57,961 nucleotides of DNA from Patescibacteria group bacterium. GTDB lineage: Bacteria > Patescibacteriota > Patescibacteriia > 2-12-FULL-60-25. Shown piece by piece: positions 1 to 57,961 of this stretch. The number at the start of each line of letters is the position of its first letter. Position 1 is the stretch's first letter. The notes beneath the pieces were generated by a model that was not told where the DNA came from, made no database searches, and worked only from the letters and a program-made list of their open reading frames with translations. The position numbers were made by a program, and so were the translations under genes. The stretch spans positions 1 to 57,961 of the forward strand of contig JAGOTP010000005.1 of assembly GCA_018061755.1 (NCBI GenBank), given 5' to 3'.

Positions 1-2
1 GG

Positions 3-626
3 AATGAACAGGTCAAAAACTTGGTAATCGCTCTCGGCACGAACATCGGCGAAATGTTTGATCTCGCCAAGTTACGCTACGGCCATGTGGTCATCATGAC
101 CGACGCTGACGTCGACGGTGCTCACATTCGTACGCTTTTGTTGACCTTGTTCTATCGCTATTTCCCGGTGCTTATCACAAATGGCAATATCTACATCGCA
201 CAACCTCCACTTTTCCGTTTACAGCGCGGCAAAGATGTTCGTTACGCCTTTAGCGACGAAGAGCGTGACAAAAATATCGAAGATCTTTTGAAGAAAAAAG
301 AAGAACGTGCAGTCTCAAAGGGGAAGAAGAAAGAAGAGAAGACAGAAGAAGTTAGCGAAGTCTTGGCTCAAATCGATGAGGATGGAGAAGGGCTGATGAA
401 CGTCGGTGGAATCAATATCCAACGCTACAAAGGGTTGGGAGAAATGAATGCCGAACAATTGTGGGAAACAACCATGGATCCAGAACGCCGCCTGATGAAG
501 CGTGTCACGGTTGATGATGCCCAGAAAGCCGATGAAATGTTCGACATCTTGATGGGCAGCGATGTCGCTCCTCGCAAGCGCTTCATTCAAGCCAATGCCA
601 AGCACGTGAAAGACCTTGACTTTTAA
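3..626 (+). CDS. gyrB: DNA gyrase subunit B, C-terminal part (5' end outside window)
   Basis: ATPase/TOPRIM subunit of DNA gyrase, which introduces negative supercoils together with GyrA. The frame is open from the first bases, so the start lies upstream. The TOPRIM metal-binding motif [13 protein letters not shown] is visible near base 100, followed by a Glu/Lys-rich stretch (about bases 270-390) and the GyrB tail with [19 protein letters not shown] and a terminal basic segment. The tail favours GyrB over ParE. The charged stretch interrupts the usual TOPRIM-to-tail spacing and is probably a lineage-specific flexible insertion. The next gene starts 21 bases downstream on the same strand and may be cotranscribed. 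Confidence 0.95.
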
Positions 627-647
627 TCTTTTATTATTTCATCCCAT

Positions 648-1406
648 ATGACCTCTTGGGATAAGCTCCTTCGTACCTTGGGCTTCACGGAGAGTGAGTC
701 GAAGCTCTATCTTGTTTCTTTGGAAGCGGGGCCAGCGACTGTTCAAGACCTGGCTAAAAAAGCCAAGATCTCCCGTGTAACAGCCTATGCCGCCGCCGAT
801 GCGCTTATGCGGAATAGCCTCATGAGCACGATTCAGCAAGGCAAGAAACGCATGTTCTCGGCCGAGTCACCTGAACGTTTGATCGCCTTCGTGCACACGC
901 GCATGCAGCACATGCAGTCAACGTTGAAGGAGGTTGAGGAGTCGGTCGAAGAACTTCGTCTCTTGCAGCGTGGAGAAAAGCCAGTCGTAAAAATGTTCAA
1001 AGGCAAAGAGGGGATTCGTGCCTTGCAAAATGATGTCTTGCAAATGGCTCCAAAATCGTTGATTGAAATTGCCAACTCAGACGAGTTATTCCGACTTTAT
1101 CCAACTGAAGAGAACATCGATTTCTTTGATGCAATCGACAAGTCGCAGCCAGAGCGAAAAATTATTTTTTACAGCAAAGAAGGCAAGGGGATTCGTAAGG
1201 GCTTTCCTAACGAACACATTGCAGTTGTAAAGAGTCCAACCAATAAATTGTTCGCTGATATTATTGTCTACGACAACCGCGTTGCTATTTCAACCTTGCG
1301 TGGCGAGATCATCTATATCTTGATCGAAAGTCAGGACATCGCCGATGCCATGCGTTTGCTCTTCGATCACACCTGGAACGATGTCAAAGACGCACAGATC
1401 TGTTGA
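648..1406 (+). CDS. TrmB-family-like transcriptional regulator
   Basis: A 252-residue protein with an N-terminal winged-helix domain (about residues 5-80; the segment LGFTESESKLYLVSLEAGPA is typical of TrmB/MarR-like HTHs that sense helix pairing). It continues with a coiled-coil-like segment around residues 85-105 and a C-terminal domain starting near KMFKGKEGIRALQ, which resembles the PLD-like effector domain of TrmB proteins. Such regulators in archaea respond to sugars; in CPR bacteria the ligand is unknown. It follows gyrB by 21 bases, so it may be read from the gyrB promoter. The ATG sits in CATATG without a clear Shine-Dalgarno sequence. Confidence 0.8.
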   Translation: MTSWDKLLRTLGFTESESKLYLVSLEAGPATVQDLAKKAKISRVTAYAAADALMRNSLMSTIQQGKKRMFSAESPERLIAFVHTRMQHMQSTLKEVEESVEELRLLQRGEKPVVKMFKGKEGIRALQNDVLQMAPKSLIEIANSDELFRLYPTEENIDFFDAIDKSQPERKIIFYSKEGKGIRKGFPNEHIAVVKSPTNKLFADIIVYDNRVAISTLRGEIIYILIESQDIADAMRLLFDHTWNDVKDAQIC

Positions 1407-1412
1407 GGGTGT

Positions 1413-1439
1413 AAAAAGAAAATAGGTCTTAGATAAGAC
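1413..1439 (-). terminator. intrinsic terminator of the minus-strand GC-rich unit
   Basis: On the minus strand the arms GTCTT and AAGAC (1426-1439) form a small hairpin followed by CTATTTTCTTTTT, a U-tract. It lies just beyond the large GC-rich stem-loop at 1443-1493 and would end transcripts coming from the promoter at 1825-1853. It also lies 7 bases after the TrmB-like gene on the other strand. Confidence 0.6.
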
Positions 1440-1442
1440 GCT

Positions 1443-1493
1443 GCCCCGGTCTGAGTCAGTTCGCGCAGATGCGCAACCGATCTCAGCCGGGGC
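1443..1493 (-). other. two-tier GC-rich stem-loop at the 3' end of a GC-rich unit
   Basis: GCCCCGG (1443-1449) pairs with CCGGGGC (1487-1493); inside this CTGAG pairs with CTCAG, and the core has GCGC arms around a 4-base loop flanked by GTT and AAC. The same two-tier plan appears at 2735-2777, 11105-11153, 12073-12102, 19043-19088 and 56479-56515, always at the end of a GC-rich or stable-RNA unit. Probably a transcript-end structure. Confidence 0.65.
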
Positions 1494-1539
1494 TTGTGTC
1501 TCCATCGTATCTTCAGTTGAGGGTGGGGCGAGCGGGTCG

Positions 1540-1659
1540 TTATGCCGGCCCGTCGCCCCCTTGAGCGTGCAGGTTGTCGCAGTCGTACGGGTGGTCAGAC
1601 CGCCCGCCGCGTCCGCCGATGGAGACAGGGGAAGAATTGAGGTTCGAATGTACCAGCAT
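1540..1659 (-). CDS. putative 39-residue small protein in a GC-rich unit
   Basis: A short open frame missed by length cut-offs. On the minus strand AGGAGGG (1668-1674) lies 8 bases before an ATG at 1659, one of the best Shine-Dalgarno arrangements in the window. The product begins MLVHSNLNSSPVSIGG and is Gly/Asp/Asn-rich with no membrane segment. It has no recognisable family. The frame lies inside a unit with its own promoter (1825-1853) and terminator (1413-1439), with a leader of about 160 bases and about 100 bases between stop and terminal stem-loop. Alternative: the whole unit is a structured RNA and the ribosome-binding site is chance. Confidence 0.35.
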   Translation of the reverse strand: MLVHSNLNSSPVSIGGRGGRSDHPYDCDNLHAQGGDGPA

Positions 1660-1824
1660 GGTGGGTGCCCTCCTGGGGCGAGATGAAAGAGCCGGCAGAA
1701 CCGAGCTCTGTGCCCGACCGTGAAGTCGGACGGTGTTGTTGCAGCTCCCTCCAACGTCTAACCAGGTGACGGATGTTTGAAAACGACGATGTAGTTCGTC
1801 GACCCGGTCGTTAGAGAGCCTGTT

Positions 1825-1853
1825 AAAATAGCAGAAATAAGAGAAAATGTCAA
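1825..1853 (-). promoter_or_regulatory. sigma-70-type promoter, minus strand
   Basis: TTGACA (1848-1853) and TATTTT (1825-1830) on the minus strand, spaced 17 bases, in an AT-rich spacer. Directs transcription toward the GC-rich unit at 1413-1818. It is divergent from the promoter at 2012-2039, and both share the extended CTTGACA form. Confidence 0.7.
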
Positions 1854-2011
1854 GTAAAATGGGTTTTTGCCTATATTTAAATACAAGAAATGGAGGTTTT
1901 TCTTAGGTTGGATTCTGATCGGAACGTTTAAAAACGAGCCCAGTGCTAACAAAACGGGGTATTTTATCTATTTTTAGCCAAAATACCCACATATTAAATG
2001 GACGAGAAAAC

Positions 2012-2039
2012 TTGACAAAACGTGAAAATCTGCTATTCT
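2012..2039 (+). promoter_or_regulatory. sigma-70-type promoter for the GC-rich membrane-protein gene
   Basis: TTGACA (2012-2017), a 16-base spacer and TATTCT (2034-2039). The predicted start near 2046 leaves a leader of about 85 bases before the ATG at 2131. The -35 box is part of CTTGACA, as in the other GC-rich units. Confidence 0.7.
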
Positions 2040-2130
2040 GCGATGTCCTTTTTCAATCATGTTCATGGAGGCCGACTCAACACGGTGAATAGCAATCCTG
2101 CTCCACCCCTCGCCGTGTCCTGAGGTCTCC

Positions 2131-2712
2131 ATGACGATCGCATGGTTCACGAAGCGCCCGGTTTCGGGTTTCAAGCTCGCACCGCCTGCGCCCGCACCGG
2201 TCGGTGAGCGTTGGGCGCTGCGCATCCTGCTGGTCCTGCCCTTCTTCCTCGGACCTGGGGTCGTGCCCTGGGTCGTCAATCACTTCGCCAACATGTTCGG
2301 CTTCGTGGGCCCTCTTGAGACTAGCGAGTTCAGCCAGGCAATGTTTTACGGCTGGCTCGTGTGTATGATCGGTCTCCTGGTCTTTCCGTACATCGCCGCC
2401 CACTGCTCCCCCTCGACGACTGACCCCGAGAAGGGTGTGTGGTGGTTCGAGCACGTCACCTTGCACTGGCTCTATCTGCCTATCGTGGGTTGGGTGGTCT
2501 GGTGCCTGTTGTGGCCGTTCGTGGCCAACCTGTTCGACAGGTTCGTGCTCGGCCCGTCCGAGACGCTCCGGTGGATCGCGGGCCACGTGATCTCCACCTT
2601 CTGGCGTGTGATGCGGTTCTTCTACCTGATCGGCACACGCTACATTTCGCCCTGGCTCGACTACGCGGGCCACTACCTCACGGTCGCCTGGCGGCGCATC
2701 TGGGGCAGCTGA
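2131..2712 (+). CDS. GC-rich membrane protein of unknown function
   Basis: A 193-residue hydrophobic protein rich in Trp, Phe and Pro. Likely membrane segments lie at about residues 28-50, 70-92 and 110-137, and an aromatic, possibly amphipathic or membrane-embedded stretch runs from 145 to the end. A Pro-rich cytosolic start (residues 12-25) precedes the first helix. I recognise no family. Codons end overwhelmingly in G or C, unlike neighbouring genes, suggesting transfer or unusual selection. It has its own promoter (2012-2039) and ends with the strong stem-loop at 2735-2777, so it is a one-gene unit. GAGG at 2123-2126 is a weak ribosome-binding site. The long antisense frame over it is a shadow with an Arg/Glu/His-rich nonsense composition. 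Confidence 0.7.
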   Translation: MTIAWFTKRPVSGFKLAPPAPAPVGERWALRILLVLPFFLGPGVVPWVVNHFANMFGFVGPLETSEFSQAMFYGWLVCMIGLLVFPYIAAHCSPSTTDPEKGVWWFEHVTLHWLYLPIVGWVVWCLLWPFVANLFDRFVLGPSETLRWIAGHVISTFWRVMRFFYLIGTRYISPWLDYAGHYLTVAWRRIWGS

Positions 2713-2734
2713 TCCAAGCGTCTCCGCCAACCGT

Positions 2735-2777
2735 CACGCCCGGGGCTGTGCTTCTCGCACAGATCTCCCCGGGCGTG
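2735..2777 (+). terminator. two-tier GC-rich stem-loop after the membrane-protein gene
   Basis: CACGCCCGGGG (2735-2745) pairs perfectly with CCCCGGGCGTG (2767-2777); the inner hairpin is CTGTGC-TTCTC-GCACAG. No U-tract follows immediately, so it may need a factor, or act with the T-tailed hairpin at 2842-2881 further on. Confidence 0.6.
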
Positions 2778-2841
2778 TCACGGAACCTTTCACATTAAGA
2801 CATTGTTTTCTTCTGATCAGTCGCTGGTCTTCAGAAAACGA

Positions 2842-2881
2842 AAAAGAACCACTTAAGTCTTGCCCCTTAGGTGGTTCTTTT
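2842..2881 (+). terminator. intrinsic terminator
   Basis: AAAAGAACCAC is complementary to GTGGTTCTTTT with a 17-19 base interior that also partly pairs (CTTAAG with CTTAG). A run of T ends the element. It closes plus-strand transcription from the GC-rich unit and stops only 15 bases before the ATG of the next gene. Confidence 0.75.
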
Positions 2882-2896
2882 GTATTCTTGAGAGGT

Positions 2897-3232
2897 ATGT
2901 CAATCCAGCCCTCACGCATTTTAACCCAATGTCCACTTTGCCAATCGGCGTATGATGAGGCTGGCATTCGGCTGGTAGAGGAACAGGGTGCGACTCGACT
3001 CTTCCATTGCAGCTGTCAAAAGTGTGGTAGAGCCATGCTCGCGGTCGTGCTCGAAGCGTCTGGGGTGGTGAGCTCGGTCGGAGTTGTGACAGACCTTGAA
3101 GCGGTGGATGCCAAGCGTTTTCATGATGCTGCGCCTATCTCGGTCGATGAGTGTTTGCGCTTCCATGTCCAGTTGGAGGAAGACAGCCGAGCGCTGTGCC
3201 ATGCTCTGTTCAATCCTTCCAAAGCTGGTTAA
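2897..3232 (+). CDS. zinc-ribbon protein, unknown function
   Basis: A 111-residue protein starting MSIQPSRILTQ. Two Cys pairs, CPLC near residue 12 and CSCQKC near residue 39, form a probable zinc ribbon; the rest is a small mixed domain ending in HALFNPSKAG. The chosen ATG at 2897 is three codons downstream of a possible TTG; AGAGG lies too close to it to act as a normal Shine-Dalgarno, so initiation is likely near-leaderless. Small proteins of this kind are common hypothetical genes in CPR genomes. No role can be given; nucleic-acid or protein binding is the usual use of such ribbons. Confidence 0.65.
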   Translation: MSIQPSRILTQCPLCQSAYDEAGIRLVEEQGATRLFHCSCQKCGRAMLAVVLEASGVVSSVGVVTDLEAVDAKRFHDAAPISVDECLRFHVQLEEDSRALCHALFNPSKAG

Positions 3233-3271
3233 AAGACAGACTTTTCGCTCAAAACAGGCAAAATTCCCACG

Positions 3272-3300
3272 AATCCCGTCCCTTGACGGGATTTCGATTT
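3272..3300 (+). terminator. terminator after the zinc-ribbon gene, overlapping the rplY promoter
   Basis: AATCCCGTC (3272-3280) pairs with GACGGGATT (3285-3293) and is followed by TCGATTTT. The 3' arm contains the -35 box TTGACG of the next promoter, so one 40-base stretch ends one unit and starts the next. Confidence 0.7.
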
Positions 3301-3311
3301 TCCCGTATCGT
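3283..3311 (+). promoter_or_regulatory. promoter of rplY
   Basis: TTGACG (3283-3288), 17-base spacer, TATCGT (3306-3311). The start of transcription near 3318 leaves only about 15 untranslated bases before the ATG at 3333. Confidence 0.6.
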
Positions 3312-3332
3312 TAAGCCACTTTTTTGAAGTCT

Positions 3333-4010
3333 ATGAAATACGCGATCACCGCACAAACACGTCAGAGCGTCGGCAAGCGAGCCAAGGACGAATTGAAGAA
3401 GATGCGCATTCCAGCTGCCATGTACGGCAAGGGTGTCGCTTCTCAGACTTTGTCTTTGCCTAAGTCAGAGTTCGTGAAGTTGTATGCAGCCGCTGGTTTT
3501 TCTAGCTTGATCGACATCACGGTTGAAGGTCAGTCTTCCGTTAAAGCCGTTATCAAGGAGGTTCAGCTGCACCCTTTGACCAACGAAATCAACCACATCG
3601 ATTTTCACCAGGTTCGTATGGATGAAAAGATGACGGTTCGTATCCCACTCGTCTTCAAAGGCGAATCAATTGCTGTGAAGGGCCTGGGCGGAACATTGGT
3701 GAAATCCATGGACGAAATTGAAATTACTTGTTTGCCAGCTGATCTTCCGCACGAAATTGAGATCGATTTGTCTTCTCTCGCTACCTTCGAAGATTCGATC
3801 ACGGTTGGTTCCATTAAATTGCCTTCCTCGGTTGAAATCTTGTCCGAAGCAACGGCTACGATCGCGACAGTCGCTCGTCCGCTCACGGAGGATGAATTGA
3901 AGAAGATGGAAGAATCATCGACGGCTGACTTGTCCACCATCAAGACGGAATCTGATATCAAGAAAGAAGAAGCTGCTAAGAAAGAGGCTGAAGCAAAAGC
4001 GGCAGAATAG
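3333..4010 (+). CDS. rplY: 50S ribosomal protein bL25, long (CTC/Ctc-like) form
   Basis: The 5S rRNA-binding protein of the large subunit. The N-terminal domain begins MKYAITAQTRQSVGKRAKDE and contains the family signature IPAAMYGKG and HPLTNEINHIDFHQV; a C-terminal beta domain follows (about residues 95-185, with RIPLVFKGES and LPADLPHEIEIDLSSL). The last 35 residues are a Lys/Glu/Ala tail as in many bL25 proteins of this type. At 225 residues it matches the long Ctc class, not the short E. coli form. The ATG at 3333 is preferred over the TTG at 3324 because it aligns with the family start and lies right after the promoter. Confidence 0.93.
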   Translation: MKYAITAQTRQSVGKRAKDELKKMRIPAAMYGKGVASQTLSLPKSEFVKLYAAAGFSSLIDITVEGQSSVKAVIKEVQLHPLTNEINHIDFHQVRMDEKMTVRIPLVFKGESIAVKGLGGTLVKSMDEIEITCLPADLPHEIEIDLSSLATFEDSITVGSIKLPSSVEILSEATATIATVARPLTEDELKKMEESSTADLSTIKTESDIKKEEAAKKEAEAKAAE

Positions 4011-4052
4011 TCGTATACCGTGGGACATAAGTGACATGGTATACTCGGGGGC

Positions 4053-5186
4053 ATGCAACGCATGCCCCTTTCCTATTCCAGCAAACAACCCCAGATTGGT
4101 GCCAAAAAGCGCTCCCAACGATTGATTATCGTGGGAGCGTGTGTGTTGGTAGCCGTGTCTGCTGGATTGCTATATACGATTCTGACCGGTGCGACTCGTC
4201 GAGACACGGTTGATCCATTTGTACCGACGACCACACCAACGACCAGCTCAACCTCTCTTGCTGTACGCCATTTGGATGGGGTTCTGGTTAAACCCGGTGA
4301 GGAAGGGAGGCGGCCAATCAGTGTCATGATCGATAATCAGGGCGCCGCTTTACCTTGGTCTGGCCTTGATCAGGCTTCACTTGTTATCGAGTCTCCCGTC
4401 GAGGGCGGAATTACGCGCTTGATGGCGTTCTTCGATCCGCTTGAGGCCAGCTCAACCAAAATCGGTCCGGTGCGCAGTGCCCGTCCTTATTTCGTTGAGT
4501 GGGCCAAGGCTTGGCAAGCGGGTTACACGCATGTGGGTGGCAGTCCTGAAGCCTTGCAAAAGATCAAAGGTCTTGGCAGCTCCTTTTCAAATATTGATGA
4601 AATGGCCAATAGTGCTACGTTCTTCCGAGATTCGGCCAAGTCCGCTCCGCATAACGTTTTCTCTACTTTGGATTCGTTAAGACAAACGATGGAACGTCGT
4701 TATGGGACGAGTACAGCCACCTTTGCGAGCTGGCGTTTTGAGCCATTAGCTACTTCGAGTAACGCAGTCGTGTCTGCACCTTCTATTCGAATTCCTTACG
4801 GTGGTTCTTATTCGGTGACTTGGCGTTTTGATCCTCAACTAGGTCAGTATCGTCGGTTGAAGGGAACGACCTCACAAACGACACGTGAAGGCCAAGAACT
4901 GCTGGCTTCGAATGTGGCGGTGATCAAGACTGACGCGCGGGTTCTGGATGACAAAGGCCGATTGTCTCTACGAACAGTCGGCGGAGGGGATGCGGTCCTC
5001 TATCGAGCGGGAAAGAAATATATTGCCCGCTGGAGTCGTTCTCAGGATGAAATCATTCGTTTCGAAGGAGCGGATGGATCGGAGTATCCTTTAACTGTTG
5101 GTCCTACCTGGATTGAGGTCACGACGGATGATCGAGTGTTTGCTGGCTTAACCCAAAGCACTACGGCAACCTCAACTACGCGTTAA
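4053..5186 (+). CDS. DUF3048-domain secreted/membrane-anchored protein (YerB-like)
   Basis: A 377-residue protein with a basic N-terminus, one membrane anchor (about residues 25-45, LIIVGACVLVAVSAGLLYTI) and a Thr/Ser-rich linker before the DUF3048 region. Landmarks of that family are RRPISVMIDNQ, GITRLMAFFD, KIGPVRSARPYFVEWA and the HVGGSPEA segment, followed by the C-terminal half with TWRFDPQLGQYRR. YerB-type proteins are extracytoplasmic with no established reaction. A CATGCAACGCATGCCC start gives two candidate ATGs; the first is used. The gene overlaps prmC tail-to-tail by four bases. Confidence 0.85.
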   Translation: MQRMPLSYSSKQPQIGAKKRSQRLIIVGACVLVAVSAGLLYTILTGATRRDTVDPFVPTTTPTTSSTSLAVRHLDGVLVKPGEEGRRPISVMIDNQGAALPWSGLDQASLVIESPVEGGITRLMAFFDPLEASSTKIGPVRSARPYFVEWAKAWQAGYTHVGGSPEALQKIKGLGSSFSNIDEMANSATFFRDSAKSAPHNVFSTLDSLRQTMERRYGTSTATFASWRFEPLATSSNAVVSAPSIRIPYGGSYSVTWRFDPQLGQYRRLKGTTSQTTREGQELLASNVAVIKTDARVLDDKGRLSLRTVGGGDAVLYRAGKKYIARWSRSQDEIIRFEGADGSEYPLTVGPTWIEVTTDDRVFAGLTQSTTATSTTR

Positions 5187-6070
5187 GAAGGGAAGGTGAT
5201 TTGCGTAAAACGCTGAGCATTATTTTGGTCGAGTTCTGAAGAAACGGTTGCGTTTGGGAATAACTTTTCTGCGAATGCCAATAAGCGTTTTGCTTGTCGT
5301 GGATCATGTTCAAGTAAGATCACGTCACCCGTTCGAGCTTGAATGAGCAGTTGTAGTTGGTTGAGTAGCTGCTTAATGAGGGCGAGACCGGCTTCTTCGG
5401 CGAACAGAGCTTGGGCTGGCTCGTGGTCTACGACCTGCCGTTGTAATTTTGTTCGATCGCTTTGTGGAAGATAAGGGAGATTGGCAACGATCAGCCAGCG
5501 TTTGTCTGTTTGTTGCTTGAGCCAGCGCTTGATGGCTGGGCTGAGCAATGAACCGCTTACTAAATCCACGTTTTTAAGCGCGAGTCTTTTTTTGTTTTTG
5601 AGAGCGACTTGGAGCGCGGATCTTGAACGATCGCTCGCGAGCACTCTAGCCTGAGACGCCGCATATCCGATCGACAAAGCTAAACAGCCGCTGCCTGTTC
5701 CTACGTCCCACACAGCCCAGCCCTGTCCGTTGCCAACGGCTTTGTGAGCAGTTGCGACCAGCCATTCGCTCTCAGGGCGTGGAATCAGTACGCGCTTATC
5801 AACGAAGAATAAGTGCCCACAAAAAGGCGTTTGTTCGAGTAGGTAGGCAAGCGGTTCGTAGCTGGCTCGACGTTTTGCTAACGCCAAAACTTTTTTTGTT
5901 TGACTTGCCGTCACGCTTTGACTTGGGTGCAAAGCGATCCAGGTACGATCTTGTTGGAAGACATGGCTAACCAAAAGCTCTGCCTCAAACCAGCGCTGAT
6001 CAAGCGGGAGAATGATTGCTGCTAATAAGTCACTAGTAGCTAGGATTAGAGAGCGCATGGTTTGGGGCAT
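5183..6070 (-). CDS. prmC: Release factor glutamine methyltransferase PrmC (HemK)
   Basis: Methylates the Gln of the GGQ motif in peptide-chain release factors using S-adenosylmethionine. The N-terminal helical domain is followed by the substrate-site approach YLLEQTPFCGHLFFVDKRVL and IPRPESEW, then SAM motif VGTGSGCLALSIG near residues 140-152. The catalytic NPPY tetrapeptide of the family is NLPY here (ANLPYLPQ), followed by DHEPAQALFAEEAGL. Length 295 residues is normal. A second in-frame ATG lies four codons inside. The tRNA-Val gene lies 82 bases upstream on the opposite strand. Confidence 0.88.
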   Translation of the reverse strand: MPQTMRSLILATSDLLAAIILPLDQRWFEAELLVSHVFQQDRTWIALHPSQSVTASQTKKVLALAKRRASYEPLAYLLEQTPFCGHLFFVDKRVLIPRPESEWLVATAHKAVGNGQGWAVWDVGTGSGCLALSIGYAASQARVLASDRSRSALQVALKNKKRLALKNVDLVSGSLLSPAIKRWLKQQTDKRWLIVANLPYLPQSDRTKLQRQVVDHEPAQALFAEEAGLALIKQLLNQLQLLIQARTGDVILLEHDPRQAKRLLAFAEKLFPNATVSSELDQNNAQRFTQITFPS

Positions 6071-6151
6071 AGGCTGTGTACTGGGCCTAGTGTACGGAAT
6101 GAGGGCCTATCTTGTCACCCAAAGGCGAATTCGCTATGCTCCCTGCGCGTT

Positions 6152-6229
6152 TGGACGTTTAGCTCAGCTGGTTAGAGCGCACGATTCACATTCGTGAGGT
6201 CGCTAGTTCGATCCTAGCAACGTCCACCA
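6152..6229 (+). tRNA. tRNA-Val (CAC)
   Basis: Standard cloverleaf: acceptor GGACGTT with AACGTCC, D-arm GCTC/GAGC, anticodon stem CACGA/TCGTG with loop TTCACAT (anticodon CAC), T-arm GCTAG-TTCGATC-CTAGC, discriminator A and an encoded CCA end. Confidence 0.93.
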
Positions 6230-6263
6230 CGACACAACTTACTGGCATTTTGCCAACGAGTGC

Positions 6264-6288
6264 ATGGGCAGCCTGAACGGCTGCCCAT
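6264..6288 (+). terminator. hairpin downstream of tRNA-Val
   Basis: ATGGGCAGCC and GGCTGCCCAT form a perfect 10-bp stem with a 5-base loop, preceded by a smaller TGGCA hairpin at 6243-6255. Followed by TTGTCGTTCT, so a weak U-tract. Likely the 3' boundary of the tRNA transcript. The rest of 6290-6443 is AT-rich spacer without visible genes. Confidence 0.6.
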
Positions 6289-6443
6289 TGTCGTTCTAGA
6301 ACGCCACCCATCAAGTTTTTGGGGATCTTCAACAGCAATCAATAGTAGATTGTCTATCTGGCAATCTCAATTGTGTATGAAAAAGCTAGGATCTTGTAGG
6401 TACATGCAGTAGGATATAGCTATTATTTATAGCCACTGTCTAC

Positions 6444-6908
6444 ATGATAAATATTCATGGTGAGTTTAAATGGATATTATTCGTCCCATTTGTTTTTTTC
6501 TCGATACTGATGGCGTGGCACACGGGACGGACGCTCCAGGCGATTTTTTTGTTTGAGAAAACACAGGGTACCATCACGGCAGAAGAGCATGGTAATGATT
6601 TCAACAGAGAGATAGGACGTTTACAATTACAGCCTTCATCATCGATCGGCGTTTACAAGCATTTTGCATCATTTCAAGCCCCGGATGGGGCGACGTATCA
6701 GGCAAAAACAAAGGTAGGTTCAAAGCCATCCCCCTTCCGTGTTGGTGACCCGGTAACGATTTATTTTAACCCAAAAAACCCAGCCGATGCTCGCTTTGGT
6801 ACGTTCGTAGATCTCTGGTTTGGACCGCTTGCAATTGGGTTTTTTTGGTTTATTTTTTTCATCTTGTGGTTCGGAGCTTGGGTTGGAGATCCGGTGAAGA
6901 GATTGTAA
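6444..6908 (+). CDS. DUF3592-like membrane protein
   Basis: A 154-residue protein with an N-terminal membrane helix (about 9-28), a soluble domain and a C-terminal helix (about 124-145). The core, with GTITAEEHG early and YQAKTKVGSKPSPFRVGDPV then VTIYFNPKNPADARF, matches the layout of DUF3592 proteins: two helices flanking a beta domain that ends in a VxVxYxPxNPxxA-like strand. Function unknown. Base composition is more AT-rich than nearby genes, so it may be a recent arrival. Flanked by spacers of about 200 bases on each side, it is a one-gene unit. Confidence 0.7.
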   Translation: MINIHGEFKWILFVPFVFFSILMAWHTGRTLQAIFLFEKTQGTITAEEHGNDFNREIGRLQLQPSSSIGVYKHFASFQAPDGATYQAKTKVGSKPSPFRVGDPVTIYFNPKNPADARFGTFVDLWFGPLAIGFFWFIFFILWFGAWVGDPVKRL

Positions 6909-7108
6909 TAACGTACGCTGGCTTAAATCCCCACCCTTTCGCGTTATCTTGTTTGTTCCTTAGTGGATAGTTCGCCTAAAGCAGTGTATTTTGTTATAAA
7001 AAATGGCTTAATGGAGCCAAATAACGTATAACGGATTTTTCAGCGACTTAGACGTATAGTATCAGGTTTATAATATAATGTCAATAGCTGCCTACCTAGT
7101 GAGCGGAA

Positions 7109-7137
7109 TTGAGGGAAAGTCGCTTTTTTGGTATAGT
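7109..7137 (+). promoter_or_regulatory. promoter of the small two-helix membrane gene
   Basis: TTGAGG (7109-7114), 17-base spacer, TATAGT (7132-7137). Transcription would begin near 7144, four bases before the ATG at 7148, implying a leaderless mRNA. This also shows that an upstream in-frame TTG at 7109 is the -35 box and not a start codon. Confidence 0.65.
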
Positions 7138-7147
7138 CTGTCTAGAT

Positions 7148-7447
7148 ATGACTCAAATTATTGCGATCATCATTGCTGTCATTGTGCTTATCGTAGGCTT
7201 TATCATCTATCAGGTCGGTTTGCAGATCTTGGATGAAGGCGATTACTTTTTCTACGCGGTCGGTTTTTTCCTGGCGCTCTTCGCGATTTGCGGTGTCGCC
7301 TTGTATTTCTTATTGCCACGTCCTTCCGGTCCGGCTGACTTAACAACTCTGACACCAGCTAGGCTCGGTGGAGCATTTAACGAGATTGCTTCACGTGCAA
7401 CTAACGGAAGAATCGTCAGTTATTCCATGGACAGCGGTGTTGAGTAA
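7148..7447 (+). CDS. small two-helix membrane protein
   Basis: A 99-residue protein with two membrane segments, about residues 3-24 (Ile/Val-rich) and 33-56 (FYAVGFFLALFAICGVALYF), and a polar C-terminal tail of about 40 residues with Pro near the membrane. I recognise no family. The start at 7148 is set by the promoter position: the -10 box lies 10 bases upstream, so translation is likely leaderless. It converges with the next gene, leaving 14 bases between the two stops. Confidence 0.65.
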   Translation: MTQIIAIIIAVIVLIVGFIIYQVGLQILDEGDYFFYAVGFFLALFAICGVALYFLLPRPSGPADLTTLTPARLGGAFNEIASRATNGRIVSYSMDSGVE

Positions 7448-7461
7448 AACTTGGGCGTTTT

Positions 7462-8766
7462 TTATTCCGGAATCGTCGCATGTAGTGGTTCGTCGTGCGG
7501 ATTTTTGCCTCTAATCAGGTCTTTTAGACGTTCCAGTCCCATCGAAGGTGCTGCGCCGTAGCCATTCCAAGCTAAACGAGCGAGACCGCCTGATTGTTTC
7601 CAATCCATCAGCCACTCGCTAGCCGTTTCCAGTTCTAGTGGAGGCAATCCGGCTTGTATTCCGCGTAACCAAGCATGGCGTGCTTCTTCTTGCCCACCAA
7701 TCGGCGCTTGAACAATCACGGGTAGGCCAAGACTGCTGTAGAACACCCAAGGACTAGCCGATGACCAGAGAACGTCTATGTCTGGTAGCGCTTTAGTGAA
7801 CGATTGAAATGCGAGTGCTTCTTGATTGTTTGCATGAATGATCAAGGAAGAACCAAGATGACGATGTATGAGTTGGTTCCTGGCCATCGCTTCGATGGAT
7901 TGGCCGCGTTTGGTATCGCTGCCCACGAAAACATGTAGGCTGAGTGTTCCATTGCGTAATGCTTTGCCACAGCCTTCTAAAAGCTTTGATAAGTCATGTG
8001 TACGCCAACCTTGATCGGCGACAATGCCTAGAGTGAGCGGACGTGAAGAGGTGACTTTGTGACTTTTATGTGCACGAAAAATATGTTCTGGATCGAGGCG
8101 TTGGATACGGGATTCTACATCGGCTGCTAGGCCTTTTTTTGAAACACTCAAGTGAGACAGTGGGAACCCGAAATGATGAATTTGCGTACTTGGAACGCCG
8201 TAAGCCTGTAAGCGTTCTTCGGCCATATGCGTTGGCACGATCCATTGAATGCGGGTATGCGCTGGTTCAAGCGGCGCCCAAACGCGTGAGGGATCGGCGG
8301 CGTGACACACGAGGTAGATCGGTCCGGGATAGGCGTGGACTTCGGCGCTAAAAGCCATCACTGGCGAGCTTGTGATGAGTGGCAGGGCTTGCTTGGAGAG
8401 CTGTTCAACCAAATCACGGCCAAGCCCCTGATGTTGCAAATAATAATAGAATTCAACCAGTCGGCGATTCCAGTCGGATTGCTCGCGCTGTGGGTAGCGC
8501 GCTGGGAGTTTATGGACGAATCGTTGGGTAGCGCGCTGCAAAGAAGAGCCAATCACAGGGATCGAGCCAAGTGAAGCTAAAAAAGACGGACCTTCTTGCA
8601 GGTGTGCCCAGAGTGCGCGATCACGGCGTGGCATGCCTTGATAGTTGTCGGCACGCAAAATTGTTTTGTCGGAGGCAAGGTCGCGGCAACTTTCCGCAAT
8701 CAAATCAATCCCTTTGCCAAGGGGAGCCGATACGACCCAAGCTGGTGAAAAAGAACGGACAGGCAT
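7462..8766 (-). CDS. putative GT-B-fold glycosyltransferase (MurG/MGDG-synthase-like)
   Basis: A 434-residue protein without signal peptide. The N-terminal half contains a start VSAPLGKGIDLIAESCRDLA like the glycan-acceptor domain of MGDG synthases, and YLVCHAADPSRVW followed by WIVPTHMAEERLQAYGVP, the usual GT-B bridge where a transferase waits for a secondary product partner. The C-terminal half has HVFVGSDTKRG and a nucleotide-sugar-site-like stretch near LWSSASPWVFYSSLGLPVIVQ ending in QEEARHAWLRG. This matches family layout but motifs are weak, so the sugar and acceptor are unknown. Probably cytosolic or peripheral at the membrane. Confidence 0.5.
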   Translation of the reverse strand: MPVRSFSPAWVVSAPLGKGIDLIAESCRDLASDKTILRADNYQGMPRRDRALWAHLQEGPSFLASLGSIPVIGSSLQRATQRFVHKLPARYPQREQSDWNRRLVEFYYYLQHQGLGRDLVEQLSKQALPLITSSPVMAFSAEVHAYPGPIYLVCHAADPSRVWAPLEPAHTRIQWIVPTHMAEERLQAYGVPSTQIHHFGFPLSHLSVSKKGLAADVESRIQRLDPEHIFRAHKSHKVTSSRPLTLGIVADQGWRTHDLSKLLEGCGKALRNGTLSLHVFVGSDTKRGQSIEAMARNQLIHRHLGSSLIIHANNQEALAFQSFTKALPDIDVLWSSASPWVFYSSLGLPVIVQAPIGGQEEARHAWLRGIQAGLPPLELETASEWLMDWKQSGGLARLAWNGYGAAPSMGLERLKDLIRGKNPHDEPLHATIPE

Positions 8767-8791
8767 GCGCCCTTAGTATATCACAGCCGAA

Positions 8792-9244
8792 TTATTTTTT
8801 GGCGCGTCGTGGGAGGGAATTTTTTGGAGAAGCGGCGCTGCTCACGGCTGACGCCATATCAATCTCTTTGGCGTAGCGAGCGAAGTGCTGTTCGTAGGTT
8901 GCTTCGATCAATGCTTCGAGTTTATCTGGTTTGGTGAGCGACAATTGTTCACCAAGTTCTCGTTCTACTTCTTGGCGGGCGCGATACCAGGCCCATTCAT
9001 CGGTGTAGGCGTACCAGCTGTATTCCCACAAGCGATCCTCTTCTTCATGAAACAAGGCATGGGCTTCTTCAGACGACAGATCAAGCAAGCGCTCCAAGTG
9101 GGCGAGTAGCGCTGGAGGTTCCTCGGTTTCTTCTCCTCGTTCACGGCGAAATGTATCTTCGATGACGTAACGCGCCAGAACCGAGCGATGAAGTTCGGTC
9201 AGTTGTTCTTTGGTCAAGCCGAGAGAGTAAAAGGCGTCAATCAT
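8792..9244 (-). CDS. hypothetical acidic helical protein
   Basis: A 150-residue, strongly Glu/Ala-rich, predicted all-helical protein starting MIDAFYSLGLTKEQLTELHR, with an aromatic patch LWEYSWYAYTDEWAWYRARQE around residue 75-95 (two parts) and a basic C-terminal tail PRRAKK. No membrane segment and no family that I recognise. It sits 25 bases upstream of the glycosyltransferase-like gene on the same strand, so the two are probably cotranscribed with the DUF5671 pair behind it. Confidence 0.6.
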   Translation of the reverse strand: MIDAFYSLGLTKEQLTELHRSVLARYVIEDTFRRERGEETEEPPALLAHLERLLDLSSEEAHALFHEEEDRLWEYSWYAYTDEWAWYRARQEVERELGEQLSLTKPDKLEALIEATYEQHFARYAKEIDMASAVSSAASPKNSLPRRAKK

Positions 9245-9267
9245 AGGGTTTTAGGAAGATCGGCAGT

Positions 9268-9759
9268 TCAAATTTGCACATCAGAAACTTTTTGAGGTGC
9301 GAGGGTTGGTGTGCGTACATCGAGAAGGAAGCAGTTGCGGCCAGCGTCATGTTCCCAATTGGTGCCGGTCAGACCGTTTGGAGCGATCACGGCAGGCGGG
9401 AGTTGTGATCCAGAATCTTTCGCTGTTGGCAGATCGAAGGTGGCGCATAGCTCATAGGTACTAGTCGTCATGACTCGATACTCATAAGGGATCTGGCTTT
9501 CCAAGTCACGAGCATAGTATGAGATGTGAGGCTGATCACCAGCCAAAAGATCGAGGGTCGGAGGCAAGTTCCCGTGTGTTTGTTTGTATTGATCGAGGGC
9601 GAAAGTCAGCTGGCTCAAGCTGCTCAGACGTTGCTCATCTAAGGCATAGCGACGGCGCGTGCTGGGTGAGCCGGAAATGTATAAGCCGGCGATGATGCTT
9701 GCCAAGATGACGAGACAAACCAACCAGCGAAGACAGCGAACAAGTGGAGGATTTGTCAT
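9268..9759 (-). CDS. membrane-anchored protein paired with DUF5671 protein
   Basis: A 163-residue protein with one N-terminal membrane helix (about residues 10-28, LRWLVCLVILASIIAGLYI) and an extracytoplasmic domain opening with RRYALDEQRLSSLSQLTFALDQYKQ (helical, recalling pseudopilin-type starts) then HGNLPPTLDLL and a Cys-containing end (two Cys near residues 115 and 148). The start at 9759 is chosen over an upstream frame because it lies 5 bases after the stop of the preceding DUF5671 gene and begins just before the helix. These two genes recur as a pair in CPR genomes; their role is unknown. Confidence 0.7.
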   Translation of the reverse strand: MTNPPLVRCLRWLVCLVILASIIAGLYISGSPSTRRRYALDEQRLSSLSQLTFALDQYKQTHGNLPPTLDLLAGDQPHISYYARDLESQIPYEYRVMTTSTYELCATFDLPTAKDSGSQLPPAVIAPNGLTGTNWEHDAGRNCFLLDVRTPTLAPQKVSDVQI

Positions 9760-9763
9760 ATGA

Positions 9764-10408
9764 TTAGGCTTTGGCGGCGGCTTCATCGCGACGTAGATCC
9801 CAAAGATAATAGCCGAAAACGGTTCCAGCGATAAGCAGCACGATGCCGACTTTGAGCAGGAAGCGCAGAGTGAGTTCACCTGACAAGAGAGAGCTGACCA
9901 AGATAATCAAATCAACGATAATTGTTACAGCAGCGATGAACAGCGTCAGATAGGTAAGCCATTTGCGGATTTTTGAACCACGCTTTTGTGGGTCACGTGC
10001 CAAATCTTTCTCTAGAATATGACTCAAGGCCAAGAAAATGGGAAAAGTAATGATGAGCGAAGCGGTTGAGTGGCGGATCGTTCCAAGAACAGCTGTTTGT
10101 TCGTAGGTTCCTTGTAATACATCTGGAATCACGCGCTCGACGAAGGCGAGCAACAGCGTGCCAAGCGAAACGGCAGAAATGTACAGCGTTAAAAAGAGAA
10201 CCAGATACAGGAACGCTTCCCGCGCGGACAAATAGGGTTCACGACGTGGAACGGGTAAGGGAAACCCCTCGACGGATACAAATGCGGCGAGCGATGAGCT
10301 GATTTCTTCATCCGTCCAACCCGCTTCTTTCAAGGCGTGTGTGATGCTGCTTTTGGTTTCGCCTCGTTCGAGTGCTTGCTTCAAAAAAGGTTGCAAATCG
10401 TAGGCCAT
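9764..10408 (-). CDS. DUF5671-domain membrane protein
   Basis: A 214-residue protein. Residues 1-45 form a small helical domain with LKEAGWTDEEISSSLAAF, a SHOCT/UBA-like motif; the DUF5671 core starts at LSAREAFLYLVLFLTLYISA and continues with four hydrophobic segments (about 64-88, 108-128, 147-172, 180-202). A charged tail RRDEAAAKA ends the protein. The domain is largely restricted to CPR and related bacteria and has no assigned biochemical role. It is immediately upstream of the single-helix partner gene (4-base gap) and follows engB on the same strand by 12 bases. Confidence 0.8.
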   Translation of the reverse strand: MAYDLQPFLKQALERGETKSSITHALKEAGWTDEEISSSLAAFVSVEGFPLPVPRREPYLSAREAFLYLVLFLTLYISAVSLGTLLLAFVERVIPDVLQGTYEQTAVLGTIRHSTASLIITFPIFLALSHILEKDLARDPQKRGSKIRKWLTYLTLFIAAVTIIVDLIILVSSLLSGELTLRFLLKVGIVLLIAGTVFGYYLWDLRRDEAAAKA

Positions 10409-10420
10409 ACTGACTCTAGA

Positions 10421-11041
10421 CTACGCTTGAGGCAGGGTGCTGTCGAGAGAATCGGGAGCGGTGGTTTTAGCTTTCGTCAATTGTTCTTGAACGAGACCGA
10501 GCAATGCGTCTTTGCCGGTTCCGGTACGAGCGGAGAAAAAGACGGCCGAAGCGTTCACGCCTTGGCGGATGAGTGCATGTTGCAATTGAGCCTTTTCAGA
10601 TTGTGATAATTTGTCCGCTTTATTGATTACGAGTATCCAAGGGAGTTTCTGCTCTTGCAAGAACAGGGCCATTTCCTGATCGAGCGGAGAAGACAGACCG
10701 ACGGCTGCGTCGATGACGAGCAAAATTAACGTTGGTGGCATGAGCAACGTGTCGTAGATCATCTGTTCCAGTTCTTCCCGTTCTTTTTTAGATTGTTTGG
10801 CGTAGCCGTAACCAGGCAAATCAAGTAAGGAAAAAGCCTTGCCAAAGGTGTAGCGGTTAATGAGACGAGTACGTCCTGGCGTGTTACTCGTTCGAGCCAG
10901 ATCTTTTTGGCCGCCCAAACGGTTCACCAAACTGGATTTCCCGACGTTTGATCGGCCAACCAAGGCGATATGTGGCAAACTCGTCGGAAGATCGTGTGGT
11001 TTGGGATAGCTTCGTTCAAAAGCAGCTGGAGTGAGGGACAT
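10421..11041 (-). CDS. engB: Ribosome biogenesis GTPase EngB (YsxC/YihA)
   Basis: GTPase needed for large-subunit assembly. All G motifs are present: G1 GRSNVGKSSLVN (about residues 29-40), G2 region TPGRTRLIN, G3 DLPGYGYAK, G4 NKADKL and G5 SARTGTG. Length 206 residues is typical. It is followed on the same strand by the DUF5671 gene. About 60 bases upstream lies the terminal stem-loop (11105-11153) of the minus-strand GC-rich unit, so read-through from that unit would enter engB. Confidence 0.93.
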   Translation of the reverse strand: MSLTPAAFERSYPKPHDLPTSLPHIALVGRSNVGKSSLVNRLGGQKDLARTSNTPGRTRLINRYTFGKAFSLLDLPGYGYAKQSKKEREELEQMIYDTLLMPPTLILLVIDAAVGLSSPLDQEMALFLQEQKLPWILVINKADKLSQSEKAQLQHALIRQGVNASAVFFSARTGTGKDALLGLVQEQLTKAKTTAPDSLDSTLPQA

Positions 11042-11104
11042 GGGCTTGAGAGTAGCAGATCTACGTAAGAAAGAAAGGAAAAGCTGCGATCACCTAAAAT
11101 TAGT

Positions 11105-11153
11105 TCAAGGGTCGGCCCGACTGCGCGTGAGCGCTAGCCGAGACGACCCTTGA
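11105..11153 (-). terminator. two-tier stem-loop ending GC-rich unit 1
   Basis: TCAAGGGTCG (11105-11114) pairs perfectly with CGACCCTTGA (11144-11153); an inner GCGC-TCAC-GCGC hairpin fills the loop. On the minus strand it is followed by ACTAATTTTAGG, a short U-rich tract like the one after the stem-loop at 19043-19088. Confidence 0.65.
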
Positions 11154-11917
11154 TAATATAGAGGAGATTTCGTCAGTGATATACGTCAATGTGCAATTTA
11201 CGGGACGCGAGCAAGGAGGAACGAGGATCCTGCTTGCAACCCGCCGGCTAACGGTCAGCCGTCCACCTGTGCGCATGGCCGCCCACCCGTAGGGCGCGCG
11301 CGAGGGATGGATGCCTCGGTTGCAACTCTCTGAGATATCCTCTCAGAACTCTCGCTGTCAGTCCGCTGTTGGTAGCGGTGCGAGTCCGGGTCTACGCTCC
11401 GTTGAGTCTTTCACGGCCACCGGTCTGGCCAAGCGTGGCTGCGTGGGCGTTGAGTCCCATCCCCAAGTCATGCCTGGGATAATGGATACGCTCAACGCAC
11501 CTGAGGGCGCCACGACTGTCCGGGTTCATCACTTCCCGCTGCATCTCCGCCTCGTTGGAGTGCAGGTTCCTAGCACGGCCGATCCTTCCACCTGTCTTGA
11601 TGAAATGCCGAAGCGTGAGACAGGACGAGGCGAAACCGCGTTGGGACGCGACTTCTTTGGGCCGGAAAGCCCGCTGTTTCGGTTCGCGATCTACTTGTGA
11701 CCGCGGGTGTCCGAAGTGCCTCTGGGGTGCACACGAATGGGCCCTCATCTCGTGCCACCGTCGCCACTGTGTTTATCGAACGCTCACGATCTTTGCAGGG
11801 TTGGTCCTAGCGCCGATCGTCCCTGATACCGTTCGCACGAGTGACGTCGCTTGGAGGGGGAGGGGGTGGGCCTAAGTCCTGATGGACCGGCTGGATCCTA
11901 CCGCTCTTCAGCTCGGG
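11105..11917 (-). ncRNA. candidate large structured RNA 1 (about 0.8 kb)
   Basis: GC-rich block with no credible gene: frames on both strands are Arg/Pro/Ser-rich, overlap each other and lack ribosome-binding sites. It has a minus-strand promoter at 11924-11950 and a terminal stem-loop. Local complementarity is frequent: GCGTTGAG (11447-11454) with CTCAACGC (11491-11498), CCTGTCT (11591-11597) with AGACAGG (11618-11624), plus shorter stems such as CTGAG/CTCAG near 11330-11346 and CTCC/GGAG within CTGCA/TGCAG near 11540-11565. I matched it to no family (not rRNA, tmRNA, RNase P or SRP by the motifs I know). Strand is inferred from the promoter. A fast-evolving small-protein mRNA remains possible. 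Confidence 0.5.
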
Positions 11918-11923
11918 AAAGAA

Positions 11924-11950
11924 AGTATAATATTTAAATACGCTTGTCAA
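11924..11950 (-). promoter_or_regulatory. promoter of GC-rich unit 1, minus strand
   Basis: TTGACA (11945-11950 on the minus strand) and TATACT (11924-11929), spacer 15, which is short; a 17-base spacing would give the poorer TACTTT. The -35 box is again CTTGACA and lies in a very AT-rich spacer. Confidence 0.55.
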
Positions 11951-11983
11951 GGGATTGAGTGTGTAAGTCATTTTTGATGAGTG

Positions 11984-12013
11984 TGGAAAATAAAAAAAGC
12001 CTCTTTAAAAGGC
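11984..12013 (-). terminator. strong intrinsic terminator of GC-rich unit 2
   Basis: On the minus strand GCCTTT-TAA-AGAGGC-like hairpin (11999-12013, one G-U pair) followed by TTTTTTTATTTT. A clear factor-independent terminator that separates unit 2 from the promoter of unit 1. Confidence 0.8.
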
Positions 12014-12812
12014 AAAATAATTGATTCCTTATGTCTGTAATGAAAATGGATATTCGTCTAAACGCAATTCGACCCCCGTCCGCGAGTGTTCGCGTGCGGG
12101 GGCCGAGAGGTTGGTACGTTGATAGGGGATGCAAGTGGGGATCCTATCGCCGCTCGGGGCTGCTATCGGGGGGGGGTACGACGCAGCTCCGTAAAAAGGA
12201 CATCCCCAGGATCAAGTTGCAACACGTAACTACGCGTGCGACTTACCAATTGATCCATATCATCCGTCCCTCTTCGATGGCTCGAAGGAGCTCTCTACGC
12301 CGTGACCGTTCTGACGACACGTGCGTAAGCTCTACCCTAGGGGGTCCTTTGGGCCCGAACGAGGTACCCGTTGAAGAACTCAGACGTCTCTGAGCGGAGC
12401 TCCAGTGGGTCAGTCCACCTTCTCTCCTATGTACGTCAGGTTTCACTCACCGGGACGGTTACCCCTGAAGAATGGGGCGGGTGAGAACTAGCCAGTTCGC
12501 TCAGTCATTGGACACCGCCTACCAATGGCGGGCCGTTGATCTGATTGAACTTCCAAGGGTGAATCCTGTATCATCCCTTGATCCGGCGTTGCAGGAGCTA
12601 CCCGCAGAGCCATTGGCGAAGGTACCTTTGAAGGTCGCCTTCTCTATGGAAACGAGCGTTCTTCGTACGCTCGCCTCAGTCCGGGGTGGCGCAGGAACCC
12701 AGGCATGGCGCCTGGTATTTTGTTTGCACCGATGTCCACAGACCGAGTCTAGATTCCCGCACGGCAGTGCCAAGAGCGACAGGTTGCGCTCATGGATCTG
12801 GCCTTAACGGGA
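11999..12812 (-). ncRNA. candidate large structured RNA 2 (about 0.8 kb)
   Basis: Second GC-rich block (39 of 60 bases G+C from 12661) in tandem with unit 1, with its own minus-strand promoter (12819-12847) and terminator. Perfect short hairpins are dense: CGAGCGT/ACGCTCG (12653-12673), CCAGGC/GCCTGG (12699-12715), CATTGG/CCAATG (12506-12527), CAAGGG/CCCTTG (12554-12580) and CTCAG/CTGAG near 12380. A C-run of nine (G on plus) lies near 12169. One minus frame ending near 12243 has a protein-like tail but no good start or ribosome-binding site. I see no extended sequence identity between units 1 and 2. Family unknown. Confidence 0.5.
12073..12102 (-). other. two-tier GC-rich stem-loop near the 3' end of unit 2
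   Basis: CCCCCG (12073-12078) pairs with CGGGGG (12097-12102), and inside CGCGA pairs with TCGCG around a 4-base loop. Same plan as the stem-loops that end the other GC-rich units; here a separate T-tailed terminator follows about 60 bases later. Confidence 0.6.
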
Positions 12813-12818
12813 CGTAGT

Positions 12819-12847
12819 AATCTACTATATTTCTTTATTTCTGTCAA
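12819..12847 (-). promoter_or_regulatory. promoter of GC-rich unit 2, minus strand
   Basis: TTGACA (12842-12847 on the minus strand), 17-base spacer, TAGATT (12819-12824); part of CTTGACA. Start of transcription expected near 12812, at the edge of the GC-rich block. Confidence 0.7.
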
Positions 12848-12950
12848 GCTGCTTGAGGGATGCATAAAAAATTGCTTTATTTTAGGCCAAAAAATGGTTG
12901 CTTCGTGAACTTCGGTTTTCTGCTATACTAAGCCCATCGTTTTTGGTCGT

Positions 12951-13637
12951 ATGATCCTTCTTGAGCACGTTTCCAAGATTTACCCTTCAGGCGATCCTGC
13001 TTTGCAGGATGTGTCTTTGCATATTGAGCCGGGGGAATTCGTCTCGATTGTGGGACAAAGCGGCGCAGGGAAGACGACCTTGGCTAAATTACTGATCGCA
13101 GAAGAGCGGCCTAGTAGCGGGCGAATCATTATCGGTGGCTGGGACATTACGCGTATTAAGCAGCGCGAAGTTCCATATTTGCGTCGTCAGTTGGGAGTGG
13201 TGTTTCAGGACTATAAATTGCTGCGTCAAAAGACAGTGTATGAAAATGTCTCATTTGCCTTGGAGGTAGCTGGGGAATCTGCTTCTCGTATTCGGGAAGT
13301 TGTGCCACAAGTACTAGCCATTGTTGGACTTACCGAAAAGGCTCATCGTTTTCCGACCCAGATTTCGGGTGGAGAGCAGCAACGAGTTGTGATTGCGCGT
13401 TCTTTGGTGCATCGACCAAAAGTGCTCTTAGCTGACGAGCCGACCGGTAACTTGGACACGGTTAATACGCAAGAGATCGTGAACCTGCTGCTTAAGATCA
13501 ATGCTTTTGGTACAACGATCGTTCTCGTGACGCATAATCGTGAAATCGTGAACGCTGTTCGTCGACGGGTTGTAACGTTAAAAGATGGGCGGATAGCCAC
13601 CGACCAGGAGCATGGTAAATATCATCTTCCCGTATGA
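12951..13637 (+). CDS. ftsE: Cell-division ABC transporter ATPase FtsE
   Basis: ATPase partner of FtsX; the complex activates peptidoglycan hydrolases at the septum. Walker A GQSGAGKTTLAK (about residues 36-47), signature ISGGEQQRV, Walker [13 protein letters not shown] and switch His in LVTHNRE are all present. The start of the Q-loop region VVFQDYKLL is the FtsE-typical form. At 228 residues it is of normal length. A -10-like TATACT at 12922-12927 lies upstream of the ATG. The stop overlaps the ftsX start (ATGA), indicating translational coupling. Confidence 0.95.
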   Translation: MILLEHVSKIYPSGDPALQDVSLHIEPGEFVSIVGQSGAGKTTLAKLLIAEERPSSGRIIIGGWDITRIKQREVPYLRRQLGVVFQDYKLLRQKTVYENVSFALEVAGESASRIREVVPQVLAIVGLTEKAHRFPTQISGGEQQRVVIARSLVHRPKVLLADEPTGNLDTVNTQEIVNLLLKINAFGTTIVLVTHNREIVNAVRRRVVTLKDGRIATDQEHGKYHLPV

Positions 13638-14545
13638 TCCGAACCGCTTGGCGCATTTATACAGCTTCCATTCGTAATATCTGGCGTAACGGCTGGATCA
13701 GTTTGGCAACGATTTTCGTGTTCGCGCTGGCCTTGTTTTCTGTAAACGTCTTGTTGGGTGTGCAATCGATCGTCGGTTCGGTCGCAAGGTCTTTGGAAGA
13801 ACGTGTCGATATTACTATCACATTCAAGTCAGATGCCCCGACGGAATTGGTTTCGCAAGCCCGGTTCTTCTTACGCTCATTGCCTCAGGTGAAAGATCTA
13901 CAAGAAATCAGTCCAGACCAGGCGTTGGCGGAATTCAAAGAGTTGCATAAGAATGATCCGAACGTCCTCGAAGCGCTGAATGAAGTCGGGGGGAATCCAT
14001 TGGGTGCTAAGTTGGTCGTAAAGGCGCGTCATCCGGATGAATATCCGTTCCTGATTCAGGCCGTTCAAAATCCGCAATACCAACCGTACATCGAGCGACA
14101 AACCTATGATCGTCATGAAGGGGCGATTGCCTTGGTCGAAAAAGCAGGTCGCAATGTTCGTTTGTTTGCGTCTGCGTTGATTGCCTTGTTTGCCTGTTTT
14201 GGTCTTTTGATGGCTTTCAACGCCATTCGCGTGGCTATTTACACGCAGCGTGAAGAAATCGCGATTATGCGCTTGGTCGGAGCCTCAAATACCTATATCC
14301 GTGGTCCGTTTGTGCTTGAAGGTATTTGGTTAGCCTTGATCGCCTTCGCGCTTTCGTCTGCGTTGACTTATGTCTTGGTTGTGTGGAGTGAGCCATGGCT
14401 TTTCCGGGCGTTAGGCGTTGATGGGGGGCTCCGAGCCTTTTTCCAAGACCGTTTCTGGCCGATCGTGCTGATCGAAGCGGGTGTCTTGGTTCTGCTCGCT
14501 ATGCTTTCCTCAGGCCTTGCTGCTGGCCGCTATAGCAAGCGTTGA
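13634..14545 (+). CDS. ftsX: Cell-division protein FtsX
   Basis: Permease-like partner of FtsE. Topology fits the family: an N-terminal membrane helix (about 20-42), a large extracytoplasmic domain (about 45-170, starting ERVDITITFKSDAPTE), then three C-terminal helices (about 177-200, 225-250 and 277-298) with the conserved cytosolic stretch REEIAIMRLVGASNTYIRGPF between helices 2 and 3. Length 303. It overlaps ftsE by four bases and is followed after 6 bases by an unknown gene, suggesting a four-gene operon. Confidence 0.94.
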   Translation: MIRTAWRIYTASIRNIWRNGWISLATIFVFALALFSVNVLLGVQSIVGSVARSLEERVDITITFKSDAPTELVSQARFFLRSLPQVKDLQEISPDQALAEFKELHKNDPNVLEALNEVGGNPLGAKLVVKARHPDEYPFLIQAVQNPQYQPYIERQTYDRHEGAIALVEKAGRNVRLFASALIALFACFGLLMAFNAIRVAIYTQREEIAIMRLVGASNTYIRGPFVLEGIWLALIAFALSSALTYVLVVWSEPWLFRALGVDGGLRAFFQDRFWPIVLIEAGVLVLLAMLSSGLAAGRYSKR

Positions 14546-14551
14546 TGCGTT

Positions 14552-15586
14552 ATGCTTGCTGATCTTTGTCGACAGATAAATCTCTCTCTTCGCCCAGCCT
14601 TACTCGCTCGGTTGTCTCCGGTTGGCAAAAAACTGTTTACAGAAGTTGCCTTTCAAATGGGGAGTGGAACGAGAGAGGAGCTGGCGAAAGCGTTTTCTGG
14701 ACAAGCTGAAAAACAGCCTCAGAAGAAGCTTCGAGTAAGCCTCAACGTAAAAAGCAAAGGCGTAAACCTGCATCTTCAGGGATTCGAACAAGGTCTCGGA
14801 TTGCATGATCAGAAGTTGGCGGAAAGACTTTGGAGTTTATTACAGCCTTTCATCAAAGATCAGGAGTACCAGATTAAGTATGCTCAAACGGGAGCTGGTC
14901 TTTTGCGTCATCGAGTGCATTCAGACGGTGGTCATGAATTAGTCGTGTATCGTGAGGCGATGGTATTTGGGAAGCAGCAGGTTCGGATCGAAGCTTTGCT
15001 GAATTTGATGGTTCAAGAAGTAATCTATCAGACAAAAGAGTCGTTTCCGTCTGATTTCTGGGATGAATGGAACGAGCAATATGCTGAATTTGTAGAGGAG
15101 GTAGAGCGTGAATTTGAACAAAGCTTGATTGAGCGAGGACTCGTCCGTGTTTTGGAAGATGAGATGCTGCGTCAGGCATTAACCGGCCTGCTCTATCAGC
15201 CTCTGCCTAGCCAGGTAAAGCGTTTATACGCTCTACCAAAGGCTGAAGAGGACGCAGAGTTGCAGTCGTTATTGCACGATGTCCAGGTCTACGAAGACTT
15301 GCTCGCCGAACAGCTAGAGGCTGAATTGCGTACTCGTTGTCCAGCACTCACGCCATTTCTACACGATTGGAAGGAGCTGATTCAGTTGATCGCTAGCCGC
15401 ACTTCTGATCGTTCGGTTGATGTGACGAGATTGAATGTTGAATGGAAGCGGATCTCTCCAGCTGAGCAGGCGGAATTAAGATCATCTTTGGTCGAATATG
15501 CTCAGGTTGTGGCATGCGTTTTTCCTTTACCTGACTGGTACAGCCAGCGTGCAGAACCTTATCTCAAGCGACCCACTCATATATAA
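14552..15586 (+). CDS. hypothetical protein in the ftsEX operon
   Basis: A 344-residue soluble protein without signal peptide, helical and rich in Glu, Gln and Leu. Visible parts are a basic N-terminal region (KKLRVSLNVKSKGVNLHLQG, residues 57-76), a middle part with DEWNEQYAEFVEEVEREFEQS (written here in two runs of under twenty) and a C-terminal acidic region LLHDVQVYEDLLAEQLEAEL. No family is recognised. Its start lies 6 bases after ftsX and its stop 3 bases before the next gene, so it is in the operon. A role connected to cell division is inferred from position only. Confidence 0.65.
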   Translation: MLADLCRQINLSLRPALLARLSPVGKKLFTEVAFQMGSGTREELAKAFSGQAEKQPQKKLRVSLNVKSKGVNLHLQGFEQGLGLHDQKLAERLWSLLQPFIKDQEYQIKYAQTGAGLLRHRVHSDGGHELVVYREAMVFGKQQVRIEALLNLMVQEVIYQTKESFPSDFWDEWNEQYAEFVEEVEREFEQSLIERGLVRVLEDEMLRQALTGLLYQPLPSQVKRLYALPKAEEDAELQSLLHDVQVYEDLLAEQLEAELRTRCPALTPFLHDWKELIQLIASRTSDRSVDVTRLNVEWKRISPAEQAELRSSLVEYAQVVACVFPLPDWYSQRAEPYLKRPTHI

Positions 15587-15589
15587 GGT

Positions 15590-16039
15590 ATGTTGATCCT
15601 GCTTTTTTCGTCGCGTCATGAGCTGTTAGGGGAATTTTGGTTTGAGCAAGGTGCTTGGTCGCATGTATCTTTGTCATCCATCGGAGAGCGCCAAGTGGCT
15701 AGTTTAATCGCGGATTGGCAAATGAGGGGAATTCCACGACGAGAACGACAAAAGAGCGTCTTGCATGGGCAGGAAGACATGGTACACGAAGAAATGCTGA
15801 ATCTACGACACGTTTCTTTGCATAGCTCCGAAGCCGAGCCTGCTTTTTTAACCTGGGCAACAGAACAGCGTTTCTACGCGCTCAAACTTCCAGAACGTCT
15901 TCTGGAGCAATGGCAAAAATTGTGCCAGTTATCGCTTGAACCAGAAGAACGGTTTGCTAGTATCCAAGCGCTTACGACTGGTTCGCACGCAGTTGTCCAA
16001 GCCTGGGATCGAGCGATCGACACGCTTCTCAAGGGATAG
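15590..16039 (+). CDS. hypothetical protein, last gene of the ftsEX operon
   Basis: A 149-residue soluble protein starting MLILLFSSRHELLGEFWFEQ. The opening strand followed by SHVSLSSIGERQVASLIADW resembles a small alpha/beta domain. No catalytic motif or family is recognised. It begins 3 bases after the previous stop (TAAGGTATG, where AAGG could act as a short ribosome-binding site) and converges with pepF, with 19 bases between stops. There is no hairpin in this gap. Confidence 0.6.
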   Translation: MLILLFSSRHELLGEFWFEQGAWSHVSLSSIGERQVASLIADWQMRGIPRRERQKSVLHGQEDMVHEEMLNLRHVSLHSSEAEPAFLTWATEQRFYALKLPERLLEQWQKLCQLSLEPEERFASIQALTTGSHAVVQAWDRAIDTLLKG

Positions 16040-16058
16040 CCTTCGATGGAGCTTGAAT

Positions 16059-17921
16059 TTAAGCGCGTTTTGCTTTCTTTGAACTCGTTGCTTGTTTAGC
16101 AAGTTCGATGGCTTCGTTGACGAGCTCTTCGACGTAGCCAAGTCCTTCTTTCCAGAACGATTCATCACGCAAGTCGATCCCAAACGGTTTCAAGAATTCA
16201 GCGGGTGTTTTTGAACCACCGGCCGTGAGAAGTTCCTGATATTTTTTGACAAACGGTGCGCCTTCTTTGCGATAGCGAGCAAATAAGGACAACGTTAAAA
16301 TCTCACCAAACGCGTAGGAATAGACGTAGAACGGCGTATGAATGAAGTGGCTGATGTAGGTCCACCAGTAGCCATAGTCTTCACGCATTTTGACGGACGT
16401 CCCAAACATCTCTCGTTGACGGACGAGCCAGCGTTGGTTGATTTCTTCTGTTGAGAGTTCGCCTTTTTCTTTACCGAGCGCGTGCACATCTTGCTCAAAA
16501 CGGTACATGGCTGTCTGACGGAAAACCGTCGCGAACATTTCCTCGATTTTCTGCAGGTAAAGCGCGAGCTTTTCTTGTGGATCTTTGATCGATTCACGCA
16601 AAGCATCGAAGACCAGCATTTCGCCGAAGACGCTGGCTGTTTCCGCGAACGTCAATGGCATGTTGAAGTTTAGATAGCTCTGTTTGCGGGCGAGACAGGC
16701 GTGAACGGCGTGACCAAGCTCATGCGCCAGCGTTGAAACATCTTTGATGCTGCCTTTGAAGTTGACCAAGACGTACGGGTGTAAGTCCGTCGTGTTGAAC
16801 ATGCAGAACGCGCCGCCACGTTTGCCGGGGCGAGTCGCTGCATCGATCCAGTTATGGTCAAAGAAGGCTTGTGCTTCGTCGGCTAAAACAGGTGAGAATC
16901 GTCGGAAACTGTCGAGTACGATGGTCTTGGCTTGATCGTAGCTAAAGGTTGTGTGCGTTTCAGGCAGTGGAGCGTAGCGATCGTAATCGTAAAGCTCGGA
17001 GAGTTTGAGAAGTTTTTTCTTGAATTCGTAATAGCGCGCAACCAGTGGATATTGCTGGGTAATCGCTTCGCTCATGGCATCGACCGTAGCTTGATCAGTT
17101 TCGTTCGATAAATGCTGAGCGGCTTCAGGACTCGCGTAGTTGCGATAGCGGTCGAGAGTACGCTTGTGCTGAAGCAAGGTATTCGTAACCAACGTTAGGC
17201 GATGAGACTGATCCTTGAGGCCGTTCGTCAGGATGTCAGCCGCTGCTTTGCGGACTTTGCGATCAGGCGAGCTAATATTATGCAAAACATCTTCTTGTGA
17301 GACGCTCGGTGTTTGACTTTTGGCGCCAGGTTGCGGATATTTTTGACGAGACAGCTCTTCATTGTAAAGACGAACAAAGGCTTCACCACTGCTCAAAGAT
17401 AAGTCATTCAAGAGCTGCTCACGCGCTTCATCCAAGCGATGTGGCTGATAATCACGAATACAAGACAGATAGTGGCTGTAGTTCGCGAGCTCTTTCGATT
17501 TAATCAGCGTCTCCAGTGTTTTCGAGGGCAAGTTTCCAAGTTCCAATTCGAAGAACAGAATAGCGCGTGAAATTTCTACACATTTGATGTCGACGTGCTG
17601 CATGAACGCACCGTTTTCTGCGGTCAGCGAGTCAGCCGCGTGGACGAGGGCGGCATAGATCTGAGGTTTAGAATATTCTTCTAGCAAGCGTTCGTAGGCT
17701 TGGATCGCTTTGCGCAAGGCAGCTGGCGTTTTAGCGAGCTTTGCAATAGCGCCTTTGTAGGTTTTTTGAAAGCGTTCGGCTTGAGTTTTGCATTTCGTGA
17801 GTTGAATTTCAATCGCTGGATCTTTGATAGAAGAATAAAGGTCCGACAGATTCCAAGCGGGAGGCGCTGAGGCGTTGGTTTTCTTGCTAGAGGAGGTAGG
17901 TTTCAAGGCTTTGGGAGACAT
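16059..17921 (-). CDS. pepF: Oligoendopeptidase F (M3 family metallopeptidase)
   Basis: Zinc peptidase that degrades oligopeptides in the cytosol. The catalytic motif HELGHAVH is present (about residue 402) together with the downstream Glu in LTFAETASVFGEM, and the substrate-loop region HTPFYVYSYAFGEILTL. The N-terminal M3 helical domain runs from about residue 20 to 300. The 620-residue length is normal. An Ala/Lys-rich head (residues 1-25) and a tail TSSKKAKRA extend beyond the usual domain. It is a likely one-gene unit, converging with the ftsEX operon. Confidence 0.93.
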   Translation of the reverse strand: MSPKALKPTSSSKKTNASAPPAWNLSDLYSSIKDPAIEIQLTKCKTQAERFQKTYKGAIAKLAKTPAALRKAIQAYERLLEEYSKPQIYAALVHAADSLTAENGAFMQHVDIKCVEISRAILFFELELGNLPSKTLETLIKSKELANYSHYLSCIRDYQPHRLDEAREQLLNDLSLSSGEAFVRLYNEELSRQKYPQPGAKSQTPSVSQEDVLHNISSPDRKVRKAAADILTNGLKDQSHRLTLVTNTLLQHKRTLDRYRNYASPEAAQHLSNETDQATVDAMSEAITQQYPLVARYYEFKKKLLKLSELYDYDRYAPLPETHTTFSYDQAKTIVLDSFRRFSPVLADEAQAFFDHNWIDAATRPGKRGGAFCMFNTTDLHPYVLVNFKGSIKDVSTLAHELGHAVHACLARKQSYLNFNMPLTFAETASVFGEMLVFDALRESIKDPQEKLALYLQKIEEMFATVFRQTAMYRFEQDVHALGKEKGELSTEEINQRWLVRQREMFGTSVKMREDYGYWWTYISHFIHTPFYVYSYAFGEILTLSLFARYRKEGAPFVKKYQELLTAGGSKTPAEFLKPFGIDLRDESFWKEGLGYVEELVNEAIELAKQATSSKKAKRA

Positions 17922-17966
17922 ATGAAGAGGAGTGTAGAAGAAGGGCGGAAAACAAGCTAGAGATGG

Positions 17967-18413
17967 CTAATTCAGTTCTAGTTTTGCGGCAACTGCTTTC
18001 ATTAATTCCGCATATTGTGGATAGGGAATGTACTTCATAACCTCTGATAAAGGCACAAAGAGCCGTTCGCGCATGACTCCTTCGTCAGGGTCTGGTTGTC
18101 GCTCGTCGATGGCGGTGACGCTGGCAAGGAAACGCAGCTGATAGCTTTTTAGTCGTCCAGCTTCAAAGACTTCTTGGTAGCCAATCATGACAGGTGCAGC
18201 GATGCGTACATTTGTCTCCTCGTAGACCTCGCGAATGGCGGTTTCTTCATAAGTTTCGCCCGGCTCTGGTTGTCCGCCAGCAATGTTCCACGGTCGGTCA
18301 GGATGTTTTTGTAGCAGTACTTCATTCTTTTCATTCAAACACACAGCATAGGCCTGGGTGATGGGGGAAAGTCCCTCATAAGATGAGGCGGGGATGAAGG
18401 TAAATGTTTCCAT
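17967..18413 (-). CDS. Nudix hydrolase
   Basis: A 148-residue Nudix-fold pyrophosphohydrolase. The Nudix box is complete: GGQPEPGETYEETAIREVYE then ETNV, with the metal-binding REVYEE core. The N-terminal part HPDRPWNIAGG is the usual strand before the box. The substrate (nucleotide sugar, dinucleoside polyphosphate or damaged nucleotide) cannot be told. Its stop lies 45 bases upstream of the pepF start on the same strand, so they may share a transcript. It is one of five Nudix-type genes in the window. Confidence 0.88.
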   Translation of the reverse strand: METFTFIPASSYEGLSPITQAYAVCLNEKNEVLLQKHPDRPWNIAGGQPEPGETYEETAIREVYEETNVRIAAPVMIGYQEVFEAGRLKSYQLRFLASVTAIDERQPDPDEGVMRERLFVPLSEVMKYIPYPQYAELMKAVAAKLELN

Positions 18414-18473
18414 GGGGCTAGGATAGCGGTTTTATGGGTAGTCTGAACAGATTTGCGTTGCTATCATCTAGTC

Positions 18474-18989
18474 ATGGTCTGGACTTCGCTGCCGAATCGT
18501 CAGTTGGACATGCTGATTGTGGTTTTGTTGGTTATTGCATCAATTGCGCTCTGGCCACTCTGGATTGTATTAGTGATATTTTTGATCAGTCATGTTCTTC
18601 ACCGTTGGCAGTTACGGAAAGTCTTAATGAGGGATTTACGACATCGTTGGTTGCCTGAGAGCGGTTCGGTGTTGTTTTTTACTTCAAATAGCAAGCACTG
18701 GAAAGCCTATTTCGAGAAAGAACTGCTTCCCAAGATTGAAACAAAAACCAGGGTCTTAAATTGGTCTACGCGTGAGCAAGATGGTTGGAGCGATAAGGCA
18801 ATGGAAGCTCGAATCGCTGATTTGTTTGGTGATGCGCGACATTCCATCCCATTCGCTATGGTGTTTCTTCCCTCTGGAGATTTTAAAATGTTCTTTTTTC
18901 AGGGCGCCTTTCTACGTTTTTTGAAATCAAAGAAAAAGCAGTATAAAAAGCTAGAAACTGAATTTTTGAAACTGGTAGAAGCGATCTAA
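18474..18989 (+). CDS. small membrane-anchored protein, unknown
   Basis: About 171 residues starting MVWTSLPNRQLDMLIVVLL. One long hydrophobic region (about residues 12-45) probably spans the membrane once or twice, followed by a basic HRWQLRKVLMRDLRHRW segment and a soluble domain with DARHSIPFAMVFLPSGDFKM. Lys-rich C-terminus. No family recognised. The ATG at 18474 is preferred over a TTG at 18453 because TATCAT at 18463-18468 looks like a -10 box, which would make the mRNA leaderless. Confidence 0.55.
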   Translation: MVWTSLPNRQLDMLIVVLLVIASIALWPLWIVLVIFLISHVLHRWQLRKVLMRDLRHRWLPESGSVLFFTSNSKHWKAYFEKELLPKIETKTRVLNWSTREQDGWSDKAMEARIADLFGDARHSIPFAMVFLPSGDFKMFFFQGAFLRFLKSKKKQYKKLETEFLKLVEAI

Positions 18990-19042
18990 GTTGGTCTGTG
19001 TCTTCTCAGATGTCGCAAAAGTCACCGTGCTTAAAATTGGGA

Positions 19043-19088
19043 GTACCCGGCGTCGGTTCGCGAGTTGCGCGAACGGACGGCCGGGTAC
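19043..19088 (-). terminator. two-tier GC-rich stem-loop after the GC-rich basic gene
   Basis: GTACCCGGC (19043-19051) pairs with GCCGGGTAC (19080-19088); the inner stem is GTTCGCG with CGCGAAC. On the minus strand it is followed by CCCAATTTTAAG. It ends the unit of the gene at 19110-19454. Confidence 0.65.
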
Positions 19089-19109
19089 GGGGAGGTGGGA
19101 AGAGTCGGG

Positions 19110-19454
19110 TCAGACGCGTACGCGGCTGAGGATGCTCTCGATGCATTGAAGATCCATGTGATCGAGCGCGTGCTTGTTGCGCAGACGCTCGAGCGCGTCG
19201 AACTCGATCGGGCGCATCCAGCTCTGGTACTTCGCGCGTGAGCCGAGCACGACCTGCATCCGCCGGCGGAGGTCGGCGTGCGGATCCGGCGCTACTACCT
19301 CTGGAACGGGGGAGCTCCTCGGGTACTGCTCCCGGTTCGCCTGCTTGCGCTTCCGGGCCTCAGCCAGGCGTGCCTGGTTGCCCTTGAAGGTGGTCTTCGG
19401 TTTCGTCCTCTTCGGGTTCTTGCTCGTCTGATCGGTTTGAGCTGCCTGTCCCAT
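19110..19454 (-). CDS. GC-rich small basic protein, unknown function
   Basis: A 114-residue protein: a Lys/Arg/Gln/Thr-rich, probably disordered first half (MGQAAQTDQTSKNPKRTKPK onward) and a helical second half from ADLRRRMQVVLGSRAKYQSW with SRVRV at the end. The basic half suggests nucleic-acid or ribosome contact, but no family is recognised. It has a good ribosome-binding site (AAAGGAG 8 bases before ATG), its own promoter and a two-tier stem-loop after the stop. GC-rich codons differ from the neighbours, as in the gene at 2131-2712. Confidence 0.7.
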   Translation of the reverse strand: MGQAAQTDQTSKNPKRTKPKTTFKGNQARLAEARKRKQANREQYPRSSPVPEVVAPDPHADLRRRMQVVLGSRAKYQSWMRPIEFDALERLRNKHALDHMDLQCIESILSRVRV

Positions 19455-19478
19455 ATAGGCATCTCCTTTCCGCGCATT

Positions 19479-19507
19479 ATCCTAAGGATTTCTGCTCTAA
19501 AAAGCAA
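19479..19507 (-). promoter_or_regulatory. promoter of the GC-rich basic gene
   Basis: TTGCTT (19502-19507) and TAGGAT (19479-19484) on the minus strand with a 17-base spacer, located directly after the ABC-F stop codon. An AAAGGAG ribosome-binding site (19463-19469) follows. Confidence 0.5.
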
Positions 19508-19508
19508 G

Positions 19509-21278
19509 TTACTCGTCTGTTCTCTGCAATTCTTCTAATTCGGCCTGAAGTCTCAGCCATTCATGTTCGGTATGGGCTAGAACGGTCTCGATTTGATGCA
19601 GCTCTTTCTGTCGTTCGACAGAGTAGGTGGTCGGGTTGGCTAAATAGGCATCCAGCAATTGCTGACGCTTTTTCCCAGCTTCATCCAATTGTTTCTCTGT
19701 GACTTTGAGTTGACGCTTAAGTTCTTGGCTTCGTTCACGTCGTTCTCGTTTCAGCTGTTTACGCTCCTCTTCTTCCAGATCCAATTCATTCAAAGGCACT
19801 GTCTCGCGTCGCGTATCAGCAACGTATTCATCGTAGGTACGTGGATCAAGTCCCGCTCGTCCGTCGCGAACTTGAAGCAGGCGCGTAGCTAGCGTTTTTA
19901 CGAAGGTTCTGGCGTGACTGACAAAGAGCGCTGTTCCTTTCCAGCGCGTTAACGCTTCAGCTAGCGCCTCTGTTGTTTCAAGGTCGAGATGGTTGGTCGG
20001 TTCATCCAAGAACAAAATATCAGGCCGACCAAGTAACAAACCAGCCAAACACAAACGAGCACGTTCGCCACCACTTAAAACAGAAATTGGTTTTTCCAAA
20101 TCGTCTTCTTTGAACAAAAAGTCACTGGCGAGTTGTAGGAGATCTTGGCGTGCGACGGCTTGATCGGACACGAGTTCCAGATGTCGCATGACGGTTATAC
20201 CTGGATCAAGCGATTCAGTGACGTGTTGAGCGTAGACCGCGCCTTTCAAACGATTGGCAAGCGTAAACGTCCCAGCCAGACTCGGGATCTGCTCGGATAA
20301 TGTTTTAAGCAAGGTTGATTTTCCTTGACCGTTTTCACCAACGATAGCGATGCGCTCACCACGTTGAATTTCGAAGCTAATACCTGAAGCAACAGCAGTA
20401 TCGCCGTAACCGATTGTGAGTTCGTGTGTACGTAAAGCAAACGTTTTGCGGAATTCAACCTGAGGAATACGCAAACGAATGGTTGGGAGTGGGGGATCAA
20501 TCTCGATGGTATTCAATTTGTGCAATTGTTTCAGCTTGGATTGAGCTTGTGTGGCTTTGGAGGCTTTGGCTCGGAAACGATTGATGAAATCTGCCAAATG
20601 TTCTCGTTGCTCTTCTACATTTTTGTTGAACCGTTCGCGCATGGCGTCACGTTCTTCTTTGTAGCGCTGATAGGTATCTATATCGCCAGGAAAAACAGTA
20701 GCCTTGCCACGCTCTAACTCAATCGTGCGATCGCAAACGGTCTTCAAGAATGTACGATCATGCGAAATGATCAAACAGGCATGACGAAAATCATTCAGCC
20801 AAGCCTCGAGCAAGAACTGTGTTTGCAGATCCAAATGGTTAGTTGGTTCGTCCAAAAGCAACAACGTTGGGTCTTGCAGTGCCAAGATGGTCAACAGAAT
20901 ACGCATGCGATAGCCACCAGATAGATCATTGCAGGCTTGAGCCAGGTGTTTTTTTGTCAGCCCAAAGCGTGCTCCTTCTTTGGCGCAGGACCAAGCTGGT
21001 TTGCCGGTTTTTGTTTCTAGGAAGTCTTGGACAGATACGTTGTCAGGGAATTCGGCGTGTTGCTCAAGGTAGCCGATCGACAAGCCATCAAAAGGAACAA
21101 CTTCGCCCTGGTCAGCGGCTTCTTGGCCGGCGATGATGCGTAAAAGGGTCGATTTTCCGGCTCCATTGCGGCCAATCAACCCGATTTTTTGCCCGTCAGC
21201 AATCGTAAAACCTACCCCATCCAGGACGTGTTGGGTACCATAGGCTTTGCTCAATTGCTGCAATTGAAGCAGGGTCAT
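19509..21278 (-). CDS. ABC-F family ATPase (ribosome-associated)
   Basis: Two ABC domains in one 589-residue chain without membrane segments, the hallmark of ABC-F translation factors. Walker A motifs are GLIGRNGAGKSTLLR and AIVGENGQGKSTLLK; signatures are LSGGYRMR and LSGGERARLC; Walker B motifs LLLLDEPTNHLD and ILFLDEPTNHLD. The inter-domain linker (about 240-310) contains the charged helices that reach the ribosomal P/E site in the family. A Lys/Glu/Gln coiled coil (about 480-589) forms the C-terminus, as in Uup. The exact paralogue (Uup, EttA or a resistance type) is not resolved. Confidence 0.92.
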   Translation of the reverse strand: MTLLQLQQLSKAYGTQHVLDGVGFTIADGQKIGLIGRNGAGKSTLLRIIAGQEAADQGEVVPFDGLSIGYLEQHAEFPDNVSVQDFLETKTGKPAWSCAKEGARFGLTKKHLAQACNDLSGGYRMRILLTILALQDPTLLLLDEPTNHLDLQTQFLLEAWLNDFRHACLIISHDRTFLKTVCDRTIELERGKATVFPGDIDTYQRYKEERDAMRERFNKNVEEQREHLADFINRFRAKASKATQAQSKLKQLHKLNTIEIDPPLPTIRLRIPQVEFRKTFALRTHELTIGYGDTAVASGISFEIQRGERIAIVGENGQGKSTLLKTLSEQIPSLAGTFTLANRLKGAVYAQHVTESLDPGITVMRHLELVSDQAVARQDLLQLASDFLFKEDDLEKPISVLSGGERARLCLAGLLLGRPDILFLDEPTNHLDLETTEALAEALTRWKGTALFVSHARTFVKTLATRLLQVRDGRAGLDPRTYDEYVADTRRETVPLNELDLEEEERKQLKRERRERSQELKRQLKVTEKQLDEAGKKRQQLLDAYLANPTTYSVERQKELHQIETVLAHTEHEWLRLQAELEELQRTDE

Positions 21279-21349
21279 GTAGACCCGATTCTGCCTTATT
21301 TACAAATAAACCACCAGATCGTAGCTTTTAAATATACAACACCAGAAAT

Positions 21350-21778
21350 ATGTCGCTTGCTCCTATCCTATTTCTTGCAACGAAAGCCTTTATCGAATAC
21401 CAAGGAAAGGTTTTAATTGTTCGTGAATCTACCACCTATCAAGAGGGAGTTCATGCAGGAAAATTCGATCTTCCAGGCGGACGGATGAGTCCAGGTGAGC
21501 ATGTCGAAGACGCACTTAAACGAGAGATCCGAGAAGAAGCTGGATTGGATGTGGAGATTCATGAACCTTGCTTTGTGAACGAGTCTTGGCCTATGGTAAA
21601 GGGGGAGCAGTGGCAAATTGTCCGCATCTTTTTTCGTGCAACTGCCTATACGGACAGCGTCCAGCTAAGCGCTGACCATGCTGAAGCACGCTGGATCGAT
21701 CCAGCGAGTTACCTTCACGAACCGATTATTGAAAATCTGATCCCAGCTTTCGAGGCCTATTTACGACGTATTTGTTGA
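21350..21778 (+). CDS. Nudix hydrolase
   Basis: A 142-residue protein with an intact Nudix box GGRMSPGEHVEDALKREIRE followed by EAGL. The preceding strand reads YQEGVHAGKFDLPGG. The mid part GEQWQIVRIFFRATAY resembles the MutT/NUDT class but no substrate is implied. It starts 71 bases after the start of the ABC-F gene on the opposite strand (divergent), and its 3' end overlaps the convergent gene by 18 bases. Confidence 0.87.
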   Translation: MSLAPILFLATKAFIEYQGKVLIVRESTTYQEGVHAGKFDLPGGRMSPGEHVEDALKREIREEAGLDVEIHEPCFVNESWPMVKGEQWQIVRIFFRATAYTDSVQLSADHAEARWIDPASYLHEPIIENLIPAFEAYLRRIC

Positions 21779-22240
21779 ACGATGTGGACGAATTTTCCCA
21801 TCTCGAATCATCTGTTCTTCGGCACGGGGAGTGCGAGGAATCTCTCGGATAACTTTCATATCATCTTCTTCTCGTTCTCCGATCACTAAGAAGGTCAGTA
21901 CAAGATAGTTATCCGTCACTTCAACTCCGACCACGCCAACCGTCTTCCCGTCGTAATGATTCCATTCGCCGGCATGATGATCCATGAATTGACGAATGAA
22001 GAGTCGTTCTTCTGGAGAAAGTCTTTCGAGCGTTGCAGCAACTCTGGGTGGGAAGCCTTCTTTTTCAAGGAATCTCTTTGCAAAAGCTTCTCGTTTGCGA
22101 GTCTCTTCGAGGGATTGTGCTCTTGTTTCACGAGCTTTTTGCTCCATTTCTGTCAAAGGAGAGGGGAGGGCGGTGTCGGGGATGGGTGCAGTGGGGATCG
22201 GTTGTTCTTCCTTTCGTTTTTTAACCATAAAGGAGCTCAC
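21761..22240 (-). CDS. hypothetical charged protein with hairpin-embedded start
   Basis: A protein of about 159 residues. The start is probably the GTG at 22240, five bases after AAAGGAG; an in-frame ATG follows at 22228. The first 75 residues are Lys/Glu/Arg-rich (KARETRAQSLEETRKREA), helical; then RLSPEERLFIRQFMDHHAGE, and a strand-rich part VGVVGVEVTDNYLVLTFLVI. No family is recognised. Both the ribosome-binding site and starts sit inside a 15-bp perfect inverted repeat at 22224-22257. It lies directly downstream of the exporter operon. Confidence 0.6.
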   Translation of the reverse strand: MSSFMVKKRKEEQPIPTAPIPDTALPSPLTEMEQKARETRAQSLEETRKREAFAKRFLEKEGFPPRVAATLERLSPEERLFIRQFMDHHAGEWNHYDGKTVGVVGVEVTDNYLVLTFLVIGEREEDDMKVIREIPRTPRAEEQMIRDGKIRPHRSTNTS

Positions 22241-22257
22241 AAGAGCTCCTTTATGGT
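22224..22257 (-). promoter_or_regulatory. perfect 15-bp inverted repeat covering a ribosome-binding site and start
   Basis: ACCATAAAGGAGCTC (22224-22238) is exactly repeated in inverse as GAGCTCCTTTATGGT (22243-22257), loop of 4. In the minus-strand mRNA the arms hold AAAGGAG and the GTG/ATG starts of the gene 21761-22240, so folding would hide them. No U-tract follows on either strand, which argues against a simple terminator. Confidence 0.6.
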
Positions 22258-22283
22258 ATTCGCTAAGTTATAGCTTTTCAATC

Positions 22284-22784
22284 TTATGGCTGTTGTCCTT
22301 GAGCTTGTCCGGCTGGTTGTGGTGGGCGTCCACGGAACATCACGTCTCCCGCTGGTCGGATCTGGATGTTCGTTGCCGTAATGCTGCCATCTTGGTTGGT
22401 GCTGCCGTTGACCATGACCGTTGTACCAGTTTTGAGATCGTCCATCGTACCATCCGTCGTTTTTCCAATGCGAGTAGAGGAAGAAAAGAGAACAATCTTG
22501 GATCCGCCATCGACTAGTTTGAGCGTAGCGCTCGTTGCGTCTTTACTCACGATTTCTCCGTTTGAGAATCCGCCAGTTCCACCATTCGCTAATCTGCCAG
22601 CCGCACCGCCTGGACCCGCTCCGCCGGCGAAGAAGGCTTGTCCACGAGCACCATTGGCTCCCGCGACCCGACCATTACCAGCTTGAGGCGCTTGCTGTTT
22701 TCCATAGATCATTCCGCCGTAGAAACCAAGACCACCAGCGACTAAGATGCTCAAGACCAAAGAAATAACGAATTTGTTGTTCAT
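22284..22784 (-). CDS. DUF5666-domain membrane-anchored protein of the exporter operon
   Basis: A 166-residue protein with an N-terminal membrane helix (about 5-27), a Gly/Ala/Asn-rich linker (30-75) and a C-terminal beta domain GEIVSKDATSATLKLVDGG to ATNIQIRPAGD. The last part follows the DUF5666 pattern of a small OB-like barrel. The start at 22784 removes a nonsense extension and begins just before the helix. The protein is predicted extracytoplasmic, 53 bases downstream of the permease gene. A Gln/Pro/Gly tail ends it. Function unknown; association with MacAB-type exporters is recurrent in CPR bacteria. Confidence 0.75.
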   Translation of the reverse strand: MNNKFVISLVLSILVAGGLGFYGGMIYGKQQAPQAGNGRVAGANGARGQAFFAGGAGPGGAAGRLANGGTGGFSNGEIVSKDATSATLKLVDGGSKIVLFSSSTRIGKTTDGTMDDLKTGTTVMVNGSTNQDGSITATNIQIRPAGDVMFRGRPPQPAGQAQGQQP

Positions 22785-22837
22785 AAATGAGGGGAAGAAT
22801 AAAATAATACTAGTGAATCCAACCTCTAAGCTACGGA

Positions 22838-24058
22838 TCACTCATAGCGTAAGGCTTCGATAGGATTGAGAGTCGCTGCTCGACGGGCAGGATAGAAGCC
22901 GAAGATTAAACCAATGGCAGCAGAAACGCCCACGGCCAAACCAACGGAACTCCAGGAGACAGCTGTTGGTAGCTGCATCACGGATCCGAGACCTTTGGAG
23001 ATGATATAACCTAAAAGGATGCCGATACCGCCGCCCATTAGGGTAAGGAGAATAGATTCTCCTAAGAATTGTCCCACGATTTCGCCCTTTTCAGCGCCAA
23101 TCGCTTGTCGTAGGCCGATCTCTCGTGTGCGCTCTGTAATCGTTGTAAGCATCATGTTCATGATGCCGATTCCACCAACCAAGAGGGAAATACTTGCAAT
23201 CGATGCGAGGAGAGCTGTGAATGTATCGGTAACGCTGGAAGCCGCGCTGACCAAATCAGATTGATTCAAGATGTTGAAGTCAGCTCGATCGATCGAGGGG
23301 AGCTTGTGGAGCGTGAGCAGTGCATTCGTCGCTTCGCTTTGGGCGAGTGACATCGAAGCCGTGTCTTTGGCTTGAACGCTGATGCTGCTGATGGAGTCGT
23401 TGCCGGTTAGAAACGCGCCCATCGTGTTTACCGGAATGAAAACCGTATCGTCCTGGTTCGAAAAGCCGGAGCCACCTTTGGCGGCTGTCACACCGATTAC
23501 CGTAAAGTCGATACCATTGATACGGATGCGTTCGCCGATCGGTTGAGTGTCTGCACCGAACAGGTCATCGCGAGTCGTTGGTCCTAAGACCGCGACTTTG
23601 GCGCGTGAAGTGACCTGTGTGTCACTAAAGAAAGATCCGGTTGCGAGCGCCACATTGCGAACGGTTAAATAGGCGGGGCTTGTACCCATGATTTGGGTAT
23701 TCGTGTTTTTGCCACGAGCGGTCACTTGATAGCGTCGTGACAATTCAGGAGCAACTGCTAGAACACCAGGCAGATTTTTTAAGGCAGCAGCGTCGGCTTG
23801 TGTCAGGGTTTGAGCGGATCCACGACCAGAGCTGACAGAGGCACCAACGCCTCGTTGTGCGCCTGGCATGATAAGAAGTAGGTTCGAGCCGATCGATTGA
23901 ATGTTTGCTTCGATCTGTGATTTTGCGCCTTGGCCGATCGACAACATGGCGATGACGGAGGCGATTCCGATCACAATGCCAAGCATGGTTAACCCAGAGC
24001 GTACCTTATTTGAAGAGACGCCAAGATAAATTTCTTCCAACTGGTCGAGAAGTTTCAT
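22838..24058 (-). CDS. MacB-type ABC transporter permease
   Basis: A 406-residue permease with MacB layout: helix 1 (about 20-42, GLTMLGIVIGIASVIAMLSI), a large periplasmic-type domain (45-275), then three C-terminal helices around 282-310, 330-355 and 368-395. The conserved ERTREIGLRQAIGAEKGEI stretch between helices 2 and 3 and the final PARRAATLNPIEALRYE end are textbook MacB/FtsX-superfamily features. It overlaps the ATPase gene by four bases. Without an outer membrane in CPR cells the exporter probably delivers to the cell surface; the substrate is unknown. Confidence 0.92.
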   Translation of the reverse strand: MKLLDQLEEIYLGVSSNKVRSGLTMLGIVIGIASVIAMLSIGQGAKSQIEANIQSIGSNLLLIMPGAQRGVGASVSSGRGSAQTLTQADAAALKNLPGVLAVAPELSRRYQVTARGKNTNTQIMGTSPAYLTVRNVALATGSFFSDTQVTSRAKVAVLGPTTRDDLFGADTQPIGERIRINGIDFTVIGVTAAKGGSGFSNQDDTVFIPVNTMGAFLTGNDSISSISVQAKDTASMSLAQSEATNALLTLHKLPSIDRADFNILNQSDLVSAASSVTDTFTALLASIASISLLVGGIGIMNMMLTTITERTREIGLRQAIGAEKGEIVGQFLGESILLTLMGGGIGILLGYIISKGLGSVMQLPTAVSWSSVGLAVGVSAAIGLIFGFYPARRAATLNPIEALRYE

Positions 24059-24762
24059 AGTTTCGTGCCTTGTGTGCTGATTTTAGTATTCTTTGTATCT
24101 TCTACCAGTTCACCATCGCGAATGACTAAAATTCGTTCTGCATGCTCAGCGACCGACCGTTCATGTGTGATCAGAATGATTGTTCGGCCTTGGCGATGGA
24201 GCTCTTGAAAGGTTGCAAGAACCAAATCGCCCGTTTTTGAATCGAGGTTACCCGTTGGTTCATCGGCTAAGATGATAGCTGGATCATTTACGAGTGCACG
24301 GGCGATCGCGACGCGTTGCATTTGTCCTCCCGATAGCTGGTTCGATAAGTTCAGATGTTTGTCGTCGGCTAACCCAGCCGCGATCAGGGCTTGCTTGGCT
24401 CGAGCCTCTCGTTCGCTGCGTTCGACGTTCGCGTAGATTAGAGGAAGTTCAACATTTCGTAGAGCGGTCGTGCGTGGCAATAAGTGAAACGCTTGAAAGA
24501 CGAAGCCGATTTTGGTTTTTCGAATACGCGCTAGCTCATCTGCGGCGAGTGAAGAGACGTCTTCGCTGTCGAGGAGATAAGCGCCACTGGTCGGCGTATC
24601 AAGCGCGCCAATAATATGCATCAGAGTCGATTTGCCTGAACCAGATGGACCCATAATGGCCACGAATTCGCCTTTCTGAATAGAAAACGAGACGCCTTTT
24701 AAGATACGGGTTGTCTCTTTTCCGGTCGTGTATTCTTTTATAATCTGACGTGCCTCAATCAT
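24055..24762 (-). CDS. MacB/LolD-type ABC transporter ATPase
   Basis: A 235-residue ATPase with Walker [13 protein letters not shown] (about 38-49), signature [15 protein letters not shown], Walker [13 protein letters not shown] and switch His [10 protein letters not shown]. The Q-loop region [20 protein letters not shown] is specific to the LolD/MacB group. It begins 5 bases downstream of the MacA-like adaptor stop and overlaps the permease gene start by four bases, so adaptor, ATPase and permease are made together. Confidence 0.93.
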
Positions 24763-24767
24763 ACAAG

Positions 24768-26777
24768 TTAACGTCCTACGGGTCGTACGCCTCCACCGAA
24801 CGCAGCATTACCTCCAGCAGCGCCACCTAGACCTTGTATGCGTAGACCACCGAGCGCTCCCTGCGCTCCCGTGGCCGTTCCAGTGCGAGCAGTGGCTGTT
24901 TGAGCACTAGGTTCAATCGTTCGAATGACGATCAGTTGATTCTCTTGAAGACCAGAAGTGACCTCCGTGTATTGTTCATTCGCCAAACCAATTTCGACCG
25001 TTTGTCGTTCTGGTGCTGAGCTTGAGACGATGCCTTGAGTGTTTCCAACATCAGCAGGACTGGCGTTTCGTAGAAGCTGTACCATCGAACCATTGCTGAG
25101 CGCGGCATTTGGTACGGCTAACACGTCAGATCGAATATCTGTGATAATCGAGGCAGAGACGCTCATGCCAGGTTTGATACGATCATCTTGTGTGACAAAG
25201 AGAATCTTCACACTGTAGTTCACAACGCCTTGCGTGACCGTACCGATCGAATCGACTTCGCTTACATTGCCGGCAATCGTGAGGTCGGGGAGTGCGTCAA
25301 ATGTCAGCGTTGCTTTCTGGCCTAATTTTACTTTTGAGACATCAACTTCGTTCAAGGTGATTTGGGCGATTTTGGCGTGTGTCAAAATCGTAGCGAGTAC
25401 GGTTGATTGGGAAGCGGAGTCTTTTTCTTTTACTGGTAGCTTAGCGATGATTCCGTCGAAAGGCGCGCGGATCGTGTAGTTTGCTAATGTTTCTTGAGCA
25501 TCTCGCAGCTTATTCTGAGCATCGGCCACGGAGGCGCGGCGTTGTGAGATGGTGTTTTGTGAACTCAAGAGATCGAGCGGATCCGTGCCACGTTTAAGTT
25601 TAGCAAGAGATGCTTTCGCCTCTGTCACACGTTCTTCGGCGGAAGCGATCTCACGAACCGTTGGCCCTTGTTTGAGCTTATCAAGTGACAAGCGCGCTTT
25701 GTCCAAGGCTCGAACAGCCGCACTGAAAGCGCTACGAGCGCTTTCAAGTGATTGGGTTAAAGAAGTGAGTGATGTGAGTTTATTCGTGATATTGGCATGA
25801 TCACTTTGCGCCGTATTTTTGAGGCTATTCAAACTACTTTCGCTTAAGGCAACCGAAGACACGGTGTTCTGAAGTGCATCATAGACGCCTTGGGTTAAAG
25901 GTCCCATCTGCTGCAAGACGCCTTGGGTTTTGCGAATTGCTTCCTCAATCTTCTCGATTGGTGCGTTGCTAGCTTGTAAATTTTCGGTCAGCGTCTTCAA
26001 CTCACGCACGGGAATGCGCGCTTGTTCATACAGGCGTTTCGTCTGATCGAGTTTGCTCGAGTCTTGAGCCGATAAGAATCGTTCGTAACTATCATTCGTA
26101 CTCGCACGATCAATGCCTAAGACATCATCAGCGCTGTACAGGGTCTGAGTAATCGTTTGTGAAATCGTTTTGAGGGTCGGCACCGCGTCATCGTAGGCAT
26201 CACGAATAATTTGAGGTGTAACTCGATCTGACGACAGTTCGGTGTTCTCTAGTTGTGCTTCCACTTCGGCTTCAGCTTGTCTTAGATCAAGCGGATCAGC
26301 GGGTTCGCGTAATTCATCGAGCGTACGTTCGGCTTGTCGAAGACTGTTCTCGGCTTGAATGAGTGAAACAGAATCAACTGGCTGCTGTAATTTCTTGAGC
26401 GATAGTTCAGCCGAGGCTAAGGAAATTTGAGCATCGCTCACTCCACGCGCGGCATCGCGAATCGTTTTCTGCGCTTCCTTTGGATCGAGTTGCATCAATA
26501 TCTGACTACTCGAAACAGACTGTCCAGCTGTTACCAAAATTTTGGTAATCTCAGCCGAGATGACCGGTTTGATGTCGACTTGGTTTTGTCCGGAAACTTG
26601 TCCGCTCCCAGTAATCGAAGTGATAATGGTCTGTTTGCCGACACTTGCCAGAACGTAGCGGGTTGGTTCCTGAGGTGTCCGAGTCTTTGCCCAAATTCCA
26701 CCTGCTCCAAGTAAAATAACTGCAGCGGCGATTAACAACGATTTTCGTTTGAGGAGTTTTTTTCGCAGATCTGACAT
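24768..26777 (-). CDS. MacA/HlyD-like membrane-fusion adaptor, extended
   Basis: Adaptor of the tripartite exporter. A membrane helix (about 12-30), then a barrel-sandwich half with SVSSSQILMQLDPKEAQKTI, a very long helical hairpin (about 95-435, with several predicted coiled-coil segments), the second half-lipoyl strand YTIRAPFDGIIAKL and beta-barrel domain GVVNYSVKILF with IKPGMSVSASI. The 669 residues greatly exceed E. coli MacA (371), mostly because of extra hairpin length. It ends in a Gly/Ala-rich tail GGAAGGNAAFGGG similar to the linker of the DUF5666 protein downstream. Confidence 0.87.
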   Translation of the reverse strand: MSDLRKKLLKRKSLLIAAAVILLGAGGIWAKTRTPQEPTRYVLASVGKQTIITSITGSGQVSGQNQVDIKPVISAEITKILVTAGQSVSSSQILMQLDPKEAQKTIRDAARGVSDAQISLASAELSLKKLQQPVDSVSLIQAENSLRQAERTLDELREPADPLDLRQAEAEVEAQLENTELSSDRVTPQIIRDAYDDAVPTLKTISQTITQTLYSADDVLGIDRASTNDSYERFLSAQDSSKLDQTKRLYEQARIPVRELKTLTENLQASNAPIEKIEEAIRKTQGVLQQMGPLTQGVYDALQNTVSSVALSESSLNSLKNTAQSDHANITNKLTSLTSLTQSLESARSAFSAAVRALDKARLSLDKLKQGPTVREIASAEERVTEAKASLAKLKRGTDPLDLLSSQNTISQRRASVADAQNKLRDAQETLANYTIRAPFDGIIAKLPVKEKDSASQSTVLATILTHAKIAQITLNEVDVSKVKLGQKATLTFDALPDLTIAGNVSEVDSIGTVTQGVVNYSVKILFVTQDDRIKPGMSVSASIITDIRSDVLAVPNAALSNGSMVQLLRNASPADVGNTQGIVSSSAPERQTVEIGLANEQYTEVTSGLQENQLIVIRTIEPSAQTATARTGTATGAQGALGGLRIQGLGGAAGGNAAFGGGVRPVGR

Positions 26778-26794
26778 AGCGAGAAGTTCAGAGA

Positions 26795-27250
26795 TTAACG
26801 ACGAGCTGGGAAAAGGCGAATCAAATGCGCTTGAATTTGACCTTGTTCATTTGGTGCGCCGAAGACGCCAACTTCTGTATTTGTCTGAATATCAGTCGAA
26901 GATGCGCCACGGTTGTCTAACCGGATGGCGGTTGATGTCGTAACCAGGACCGACTGCTCGAAGCGATCACGTCCTTGAATAACGAACGTTGTTCCAGAAG
27001 CAGAGAGCACTCGTCCAAAGACGCCGTTTGGGAGCGGCATGGCTCGCATGGGCATCATCATATCCGGCTTGCCTCGTGGACCGCGAGGCATTTCGCGCCC
27101 TTCAGGACGATGATTATTCCAGTTGCAAAAATGACCTGAACGATGTTGTCCCACTTTGGCGCCTAACAAAAAAGCCAAGCACAGAAGAATCAAGAGAAGG
27201 AGCGTGGCGAGTAAGGCTTGAACCCATTTGGCGGTGATGAGCGGTTGCAT
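26795..27250 (-). CDS. membrane-anchored DUF5666-like protein
   Basis: A 151-residue protein with one strong helix (about residues 11-34, ALLATLLLLILLCLAFLLG), a His/Met/Pro/Arg-rich stretch (35-75, RPEGREMPRGPRGKPDMMM) and a small beta domain from GVFGRVLSASGTTFVIQGRD to HLIRLF. The beta domain resembles the one of the gene at 22284-22784. The Met/His-rich part might bind metal, an inference only. It starts 17 bases before the adaptor gene, on the same strand. The start at 27250 is the first ATG. Confidence 0.68.
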   Translation of the reverse strand: MQPLITAKWVQALLATLLLLILLCLAFLLGAKVGQHRSGHFCNWNNHRPEGREMPRGPRGKPDMMMPMRAMPLPNGVFGRVLSASGTTFVIQGRDRFEQSVLVTTSTAIRLDNRGASSTDIQTNTEVGVFGAPNEQGQIQAHLIRLFPARR

Positions 27251-27302
27251 AGATTGCAATGAAATCGAAGAGATAGATTGAAAAGAATGAGAGTGAATCG
27301 AC

Positions 27303-27728
27303 TTAGAGCATCAGGCGCGGTGTGAGATGAGCACGCACTTCGCGCAAACGGAGAAAGAAGCCAATGGTGCAAGTCAGGAAAAGGCCGAGTACCAAACTCA
27401 AAATGACAGCTTCAAATGGAATAGATTCGACGATGCCAAAGAAACTTTCTCTAAAATTGACCAAGACGATATCTGGATCCGAGATAGCTAGACGCACGAA
27501 TGAAAAGAAGGAAGAGGTTTGCAGTTCTTCTCGCAGTTGTGACCAAGACAGAGTCAAATAGCCGATAAGACTCAAAGAAACTGTCAAAGCGGCCAAAAAC
27601 TCAATCCAAATTTGACGCATGGCTGACCGTTCGATGGTGAGCAGAATCTTGTTTTGGAGATGGGCTGGTGGATGGGGGAGGGAGAGACGCTCTTTTAAAA
27701 ACGCATGTTCGTTCATAGGACTGTGCAT
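27303..27728 (-). CDS. membrane protein between sigma factor and exporter, candidate anti-sigma
   Basis: A 141-residue protein: soluble N-terminus (1-38, with HAFLKERLSLPHPPAHLQ), helix about 40-60, a loop of about 35 residues and a second helix about 100-125. Its place directly after the ECF sigma gene (32-base gap) is where anti-sigma factors sit, and a short cytosolic helical part plus membrane helices suits that job, but the zinc motif HxxxCxxC of ZAS anti-sigma factors is missing. An alternative start is the ATG at 27716. Confidence 0.55.
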   Translation of the reverse strand: MHSPMNEHAFLKERLSLPHPPAHLQNKILLTIERSAMRQIWIEFLAALTVSLSLIGYLTLSWSQLREELQTSSFFSFVRLAISDPDIVLVNFRESFFGIVESIPFEAVILSLVLGLFLTCTIGFFLRLREVRAHLTPRLML

Positions 27729-27760
27729 AGTACGAGGAAAAACGATGGTTTGGTGCAGTT

Positions 27761-28333
27761 TTAGGCAGAAGGTCGGCGGAGAATCGTCCGTAATGTCAAA
27801 AGAGCTCGTCGATAACGGCTTTTTACGGTATTCAGCGGTTCTTGCACGGTTTCGGAAATCTCCTGAAAAGTCATGTCTTCGCCTTCATGTAGAAGTACAA
27901 CGGTTCGACTTTTCGTAGGTAATTCTTGCAGGGCTGCGTCCAAGAGTTTGGCGCTATCTTCTTGTTCTATAAGTTCACTCGCGAGTGGTCGATCGTCTTC
28001 GATCCGTTCTTGAAAAGGTTCATCCAGTTCCGACTGATCGTCGAGAGCAGAAAAGGGGATGGCTTTCTTTTTCTTCAAGTAATCGAAGGCTGTATTACGC
28101 GCGATTGTGAAGATCCAGGTTTTGAAGGAACGTTCAGTCTGAAAAGAGGAAAGCTTGCGCCAGGCTTTGAGGCAGCTTTCTTGGACGATATCTTCAGCTT
28201 GAGCTGCGTCACCTGTTACGCGCAAAATAAAACGATATAACGGACCAATGTAACGGGACAATAGCTCGTTCAAGGCCTGTGTATTTCCTGCCAAATGCTC
28301 TCGTACTAGGTCGTTGTCACTCGGTGGAGCCAT
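27761..28333 (-). CDS. ECF-family RNA polymerase sigma factor
   Basis: About 190 residues with region 2 (LVREHLAGNTQALNELLSRY, then RVTGDAAQAEDIVQESCLK and FKTWIFTIARNTAFDYLKK, the -10-recognition part) and region 4 (LQELPTKSRTVVLLHEGEDM, then FQEISETVQEPLNTVKSRYR). An acidic linker DEPFQERIEDDRP joins them. The start at 28333 is chosen because it matches the usual sigma length and removes an unrelated extension that would overlap the SPFH gene. It heads the exporter operon and probably controls it or responds to envelope stress. Confidence 0.92.
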   Translation of the reverse strand: MAPPSDNDLVREHLAGNTQALNELLSRYIGPLYRFILRVTGDAAQAEDIVQESCLKAWRKLSSFQTERSFKTWIFTIARNTAFDYLKKKKAIPFSALDDQSELDEPFQERIEDDRPLASELIEQEDSAKLLDAALQELPTKSRTVVLLHEGEDMTFQEISETVQEPLNTVKSRYRRALLTLRTILRRPSA

Positions 28334-28374
28334 GCGACCGTTGTAGCACACTCGACCGAAGACCCGTATATCCC

Positions 28375-29181
28375 TTACTTGCTCCCAGCGACGTTGATGA
28401 AGGGCAATGATGAACCAGGAACCATTGTGGTTGGAAGTTGTCCATTCCATTTGCGAACAGCCTCAACCTGTACTTCAAGCGCTTTCAAAGCCACGTATTT
28501 ATCGTTGTTGGCGGCTTCTGACTGAAGTTTGATGGCGGTAGCTTCGGCTTGGGCCTGAGCGACACGCTGTTCGGCTTGAATTTTTGCGGTCTTCAATTCG
28601 TTTTCAGCCCGTTTCGCATCCTGCTCTGCGACCTGCTTGCGTTCAATGGCTGCTTCAAAAGCCGGTGAGAAAGATTCATTCACCATCGAGAATTGACTGA
28701 CGATGATATGACTTGGTGCAACGGAAGCACGAACAGTCTCCTCGATTTCATTTTGGACAAGTGCGCGTTGATTCAAAATTTCTTCTGCGGTGTATTTGGC
28801 GATCGTTTGTTTGATGGCCGCCTCAAGTGAAGGTTGGATAACTTTTTCTTCGAAGGCCGGGCCAATCTCTTGGTAGATTTTTCCGACTTGAGCTGGGTCG
28901 AGTTGGTAGAGCATGGCGCTCTCGATGTTCACGACCTGTAGGTCTTTGGAATAGGCTTCTGAAGATTCGATCGTGTATTTGTTGCTACGCACATCCATCT
29001 TAACGACGCTTTCCGCAATCGGAACGACCAAATGGAGGCCTGGTTCAAAGACGCGGCCTTCGAAAGCGCCCCAGCGCAGGACGACCCCTCGTTCACCGGC
29101 ATCGATGGTGGTAAACGGATTAATGATAAGGAGAACGATAAGTGCAGCTACGATCAGGACGGCGATAAGGATTTTTTTCAT
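28375..29181 (-). CDS. SPFH/prohibitin-like membrane protein (HflC-type)
   Basis: A 268-residue protein with an N-terminal membrane helix (about 4-22), an SPFH domain starting TTIDAGERGVVLRWGAFEGR and reaching about residue 190, and a long C-terminal coiled coil with repeated AEQDAKRAENELKTAKIQ and QAEATAIKLQSEAANNDK. Such proteins assemble into rings at membranes and scaffold or restrain proteases such as FtsH. No NfeD partner is adjacent. It lies 41 bases upstream of the sigma-factor start on the same strand. Confidence 0.88.
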   Translation of the reverse strand: MKKILIAVLIVAALIVLLIINPFTTIDAGERGVVLRWGAFEGRVFEPGLHLVVPIAESVVKMDVRSNKYTIESSEAYSKDLQVVNIESAMLYQLDPAQVGKIYQEIGPAFEEKVIQPSLEAAIKQTIAKYTAEEILNQRALVQNEIEETVRASVAPSHIIVSQFSMVNESFSPAFEAAIERKQVAEQDAKRAENELKTAKIQAEQRVAQAQAEATAIKLQSEAANNDKYVALKALEVQVEAVRKWNGQLPTTMVPGSSLPFINVAGSK

Positions 29182-29284
29182 AAAGTACCTTTAGTTTGCC
29201 TGGTGGGTAGGGGTCTTGGGAAGGGGAGCCGCCTAATTGACGAGCGACTGGTTCGACCGTATGATAGCGCCACAATTCAGCTCT

Positions 29285-29358
29285 TCGGAGATCGTCTAAT
29301 GGTAGGACAGCGGCCTTTGAAGCCGTGAATCTTGGTTCGATCCCAAGTCTCCGAGCCA
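29285..29358 (+). tRNA. tRNA-Gln (TTG)
   Basis: Acceptor TCGGAGA with TCTCCGA, D-arm GTC...GAC, anticodon stem GCGGC/GCCGT with loop CTTTGAA (anticodon TTG), T-arm CTTGG-TTCGATC-CCAAG, discriminator G and an encoded CCA. Confidence 0.93.
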
Positions 29359-29361
29359 AGC

Positions 29362-29390
29362 AAAAACCTCGCATAAAACGCGAGGTTTTT
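29362..29390 (+). terminator. intrinsic terminator of tRNA-Gln
   Basis: AAAAACCTCGC and GCGAGGTTTTT form an 11-bp stem with a 7-base loop, directly behind the tRNA, with the T-run as the 3' arm. Confidence 0.85.
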
Positions 29391-29509
29391 GTTATGCTTT
29401 AGGTTAAAGAGTAACCGAAGAAGAGTTGAAAATTCTGAAATCCACAGGTACTTAGGTTCATCTAGGGCAAGATTAGTATACTTATATTACATATTCCTTT
29501 TCACCCCCT

Positions 29510-30538
29510 ATGACCAAAACGCGTCTGCTTGTGTCCGCGCTGCTTGTTGCCGGTGTGCTCTTTTCTTCTCAGTCAAACATGGCCGCGGCTGCCGCCAGTG
29601 AGGGAGAAGAATCGATTTTAGCTTTTTTACGCGATACGGTCGTGGTTCGGTTGACCCAGCTCAGCGAATCTTTACGGGGATTCCGAGGGGAAACGCAGGG
29701 ACGGTTTGATGGGATGGACGCTAAATTGGATAGAATTTATGCGGCCTGTAATCGAACCCCCGCACCCTCACGTCGTGTAACTGCGGCTCAAGTGAATACC
29801 TGTATCAACAGCTGTTTTACAGCCACTGCCATTGAGACGGAAGGAGGAGGGGCGGTTGATGGCAATCGTTTCGTTGCATGTGTATCCCGCTGTCCGTCCA
29901 ATACTTCCAGGAATCAAGAATGCGCCCAACGCTATGCCCGAGCGACCGAGGCGCTCTATCTTGGAGTTCCCATCAGTTTTGAAACTTATTCTCACACCGC
30001 TGCCGGATTTGCCCGTGTCTGTCTGCGTGATCGAGAAGCTCGCTATGCGGATATGTGTCGTTTGTATGCCGATACGCTCCTCTCGGGGTTGAGCTCCTGT
30101 TTGCTTGATCAACAGGCTCAGACCTGTCAGCAAGATTGCGATGGAAATTTCCGAAATATTGAAGGGCACACAATTTGTCTCTTGCGTTGCAATAACCGCA
30201 CGCGTTCTACCGAAATCTATAATGGATTACAGGAGAGCGGTTTCCTTGATGACGCAGGTCAATTGAGCGTCGGAACGCTGAACACGACGGATCTTGGAGC
30301 GGCTCTTAATCCGACCGAATTGCAAAATCTACGCGCCCAACCGACCGAGCCAATTATCACGAATAACCCGGTTCCTCAGCCGACGCCAGAAACCTACTCC
30401 GCTTGTGTCTATCGTTGTGATGCGGAACGGAGCAGCTGTCTCGTCCAGCTCCCAACACAGCCTCAGAACTGTCAAACGACCTATGACACCTGTTATTCAG
30501 CCTGTAGTGCGCGTCGGGTGAATGGATCAGCCCAATAG
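29510..30538 (+). CDS. secreted Cys-rich protein with CxxxC motifs
   Basis: A 342-residue protein with a signal peptide (residues 1-29, MTKTRLLVSALLVAGVLFSS; cleavage near AAA-ASE), a helical segment and then many paired Cys. Motifs of CxxxC type are CINSC, CVSRC, CLLRC, CVYRC and CYSAC, with further pairs such as CQQDC. Such spacing fits helical hairpins joined by disulfides. A Pro-rich linker (about 275-300, PIITNNPVPQPTPE) splits a large N-terminal from a small C-terminal Cys domain. No family is recognised. It is a one-gene unit with a TAGTATACTTATATTACAT promoter region upstream and the terminator at 30566-30598. Confidence 0.75.
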   Translation: MTKTRLLVSALLVAGVLFSSQSNMAAAAASEGEESILAFLRDTVVVRLTQLSESLRGFRGETQGRFDGMDAKLDRIYAACNRTPAPSRRVTAAQVNTCINSCFTATAIETEGGGAVDGNRFVACVSRCPSNTSRNQECAQRYARATEALYLGVPISFETYSHTAAGFARVCLRDREARYADMCRLYADTLLSGLSSCLLDQQAQTCQQDCDGNFRNIEGHTICLLRCNNRTRSTEIYNGLQESGFLDDAGQLSVGTLNTTDLGAALNPTELQNLRAQPTEPIITNNPVPQPTPETYSACVYRCDAERSSCLVQLPTQPQNCQTTYDTCYSACSARRVNGSAQ

Positions 30539-30565
30539 AGAAGAGCAAGATTAGCCCCGTGCAAA

Positions 30566-30598
30566 AAGAGCCCAAGGTTTTTAGCCTTGGGCTCTTTA
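30566..30598 (+). terminator. intrinsic terminator after the Cys-rich gene
   Basis: AAAGAGCCCAAGG (30566-30578) pairs perfectly with CCTTGGGCTCTTT (30586-30598), loop of 7. The 132 bases to the next start hold no other feature that I can support. Confidence 0.85.
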
Positions 30599-30730
30599 AA
30601 CACTCAGCCAGTTTTTTGAGCCTTCCCAAAAGTTTGTATGACCTGGTCTCGAGTTACGCATTGCTATCCCCACTCTCAGAGACTAAACTGACAGCTAGCG
30701 AACATAAATTCATTTTTTCGCTTACACTCT

Positions 30731-32800
30731 ATGCTAAACATTTCCCCCAGAAGCACTTTTATTTCAATGTTTTTTACCGTTGTCTTAGGTCTTGGCTTAG
30801 CAACGACTGTCCAGGCCGCTGATATGCTGCCTCCCGTCGTAGGTAACGTAACGCCTCTGACGGCTACGGTGGGTCAAGCTACAACCTTTTCGATCACAGC
30901 TTCTGATGACGATGCTGGAATTACACGATGCTATCTCGTTATCGGTGCCGTGGCGCTTTCCCCAGACATGACGCGTGTGAGTGGGAATAACATGAGCGGT
31001 TCTTACAGCCAAACGCATACGTTCGCCCTATCTGGCTCTTATGAAGTCTCTGCTCGTTGTGCTGACTCTGCAGAAAATGTTGGGCTGGGATCCAATGTAA
31101 CGGTGGTCGTTGCTGCTGCGGCGGATACGACGGCACCCGTTCTTGGAGCGGTGACGCCATCTACTGCAGCGGCTGGTGTGTCTGTAACTCTAAACGTAGA
31201 TTATACGGACGAAGTCGGAGTGACTGACTGTCAATTCAATCCAGGAAACAGCACGATGCTCAGCGCAACTCGATCTGGTCCGGCACAGGCTGGAAGTGCT
31301 AGCTATACCTATACCTTCCCATCGGCGGGGACGTATTCAACGTCCTTCACCTGTAGAGATGCGGCTGGTAATACAGGCACAGCTTCTCGCTCTGTGACTG
31401 TGACCGCAGGCGCTGGAGGGGTGGATACGACGCCACCAGTTGTTGGCGCTTTGAACAACCCTACGGTAACAGTGGGGGTTCCTGTTACTTTTCAAGCGAC
31501 ATATTCCGATGACGTGGGTGTCAGCTCGTGTCATTTAGTGATCAACGGTTCATCGGTTGGACTTGCGACGCTGAGCGGTTCAGTGACGACGGGTGGCGTG
31601 TCTCGTTCCCATACGTTTTCGGCGGCTGGTACCTATACAGTCGTTATGTCTTGTAAGGATGCGGCCATGAACACGGCTGATTCAGCGACTCGTACCGTGA
31701 CCGTTGCAACAGCTGCGCCTACAGCGGATACTTCAGCACCAACCTTTTCGGGATCAATTAGTCCGCTGACGGCTGTCCTGAACGTTCCCGTGATGCTTTC
31801 TTCTGCTTATGCTGATAACGTCGGTGTCACAGAGTGCTCTCTCTATGTCGATGGCACGCTTGCTGGCGGATCTTCATCGGGAGGGACGGCAGGCACAACA
31901 TCCCGCTCTCACACCTTTACATCGACCGGTTCGCATACCGCACGTTTCCAGTGTCGCGACGCGGCTGGGAATGTGGGTGTTTCTACGACGTATACCGTGA
32001 ACGTTTCTACAACGAGTGTGGTCTCAGGTGATCGTACGGCTCCAGTTGTTGGCTCTCTTTCAAACGCGCCCGTCATGACAAATACGAGCGTACGCTATAC
32101 AGCAACCGTCTCCGATAACGATTCCGGCCTCGCGCGCTGTGAACTCTATGTGAATGGATCAAGTCAGGGTTTAATGGATATCAATGGTTCGTATGCTTCT
32201 CGCACGTATACCTTTACCTCTGCCGGTACTTATAATCTCTATACATCTTGTTGGGACCGTGCCGGGAACGGCGCTTCTGGAGCGGTTACGAGTGTAGCGG
32301 TATCTGCTTCTACGCCAACTCCAGGACAACCACTGATGGGAAGTTTGGTGAAGGCTATGTGTCCTGCCTATCAAGTCAGCGCCGATCATCCATGTCGTGC
32401 CGTGTATTACTATGGCCAAGATGGACGTCGTCATGCCTTTCCAAATGAACGTGTCTTTTTCACTTGGTTCCGTGATTTTGATAGTGTACGAGAAGTGACA
32501 GACGCTATGCTTGCTTCCATGAGTCTTGGTCGGAGTGTGAACTATCGTCCCGGTCTTCGTATGGTGAAGTTCACGACCTTGAATCGTGTCTATGCCGTTG
32601 CACGAGGCGGAGTCTTGCGCTGGGTAACGACTGAAGACGTTGCTCGACAATTATATGGAGCCAGCTGGGCAACCCAAATTGATGATATCGCCGATGTCTT
32701 CTATACCAACTACACTTTTGGGGCAGACATCACCTCCAGCGTACAATTCAATCCAATCTCTGAATCAAATCTTGCTGTAACGATTGATCAGAATTGGTAG
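30731..32800 (+). CDS. secreted surface protein with five Ig-like repeats
   Basis: A 689-residue protein with a signal peptide (residues 1-30, ending in TTVQAAD). Five repeats of about 95-105 residues follow, each opening with D-x-x-x-P-x-x-G (for example DTTAPVLGAVTPSTAAAG) and carrying one Cys in the V-x-x-C strand and one in a CxDxAxN motif (CRDAAGNTG, CKDAAMNTA, CRDAAGNVG, CWDRAGNGA), which likely form a disulfide in each Ig-like domain. The C-terminal 150 residues (from MGSLVKAMCPAYQVS) form a different domain with GQDGRRHAFPNE and GGVLRWVTTEDVA, similar to the repeats of the protein at 40446. A later start at 30764 would still keep the signal peptide. Confidence 0.85.
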   Translation: MLNISPRSTFISMFFTVVLGLGLATTVQAADMLPPVVGNVTPLTATVGQATTFSITASDDDAGITRCYLVIGAVALSPDMTRVSGNNMSGSYSQTHTFALSGSYEVSARCADSAENVGLGSNVTVVVAAAADTTAPVLGAVTPSTAAAGVSVTLNVDYTDEVGVTDCQFNPGNSTMLSATRSGPAQAGSASYTYTFPSAGTYSTSFTCRDAAGNTGTASRSVTVTAGAGGVDTTPPVVGALNNPTVTVGVPVTFQATYSDDVGVSSCHLVINGSSVGLATLSGSVTTGGVSRSHTFSAAGTYTVVMSCKDAAMNTADSATRTVTVATAAPTADTSAPTFSGSISPLTAVLNVPVMLSSAYADNVGVTECSLYVDGTLAGGSSSGGTAGTTSRSHTFTSTGSHTARFQCRDAAGNVGVSTTYTVNVSTTSVVSGDRTAPVVGSLSNAPVMTNTSVRYTATVSDNDSGLARCELYVNGSSQGLMDINGSYASRTYTFTSAGTYNLYTSCWDRAGNGASGAVTSVAVSASTPTPGQPLMGSLVKAMCPAYQVSADHPCRAVYYYGQDGRRHAFPNERVFFTWFRDFDSVREVTDAMLASMSLGRSVNYRPGLRMVKFTTLNRVYAVARGGVLRWVTTEDVARQLYGASWATQIDDIADVFYTNYTFGADITSSVQFNPISESNLAVTIDQNW

Positions 32801-32830
32801 TCGGATAGAACGAGTAAGCACCGGTTAATA

Positions 32831-32866
32831 CCAAAGCCCCATTGCTGCAAAGTGGTGGGGTTTTGG
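32831..32866 (+). terminator. terminator after the Ig-like repeat gene
   Basis: CCAAA-CCCCA on the left and TGGGG-TTTTGG on the right form an interrupted stem around a 16-base interior; the right arm contains a T-run. Confidence 0.65.
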
Positions 32867-32898
32867 TGTATCCTCTCTTTGGTCAATCTATCTATCCT

Positions 32899-33330
32899 AT
32901 GGTCTCTCTGGAAAAGCCCCCATCATTTCAGCCGAAATTTACAGCAACTGGTTGCTTTACGACGTGTGGTAATGAAATTGTGCTCTTACTGCGGCAAGAC
33001 CACAAACCTCAAGGCGGAACTTGGGGTGTTCCTGGCGGTAAGGTCGAAGCGAATGAAAATCCTGATCAGGCAGTTGTACGAGAGCTCTTTGAGGAGACAG
33101 GTATCCGTCCCACGGAACCACCTCGTTTGTTAAAAACCACTTATACTTATCAGAATGGCCCCGATTTTATTTTTGTGATGTATGCTTTGGAGCTTGCAGA
33201 GAAGCCGGTTGTCATCCTCGATCCGCTAAGTCACAAGGACTACCTGTGGATCGATGTTCAAAAAACGCCTACGTTGTCCCTCATGCCCGATTTAGATAAC
33301 CATATACGTTTATTTCTTGAACTTAGCTAA
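32899..33330 (+). CDS. Nudix hydrolase
   Basis: About 143 residues. A Nudix box GGKVEANENPDQAVVRELFE followed by ETGI is complete, preceded by DHKPQGGTWGVPGG. The start ATG at 32899 lies 8 bases after TATCCT, a -10-like box, so leaderless initiation is plausible; an upstream in-frame start would extend into the preceding terminator. The C-terminal part PDFIFVMYALELAEKPVV matches ADP-ribose/dNTP-type Nudix enzymes in general but the substrate is unclear. It converges with the next gene across a bidirectional terminator. Confidence 0.85.
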   Translation: MVSLEKPPSFQPKFTATGCFTTCGNEIVLLLRQDHKPQGGTWGVPGGKVEANENPDQAVVRELFEETGIRPTEPPRLLKTTYTYQNGPDFIFVMYALELAEKPVVILDPLSHKDYLWIDVQKTPTLSLMPDLDNHIRLFLELS

Positions 33331-33351
33331 GTCGTTCACAGTTTATAAAAT

Positions 33352-33395
33352 AAGAAAGAGCGGGCTGCTGCCGAAGCATGCCCGCTCACTTCTTT
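33352..33395. terminator. bidirectional terminator
   Basis: AAGAAAGAGCGGGC (33352-33365) is complementary to GCCCGCTC with a following ACTTCTTT (33380-33395). The A-run on one side and T-run on the other let it work for both converging genes. Confidence 0.8.
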
Positions 33396-33411
33396 GAAAG
33401 ATGATTTTTGA

Positions 33412-34143
33412 TTATTTATCGTGATATCTCCCACTCACTTTCAGCATCTGACCTTGTTCTTTTATATAGCTTAAACCTACGCGTAACGCTGTAATCATGC
33501 CCGGCATCATCGGTTCTGCTTGAACAGCATTTTCTAAGGACATCCATCCGCCAATCGAGTGTTCTCGAGTATCTGGAAGAGCGATACCCACTCCCTGTTC
33601 TGTCTCCACTTCTTCTGCGATATTTTTTACGACGACATGAATCAGGACTCCTTGGGATATGTCTCGAAACGATCCGGCGATCATGCTGTATCCGCCCGTT
33701 CTTTTAATTGAAATCTCTTCTCCAAATTCACGCTCGGCAGCATGGAGAATAACAGAACCAAGAGTCACATCTGAAGAGGTGACATCCGTTTTCTCAATCT
33801 TGCCCATAGGCGCTGCCCAGGTATCGGGTCCCCACAGTCGATCCTTAGATCGTTTTCCGAATACAAGCTCGATGTTCTTAGGATGGAGAAGTCCGAGAGA
33901 CGGCACGGCTCCAGGTGATCCGAGGCTCAAAATAACAATCGCTTGCTTCGGGTCTTTTTCGAGTGATCGAGTTGCTGGTTGGCGATAATCTATCGAGCAT
34001 TCTTCGATTGATTCTTGGGCTGAGCGCTTTTCTAGTGTTTCAATAGCGTCGTTCAAGGTCTGTTGAGTTTGATCCAGTGCTGCATCTGGAAGAGGTTGGG
34101 TGAAGAGTCGATGACTTTTTTCTAGTGGCATATCTTGGGACAT
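33412..34143 (-). CDS. divergent Nudix-domain protein
   Basis: A 243-residue protein with a helical N-terminal 65 residues (DQTQQTLNDAIETLEKRSAQ) and a Nudix-like domain. The box is stretched: GKIEKTDVTSSDVTLGSVIL then HAAEREFGEEI, so the REFGEE core is present while the spacing from the leading Gly is about ten residues longer than normal. The preceding WGPDTWAAPMGK mimics the usual strand. It is thus likely a Nudix homologue with an insertion in the loop, and catalysis is uncertain. Divergent from the gene at 34240. Confidence 0.65.
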   Translation of the reverse strand: MSQDMPLEKSHRLFTQPLPDAALDQTQQTLNDAIETLEKRSAQESIEECSIDYRQPATRSLEKDPKQAIVILSLGSPGAVPSLGLLHPKNIELVFGKRSKDRLWGPDTWAAPMGKIEKTDVTSSDVTLGSVILHAAEREFGEEISIKRTGGYSMIAGSFRDISQGVLIHVVVKNIAEEVETEQGVGIALPDTREHSIGGWMSLENAVQAEPMMPGMITALRVGLSYIKEQGQMLKVSGRYHDK

Positions 34144-34239
34144 AGGACGCTACTATAGCGTAGTAAATACTTGCTTTCTAGTTCTCTCTTCTCCTCTTTT
34201 CTTATTGGCTTTCTCCTCACGTCATGATTTAATTCAGGC

Positions 34240-35304
34240 ATGAAATTTCCCAATGTACCTCCCGCTCCTTCCCCTGAAGCACCTCGTAAACGTGAGCCTT
34301 CTGCCACGCTGCTTCAGAAGCTGATGCTAGCAGCGTTAGCCACGGTCTCTGCAGACGTTGCACAAAAGGAGACACCACATACAGCTGATCCCGTTACGAT
34401 TGAGGCTGATCCGGCGACTACTCCTCGGCGATCTGTCCATGCTTCTACTCGTAGTCGAGAGCGAGCTCCTTCGGCGAGAGTTGCTCCCATTCCATCCGAT
34501 GCTGGATCCGCAACTGAAACGGGTGTAGCTAATGCGACTGAAACATCGTCTGTTATTGAGCGATCAACACCGATGAGCGATGCAGAAAAGGCAGAGTTAG
34601 ATGGGACGATTGATGCATTCTTCGATACAGAATTTGCTCGCGATGAGGATCTAAACGAGTATTTTGGAAACGATTTCTTTCATTTCCGTGATTTGGAACG
34701 TCGAGTACAGGGGCATGTCTTCGAGACGGTCTACTCAAATGAAAAAGGCGCCTTTCGACTTAACGGAGATGGTTTTTACGATTACGGCTATCGACGAGAA
34801 AATTACATTGGTCGAGCCATGGGGCGGGCATTGGAGGATCGGGCACGAGACTTGTTGGAACGTCGGGGTACTGACTCTGTGAAGCGAGCCATTCAGATCT
34901 GTGTTTATTCTATGAACTGGCGTCTGGCAGGAGAATTCGCCTATCAGACCCATAACGGAGAATATTTCATTCAAACTTGGAGGCAGTATGATGAAGGCTC
35001 GGAGATGTATTTGGTTGATAATCATGACCATCAACGCCCGTCGACGCTTCATCTTTTCTTCCGCAGGTCAGATATTGCTTGGGTTCGTGCCTTCGCACCC
35101 TATCTTGAGGCTGCGGAACGAGCAGAGATTATTTCCGGACTGGAACAGCTTCATCGGCGCGTAGCGGAGAACGGAGAGGCGACTTATGGAAGCGGATCAT
35201 TGAGTCCAGGCGGCTTTTGTGGCTTGATCGAAGGCGAAGACGTGCCAATGTACCTCGCGCGACTGCAGACGATCATGGAAATCGTACGCAGTCAGCAACC
35301 ATAA
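34240..35304 (+). CDS. hypothetical protein with disordered N-terminus
   Basis: A 354-residue protein. Residues 1-115 are Pro/Ala/Thr/Glu-rich and probably disordered, with a weakly hydrophobic LMLAALATVSADVAQ segment near residue 28 that might be a membrane anchor or signal. The folded part (about 115-354) begins with AEKAELDGTIDAFFDTEFAR and shows an FRDLERRVQGHVFETVY and a DSVKRAIQICVYSMNWRL segment. No family or catalytic motif is recognised. It is a one-gene unit between a divergent Nudix-like gene and the Rieske gene. Confidence 0.6.
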   Translation: MKFPNVPPAPSPEAPRKREPSATLLQKLMLAALATVSADVAQKETPHTADPVTIEADPATTPRRSVHASTRSRERAPSARVAPIPSDAGSATETGVANATETSSVIERSTPMSDAEKAELDGTIDAFFDTEFARDEDLNEYFGNDFFHFRDLERRVQGHVFETVYSNEKGAFRLNGDGFYDYGYRRENYIGRAMGRALEDRARDLLERRGTDSVKRAIQICVYSMNWRLAGEFAYQTHNGEYFIQTWRQYDEGSEMYLVDNHDHQRPSTLHLFFRRSDIAWVRAFAPYLEAAERAEIISGLEQLHRRVAENGEATYGSGSLSPGGFCGLIEGEDVPMYLARLQTIMEIVRSQQP

Positions 35305-35376
35305 CGTATTTGTTCATCCATCAGCTCTACCTTATACTTTAGAAGAGCGTCTTTTACTGAACCTGAAAATAAACCT

Positions 35377-35709
35377 ATGTCCCATCCCATGGCTGAACAG
35401 GGTCCGGCTGAATTGGTCGCAGTTGGATGGGTTGACGAATGGCAAGATGGAAGTGCGCGTGAGGTGAAAGTCCACAAAAAACCGATGACGGTGGTGCGGA
35501 TAGGCGAGCGCTTCTTTGCATTAAACAGTATCTGTCCCCATATGGGTGGTCCGATGTCTTGCGGTACGCTGCGTGATGGAAAGTTGTATTGCCCTTGGCA
35601 TGAATGGGGTTTCGATGTTGAAACGGGAACTTGTCCGAATGGGCATCGCTTGGAACTTTATCGAGTTGAAGTTGTTGATGGACAAGTCATGGTTGGCTGG
35701 GTTGTATGA
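35377..35709 (+). CDS. Rieske-type [2Fe-2S] ferredoxin
   Basis: A 110-residue protein with the two Rieske cluster motifs: CPHMGGPM (C-x-H) and CPWHEWGF (C-x-x-H) about 18 residues apart. This size, without a membrane anchor or a partner dioxygenase domain, is that of NirD-like or soluble Rieske ferredoxins. It probably carries electrons to an unidentified oxidoreductase, since no partner is in the window. Its stop overlaps the thermonuclease start (ATGA), so the two are translationally coupled. TATACTT at 35334-35340 may be its -10 region. Confidence 0.9.
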   Translation: MSHPMAEQGPAELVAVGWVDEWQDGSAREVKVHKKPMTVVRIGERFFALNSICPHMGGPMSCGTLRDGKLYCPWHEWGFDVETGTCPNGHRLELYRVEVVDGQVMVGWVV

Positions 35710-36356
35710 ATGCTCTCTCGGTTTTTGCCAAGCGTAGACTGATGCGTGCTTTGGCGGCGGTTCTTGGTCTCCTCCTTTTCTGGTTGATTCAAGCTTGGCA
35801 AACCCAAGAAGCATCCACGAAAAAGGTTGATGCCCTTCCGCCAACCACGAGTTCAACTGCTGTCATTCCCACGGTCAGATCCGCAGAGGGGATCGTGTTT
35901 CAGACGACTACGACGAATGCTTTGCAAGCGGAAGTTTTGCGAGCAGTCGATGGAGATACGCTTGAGGTGAAGCTCATAGCGACGGGCAAGGAAATCAAGG
36001 TTCGTTTGCTTGGGATGAATACTCCAGAATCAGTCGATCCGCGACGTCCAGTACAGTGTTTTGGAAAGGAGGCCTCGAAACGCATGAAAGAACTGGTTGA
36101 AGGAAAAATGGTTCTACTGGTCGAAGATTTGAAAGCGGATGATCGTGATAAATACGGTCGCTGGCTTAGAAATGTGGTCCGAATGGAGGATCGGTTAGAT
36201 GTGAACGCGACGTTGGTCGATCAAGGTTATGCGAATGCATACTTGTCTTTTCCTCTGGATGCAAAGCGCAAAGCGCAGCTGAGAAAGTTAGAGCAAGAAG
36301 CCAAGGCGGCGGAACGAGGATTGTGGAGTCCGAGTACGTGTGAAGGGAAGAAGTAA
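35706..36356 (+). CDS. secreted thermonuclease (SNase family)
   Basis: A 216-residue nuclease with a membrane anchor or signal segment (about residues 12-32, ALAAVLGLLLFWLIQAW) and the staphylococcal nuclease fold: RAVDGDTLEVKL, VRLLGMNTPESVDP (the Arg/Asp/Glu catalytic block), DKYGRWLRNV (catalytic Arg) and GYANAYLSFP. Ca2+-dependent cleavage of DNA or RNA outside the cell is expected, and in CPR cells could supply nucleotides. It is coupled to the Rieske gene. It ends 3 bases before the inverted-repeat element at 36359. Confidence 0.88.
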   Translation: MNALSVFAKRRLMRALAAVLGLLLFWLIQAWQTQEASTKKVDALPPTTSSTAVIPTVRSAEGIVFQTTTTNALQAEVLRAVDGDTLEVKLIATGKEIKVRLLGMNTPESVDPRRPVQCFGKEASKRMKELVEGKMVLLVEDLKADDRDKYGRWLRNVVRMEDRLDVNATLVDQGYANAYLSFPLDAKRKAQLRKLEQEAKAAERGLWSPSTCEGKK

Positions 36357-36358
36357 AA

Positions 36359-36513
36359 GCCGCTGGAGCGCACCTGAACGCCGCGAGGCGTGTTTGAGCT
36401 GAAATGAGCGAAACGCGAATATCAAAAAAAGAGGAGCGAAGATCCCCAAGTGCAAATTGGAGCGACAATCCATAGCGCGAGTTGCCTCGCAAGCGAAGGT
36501 GCGCTCCAGCGGC
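36359..36513. repeat. 155-bp element bounded by 17-bp perfect inverted repeats
   Basis: GCCGCTGGAGCGCACCT (36359-36375) is exactly inverted as AGGTGCGCTCCAGCGGC (36497-36513). The interior holds small stems (CGCC/GGCG, TTGC/GCAA, TGG/CCA) and an A-run. It fills the whole gap between the convergent thermonuclease and fmt genes, ending 2 bases before the fmt stop. It may be a miniature mobile element, a bidirectional terminator or a structured RNA. Confidence 0.75.
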
Positions 36514-36515
36514 AT

Positions 36516-37400
36516 TTAGCGCTGTTGTCCGTGAAGAAAGGCGCTTCCAGTCATGGGGGTTTTGCCTTCGGGTTGGACTTCGTCCAAAGCGAGTAGGGTG
36601 TTGTTTCCACAGGGCATTACCAAGAGATCAGGCTGAGGTTCGGTCACGACGTGCGCTCGCAGAACTTTCAGGCGCTTGCCTTTGTAGTCGGTAGACGTTC
36701 CGGGCCAAGGGGTATAGGCACGAATCAGGCGTTCGATAACTTCAGCAGGCTGATTCCAATCGATATTTCCATCAGTCCGAGATAATAGCTTTACGAACGT
36801 CGCTTTCGTATGATCTTGCTCTTGTGGAGAGATGGTTCCGTCGATGTATCCGTGAAGCGTTTTTACCAAAAGATCTGCCCCGATTTGTCCCAGGCGTTCG
36901 CTCAGTGTTTCCGTTGTATCAGTTGGTTCAATCGGGGCTATTATCTGAGATAGAATTGGTCCATGATCCATGAGTGCGTCCATAAGCATGATCGTAACAC
37001 CTGTTTGTGTAAGGCCGTCACGGATGGCGGCTGTCATGGGAATAGCTCCACGATAGGCGGGAAGAAGCGAAGGATGGACGTTTAAAACATCTCGTGGATA
37101 AAGATCGAGTACGCGTTGCGAAATAATTTGTCCGAAACTTGCAACGACGGCGACATCGGCTTTGAGATCTTTCAATTGTTCGTAGGCTTCATCTGATTTT
37201 ACTTGCTCGAACTGAAAGACGGGTAAATTGAAGCGTAAAGCAGCCTCTTTAATAGGCGGGGGAGTCAGTACTTGTTTTCGTCCGACCGGGCGATCGGGTT
37301 GTGTCACCACTCCGACAACGGACAATGTTGTATCTTTGACGAGTGCTTCCAGCGTTTGAACGGAGAGGCGAGAGGTGCCATAGAAAACGACGCGGAGCAT
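36516..37400 (-). CDS. fmt: Methionyl-tRNA formyltransferase
   Basis: Formylates Met-tRNAfMet using 10-formyl-tetrahydrofolate before initiation. The catalytic Asn-His-Asp set is seen in LNVHPSLLPAYRGAIPM and MDHGPILSQ; the family N-terminus MLRVVFYGTSRLSVQTLEAL and VVTQPDRPVGR are present, and the C-terminal OB-like domain begins near KRLKVLRAH. The start at 37400 aligns with the family and removes a 30-residue extension that would overlap def. About 294 residues. Together with def, prmC and the tRNA synthetases it shows a normal bacterial initiation chemistry. Confidence 0.93.
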   Translation of the reverse strand: MLRVVFYGTSRLSVQTLEALVKDTTLSVVGVVTQPDRPVGRKQVLTPPPIKEAALRFNLPVFQFEQVKSDEAYEQLKDLKADVAVVASFGQIISQRVLDLYPRDVLNVHPSLLPAYRGAIPMTAAIRDGLTQTGVTIMLMDALMDHGPILSQIIAPIEPTDTTETLSERLGQIGADLLVKTLHGYIDGTISPQEQDHTKATFVKLLSRTDGNIDWNQPAEVIERLIRAYTPWPGTSTDYKGKRLKVLRAHVVTEPQPDLLVMPCGNNTLLALDEVQPEGKTPMTGSAFLHGQQR

Positions 37401-37410
37401 AGTGATTACT

Positions 37411-37893
37411 TTAAATGCGTGAGGAACCAGTCTTGGTGAGTTTCGTGGCTTTGTCGATAAATAGAACACCGTCCAAGTGATCGATTTCATGTTGGAAGAC
37501 GACGGCCGGAAATCCTTTCAAATCCAACGTGATGCGCTTGCCATGACGATTGATCGCTTCTACGGTGACTTTTTTGTGACGTGAAACTAAGCCGTACTGC
37601 CCAGGGACGCTCAGACAGCCTTCCTCGCCCTCTACCATTGCTTCTGAAGTTTTTGTAATCACTGGATTCATGTAGCACTCTGGTCGTGCGCCTGTGTTCA
37701 CGACAATAGCGCGAATATTTCTACCAACCTGAGGAGAAGCGATGCCTACTCCATCGGCCACGAACATGGTTTGCACCAGTTGGTCCAAATAGGCCTGAAA
37801 GGCAGGGGTCGTGATTTCTTCGACTTCAAGCTCAACCGAGCGCTCGCGTAAGCTGGGTGTTGGGAGGGTGACAATCGGGAAGACGGCTGACAT
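37411..37893 (-). CDS. def: Peptide deformylase
   Basis: Metal enzyme that removes the formyl group from new proteins. All three motifs occur: GVGIASPQVG (G-x-G-x-A-A-x-Q with Ser for the second Ala), EEGCLSVPGQYG (EGCLS with metal Cys) and QHEIDHLDG (HExxH). The product is about 160 residues, at the short end of the family. The ATG at 37893 is chosen; a TTG three codons earlier is possible. It is placed 10 bases upstream of fmt and 12 bases downstream of priA, in one minus-strand operon. Confidence 0.93.
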   Translation of the reverse strand: MSAVFPIVTLPTPSLRERSVELEVEEITTPAFQAYLDQLVQTMFVADGVGIASPQVGRNIRAIVVNTGARPECYMNPVITKTSEAMVEGEEGCLSVPGQYGLVSRHKKVTVEAINRHGKRITLDLKGFPAVVFQHEIDHLDGVLFIDKATKLTKTGSSRI

Positions 37894-37904
37894 AACGACC
37901 AAGC

Positions 37905-39644
37905 CTACTTGAAAAAGGCGATTGGATCAAGGTCAATAAGGGCGTCCTTGGCGAGTGGCTGCAAAAGCTCGACCAGCGCCGCTTCGCTGATATCTGGGCT
38001 AAACAAGGCGTGAACCACCCAACGCTCAGTGGCACCAACTCGTCGAAAGCTGATTTTGCTAGGAGATTCAAGCGTTCCTTGGCCTAGAATGCGCTCCTGT
38101 GCTCGTTTCATCCAGCTTTGAACAGCCGCTTCTTGGCCGTCGATCAGGCACTTCACGCGTCTCCAGGTTGGTGGGTAGTGGAACAATCTCCGAGTTGCTA
38201 GTTCGGTCGCATATGTCTCCTGAACGCCCACTCCTGTTTTCCAAGTTTCCCAACTTGCTAGATCTTGTTCACTAGATTGGATGAGAAGGATGCCTTGTGC
38301 TTGTGCTACGCGATTCATGAGGCGTCGGATCGCGATCAAACGACGTTCGGTACGGCGAATATCTTCTGTGAGTCCACCGAATAGTTGTGGCAAGCTAATC
38401 ACAACGAGTGCATGTGTTGGAATTGGCTCTTCTAATAATTCATTCGTGGTATCTCGCCAATCGATCTGAGTTTCTGGTTCGTGCTTTGTCCAGGCTCGTT
38501 TCAGTCCTTCGATGCCAGGAATCGCTTTTCCCAAGTCAACGCCTCCACAGGCAGGGCAGCTCAGTGGCAAAGCTTCTACGTGTCCACAATTGCGACAAAC
38601 AGCCCGTTCATCTGCAGCTGATAAAGGAGCTTTGCAGCGCTCACACAGCGCTTGCCAACCGCAGTCGCGACAGGTGAGTCGAGCCGCTTGTCCACGAATT
38701 GGGTGAATGATGACCTTTGGTCCCTCGTGTTCGCGAATGGCGAGAAGTGTATCGGCTTGAATACAAGGAATGGGTGACCTACCTTTGGGATGGAATGGAT
38801 GGATGAGGAGCGGACAGGCGATATCAGGAGCGGTGGCGCCTGCATGGAGCGGGGGCGTGAGGCCATAGGCTTCAACGGTTGTTCCGGCATACTTTGCCGC
38901 CCAACTCGCAAGTCGTCTTGCGTCGTAGCGCGGGGCTTGTTCGTCCTGTTTGTGATCGTCGTTCTCTGGTTCGTCGATCAAAACTAGATCAGCGGCTGGT
39001 GACAGCCAGCCACCGAGTCGAGTACTGATTAAGCAGCTACTTTTCTGTGAAAGAAAGTTTGACCAGTGCGTGAAATATGCACCGTCGTTTAAATCACCGT
39101 GGAGAGCCTGCGCTTCTGGAAGAGCTACCTGAAAAGAGCGAACGCGACTCATCCAGGGGGTTAAGATAAGCACGCGCTGACCTTGGCTGAGTGCATCTTT
39201 TGCTCGAGCGATGAGAGCCGCTTCGTGATCGGTTCGCCAATAAGCGTTGATCGAGCCGGTTTTTGAAATATTCTCTGAAGCGGTAAGACTCGCTTTTTTT
39301 GTCTGCCCTGTTGTTTCTTTCGCGAATCGTTTCGGCAGATTCCCGAGCCAGGCGTGAAGTACAGTTGGCAACGAGGAAAACGTTCGTTCTGCTACCCAAG
39401 TTAACAGTTCCAAGCATGCAGGAGGAATGACGAAGAAGATGGGGAGCGGTCGACTGATTGTCTTAGCACGGGTGGCGAACGCGCTGTCTGTTTTTATCGT
39501 ACGGATCACTGCTTCTGTCGGATGTCCGCGAAGTGGAACGTAGACCAGCTGTCCGATTTGATAATGATCGCTTACCTCAAACGAATAATCGAACCCGTCC
39601 AAGCCGAAAGGGGTTCTGCGGACGGGCACGACTTCGGCGAACAT
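37905..39644 (-). CDS. priA: PriA-like primosomal protein, helicase motifs degenerate
   Basis: A 579-residue homologue of replication-restart protein PriA. The N-terminal DNA 3'-end-binding domain begins with AEVVPVRRTPFGLDGFDYSF; the zinc domain is clear (CRDCGWQALCERC, CRNCG, CPACGG). Yet the ATP site is lost: where GVTGSGKTEVY is expected the protein has SKTGSINAYWRTDH, and the DEEH box is replaced by LIDEPENDDHK. It is shorter than E. coli PriA (732). The fold and zinc cluster remain, so it may act as a loading platform without unwinding. The start overlaps the LigB-like stop (TGATG). Confidence 0.82.
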   Translation of the reverse strand: MFAEVVPVRRTPFGLDGFDYSFEVSDHYQIGQLVYVPLRGHPTEAVIRTIKTDSAFATRAKTISRPLPIFFVIPPACLELLTWVAERTFSSLPTVLHAWLGNLPKRFAKETTGQTKKASLTASENISKTGSINAYWRTDHEAALIARAKDALSQGQRVLILTPWMSRVRSFQVALPEAQALHGDLNDGAYFTHWSNFLSQKSSCLISTRLGGWLSPAADLVLIDEPENDDHKQDEQAPRYDARRLASWAAKYAGTTVEAYGLTPPLHAGATAPDIACPLLIHPFHPKGRSPIPCIQADTLLAIREHEGPKVIIHPIRGQAARLTCRDCGWQALCERCKAPLSAADERAVCRNCGHVEALPLSCPACGGVDLGKAIPGIEGLKRAWTKHEPETQIDWRDTTNELLEEPIPTHALVVISLPQLFGGLTEDIRRTERRLIAIRRLMNRVAQAQGILLIQSSEQDLASWETWKTGVGVQETYATELATRRLFHYPPTWRRVKCLIDGQEAAVQSWMKRAQERILGQGTLESPSKISFRRVGATERWVVHALFSPDISEAALVELLQPLAKDALIDLDPIAFFK

Positions 39645-40435
39645 CAGACTAATTCAAATTCAGCGCTCAGCATACCGACGCCAAACGGAGCTTCGTAACA
39701 CAGGGTGTGGGGTTTTACGTGGAGATCTTGCAGGGCGCCAAGCAAGGTTACGATCGGCTGCGCTCCACACTGTTTTGCATCCTTTAATGTCTCGGGTGAG
39801 AGAGCGAGTAGTGGCGCTGGATTGACTTGCTCTACGGCGGACTTCGCAGCCTGTTCGAAAATTGGTCCAGCTTCGTTCACACCGTGTTGCGACTTCTCAT
39901 TGGCATGGTGCGACAAATCAGCGGCTGCGAAGAAAGCAATACGTCGCGTATCATCTTGAATGACCTGCATGACTTCTTGGCCAAAGCGAGCATGTTGATC
40001 GTTGGGAAGTCCTGAGATGGTCAACGGAACGATTTTGGTATTCGGTAGATGACCGAGCAAAAACGCTAAAGAAATCGTCATACCATAATCCAGTTTTTCT
40101 TCACTCATTAAACTAAAAGGAATATCTGTTTCGCGCAGATGACGATGCAAGTGGTCGATCAAGAGAGAATCACCTTTGGCGGTGATGCTGGTCGAATGAT
40201 CGCCAAATTCTTTGAGATTTCCTGTATAGCTCGGAGCCAAGTTGCAGCTGAAGGCATCGGGATAATAGGCAGCGTGTGAAGAAATCAAAACCAAGGTGTC
40301 CGGTTTTGAGGCGTATAGATGTTCTTCGAGAACTCGATAGGCATCGAGTGTGTGGTTTAGGGCATCACGATGTTCTTTACCGATGGTGGCCATGAGGAGT
40401 GGCGAGTGGGGAGCGAGCGCAGAGAAAACGAGCAT
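39644..40435 (-). CDS. LigB/MEMO-like protein (extradiol dioxygenase class III fold)
   Basis: A 263-residue protein of the LigB/MEMO superfamily, starting MLVFSALAPHSPLLMATIGK with the family-wide hydrophobic strand then PHSP. DTLVLISSHAAYYPDAF carries the metal-site His; FFAAADLSHHANEKSQHG gives D-x-S-H and further His, and FGVGMLSAEFELV the C-terminal strand. It probably binds iron or another metal, but MEMO-type members are not all dioxygenases. In CPR genomes it is a recurring conserved gene. The start at 40435 fits the family; the operon continues with priA, def and fmt. Confidence 0.75.
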   Translation of the reverse strand: MLVFSALAPHSPLLMATIGKEHRDALNHTLDAYRVLEEHLYASKPDTLVLISSHAAYYPDAFSCNLAPSYTGNLKEFGDHSTSITAKGDSLLIDHLHRHLRETDIPFSLMSEEKLDYGMTISLAFLLGHLPNTKIVPLTISGLPNDQHARFGQEVMQVIQDDTRRIAFFAAADLSHHANEKSQHGVNEAGPIFEQAAKSAVEQVNPAPLLALSPETLKDAKQCGAQPIVTLLGALQDLHVKPHTLCYEAPFGVGMLSAEFELV

Positions 40436-40445
40436 AGCAAGAAGT

Positions 40446-41975
40446 TTAGTGAGAGTGGAGATGACTAGCGGCTTGAACAGTGCCGGTGGCATTTACGAGA
40501 GTGACTGATATATCCGGTGCGGCAAACGAGCCATGCGGATCAAGAATGGAGCCAACGGGATAGTTCGCAAGCAAACGATCAGGCAAGGTTACGACATTCT
40601 TCCATTGATAGCCGAGTTCTTGAAAGTCACGTTCTGTTTGGATCGGACGGCGTTGCCCAGCTTCGATAGCATAGACGGCGGGAGATGTTTTACTGCGAAC
40701 CAGTTCGCCATCTTGCAGCCCATAGACGCTTCCTTCAGGAACGCTGGTGAGCTGTTTGGCTGTCCAAAGTTTGGCGCGTCGTCCACGGAAATACAAATCC
40801 AAGAAAGCAGTATCAGGAATACGTTGGCGTTGGTTGTTCTCGATGTACCAGTAGACTTTCTGTGGATCCTTTACAAGGAGTCCGGTTGGGTAGGTGGTCG
40901 AAGTCGTGATGTCGGGACCGTCGCCATAGCCTTCCAAGTCGGCAGCGGCTACATCAACGATCTCATCTTCGTTGAAGCCGAATTTTTCAAACGCTTGAGC
41001 CTGAATCAGGCGTTTGCTTGTTCCACTTAAGAGGTAGCGCGTTCCATCTGTGGTTTGGACGAGCGAGTAATTTGGGAAATTGACGGGAGAGCCTAAACGG
41101 TACGCGCTCAAGCGGCTGTCTTCGACCGTGACGATCTTGGCCGGATCGATCAAGGACGCAGCGATCGCTTCATTTTTGATCGAACGTCGTTGGCCATGAC
41201 GGAGCAGATAGATCTCTCGACTGGTTTTGCCGCGTACGACAGTGCCTTCTGGAAAGCGCAGCGCAAACCAGCGCTGCCAGATTTTCCAAAGGCTGAAGTT
41301 GCCAGCAATATGCGGTGTGTAGCTGTACAACATAGCGGTGGCGTTATTCACCGGTGTAACACTTCGTCCGTCGATCGAAACCGTTTTGCCAGGCGCTTGT
41401 CCGGCAATCGTCGCTCCTCGTCCCAAGATTTGCATTAAATAGCGTTCGCGATGTTGTTTTGCCGCCCATTCAAGCTGACTTGGTAGTCCACGAAACTCTT
41501 GCAAGCGAGGGTCATTCATGGAGCAGTTATCACAAATAGCATAACCCGTAGCCCAATCAAATTGCTTTTGGGAAGGGTCGGGGTCATCAACCAGGCTTTG
41601 CTCTTTTTGGAGGAGCGCCAAAAGATAGCGAGGGTTCAATTGATAGGTGGTCGAAATACGCCAAATGATCTCCGCGACACTTCGTTCAATTCCGTCAATG
41701 TCTTTGGTGCGATAGGTAGCGAGAACCCCAGGTCGGCCTTCCAAAAACGATTGAATGTCGCCCAGGCGCATGTCTGCCAAGCCAAAGATGTCTTGGTCAT
41801 CCAGAACGTAGTTCGGATCAAACGTCCGCTCGCTCATTTCCCCTTCGAATAAGGTCGGAATAAGGATTGTTTCAGCTTGAACAAAGGGTGCAGCCAGACT
41901 TGAGAGCAGTTGAATGGCGAAAAAACCGGCCAAAAAGCGCTTGGTTGCTCGGGAATAGATCGGCGAAGAACGCAT
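40446..41975 (-). CDS. secreted lysozyme-like protein with GQRR-type repeats
   Basis: A 509-residue exported protein (signal peptide about residues 1-34, ending in PFVQA-ETI). An N-terminal helical domain (about 60-230) with YQLNPRYLLALLQKEQSLV and TGYAICDNCSMNDPRLQEF looks like a glucosaminidase or transglycosylase-type fold, Glu in LQKEQ being a candidate catalytic residue. After it come at least three units of about 65 residues with the pattern V-x-x-x-x-S-x-x-IYLLRHGQRRSIKNE, YWYIENNQRQRIPDTA and VYAIEAGQRRPIQTE. The same unit occurs at the C-terminus of the protein at 30731. Likely cell-wall binding or remodelling. Confidence 0.75.
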   Translation of the reverse strand: MRSSPIYSRATKRFLAGFFAIQLLSSLAAPFVQAETILIPTLFEGEMSERTFDPNYVLDDQDIFGLADMRLGDIQSFLEGRPGVLATYRTKDIDGIERSVAEIIWRISTTYQLNPRYLLALLQKEQSLVDDPDPSQKQFDWATGYAICDNCSMNDPRLQEFRGLPSQLEWAAKQHRERYLMQILGRGATIAGQAPGKTVSIDGRSVTPVNNATAMLYSYTPHIAGNFSLWKIWQRWFALRFPEGTVVRGKTSREIYLLRHGQRRSIKNEAIAASLIDPAKIVTVEDSRLSAYRLGSPVNFPNYSLVQTTDGTRYLLSGTSKRLIQAQAFEKFGFNEDEIVDVAAADLEGYGDGPDITTSTTYPTGLLVKDPQKVYWYIENNQRQRIPDTAFLDLYFRGRRAKLWTAKQLTSVPEGSVYGLQDGELVRSKTSPAVYAIEAGQRRPIQTERDFQELGYQWKNVVTLPDRLLANYPVGSILDPHGSFAAPDISVTLVNATGTVQAASHLHSH

Positions 41976-42005
41976 AGCCGAAATGGTACCTTACGATCCT
42001 AGGTC

Positions 42006-43661
42006 GTGCTAGCATATCCAAAGATGCTTCTCTCTCGCCTAAAACAGTTGCCGCTGGCCGTTATCTGCCTTTGGACAGCTATCTTTAGCTTGTCGCTCGT
42101 CTTGCCCAGCGCACTAGTCGATCGTTTCGCCTCACCAGACGAAACGGCCGTGGCAGTGTCGATTGAACGATTACGGGAAACTGGTACGGCGAAAGTTTCG
42201 GAACCGCTAGCGCCGACCTTTCCTTGGCTTCATCCGCGAAGTTATGTGGCCGTCGGTGAGGCTTTGCTCCCGGTCGGTTTTTTGGGTTGGCCCTGGTGGT
42301 TGAGTCAGTTCTCGCGATTTTTGCCAATGAGTATTCTGCCAGTATTGGCGAGTTTGTTGGCGGCGTCCGGCGTTATTCCTTGGTATCTTTTGTTACGTCG
42401 CAAATTTGGTCCGTTTGCTGCTTGGTGGGGAACGGCCCTGGCTTGGACCTTTCCACCGGTTTTGCTCTATCTGAATCGGTCTTTTTTCACGCATGTTCCT
42501 CAGCTTACATTCGCGATCTGGGCGCTCTGGCTTTTGTTACTGTCTGCAGAAAAATCTCAACCGTCTTCGAGAAAGGGGATTGTCATGCGTCTGGTTGCTG
42601 GTCTTCTCCTCGGCATTGCTCTGTCTTTTCGACCCATTGAGGCGGTTTGGTTGCTTCCGCTGTTCTATCTCACACACCGCCAATTTGCGTCCTTGACCTG
42701 GCAAGCTTGGATACAGGTGGTCTGTGGCACCCTGATTGGGATTCTTCCGCTCGCTTTTGCTCAAGCGTCCACCTATGGTCGATGGTTTCGTGTGGGCTAT
42801 TGGCTCCGTTCCAATCCCGATCCAAGTGCATTGGTGCCATCTGCCGCGCCAGCCGCTCCCTGGTATCTAGGGATCGCTCCGTACGGCATCCACCCAAGAG
42901 CGATTTGGTGGAACATCCGATCGTTCTACGTTTCCGCTCTCTGGCCGTGGTTGATAGCAGTAGTAGTTGGATGTGTTTACTCCGGTTTTATTTTTATCAG
43001 ACTGACAAGTCATGCTCTCGTATCGAATCTCTTCAAGCGCCGTCTAATACAGCTTGTTGGTCAAAAGGTGGCCTGTCTGATTCTCGGTTTTTCCATCGGT
43101 TGGCTCCTATTGATTTACGGAAGCGGTCTCTACACCGATCATATTCGCGTAGGAGCGGTGACGATTGGCAACTCTTTTCTGCGTTACACTCTACCCTTCG
43201 GCTTCATCTTTGCCTGGTTTGTTGCTCATTTTGCAAGACGTGTTGAGGGGTTGCGACCTAGCCGAATCCTGTTTAGTTTGATGGGTAGTTTGTTGATCGT
43301 GGCAGGTATCTACGGGGCGTTTTTCCACGACGATGAAAGTTTGATCCAGACTCGACGTGAAGTGCAGCGTTACACCGAGATTCACACCGCCACGAGAGAC
43401 TACTTCAAGCCGGGAGATGTTATTCTGTCTGATCGTTCTGACAAGATCTTCTTTCCAACTTTCCGCGCTGTTTCACCTCTTCTAATGACAGATCAACTAT
43501 CTACCTTTTCCGCCTTAACCACCTCGACATCTCTAGGCTTATTCAGTCGGCCACTCTCCTTCGGCGAACGAGACGCTTGGCGTCGAATGGGGTACGATGT
43601 ACGTGAGCTGCAGATCTTTGGTCGTGAACGCTTGTATCGCCTAACACCCTTCCTTCGATGA
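42006..43661 (+). CDS. polytopic membrane glycosyltransferase (GT39/PMT-like, GT-C)
   Basis: A 551-residue protein with about ten membrane helices, the first at 12-36. The first outer loop has FASPDETAVAVSIERL, with an Asp-Glu pair where GT-C enzymes keep their catalytic acid, and helices with SFRPIEAVWLLPL and TSHALVSNLF. A soluble C-terminal part (about 455-551) is present with RREVQRYTEIHT. Such enzymes transfer sugars from lipid-phosphate donors to exported proteins or glycans. The specificity is unknown. It is translationally coupled to the next gene by a four-base overlap. Confidence 0.72.
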   Translation: MLAYPKMLLSRLKQLPLAVICLWTAIFSLSLVLPSALVDRFASPDETAVAVSIERLRETGTAKVSEPLAPTFPWLHPRSYVAVGEALLPVGFLGWPWWLSQFSRFLPMSILPVLASLLAASGVIPWYLLLRRKFGPFAAWWGTALAWTFPPVLLYLNRSFFTHVPQLTFAIWALWLLLLSAEKSQPSSRKGIVMRLVAGLLLGIALSFRPIEAVWLLPLFYLTHRQFASLTWQAWIQVVCGTLIGILPLAFAQASTYGRWFRVGYWLRSNPDPSALVPSAAPAAPWYLGIAPYGIHPRAIWWNIRSFYVSALWPWLIAVVVGCVYSGFIFIRLTSHALVSNLFKRRLIQLVGQKVACLILGFSIGWLLLIYGSGLYTDHIRVGAVTIGNSFLRYTLPFGFIFAWFVAHFARRVEGLRPSRILFSLMGSLLIVAGIYGAFFHDDESLIQTRREVQRYTEIHTATRDYFKPGDVILSDRSDKIFFPTFRAVSPLLMTDQLSTFSALTTSTSLGLFSRPLSFGERDAWRRMGYDVRELQIFGRERLYRLTPFLR

Positions 43662-45121
43662 ACAAACGGCTGTCACTTGTTCTTTCTCCCTTGCTGATCT
43701 TGCCTTGGGTTCTCGCTGGATTGGTTGTTCTTGGATTACTCCTCTTGCATATTCCGCCGAGCGGCGTTTGGCAGCAGTCTTTTGTGTTTGATGGAACGTC
43801 ACCTTGGCTTGCAACCTTTTTGCCGTCTGATCGTGTGACACGTCCAGGAGTTCAGGCGGACGGCCAAATGGGACAACGGATCATCGCTGAGCCGGTCTAC
43901 GCCTCGGCGCGCGTACCAATCGTCGCAGATCGGGCTGAATTGGCCTTGGAAGCAAAAGTCGTACGCCAACCGTTAATCGAACTGGGCGCGAGTCAGGATG
44001 ATCTCGGATCAACTGAGGCGAAACCGGTCTGGAGTGAAGTGTTAGAGAAAGGTTGGCGGCGAGTCGTGAAAGGGGATTTAGCTGGCTATGTTCGCGAGGA
44101 ATTGCCAGATGAACGTCTCTGGACCGCCTCCGCTGACCGTGTGCTCCTGTGGCATGCCTCAACGACGCTACCTGACTTGATCGACCTTCCCAGTATCGAG
44201 CGCAAGGTCGAGGTGTCATTGCGTGGCTCGCACGACATCTATTTTTTACCAACCCAAGGATCTAATCGTTTTGTTTTGAATATTCAAGACATGAATCGCC
44301 AAACAACCGGCGGCAACTCCATGTCCTTGCGTCTTATTTTGGATGATGAAGTCTTGTGGACTGACGTCGTATCTTTGCCAGCTCGTAGAACGGGCGCTCC
44401 CAGTTCAATCTTTGAAAAAAAGATCCAATTTACTACCTTGAAACCGGGCACATACCGCTTAGCGCTATCAGCCGATGACGACGTTTTTCTACGAGGGATT
44501 AGTACCAATGCTCGTCATTGGGTCATGGGTCCGCGATTATATGTGGGTGATCAGATAGGCTACGCCACAACGACCTATCCTCTGCATGTTTGGACAAATT
44601 CGCAGCACCTATCACTTGAAACACGCCATCGTGAAGGATTGCAAACGGTTCACATGGGTGATGCCAGTGTCGCTATGGAACAGACCCACTCTGTCTATCG
44701 TTTGTCGCGTAGCAAACTTGATCGAGGCGGCGCGCGTGTCGTTGATGCGCCCCAAGGAGATCTCCTGGTCTTCGGCGATGGCTTTTTTGCCTTTGAGCCC
44801 GATGCTCTCTTCTTGCCCAAACCCCGTCGTTTAACGGATCAGTCCGATCCTATTGCCGAAGGGATCGAAGTTATCCAAACATCGTATCTTCCCCCCGAAG
44901 AGTTGGCAGATGGCTGGCTTCGTCTGTCGGCTGATGTGACCTTGATCAAAGATAGCGATCGTTTGCGTTGGACCTTGGGTTTACCCGGAATCACGACTCG
45001 CCAAGGTTGGGTTGATATCCGACGAGCCGAAGTCCGCTATCGTCGCCATTCGGCCGAAAGTTGGAAAGACTGGTTCCGTCTTGGTCGCCGTGAACTGGCA
45101 GCCGCCTGGCATCGTTTATGA
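43658..45121 (+). CDS. membrane-anchored extracytoplasmic protein, unknown
   Basis: A 487-residue protein with one N-terminal helix (about 8-31, LLILPWVLAGLVVLGLLLLH) and a large outer domain rich in beta strands and Arg, Asp and Trp. Landmarks are DRAELALEAKVVRQPLIEL, VSLRGSHDIYFLPTQGSN and HRHSAESW-type segments in the last third. I do not recognise the family. Overlaps of four bases with both neighbours (ATGA type) show that this three-gene set with the GT-C enzyme is translated together, so it may act with that glycosyltransferase at the surface. Confidence 0.65.
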   Translation: MNKRLSLVLSPLLILPWVLAGLVVLGLLLLHIPPSGVWQQSFVFDGTSPWLATFLPSDRVTRPGVQADGQMGQRIIAEPVYASARVPIVADRAELALEAKVVRQPLIELGASQDDLGSTEAKPVWSEVLEKGWRRVVKGDLAGYVREELPDERLWTASADRVLLWHASTTLPDLIDLPSIERKVEVSLRGSHDIYFLPTQGSNRFVLNIQDMNRQTTGGNSMSLRLILDDEVLWTDVVSLPARRTGAPSSIFEKKIQFTTLKPGTYRLALSADDDVFLRGISTNARHWVMGPRLYVGDQIGYATTTYPLHVWTNSQHLSLETRHREGLQTVHMGDASVAMEQTHSVYRLSRSKLDRGGARVVDAPQGDLLVFGDGFFAFEPDALFLPKPRRLTDQSDPIAEGIEVIQTSYLPPEELADGWLRLSADVTLIKDSDRLRWTLGLPGITTRQGWVDIRRAEVRYRRHSAESWKDWFRLGRRELAAAWHRL

Positions 45122-45480
45122 AAAAAACCCTTCGTCTCATTACGCATCGAACGCTATGGCATGCCGGTCATGCCTTGGCTTTGTTGCTCGCTACCCTGGT
45201 TGTCTTTGAACGTTTAGTGCCGGGGGCTGTTTTGGGACACGGTCCATTATTTTTGATGGTGCCGCTTCTATTGCTCTACATCGCCTTTCAACCCCCAGCC
45301 GAAAAACCGCATCGCTGGTGGCTGTTATTCGATCTGTGGCTTCTCGGAGCCCTCTGTATTGGTCGTATTTTTATGCTGCTTTCGACCACGCAGCCATTAG
45401 CCGGGCTCACGGCTGGTTTTTCAAGTACCTTGGTCATCGCCTTCCTCTTCCTCTTTTCTTCTTCTCCCGAAGAGCGTTAG
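45118..45480 (+). CDS. small membrane protein of the glycosyltransferase operon
   Basis: A 120-residue protein with probably four membrane helices (about 15-33, 40-57, 66-85, 92-112) separated by short polar loops such as QPPAEKPHRWW. No family recognised. It is the third coupled gene of the operon, and the HIT gene follows after 11 bases. The order (polytopic transferase, large surface protein, small membrane protein) suggests one envelope process. Confidence 0.6.
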   Translation: MKKTLRLITHRTLWHAGHALALLLATLVVFERLVPGAVLGHGPLFLMVPLLLLYIAFQPPAEKPHRWWLLFDLWLLGALCIGRIFMLLSTTQPLAGLTAGFSSTLVIAFLFLFSSSPEER

Positions 45481-45491
45481 GATGAGGCTGT

Positions 45492-45932
45492 ATGTCTGAT
45501 ACTACCTGCTTGTTTTGTCGAATTGCTAAAGGCGAGATTCCTGCAGCGAAAGTCTACGAAGACGAAATCGTCTTAGCCTTTATGGATGTCCATCCAGTTA
45601 CGCAAGGGCATCTTCTTGTTGTGCCAAAACGACATTCAGTCGATCTCCGAGATACGGATCCGGTAGTCCTCGGTCAACTCTTGCCGCGTATTCAACGTAT
45701 CGCGCACGGTCTTTGTCAGGCGCTTGGAATCGAGGGATTCAATCTTGAACAAAACAATGGCAAAGTCGCGGGACAGGTTATTCCGCATCTTCATTTTCAT
45801 CTCATCCCTCGTCGGTCAGATGATGGTCTAAAACATTGGCCTGCTTTGGCGATTGAGCCAACAGCTGAAGAAAGAGCTGCACTAGCCGTGCAGATCAGAG
45901 CTGCTATTCAGCCTACAGTCCAGGCAATTTGA
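45492..45932 (+). CDS. HIT-family nucleotide-binding hydrolase
   Basis: A 146-residue HINT-type protein. The HIT motif HLHFHLIPR (His-x-His-x-His) is present near residue 99, with the upstream family block TCLFCRIAKGEIPAAKVYED containing a Cys pair (C-x-x-C) that often binds zinc, and HPVTQGHLLVVPKRHSVDL. It splits nucleoside phosphoramidates or adenylates in other bacteria. Start 11 bases after the membrane gene. Its 3' end overlaps the PEGA gene on the other strand by 20 bases. Confidence 0.92.
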   Translation: MSDTTCLFCRIAKGEIPAAKVYEDEIVLAFMDVHPVTQGHLLVVPKRHSVDLRDTDPVVLGQLLPRIQRIAHGLCQALGIEGFNLEQNNGKVAGQVIPHLHFHLIPRRSDDGLKHWPALAIEPTAEERAALAVQIRAAIQPTVQAI

Positions 45933-47229
45933 AAATCCCTCGTTCTTCCCCACGTTTTGCCACTGCGAAAATATCCCGTCCCTGAACGGCTACATCCCAC
46001 ACCTGATCAAAGCGACCTAGCTCAGCGGCTTGGATGCTTTGTTCCCCATCAAGTGCGAGTGCGAACACCCGCGTTGCATCCGCGACATACAGGACATTCC
46101 CTTCTTCATTCCAAACGATATTTTGTATCGGTGTACTTTGGCGCCAGATAACGGTCGCGGCTCGTTCTGGACTCCAGAGGCTGATTTCATGCTCGTTCAA
46201 GAAAGCGGCACGCGGCACCTTGCTGTCCGGACTCCAACGAGGATAGTCACCTTCAGCACGGAGTGCATCGGGTGTGCTGCCAAGACGCAATCGGATGCCA
46301 AGCCAACGTGTTTCATCGGATAGGAAGAGATAGGGTCGGTGCCAGGCATAGATTGACCAGTTTCCTCTGGGGAGAGCAAACAGACGACCCAAAAACGAGC
46401 TATCCGAAAGTAGTAGTTGCTCACTTGAGGTCGTATTTTGAATTTCAATCGAACCGCTGCGTTCAAGGGCCGGCGCGTTCAGGGGAGATCGTTCAATTCG
46501 CCCGGTTTGAGGATCAACTGTCAGTGTACTTTGTTGATCTACCCCAATCAGCTCTGTTCCTGACCAGTGATAGCGCCCAGGGGGCAGAAGTTCTGCGGTT
46601 GTCGTGTCGCGTGTCGCTTTTACATACCAACTGTTTGGCGTGGTAGCCGTGCCACCCAGTAAGGCTGCTTCGCCGTCACTTCTCCAGCGCAGATTCAGTT
46701 CTTTGGTTGAGGTTGTCGGAAATAGAAACGTGCTCGCGCTGGCAGAGGGACTCCACCAACCGAGACGTACACCAGCCTCTCCTTCTTGAAAAGCCAACAA
46801 CCTTTCTCGATTTGGATCGTTTTCTAAACGAACGTAAGTTCCGGCCGAAATGAGCGTCGGCTCGCCCGTTTTCCAGAGGCGAACATGATCGGTGAAGGTC
46901 ACACGCTCAGTGCGGATAAGCACTTCTTCTTGCCATGAGCCGTAGCCATCTTTCGTCACACGTACCGTATGCCAGCCTGGGGTCAGTTGTTGCAAAGTGA
47001 CAGGCGTTTTTTCTTGGGTATTCTGACCATCTATCCAAACCGTGCCACCGTCCGGCGTCGAGTCGACGATCAGCGTTCCGTTGCGCTCAACCGCCCACTT
47101 TTTGAAATTATAGCGATAGCCAGCCGTGTAAAAAACGAGCAGTGGGGCCGTTATGAGGAAGATCGCTACGTAGATCCAAGGCAGAAGCCGTCGGATGAGA
47201 GGTGGGCGATAGGAATGTGTGCTCGACAT
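45913..47229 (-). CDS. PEGA-domain membrane-anchored protein with beta-propeller-like region
   Basis: A 438-residue protein with an N-terminal membrane helix (about 15-37, LPWIYVAIFLITAPLLVFYT), an adjacent PEGA domain (GTLIVDSTPDGGTVWIDGQ, then WHTVRVTKDGYGSWQEEV) and a long C-terminal part with recurrent W/Y and D-rich strands (for example IYAWHRPYLFLSDETRWL, GDYPRWSPDSKVPRAAF, SIQAAELGRFDQVWD), which suggests a WD/TolB-like propeller. The SPDSK motif supports this. The start at 47229 is chosen over one seven codons earlier. Surface recognition or scaffolding is inferred. Confidence 0.72.
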   Translation of the reverse strand: MSSTHSYRPPLIRRLLPWIYVAIFLITAPLLVFYTAGYRYNFKKWAVERNGTLIVDSTPDGGTVWIDGQNTQEKTPVTLQQLTPGWHTVRVTKDGYGSWQEEVLIRTERVTFTDHVRLWKTGEPTLISAGTYVRLENDPNRERLLAFQEGEAGVRLGWWSPSASASTFLFPTTSTKELNLRWRSDGEAALLGGTATTPNSWYVKATRDTTTAELLPPGRYHWSGTELIGVDQQSTLTVDPQTGRIERSPLNAPALERSGSIEIQNTTSSEQLLLSDSSFLGRLFALPRGNWSIYAWHRPYLFLSDETRWLGIRLRLGSTPDALRAEGDYPRWSPDSKVPRAAFLNEHEISLWSPERAATVIWRQSTPIQNIVWNEEGNVLYVADATRVFALALDGEQSIQAAELGRFDQVWDVAVQGRDIFAVAKRGEERGIFKLPGL

Positions 47230-47326
47230 GTGTTTCCAGGAACGATACACTCTTCACGTTTCAGCCGACAAGCGACGCTTAATTTAAAGACGAGAATTAT
47301 TCGCTTATTTCTGTTTATTTCCCCAT

Positions 47327-48598
47327 ATGGATTTGGTCATTCAAGGTGGGCAAAAATTGCGAGGCAAGATCGCTGTTAATGGCGCAAAGAACGCGGCCGG
47401 TCCTTTGATCGCAGCCTCTGTTTTGATTAAGGGGAAAATGCATTTCGACAACGTTCCGCGCTTGACGGATGTCTTGAAGTTATTGGAGATCTTGGAGGGG
47501 ATGGGCGCCAAAATCGATTGGGTGGCTGAGCACTCTGTCACGATCGACACCAAGCACATGGATCCAGCCAAACTGGATCGCAAACGGATGAAGAGCATGC
47601 GCTATTCTATTTTGCTGCTTGGTCCCATGTTGGCACGTTTCCGCAAAGTGGTTGTTCCTGAGCCCGGAGGTTGTAACATTGGGAACCGTCCGATCGAAAC
47701 TCACTTATTTGCTCTGTCTCAGCTGGGAGCAAAAAGCGAACGCGATACCGATGGCACGCTCTATTTGGAAACAGAAAAACTGAAAGGTGCTTACGTTATC
47801 TTGCCTGAGTTCAGCGTAACGGCGACAGAGACCTTGATCATGGCAGCTGCTGTCGCAAGTGGCACGACTTCAATTCGTTTAGCGGCGGCTGAGCCGCATG
47901 TACAAGAATTGTGTGAGTTCTTGAATCTGTGTGGAGCCAAAATCAAAGGGGGAGGCACGCATGACCTTGAAATCCAAGGTGTGAAGACCCTCCAAGCACC
48001 AAAAACAGCTTGGTCGGTCACGCCTGACATGATTGAAATGGGAACGTTTGCCGTGGCGGCCGCTGTGACGCGCGGTGAGCTCGATATCGGCCCCGTTGTG
48101 CCTTCGCAGTTGGACGCGACTCGTTCCTTGCTGCGTCGTATCGGTGTCCAAGAAGAGATAAAAAAGAATCGTTGGCATGTGCAAGGGGTGGCTCAGATGA
48201 AATCGTTCAAGCTGCAAGCCATGATTTTTCCTGGCTTTCCAACTGATTTGCAAGCTCTCTTCGGTTTGCTTGCGACTCAATGTCATGGAACGAGCTTGAT
48301 TCAAGAGCCACTCTACGAGTCTCGCTTGGGCTATTTGAATGAATTGGCAAAAATGGGAGCAAACGTCGTCATCGCTGACCCGCACCGTGCCGTTGTGAGC
48401 GGCCCAACACCGCTCTACGGAACAGAAATCCGCAGTCTCGATTTGCGAGCCGGAGCGACCATGATTTTGGCCGGTCTGATCGCAGAAGGCGAAACGATTA
48501 TCCATGATGCCGAAATCATTGCGCGCGGTTACGAGCATCTTGATGAGCGTTTACGCGGTGTCGGAGCTCAAATCTTGTCCGGTGGCGATCGTGTCTAG
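47327..48598 (+). CDS. murA: UDP-N-acetylglucosamine 1-carboxyvinyltransferase
   Basis: First committed step of peptidoglycan synthesis: enolpyruvyl transfer from PEP to UDP-GlcNAc. The N-terminus MDLVIQGGQKLRGKIAVNGA with KNA, and the active-site loop PEPGGCNIGNRP (Cys at residue 116, the fosfomycin target) are clear, as are the DMIEMGTFAVAAA segment and the final DRLRGVGA-like end DERLRGVGAQILSGG. The length of 423 residues is normal. The ATG is in CATATG without a clear Shine-Dalgarno. It heads a stretch with an S41 protease, a Nudix gene and a lytic transglycosylase. Confidence 0.95.
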   Translation: MDLVIQGGQKLRGKIAVNGAKNAAGPLIAASVLIKGKMHFDNVPRLTDVLKLLEILEGMGAKIDWVAEHSVTIDTKHMDPAKLDRKRMKSMRYSILLLGPMLARFRKVVVPEPGGCNIGNRPIETHLFALSQLGAKSERDTDGTLYLETEKLKGAYVILPEFSVTATETLIMAAAVASGTTSIRLAAAEPHVQELCEFLNLCGAKIKGGGTHDLEIQGVKTLQAPKTAWSVTPDMIEMGTFAVAAAVTRGELDIGPVVPSQLDATRSLLRRIGVQEEIKKNRWHVQGVAQMKSFKLQAMIFPGFPTDLQALFGLLATQCHGTSLIQEPLYESRLGYLNELAKMGANVVIADPHRAVVSGPTPLYGTEIRSLDLRAGATMILAGLIAEGETIIHDAEIIARGYEHLDERLRGVGAQILSGGDRV

Positions 48599-48613
48599 TT
48601 CGTCGTTTCTCGT

Positions 48614-49948
48614 ATGCCTGAACCTTCTTCTCCTTCCAAAAAAATTATTGCCTCTTTGGTGGTTCTGGCCATCGGTTTTCTGATTGGTCGTTATTCTGTA
48701 GCCGAGAGCGCAGGCAAAACCTACACCTTCCCTTGGCGATCAGCGGCATCAAGTACAAGTGTGAGTGGCGTTGGCCAAGCCATGCCTGCCAACCTAGCTT
48801 CAGCCGACGTCGAATTTCGGCGTTTTTGGGAACTCTGGCGTCTGTTGAAAGATAAATACTATCGTCAGCCCGTTTCCGAGCAGGAACTGTTTTATGGGGC
48901 GATGGGTGGTTTGGCTAGCGGTCTGAAGGATCCCTACACCAGTTATTTCCCTCCAACGGATGCCAAAGAATTCGAAGCCTCCTTGCAGGGCGAATTCGAG
49001 GGCATCGGTGCTGAAATTGGAATCAAAGACGAACAGCTGCAGATTATTGCTCCACTCGCTGAAACTCCAGCCGAACGAGCCGGATTGCTGGCAGGGGATA
49101 TTATTCTCAAAATCGACGACAAAGATACAACCGGAATGAGCGTAGAACAAGCCGTAAAATTGATCCGAGGGCAGCGTGGAACCAAGGTCACATTGAGCGT
49201 CTTTCGAGTGAGTCAAAAGAAGGGATCGTTTGACGTTTCCATCCAGCGTGACATAATCCAAATCAAGAGCGTCAAGTGGAGTATGGCGCCTGGGAAGAAA
49301 CGGATCGCAATTATCGAGCTAAGTACCTTTGGTCAGGATACGACCGTCGAGTTTCGTGATGCGATTCGCCAAATCTTGGAAAAGGACCCAGAGGCCCTGA
49401 TTTTGGACCTCCGGAACAACCCAGGCGGTTATCTCGATGGAGCGGTCGATGTTGCCTCAGAATGGCTGGGCAAAGAAGTTGTTGTGAAAGAGCGTCGTCA
49501 GGGCAAGATCATTGAAGAGATGAAAGGCGAGACTTCGGCTCGACTGAATCAGCTCCCAACGATCGTGCTCGTCAATCAAGGTTCGGCTAGCGCCTCTGAA
49601 ATCGTGGCTGGAGCTTTGCAGGATCTTGGTCTCGCTCGTTTGGTGGGGATGAAGACGTTTGGAAAAGGCTCGGTGCAAGAATATGAACCATTATCCGATG
49701 GATCTGCAGTCAAGATTACGGTGGCAGAATGGCTGACGCCGCATGATCGTACGATTCAGTCTGTCGGCTTAGAACCTGACGTGTCCGTTGATCGGACACC
49801 CGAAGATTATGAAGCAAAACGCGACCCCCAGCTCGAACGAGCCTTGGAACTTCTTACCAACCCGCAGAATTCAACGCCGTGCACCGGACAGTGCGTGGCA
49901 ACGACGACCATCCGGACTCCCGCCACGACGACCCGTCCCGGAAGCTAG
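48614..49948 (+). CDS. S41-family C-terminal processing peptidase
   Basis: A 444-residue secreted or anchored protease (helix about 12-30, IIASLVVLAIGFLIGRY). Order: N-terminal helices, PDZ domain (LQIIAPLAETPAERAGLLAG to LIRGQRGTKVTLSVF), then the protease core with the Ser in VNQGSASASEIVAGALQDL and Lys in TFGKGSVQEYEP. LDLRNNPGGYLDGAVDVASE is the usual pocket strand. A Thr/Pro-rich tail follows (residues 415-444). The last 140 bases are shared in another frame with the possible 5' end of the next gene. It is 15 bases after murA. Confidence 0.92.
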   Translation: MPEPSSPSKKIIASLVVLAIGFLIGRYSVAESAGKTYTFPWRSAASSTSVSGVGQAMPANLASADVEFRRFWELWRLLKDKYYRQPVSEQELFYGAMGGLASGLKDPYTSYFPPTDAKEFEASLQGEFEGIGAEIGIKDEQLQIIAPLAETPAERAGLLAGDIILKIDDKDTTGMSVEQAVKLIRGQRGTKVTLSVFRVSQKKGSFDVSIQRDIIQIKSVKWSMAPGKKRIAIIELSTFGQDTTVEFRDAIRQILEKDPEALILDLRNNPGGYLDGAVDVASEWLGKEVVVKERRQGKIIEEMKGETSARLNQLPTIVLVNQGSASASEIVAGALQDLGLARLVGMKTFGKGSVQEYEPLSDGSAVKITVAEWLTPHDRTIQSVGLEPDVSVDRTPEDYEAKRDPQLERALELLTNPQNSTPCTGQCVATTTIRTPATTTRPGS

Positions 49949-50408
49949 TCTGCCATTTCAGGCTGTTACTTCAGCTGGCGGTATTATTTTTCGTCGACGT
50001 GAAGGTCGGGCAGAAATGTTTTTCGTGAAGAACGCGACGGGTCGTTGGACCTTCCCTAAAGGGAAGCAACAGGCGCCAGAAAGTTTGGTTGAAGCCGCTA
50101 TTCGTGAAATTCAAGAAGAAACAGGCCTGACCGGTCTGCGTTATATTGCTCCCATCGGCAGCACCATGTTCCGTTTTCGCCAAGAAGGGGTTTTGATTCG
50201 AAAAACCGTGCATTTCTTTTTGTTCGAAGCACCACCGGATGCGCAAGAACGCATGACTGGTCAAGAAGAGATGTGGGAAGCGGCTTGGATTCCGCTCGAT
50301 CGTGTCTTTGATGTCAGTAGTTATCGTAATTTGGATCGCTTGCTCGCGAAGGCGCTCCGTATGATCAGTCAGCAAAATAATAATGGCTTAGTTCAGCCAA
50401 ATCCTTAA
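49809..50408 (+). CDS. Nudix hydrolase, start uncertain
   Basis: Nudix domain from about base 49970: AVTSAGGIIFRRREGRAEMF, then a box KGKQQAPESLVEAAIREIQE plus ETGL. The first in-frame ATG before the domain is at 49809, which would overlap the S41 gene by 140 bases and add an Arg/Pro-rich head of about 50 residues. No ATG, GTG or TTG is in frame between 49948 and the domain start; a CTG near 49950 is the only near-cognate option. The mid-part FRQEGVLIRKTVHFFLFEAP resembles diadenosine-tetraphosphate-type Nudix enzymes. Ends 51 bases before the transglycosylase gene. Confidence 0.75.
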   Translation: MKQNATPSSNEPWNFLPTRRIQRRAPDSAWQRRPSGLPPRRPVPEASLPFQAVTSAGGIIFRRREGRAEMFFVKNATGRWTFPKGKQQAPESLVEAAIREIQEETGLTGLRYIAPIGSTMFRFRQEGVLIRKTVHFFLFEAPPDAQERMTGQEEMWEAAWIPLDRVFDVSSYRNLDRLLAKALRMISQQNNNGLVQPNP

Positions 50409-50459
50409 AAAATAGCTGGACGAAGCAGACAAGAGCGCATACCATAGAATAATAACGGT

Positions 50460-52052
50460 ATGCGTTCTTCGTTCTTTCTTCCTTTCTCTGGACTGGTTGC
50501 AGCGAGCATTTTTTTGTTGACTGCACCACAGGCTTCGGCGCAGGTTGCGCCCAGCTCGACCGAAAACACGGTCGCTACAACCACCGTCGAACTTCCGCCG
50601 GTGGAACCGCCACGTGTTTTTTTTCACATGGCAGATGGTCGTTGGTATGACCCACGATCTGGCTATACCGCTCCAACAGAGCAAGCCTTGCGTGATTTGA
50701 TTAATCCGCCCCCACAGCCTGTTCCTTCTGATGGAGCGTCTGTCCCTAGCGTCCCACTTAGCCCTTTGCAGTCATTTCCCTTGCTGCAAGCGATTCGTCG
50801 TGGCCAATCGCTGCTGAATGAGACGTTGACGCAGTCATCGACGTTATTATCTACCAAGCCTGATTGGGCTCCAGTTCAGCTCGCAGTCTGGCGTTCAGCT
50901 TCCGACATTATTGAGATCATTCCAATTGAGAAGCAGGGAGCGGAGATTCGTGGGACAGATCCACGCATTGGTCAAATAAACGTGCTCTTGTCTCGTCAGC
51001 TACAAAGTCAATATCAGTTAGCTTCCACGGGTGATGTGGTCGTGGCTATCCGCTATCCACTTTATCGAGCTGTGACGGTGGGAAAGAAGCAGAAATACGA
51101 ACGCGAGGATGTCATTTATTCGCCCTACTCGCCAATATTGCATACTGAAGACATGGTCCGCTATGGTCATGCCTGGCTTGATCAGGAGTTTCAGAAACTA
51201 GCGGATGATCTGCGTGCCCGTGGTGTGAGATCGCGTTTTGACCCTTCGAAATCTCTGGCGGACGTTATTTCTCCCGATGTGGCTCGTGCGATTTTACTGA
51301 TTGAGCATACGGATCAAACGTCGATTACCCAAGATCCACGTGCGACGTATGCACGTATGTTGGTCACGGTTGCTGCTAATGCGACGACGTCCTATGCGTT
51401 TAGCAATTCACATGTAGGCGCACAAGGCTTCGCTCAATTCATGCCATCAACTTATAAACTAGTAGCCAAAGAAGAAGCGCTGGGACTGCCAGCGAAAGTT
51501 GAAGAGGGGACGCGTAATTTTGAAACCGCACTCAAAGCTCAGGTTTCTTACCTCGATCGTCTGTGGTCGGTGATGCCGAATCAGGCTAAGGCCATGATGT
51601 CCACGAATCCAGATCAGGCCGCTGCCTTTGTCGTCGCGGCATACAATGGCGGAGAAGGTCGTATTCAAAAAGCGAGTAATGTTTGGGGTGAGAGTTGGGC
51701 TACGCCTGATATACAAGTTGTGAAGGCGGCAGAAACGGAAGTAGTAAATGCGACGGCTGCTCTAAAAAAGGCGAAAAAAGCAGTTACAGCTGCTAAGACG
51801 ACCAAAGCCAAAACCCAAGCCAACGCTACCTTGAAAAAAGCCAACACAACCTTGGCAAATGCCCAGGCCAAATTCTCTCGCTTGCAGGCCGGAACCTTAC
51901 GCGATGAAACGATCGGCTATGTCGCCAAGTTCTATGAAGCCTTGAAAGGGATTCGTCAAGTAAAAGCTGAGTTGCAAGGGATCCCTGCAGTCGTTCCATC
52001 TCAGCCTGAAGTAACGATCGCAAGCGTCAGCTCTACACCAGGTGGCATCTAG
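50460..52052 (+). CDS. secreted lytic transglycosylase-like protein
   Basis: A 530-residue protein with signal peptide (1-27, ending ASA-QVA). A Pro-rich linker (60-100) and unknown mid domain (100-270) precede a lysozyme-like SLT domain: ILLIEHTDQTS (Glu candidate catalytic), SNSHVGAQGFAQFMPSTYKL and FVVAAYNGGEGRIQKASNVW, which are the classic ES-x-GxxQxMP-xT and AYNxG motifs in slightly changed form. The last 110 residues are Lys/Ala/Thr-rich helices (KKAKKAVTAAKTTKAKTQA). It cleaves glycan strands of peptidoglycan, likely for growth or surface assembly. Confidence 0.83.
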   Translation: MRSSFFLPFSGLVAASIFLLTAPQASAQVAPSSTENTVATTTVELPPVEPPRVFFHMADGRWYDPRSGYTAPTEQALRDLINPPPQPVPSDGASVPSVPLSPLQSFPLLQAIRRGQSLLNETLTQSSTLLSTKPDWAPVQLAVWRSASDIIEIIPIEKQGAEIRGTDPRIGQINVLLSRQLQSQYQLASTGDVVVAIRYPLYRAVTVGKKQKYEREDVIYSPYSPILHTEDMVRYGHAWLDQEFQKLADDLRARGVRSRFDPSKSLADVISPDVARAILLIEHTDQTSITQDPRATYARMLVTVAANATTSYAFSNSHVGAQGFAQFMPSTYKLVAKEEALGLPAKVEEGTRNFETALKAQVSYLDRLWSVMPNQAKAMMSTNPDQAAAFVVAAYNGGEGRIQKASNVWGESWATPDIQVVKAAETEVVNATAALKKAKKAVTAAKTTKAKTQANATLKKANTTLANAQAKFSRLQAGTLRDETIGYVAKFYEALKGIRQVKAELQGIPAVVPSQPEVTIASVSSTPGGI

Positions 52053-52062
52053 AGTCGAAGAA

Positions 52063-52100
52063 AAGAAAAAGACCTGAGCATGTTCTCAGGTCTTTTTCTT
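52063..52100. terminator. bidirectional intrinsic terminator
   Basis: AAGAAAAAGACCTGAG (52063-52078) and CTCAGGTCTTTTTCTT (52085-52100) are perfectly complementary over 16 bp with a 6-base loop; A- and T-rich ends serve both converging genes. Confidence 0.9.
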
Positions 52101-53235
52101 AGATTTTTCGTAGCTGTGTTTTTAACTGTTCGATGATCTTTGCTTGGCGATTGTTGTGAGGGAAGATGCCGGTTTTGTGGAAGACGGCGGTTTCGCGTGT
52201 ACCAGTGGCTTGGAAGGGGCGAGCGAGTTCAATGGCCGACAGAGGAGGGAGGGCATGGAGTCTGGCCTGTAAATCGCCTGCACGGTGATAGAAGATGAGA
52301 ATCGCTCGCGCTTCTGGCGCATAGCGGATCAATTCCTCTACGACACCATCGGTTGCATCAATTTCAGCGTTCGCTTCCAAGAAGTCCGTTTCAGTCAGCG
52401 ATGTCCAGACGAGGCCGCTGGTTGTATCGTGTTCAAGACGTGACAGAGCGGCTCCCCACAAACGTAGGGAAGCCACTGAACGAGTGCGCCAGATGCCATA
52501 GACAACTTCTTCACGTCGTCCACCAAGCGCGACCAGTTTGGCGGCACGTTCCAGCGTTTCTGGCTGTAGGTTCGGTGTACGGAAGGCACGAGTCTTCGAG
52601 ACAATGCCAGCCAGCAAGCAGGTAGCGATATCCGGCGTAATTTTATCTGTCGCCCAACTTTCAAGCCAAGCTGATAGAACTTCTGTGACGGCCGATTTAC
52701 GTAGATCAACCAAATTGATCTGACCCCAATACTCGTTGCTCGCACTGCAATCAATGTTAATGGTCACCGTGCGCGACAAGAAGTCAGTCTCGCGTCGGCT
52801 GAGTTCGCCTAAGGACTGTTTGTCGACGGCGCCCAGTGTGATGATCAAATCGTAGCGGTCATCAGCGGCCGAGAAGTGCGCATCTTGTCCGTTCCAAGAA
52901 CCTTCTTTGGGCAGAAGCGTGATATCAAGCAACCCATCGCGTACTTCGTACAAAAGTTCCTGAAGCGGATTTTTCGAGACGTCTAATTTAAAATGGTAGG
53001 CGCGTAAAGCACCTACCGATCCGCGCACCGTAACGCCGTTTTGTGGAAGAAAGGCAGGCGCTGTGGTAAACCCTGGAATGACGAGATCAAAGGCGCGACC
53101 TTCGGCTTTCAAGACGTGCGCGAGCGCAAAGGCACCCGACACCTCGTCGAGTGACGGATGTTCGCAGGTGGTGACGAGGATCTGACGCGATCGCTTAATA
53201 AGCTCTACCGCTTGTTCTTCCATGGTTCGGGCCAT
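52099..53235 (-). CDS. DHH-superfamily (NrnA/RecJ-like) protein with altered catalytic motifs
   Basis: A 378-residue protein with the DHH/DHHA1 layout. Motif I is HPSLDEVSGAFALAHVL in place of H-x-x-PDGDAxGS, and the DHH box appears as NIDCSASNEYWG in place of N-x-DHHxxN; the C-terminal DHHA1 part includes LQARLHALPPLSAIE and AGGH-like glycines are missing. Family members degrade short RNA or pAp with two metal ions. The loss of several metal ligands suggests a non-catalytic or altered protein. Two starts (53235, 53223) are possible. Divergent from valS. Confidence 0.7.
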   Translation of the reverse strand: MARTMEEQAVELIKRSRQILVTTCEHPSLDEVSGAFALAHVLKAEGRAFDLVIPGFTTAPAFLPQNGVTVRGSVGALRAYHFKLDVSKNPLQELLYEVRDGLLDITLLPKEGSWNGQDAHFSAADDRYDLIITLGAVDKQSLGELSRRETDFLSRTVTINIDCSASNEYWGQINLVDLRKSAVTEVLSAWLESWATDKITPDIATCLLAGIVSKTRAFRTPNLQPETLERAAKLVALGGRREEVVYGIWRTRSVASLRLWGAALSRLEHDTTSGLVWTSLTETDFLEANAEIDATDGVVEELIRYAPEARAILIFYHRAGDLQARLHALPPLSAIELARPFQATGTRETAVFHKTGIFPHNNRQAKIIEQLKTQLRKI

Positions 53236-53376
53236 GCGGTTTTTTGTCCGAAACTACACGAATCGGATCAGGCAGCTTACGAAGCATTGAGGCTTCCGTC
53301 AAGCTCTCGAGCAGCTTAAGTGTAAAGCCTTTACCTAGCAATTTTTACCCAGCTTTCGTACACTTACGTCGCATCT

Positions 53377-56085
53377 ATGCAGAATATCGAAGATTTTCCA
53401 AAGAATTACGCCTCCCAAGCTGTTGAGGGAGGCCTATACAAACGCTGGGAAGAGGCGGGAGTTTTCGACCCAGAACGGCTGCCTGACAGAAATAAGCAGG
53501 GTGAGCCGTACTGCATCATGATGCCGCCACCTAATCGCACGGGTACGCTTCATGTAGGCCATGCCACCATGCTTGCGATTCAGGATGTTTTGATTCGTTT
53601 TTATCGTGCTCGTGGTCGTAAAGCGTGGTGGATCCCAGGCACGGACCACGCGGCTATTTCTACACAAGTCAAAGTTGAACAGCTCCTAATCAAGGAAGGG
53701 ATGAAGGATCCGCGTCGTGAGCTGGGTCGAGAGGCCTTTTTGGATAAGGTTCGTGAGTTTGCCGAGAAGTCAGCCGATACCATTCGCCACCAGACCCGCA
53801 TGATGGGCTCCTCTTGCGATTGGTCGAATGAGCGCTACACCTTGGATGAACCACGTAATGCTGCGGTCAACGAAGTTTTTCGGATGATGTTTGAAGACGG
53901 GATTATCGAGCGCGGATTCCGCATCGTAAACTGGGACCCCCAGTTTCAAACGACGTTGTCCGATGACGAGGTACTGACTAAGCCGGTCAAAGCGAAGCTG
54001 TATACATTTAAATACGATAAGGACTTTCCGATTACGATCTCGACTACGCGTCCGGAAACGAAGTTTGGAGATACAGCTGTAGCTGTTCATCCCGATGACG
54101 CGCGTTATCAGCAGTATGTTGGAAAAGTGTTTCATCCAACCTTCTGCGGAGTCCCGTTAGAAATCAAAGTCGTGGCTGATGCTTGCGTTGATCCGGCCTT
54201 TGGTACGGGAGCGCTTGGCGTAACACCAGCTCACTCTGTAATCGATGAGGAGATCGCGGCTCGCCATGGATTAAAAACGGTCCAAGTGATTGGTCAGGAT
54301 GCAACCCTTCTTCCAGCAGCCGGAGAGTTTGTGAATTTGCCGATTCAAGAAGCGCGTCTAGAGATTGAGAAACAGTTAAGTGAGCAAGGTCTTCTGGTCA
54401 GTGTAGAAGAGATTGATCAGAACTTGCCGATCGCTGAACGCGGCGGGGCGGCCGTTGAGCAGTTGCCGCTCAGTCAGTGGTTCATGCGCGTGAACAAGCC
54501 TTTCACATTGCGTCAGGATACCCTGGGACGCTGGAAGAAAGGCGAGCAGGCAACGCTTAAGGAGCTCATGGCACATGCCGTTCGTTCCGGTCAGACGAAA
54601 ATCGTGCCAGACCGTTTCTTCAAGACCTATTTTTATTGGATTGATAATCTGCGCGACTGGTGTATTTCTCGTCAGATCTGGTTCGGACATCAGATTCCCG
54701 CTTGGTATCACACGACGTGTCCTAATGCAGATGAACGCATGGGCGAGCCAAAGGCGATTGCAGGAGTACAGCCTCCGGCTACCTGTCCTCATTGTGACTC
54801 TCCGCTGGTTATTGATGGTAACAACGCTAACTGCCGACGCGATGAAGATACGCTCGACACGTGGTTCTCGTCTGGCATGTGGACCTTTTCGGCACTTGGC
54901 TGGCCAGATGCGGCTGAATGGGCAAAAAACAAGCAGTATCATCCAACATCGGTTCTTGAAACGGGTTACGATATCCTGTTCTTCTGGGTTGCTCGCATGG
55001 TTTTGATGTCGACCTACGTCTTGGGCGAAGTGCCATTCAAAGATGTCTATCTCCATGGCTTGGTTCGTGATGAGCAAGGTCGCAAGATGTCGAAGTCATT
55101 GGGAAATGTACTTGATCCGCTTGAGCTGATTCCTAAATACGGAACTGATGCCTTGCGTTTGGCGCTCCTCATGGGGACGACTCCTGGTCAGGACGTGAAG
55201 CTCTCGGAAGCAAAGATCGAGGGGTTGAAACTCTTCGCCAACAAGCTCTGGAATATCTCTCGTTTTATTGTATTACAACTGCAGGATGAGACCGTTGGAA
55301 AGACGACGTTAGCTGACCAATGGATCGAAACACGCCTGGCGGATGTGGTTGCTTCTGTGACGAAGAAGATCGAAGATTACCAATTTTCTTCCGCTGCCGA
55401 AGAGTTACGCGATTTCACTTGGTCTGAATTGGCTGACTGGTATTTGGAGATCGCGAAAGTGGAGAAAGGCAAATCAGCCTTGCTGCGCCGTGTCTTGAAG
55501 GCAGTCTTAATTTTGTGGCATCCCTTCATGCCCTTTGTGACGGAAGAGATTTGGCGTCTTGTTGGCTACGAAGGATTGCTCGCCTTAGCGGCTTGGCCTG
55601 TTTTACCAGTCGTCGCAGGGGAGCAGGGTATACAGACCACCTTTGCTCCGCTTCAGGCGATCGTGACCGATATCCGTCGTGTGCGCGCCGAACAAGGCGT
55701 TGATGCCAGTAAACAATTAGAGTGTGCGTTGATTGTCTCAGGTTCACAACAGGCAGCCATCGAAACGAATGCGGACTGGATCAAGCGTCTTGCCAACCTG
55801 TCTTCTTTAGTCTGCGTCACTGATCTTCCTGAAGGCTGGGCGACATTTACGTCTGGTTCTATGACGGGAGCCTTGAACCTTGATGCCGTTATCGACCGTG
55901 CAGCTGAACAAGAAAAAGCCAAAAAAGAATTAGCTGAAGTTGAAGCCTATCTCACTTCGCTTGCGCAAAAACTAGCGAACCAAGAATTCACGTCCAAAGC
56001 TCCAGCTCATGTCATTGATGGCATGAAGCAAAAACAGGCAGATGCCTTGGCGAAAAAAGACGTGCTTTTGAAAAAAGTGAGCTAA
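53377..56085 (+). CDS. valS: Valyl-tRNA synthetase
   Basis: Charges tRNA-Val. Class I motifs are TLHVGHA (HIGH, residues 57-63) and GRKMSKSLGN (KMSKS, about residue 568), with the editing-domain parts TTRPETKFGDTAVAVHP and GTGALGVTPAHS. The catalytic domain carries a zinc-type Cys set (CPHCDSPL and C in DGNNANCRRDEDTLDTWF). A C-terminal coiled coil (about 840-902, EQEKAKKELAEVEAYL) is the ValS tRNA-binding arm. The 902-residue size is normal. The predicted start at 53377 gives MQNIEDFPKNYASQAVE. Confidence 0.95.
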   Translation: MQNIEDFPKNYASQAVEGGLYKRWEEAGVFDPERLPDRNKQGEPYCIMMPPPNRTGTLHVGHATMLAIQDVLIRFYRARGRKAWWIPGTDHAAISTQVKVEQLLIKEGMKDPRRELGREAFLDKVREFAEKSADTIRHQTRMMGSSCDWSNERYTLDEPRNAAVNEVFRMMFEDGIIERGFRIVNWDPQFQTTLSDDEVLTKPVKAKLYTFKYDKDFPITISTTRPETKFGDTAVAVHPDDARYQQYVGKVFHPTFCGVPLEIKVVADACVDPAFGTGALGVTPAHSVIDEEIAARHGLKTVQVIGQDATLLPAAGEFVNLPIQEARLEIEKQLSEQGLLVSVEEIDQNLPIAERGGAAVEQLPLSQWFMRVNKPFTLRQDTLGRWKKGEQATLKELMAHAVRSGQTKIVPDRFFKTYFYWIDNLRDWCISRQIWFGHQIPAWYHTTCPNADERMGEPKAIAGVQPPATCPHCDSPLVIDGNNANCRRDEDTLDTWFSSGMWTFSALGWPDAAEWAKNKQYHPTSVLETGYDILFFWVARMVLMSTYVLGEVPFKDVYLHGLVRDEQGRKMSKSLGNVLDPLELIPKYGTDALRLALLMGTTPGQDVKLSEAKIEGLKLFANKLWNISRFIVLQLQDETVGKTTLADQWIETRLADVVASVTKKIEDYQFSSAAEELRDFTWSELADWYLEIAKVEKGKSALLRRVLKAVLILWHPFMPFVTEEIWRLVGYEGLLALAAWPVLPVVAGEQGIQTTFAPLQAIVTDIRRVRAEQGVDASKQLECALIVSGSQQAAIETNADWIKRLANLSSLVCVTDLPEGWATFTSGSMTGALNLDAVIDRAAEQEKAKKELAEVEAYLTSLAQKLANQEFTSKAPAHVIDGMKQKQADALAKKDVLLKKVS

Positions 56086-56114
56086 GAGTGGGTTTTATCG
56101 AAGTAGAAGAAAAC

Positions 56115-56144
56115 TTGACGAAAGACACAGGCTCTGGCTAGATA
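56115..56144 (+). promoter_or_regulatory. promoter of the tRNA-like pair
   Basis: TTGACG (56115-56120), 18-base spacer, TAGATA (56139-56144), again preceded by C. Places the start near 56151, about 80 bases before the first tRNA-like gene. Confidence 0.5.
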
Positions 56145-56229
56145 ACTGAGCTTTTGTTGGCGTTCATCCGCCGACTGGGCCTCGGACCTTCCTTCCAAAC
56201 ATGTTTTCTTCGTTTCGTTCGAGTCAGAT

Positions 56230-56306
56230 GCAGCTGTAGCTCAGTCGGTAGAGCGCGGGTTCGCACAACCCGATGTCGCAGGTTCGAGTCCTGCCAGTCT
56301 GCACCC
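56230..56306 (+). tRNA. tRNA-like gene A, non-canonical (GCA at the anticodon position)
   Basis: Cloverleaf with D-arm GCTC/GAGC, T-arm GCAGG-TTCGAGT-CCTGC and 5-base variable loop. Acceptor GCAGCTG pairs with CAG-T-CTGC, i.e. with a bulged T in the 3' strand. The anticodon stem is CGGGT/ACCCG with loop TCGCACA: the base at 33 is C in place of the near-universal T, and 37 is C. If used, the anticodon is GCA (Cys). The end is ACCCC, so CCA is not encoded, unlike the two other tRNA genes here. Confidence 0.55.
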
Positions 56307-56369
56307 CAAGGCCGGTTTCACCTCATCCAGACGGTCAAGGGAGTGCCTCACATGTTGTGTTGGCACTGT

Positions 56370-56448
56370 GGAGCAGTGGCGCAGCCTGGTAGCGCATCGG
56401 GAGCGCACCTCCCGAAGGTCGACAGTTCGAATCTGTCCTGCACCGCCC
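56370..56448 (+). tRNA. tRNA-like gene B, non-canonical (GCA at the anticodon position)
   Basis: Cloverleaf with acceptor GGAGCAG/CTGCACC (one A-A mismatch at the third pair), D-arm GCGC/GCGC, T-arm GACAG-TTCGAAT-CTGTC. The anticodon arm is longer than normal: TCGGGAG pairs with CTCCCGA, leaving only CGCAC unpaired. This five-base core is identical to the one in gene A. The body is Pro/fMet-like. Discriminator G is followed by CCCC, no CCA. Confidence 0.5.
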
Positions 56449-56478
56449 CGTTTCATCTCTGAAGTCTCTTGTCTCCCT

Positions 56479-56515
56479 GCGGGCCGATCCTCACTAATCC
56501 TGAGGGCCGGCCCGC
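56479..56515 (+). terminator. two-tier stem-loop after the tRNA-like pair
   Basis: GCGGGCC (56479-56485) pairs with GGCCCGC (56509-56515); inside, CCTCA pairs with TGAGG around a 7-base loop. GCTTCTATTTTAGGG follows. Same plan as the ends of the GC-rich units. Confidence 0.65.
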
Positions 56516-56588
56516 GCTTCTATTTTAGGGTTTTTCATAAAAACAGCGCTCTTTCATTTTGAGGCCTATTTTCGTACTATAGGCCAGT

Positions 56589-57961
56589 ATGTCGACCCCT
56601 CTTGTTGATGCCCAAAAAATCGAATGGTTTTTGAATCATGGAGTAGAAGAAGTTCTGCCTTCCAAACAAGGACTTCGTGAAAAGCTCCTGCGCGGTGAAC
56701 GTATTCGTATTTACTATGGGATCGATCCAACGGGTCCAACGATTCACATTGGTCATTTGATTCCGTTGATGAAGGTGGCGGAACTTCAGGCCTTGGGTCA
56801 TGAGATCATTATTTTAATTGGTGATTTTACGGGCATGATCGGTGATCCAACGGACAAAGGAGCTACTCGTCAACAGCTCACTCGTGAAAAAGTGCTGGAG
56901 AATTGTCGCCTGTACAAAGAGCAGATCGGCCACATCATTAAATTCGATGGACCAAATGCGGCACAATTACGCTTTAACAGCGAATGGTTGGCGAAGCTTT
57001 CGTTTGCGGATGTAATCGAGCTATCTGCGCATTTTACGGTTCAGCAGATGATGGAGAGAGATATGTTTGAAAAGCGCTTCCGTGGAGAAGTGCTCTGTCT
57101 CCGGTGTAAAAAACAATTTACTCCTAGTGGTCAAATTAAGTTTGTCGGTCCTACCATTCAAGATGAAGAAGAGGAGACTGGGAAAATGACCTTGTCGCTA
57201 GAAGTGTTGTCTAGTCTTTGTCCTAATTGCGGTCAGACTGTCCAGGAAACTTGGGATCAATTCTCTCGTACTAAGGGTTTGCCTAATCCAATAATTTTCC
57301 CGAAACCAATTCGATTGCATGAATTCTTTTACCCTCTGATGCAGGGCTATGATTCTGTTGCATTGGATGTAGATCTCGAAATTGGAGGCAACGATCAAAC
57401 CTTTAATATGTTGGCTGGTCGAACGTTGTTGCGTGAAATGAAGCACAAAGAAAAATTCGTCATGCGTTGTCGCTTGCTGGCTGATCCAACAGGCAAGAAG
57501 ATGGGTAAGTCTGAAGGGAACATGATTGCTCTGACGGATAGTCCGATTGATGCCTACGGCAAGATCATGAGCTGGACGGATGAGATGATTCTTCCTGGCT
57601 TTGAGATTCTGACGATGTTGTCAGATGCAGAAGTTGCAGAGCGCAAACAGAAGATTGAGGCGGGCGAGAATCCAATGGTCTTCAAGCGTGAGCTGGCCGA
57701 GCGAGTGGTGGCTTGGGCGTTTAGCCCTGAGGCAGCGACGCAAGCGTCCGAACATTTCAAGCACGTGCACCAGCAAGGCGAACGTCCAGAAGAAATTCCG
57801 GTGGTTGTGATTGAAGAAGTGGCGCTGTCTTTGGTGGATCTGTTGGTACGGACGGGCCTGGTTTCATCCAAAGGGGATGCCCGTCGTCAGATTGAGCAAA
57901 AGGCCGTTCGCGTTGATGATGTTGTAATCGAGGATGTGAGTGCGATAATTACGCTACGCGA
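56589..57961 (+). CDS. tyrS: Tyrosyl-tRNA synthetase with zinc-ribbon insertion (3' end outside window)
   Basis: Charges tRNA-Tyr. Class I motifs are YYGIDPTGPTIHIGHL (HIGH near residue 53) and KKMGKSEGN (KMSKS near residue 302). The catalytic domain is interrupted after MMERDMFEKRF by about 75 residues (about 165-240) carrying CLRC and CPNC pairs plus an acidic DEEEETG loop, then resumes at RLHEFFYPLMQGYDSVALD. The family runs these two parts almost directly together. The C-terminal S4-like domain (LVRTGLVSSKGDARRQIEQK) is present and the frame is still open at the window end. Starts at ATG 56589, close after the tRNA-like pair. Confidence 0.93.
   Translation, partial: MSTPLVDAQKIEWFLNHGVEEVLPSKQGLREKLLRGERIRIYYGIDPTGPTIHIGHLIPLMKVAELQALGHEIIILIGDFTGMIGDPTDKGATRQQLTREKVLENCRLYKEQIGHIIKFDGPNAAQLRFNSEWLAKLSFADVIELSAHFTVQQMMERDMFEKRFRGEVLCLRCKKQFTPSGQIKFVGPTIQDEEEETGKMTLSLEVLSSLCPNCGQTVQETWDQFSRTKGLPNPIIFPKPIRLHEFFYPLMQGYDSVALDVDLEIGGNDQTFNMLAGRTLLREMKHKEKFVMRCRLLADPTGKKMGKSEGNMIALTDSPIDAYGKIMSWTDEMILPGFEILTMLSDAEVAERKQKIEAGENPMVFKRELAERVVAWAFSPEAATQASEHFKHVHQQGERPEEIPVVVIEEVALSLVDLLVRTGLVSSKGDARRQIEQKAVRVDDVVIEDVSAIITLR

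Follow-up and report, generated by a model that had tools for sequence, protein, structure and literature searches.

A GC-rich non-coding stretch between engB and ftsE as a candidate RNA locus in an Uhrbacterium genome

Introduction

Bacteria rarely have large non-coding RNAs, and for the Candidate Phyla Radiation (CPR) a narrow literature search returned no paper on RNAs of this kind. Among the described systems, OLE, GOLLD, and ROOL are about 0.6-0.8 kb long, lack an open reading frame (ORF), form their own transcription units, and contain many hairpins, and the HEARO / OMEGA RNAs are structured, non-coding, and intergenic. Two tandem blocks in a 57,961-nt stretch of DNA (the window) from an Uhrbacterium genome of 1.15 Mb resemble these systems in such features, with the transcription units and the folded structure being predicted. 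However, they differ from OLE, GOLLD, and ROOL in having no Rfam match, homologues, covariation, known partner gene, or phage or plasmid setting. They also differ from the HEARO / OMEGA RNAs, as they have no Rfam match and are neighbored by engB and ftsE, with no transposon or nuclease gene. An initial annotation of the window had described the blocks as candidate large structured RNAs, and its claims are considered below together with our results.

Results

The GC-rich non-coding stretch extends from 11050 to 12950 (about 1.8-1.9 kb) and is located between engB and ftsE. The engB gene (10421..11041, minus strand), coding for a YihA/YsxC GTPase (TIGR03598), is the next gene downstream of block 1, and ftsE (12951..13637, plus strand; TIGR02673) is a divergent neighbor followed by ftsX. 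The closest relatives of FtsX belong to Candidatus Uhrbacteria (50-52% identity), which bears out the CPR origin suggested in the initial annotation. No congener of the source genome was present among the genomes compared. In the relatives examined, engB and ftsEX were apart and no similar gap was found beside either, so the blocks occupy a lineage-specific junction.

Codon statistics, trained on the long genes of the window, gave negative values in all frames between about 11050 and 12950, and the values became positive again at both neighboring genes. The longest ORFs were 129 aa in block 1 and 111 aa in block 2, compared with averages of 109 and 97 aa in shuffles of the same composition, and these lengths are as in random DNA (p 0.25 and 0.27). 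A Pfam search of the ORFs from both blocks matched no family. These three results agree with the earlier statement that no convincing ORF is present, and neither block contains a conserved or plausible protein frame, as is expected of a large structured RNA.

The GC content of the blocks was 58-60%, against a genome mean of 51% (sd 4%, 800-nt windows), and 58% was reached by only 6% of the 800-nt windows of the genome. The enrichment was thus correctly described, and the 39 G+C bases reported for the row 12661-12720 were also counted here. The dinucleotide signature of the stretch falls inside the host range. Several other GC-rich islands of the same genome were observed to contain small genes for orphan proteins (L144:5506-6211, L155:16363-16962, L164:10293-11014, L123:3274-4134, and L100:9960-10666). 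Some of these genes show atypical codon use and code for a protein with a signal peptide or a membrane segment, and in at least the L144 island a promoter and hairpins resembling terminators are present. Within the window, a GC-rich gap at 18990-19508 (61%) likely encodes, on the minus strand, a basic orphan protein of 114 aa, with a good ribosome-binding site before its gene.

Block 2 is preceded on the minus strand by a promoter sequence at 12819..12847 (TTGACA, 17 nt, TAGATT; 10/12). The sole canonical intrinsic terminator, GCCTTTTAAAGAGGC-TTTTTTT (11999..12013, minus strand), lies about 50 nt beyond block 2. Because of this terminator, unit 2 is predicted to extend from about 12812 to 11993, which is longer than the hairpin-to-promoter block first delineated. 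The predicted non-coding transcript (11993..12812, minus strand) is about 820 nt long, and its GC-rich portion covers 12060-12812. Its best-defined 5' domain (12652..12812, minus strand), the source of covariance model R1, is predicted to comprise three consecutive hairpin domains with 52 pairs, and a GC-rich hairpin with no U-tract after it is located near the 3' end (12066..12106, minus strand).

Block 1 (11105..11917, minus strand) is a GC-rich, non-coding block with no ORF and ordinary folding energy, and it may be a second transcript or a long engB leader. Its promoter-like boxes at 11924..11950 on the minus strand (TTGACA, 15 nt, TATACT) match 11/12 and are poorly spaced. A strong 3' hairpin with 18-nt arms (11105..11153, minus strand), followed by no U-tract, ends 64 nt from the engB start, and the interval from 11182 to engB yielded no good promoter. 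The minus-strand promoters initially assigned to both blocks stand differently: that of block 2 is well spaced (17 nt), whereas the 15-nt spacer of block 1 is sub-optimal. The terminal stem-loops at 12066-12106 and 11105-11153 are indeed strong, but neither is followed by a T run as in a textbook terminator. One block as a duplicate of the other was rejected, as only chance 11-13-mers were common to both.

The four stems quoted in the initial annotation (11447/11491, 11591/11618, 12653/12667, and 12699/12710) are all exact. As for the dense perfect hairpins that it described, counts of stems with 6 bp or more were at the chance level in block 1 (6 vs 7.2 ± 2.6 in shuffles) and in modest excess in block 2 (10 vs 5.8 ± 2.3). 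Compared with shuffles, the fold energy gave z -5.7 for block 2 and -2.7 for block 1, and -5.2 and -1.2, respectively, when the end hairpins were left out. The whole fold of unit 2 (11990-12812) gave z -5.5, and a 216-nt fold at its 5' domain gave -3.84, with the centroid near the MFE. The averages over four 175-nt parts were -2.9 for block 2 and -0.7 for block 1, with 200 GC-matched 175-nt genomic strands as the control (mean z -0.6, sd 1.4). For the 5' half of block 2 (400 nt), the minus strand had z -3.7 and its reverse complement -2.3, and the 3' half had -2.0 on either strand. The halves of block 1 had z -1.0 (reverse complement +0.6) and -1.7 (reverse complement 0.0). In the same genome, the tmRNA gave z -3.5 (reverse complement -2.0) and a 5' 23S fragment gave -2.0 (reverse complement -0.3). 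As a yardstick only, the folds of these RNAs exceed those of shuffles in stability to a similar degree; unlike blocks 1 and 2, they are conserved and recognized by Rfam.

Positional entropy on the minus strand was 0.55 in block 1 (shuffles 1.08 ± 0.28), below 35 of 36 shuffles and a marginal sign of a fairly well-defined fold, and it was moderately low in block 2 (0.72 vs 1.00 ± 0.22). The reverse complements of both blocks were near their own shuffle means, as scored against their own shuffles in one analysis. The absolute fold energies of the blocks are ordinary among GC-matched DNA of the same genome, z averages -2.5 over the non-coding gaps of a related genome, and the GC-rich coding islands of the same genome reach z -5 to -12 with flanking hairpins included. 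From the fold scores and these cautions, block 2 has a fair structural case and block 1 a weak one.

The Rfam cmscan of the whole window at gathering thresholds returned tRNAs only, and that of 10900-13000 up to E 10 returned chance-level matches only. The low scorers, such as mir-2766, SAM, and ffh, were rejected, as they were far under the gathering scores. No match was found to the models of OLE, GOLLD, ROOL, and HEARO, which the initial annotation had cited as known context. The BLASTN check in CPR genomes proposed at the same time was also negative: a blastn-type search found no homologue in 41 genomes of the family, 381 of the class, or 380 of the phylum, with overlap between these sets. 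Likewise, no homologue of the stretch was found in its own genome or by blastn in phages and plasmids, and viral contigs contained none of its exact 18-mers. Among the family blastn matches (E 0.04-1), 29 were inspected and rejected as short and at chance level, nearly all within long open frames, and two class-level matches (E 2e-4), to an AT-rich promoter-like stretch and a terminator, were attributed to chance. The R1 model, covering 161 nt of block 2, retrieved only itself from the class genomes and nothing credible from the family genomes (one match at E 0.92), and it is a weak model built from a single sequence. Since single-sequence models and blastn would miss a fast-evolving RNA in other genera, the absence of relatives there is unproved.

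A further orphan non-coding block of about 400 nt, at L142:2306-2700 on the minus strand (G000 contig C33), was observed in this genome. Its fold is far stronger (z about -10), and its 3' end has an intrinsic-terminator-like hairpin and a T run. Rfam up to E 1 gave a single weak sub-threshold match only, and blastn in the family genomes found no credible relative, the best match being inside a coding gene. It is a better RNA candidate than blocks 1 and 2.

Discussion

Our results suggest, tentatively and with somewhat less than even likelihood, that in this Uhrbacterium block 2 is a gene for a non-coding RNA restricted to its lineage, and that block 1 is a weaker RNA or inert or leader DNA. 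On this reading, the product of block 2 is probably a folded RNA, about 0.8 kb long. Transcription of unit 2 would run along the minus strand from the promoter at 12847-12819 to the terminator at 12013-11999, and the product of about 820 nt would fold as a chain of GC-rich hairpins. The RNA would most likely be stable and untranslated, and its folded form might work as a regulator or scaffold; we infer this transcription, stability, and function from the sequence. Block 1 may be a second, weaker unit of RNA, or spacer and leader DNA without function upstream of engB.

The absence of coding, the promoter with 17-nt spacing, the terminator, and a fold that exceeds shuffles to an extent comparable with the tmRNA of this genome support block 2 as a non-coding transcription unit. 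In addition, the lower positional entropy of the minus strand, with the plus strand near shuffles, favors an RNA on the minus strand. However, the two strands do not differ in stability in the 3' half of block 2, and the z of -2.5 in related-genome gaps and the ordinary absolute energies also argue against an RNA gene. So does the lack of a homologue in the genomes searched, which leaves neither covariation nor purifying selection demonstrable. Of the two tandem non-coding transcripts initially proposed, that of block 2 is supported as a predicted unit, whereas that of block 1, with an energy like that of GC-matched DNA, poor promoter spacing, and an end hairpin with no U-tract, is not established. 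The findings that the initial annotation had named as contrary to it, namely homologues with a conserved protein frame, an adequate alignment with no covariation, or a match to a known mobile element, were not encountered.

Alternatively, it is quite possible, although doubtful, that the whole stretch is non-functional GC-rich DNA, either a decayed gene or a rearrangement scar joining engB and ftsE, in which promoter-like and hairpin sequences are left over by chance or from older genes. This would be consistent with the separation of engB and ftsEX in the relatives examined, where no comparable gap occurs, and with the lack of a relative of the stretch in the genomes searched. The chance-level energy and stem density of block 1 and the dinucleotide signature in the host range fit it as well. 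However, non-coding relics usually drift toward AT, and the stretch is GC-richer than about 94% of genome windows. A scar would also have to account for block 2, which is framed by a well-spaced promoter and a canonical terminator and whose fold exceeds shuffles.

Another explanation, which we consider unlikely, is that block 1 belongs to the engB operon as a very long untranslated leader and is not a separate RNA. Block 1 is on the engB strand, its 3' hairpin is 64 nt from the engB start and lacks a U-tract, and no good promoter follows between 11182 and engB. A leader of 0.8 kb would be unusual, however, the engB genes of relatives have no such gap, and the 3' hairpin could still end transcription.

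The new RNA class or pair proposed initially is to be regarded as no more than a possibility, since no homologue was found in the genomes searched and block 1 is like GC-matched DNA in energy. With no homologue there is no alignment, and hence no covariation support and no RNA class. A reading in which the two blocks would be the first members of a new class of large structured RNAs confined to one Uhrbacteria genus, possibly with a third putative orphan RNA (z about -10) of this genome, is improbable. It is very unlikely that the units code for peptides, very short or leaderless, that are invisible to the codon test. In favor of such peptides, the GC-rich islands that carry small genes for orphan proteins show that atypical coding islands exist in this genome, but the island genes have recognizable ORFs with signal peptides or membrane segments, and the longest ORFs of the blocks equal random expectation and match no family.

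At present, with block 2 as its probable RNA-making part, the stretch is an RNA candidate without comparative support. A non-coding stretch of 1.8 kb is costly in a 1.15-Mb genome. If transcription and conservation in close relatives held, the locus would provide a tractable example of a large non-coding RNA.
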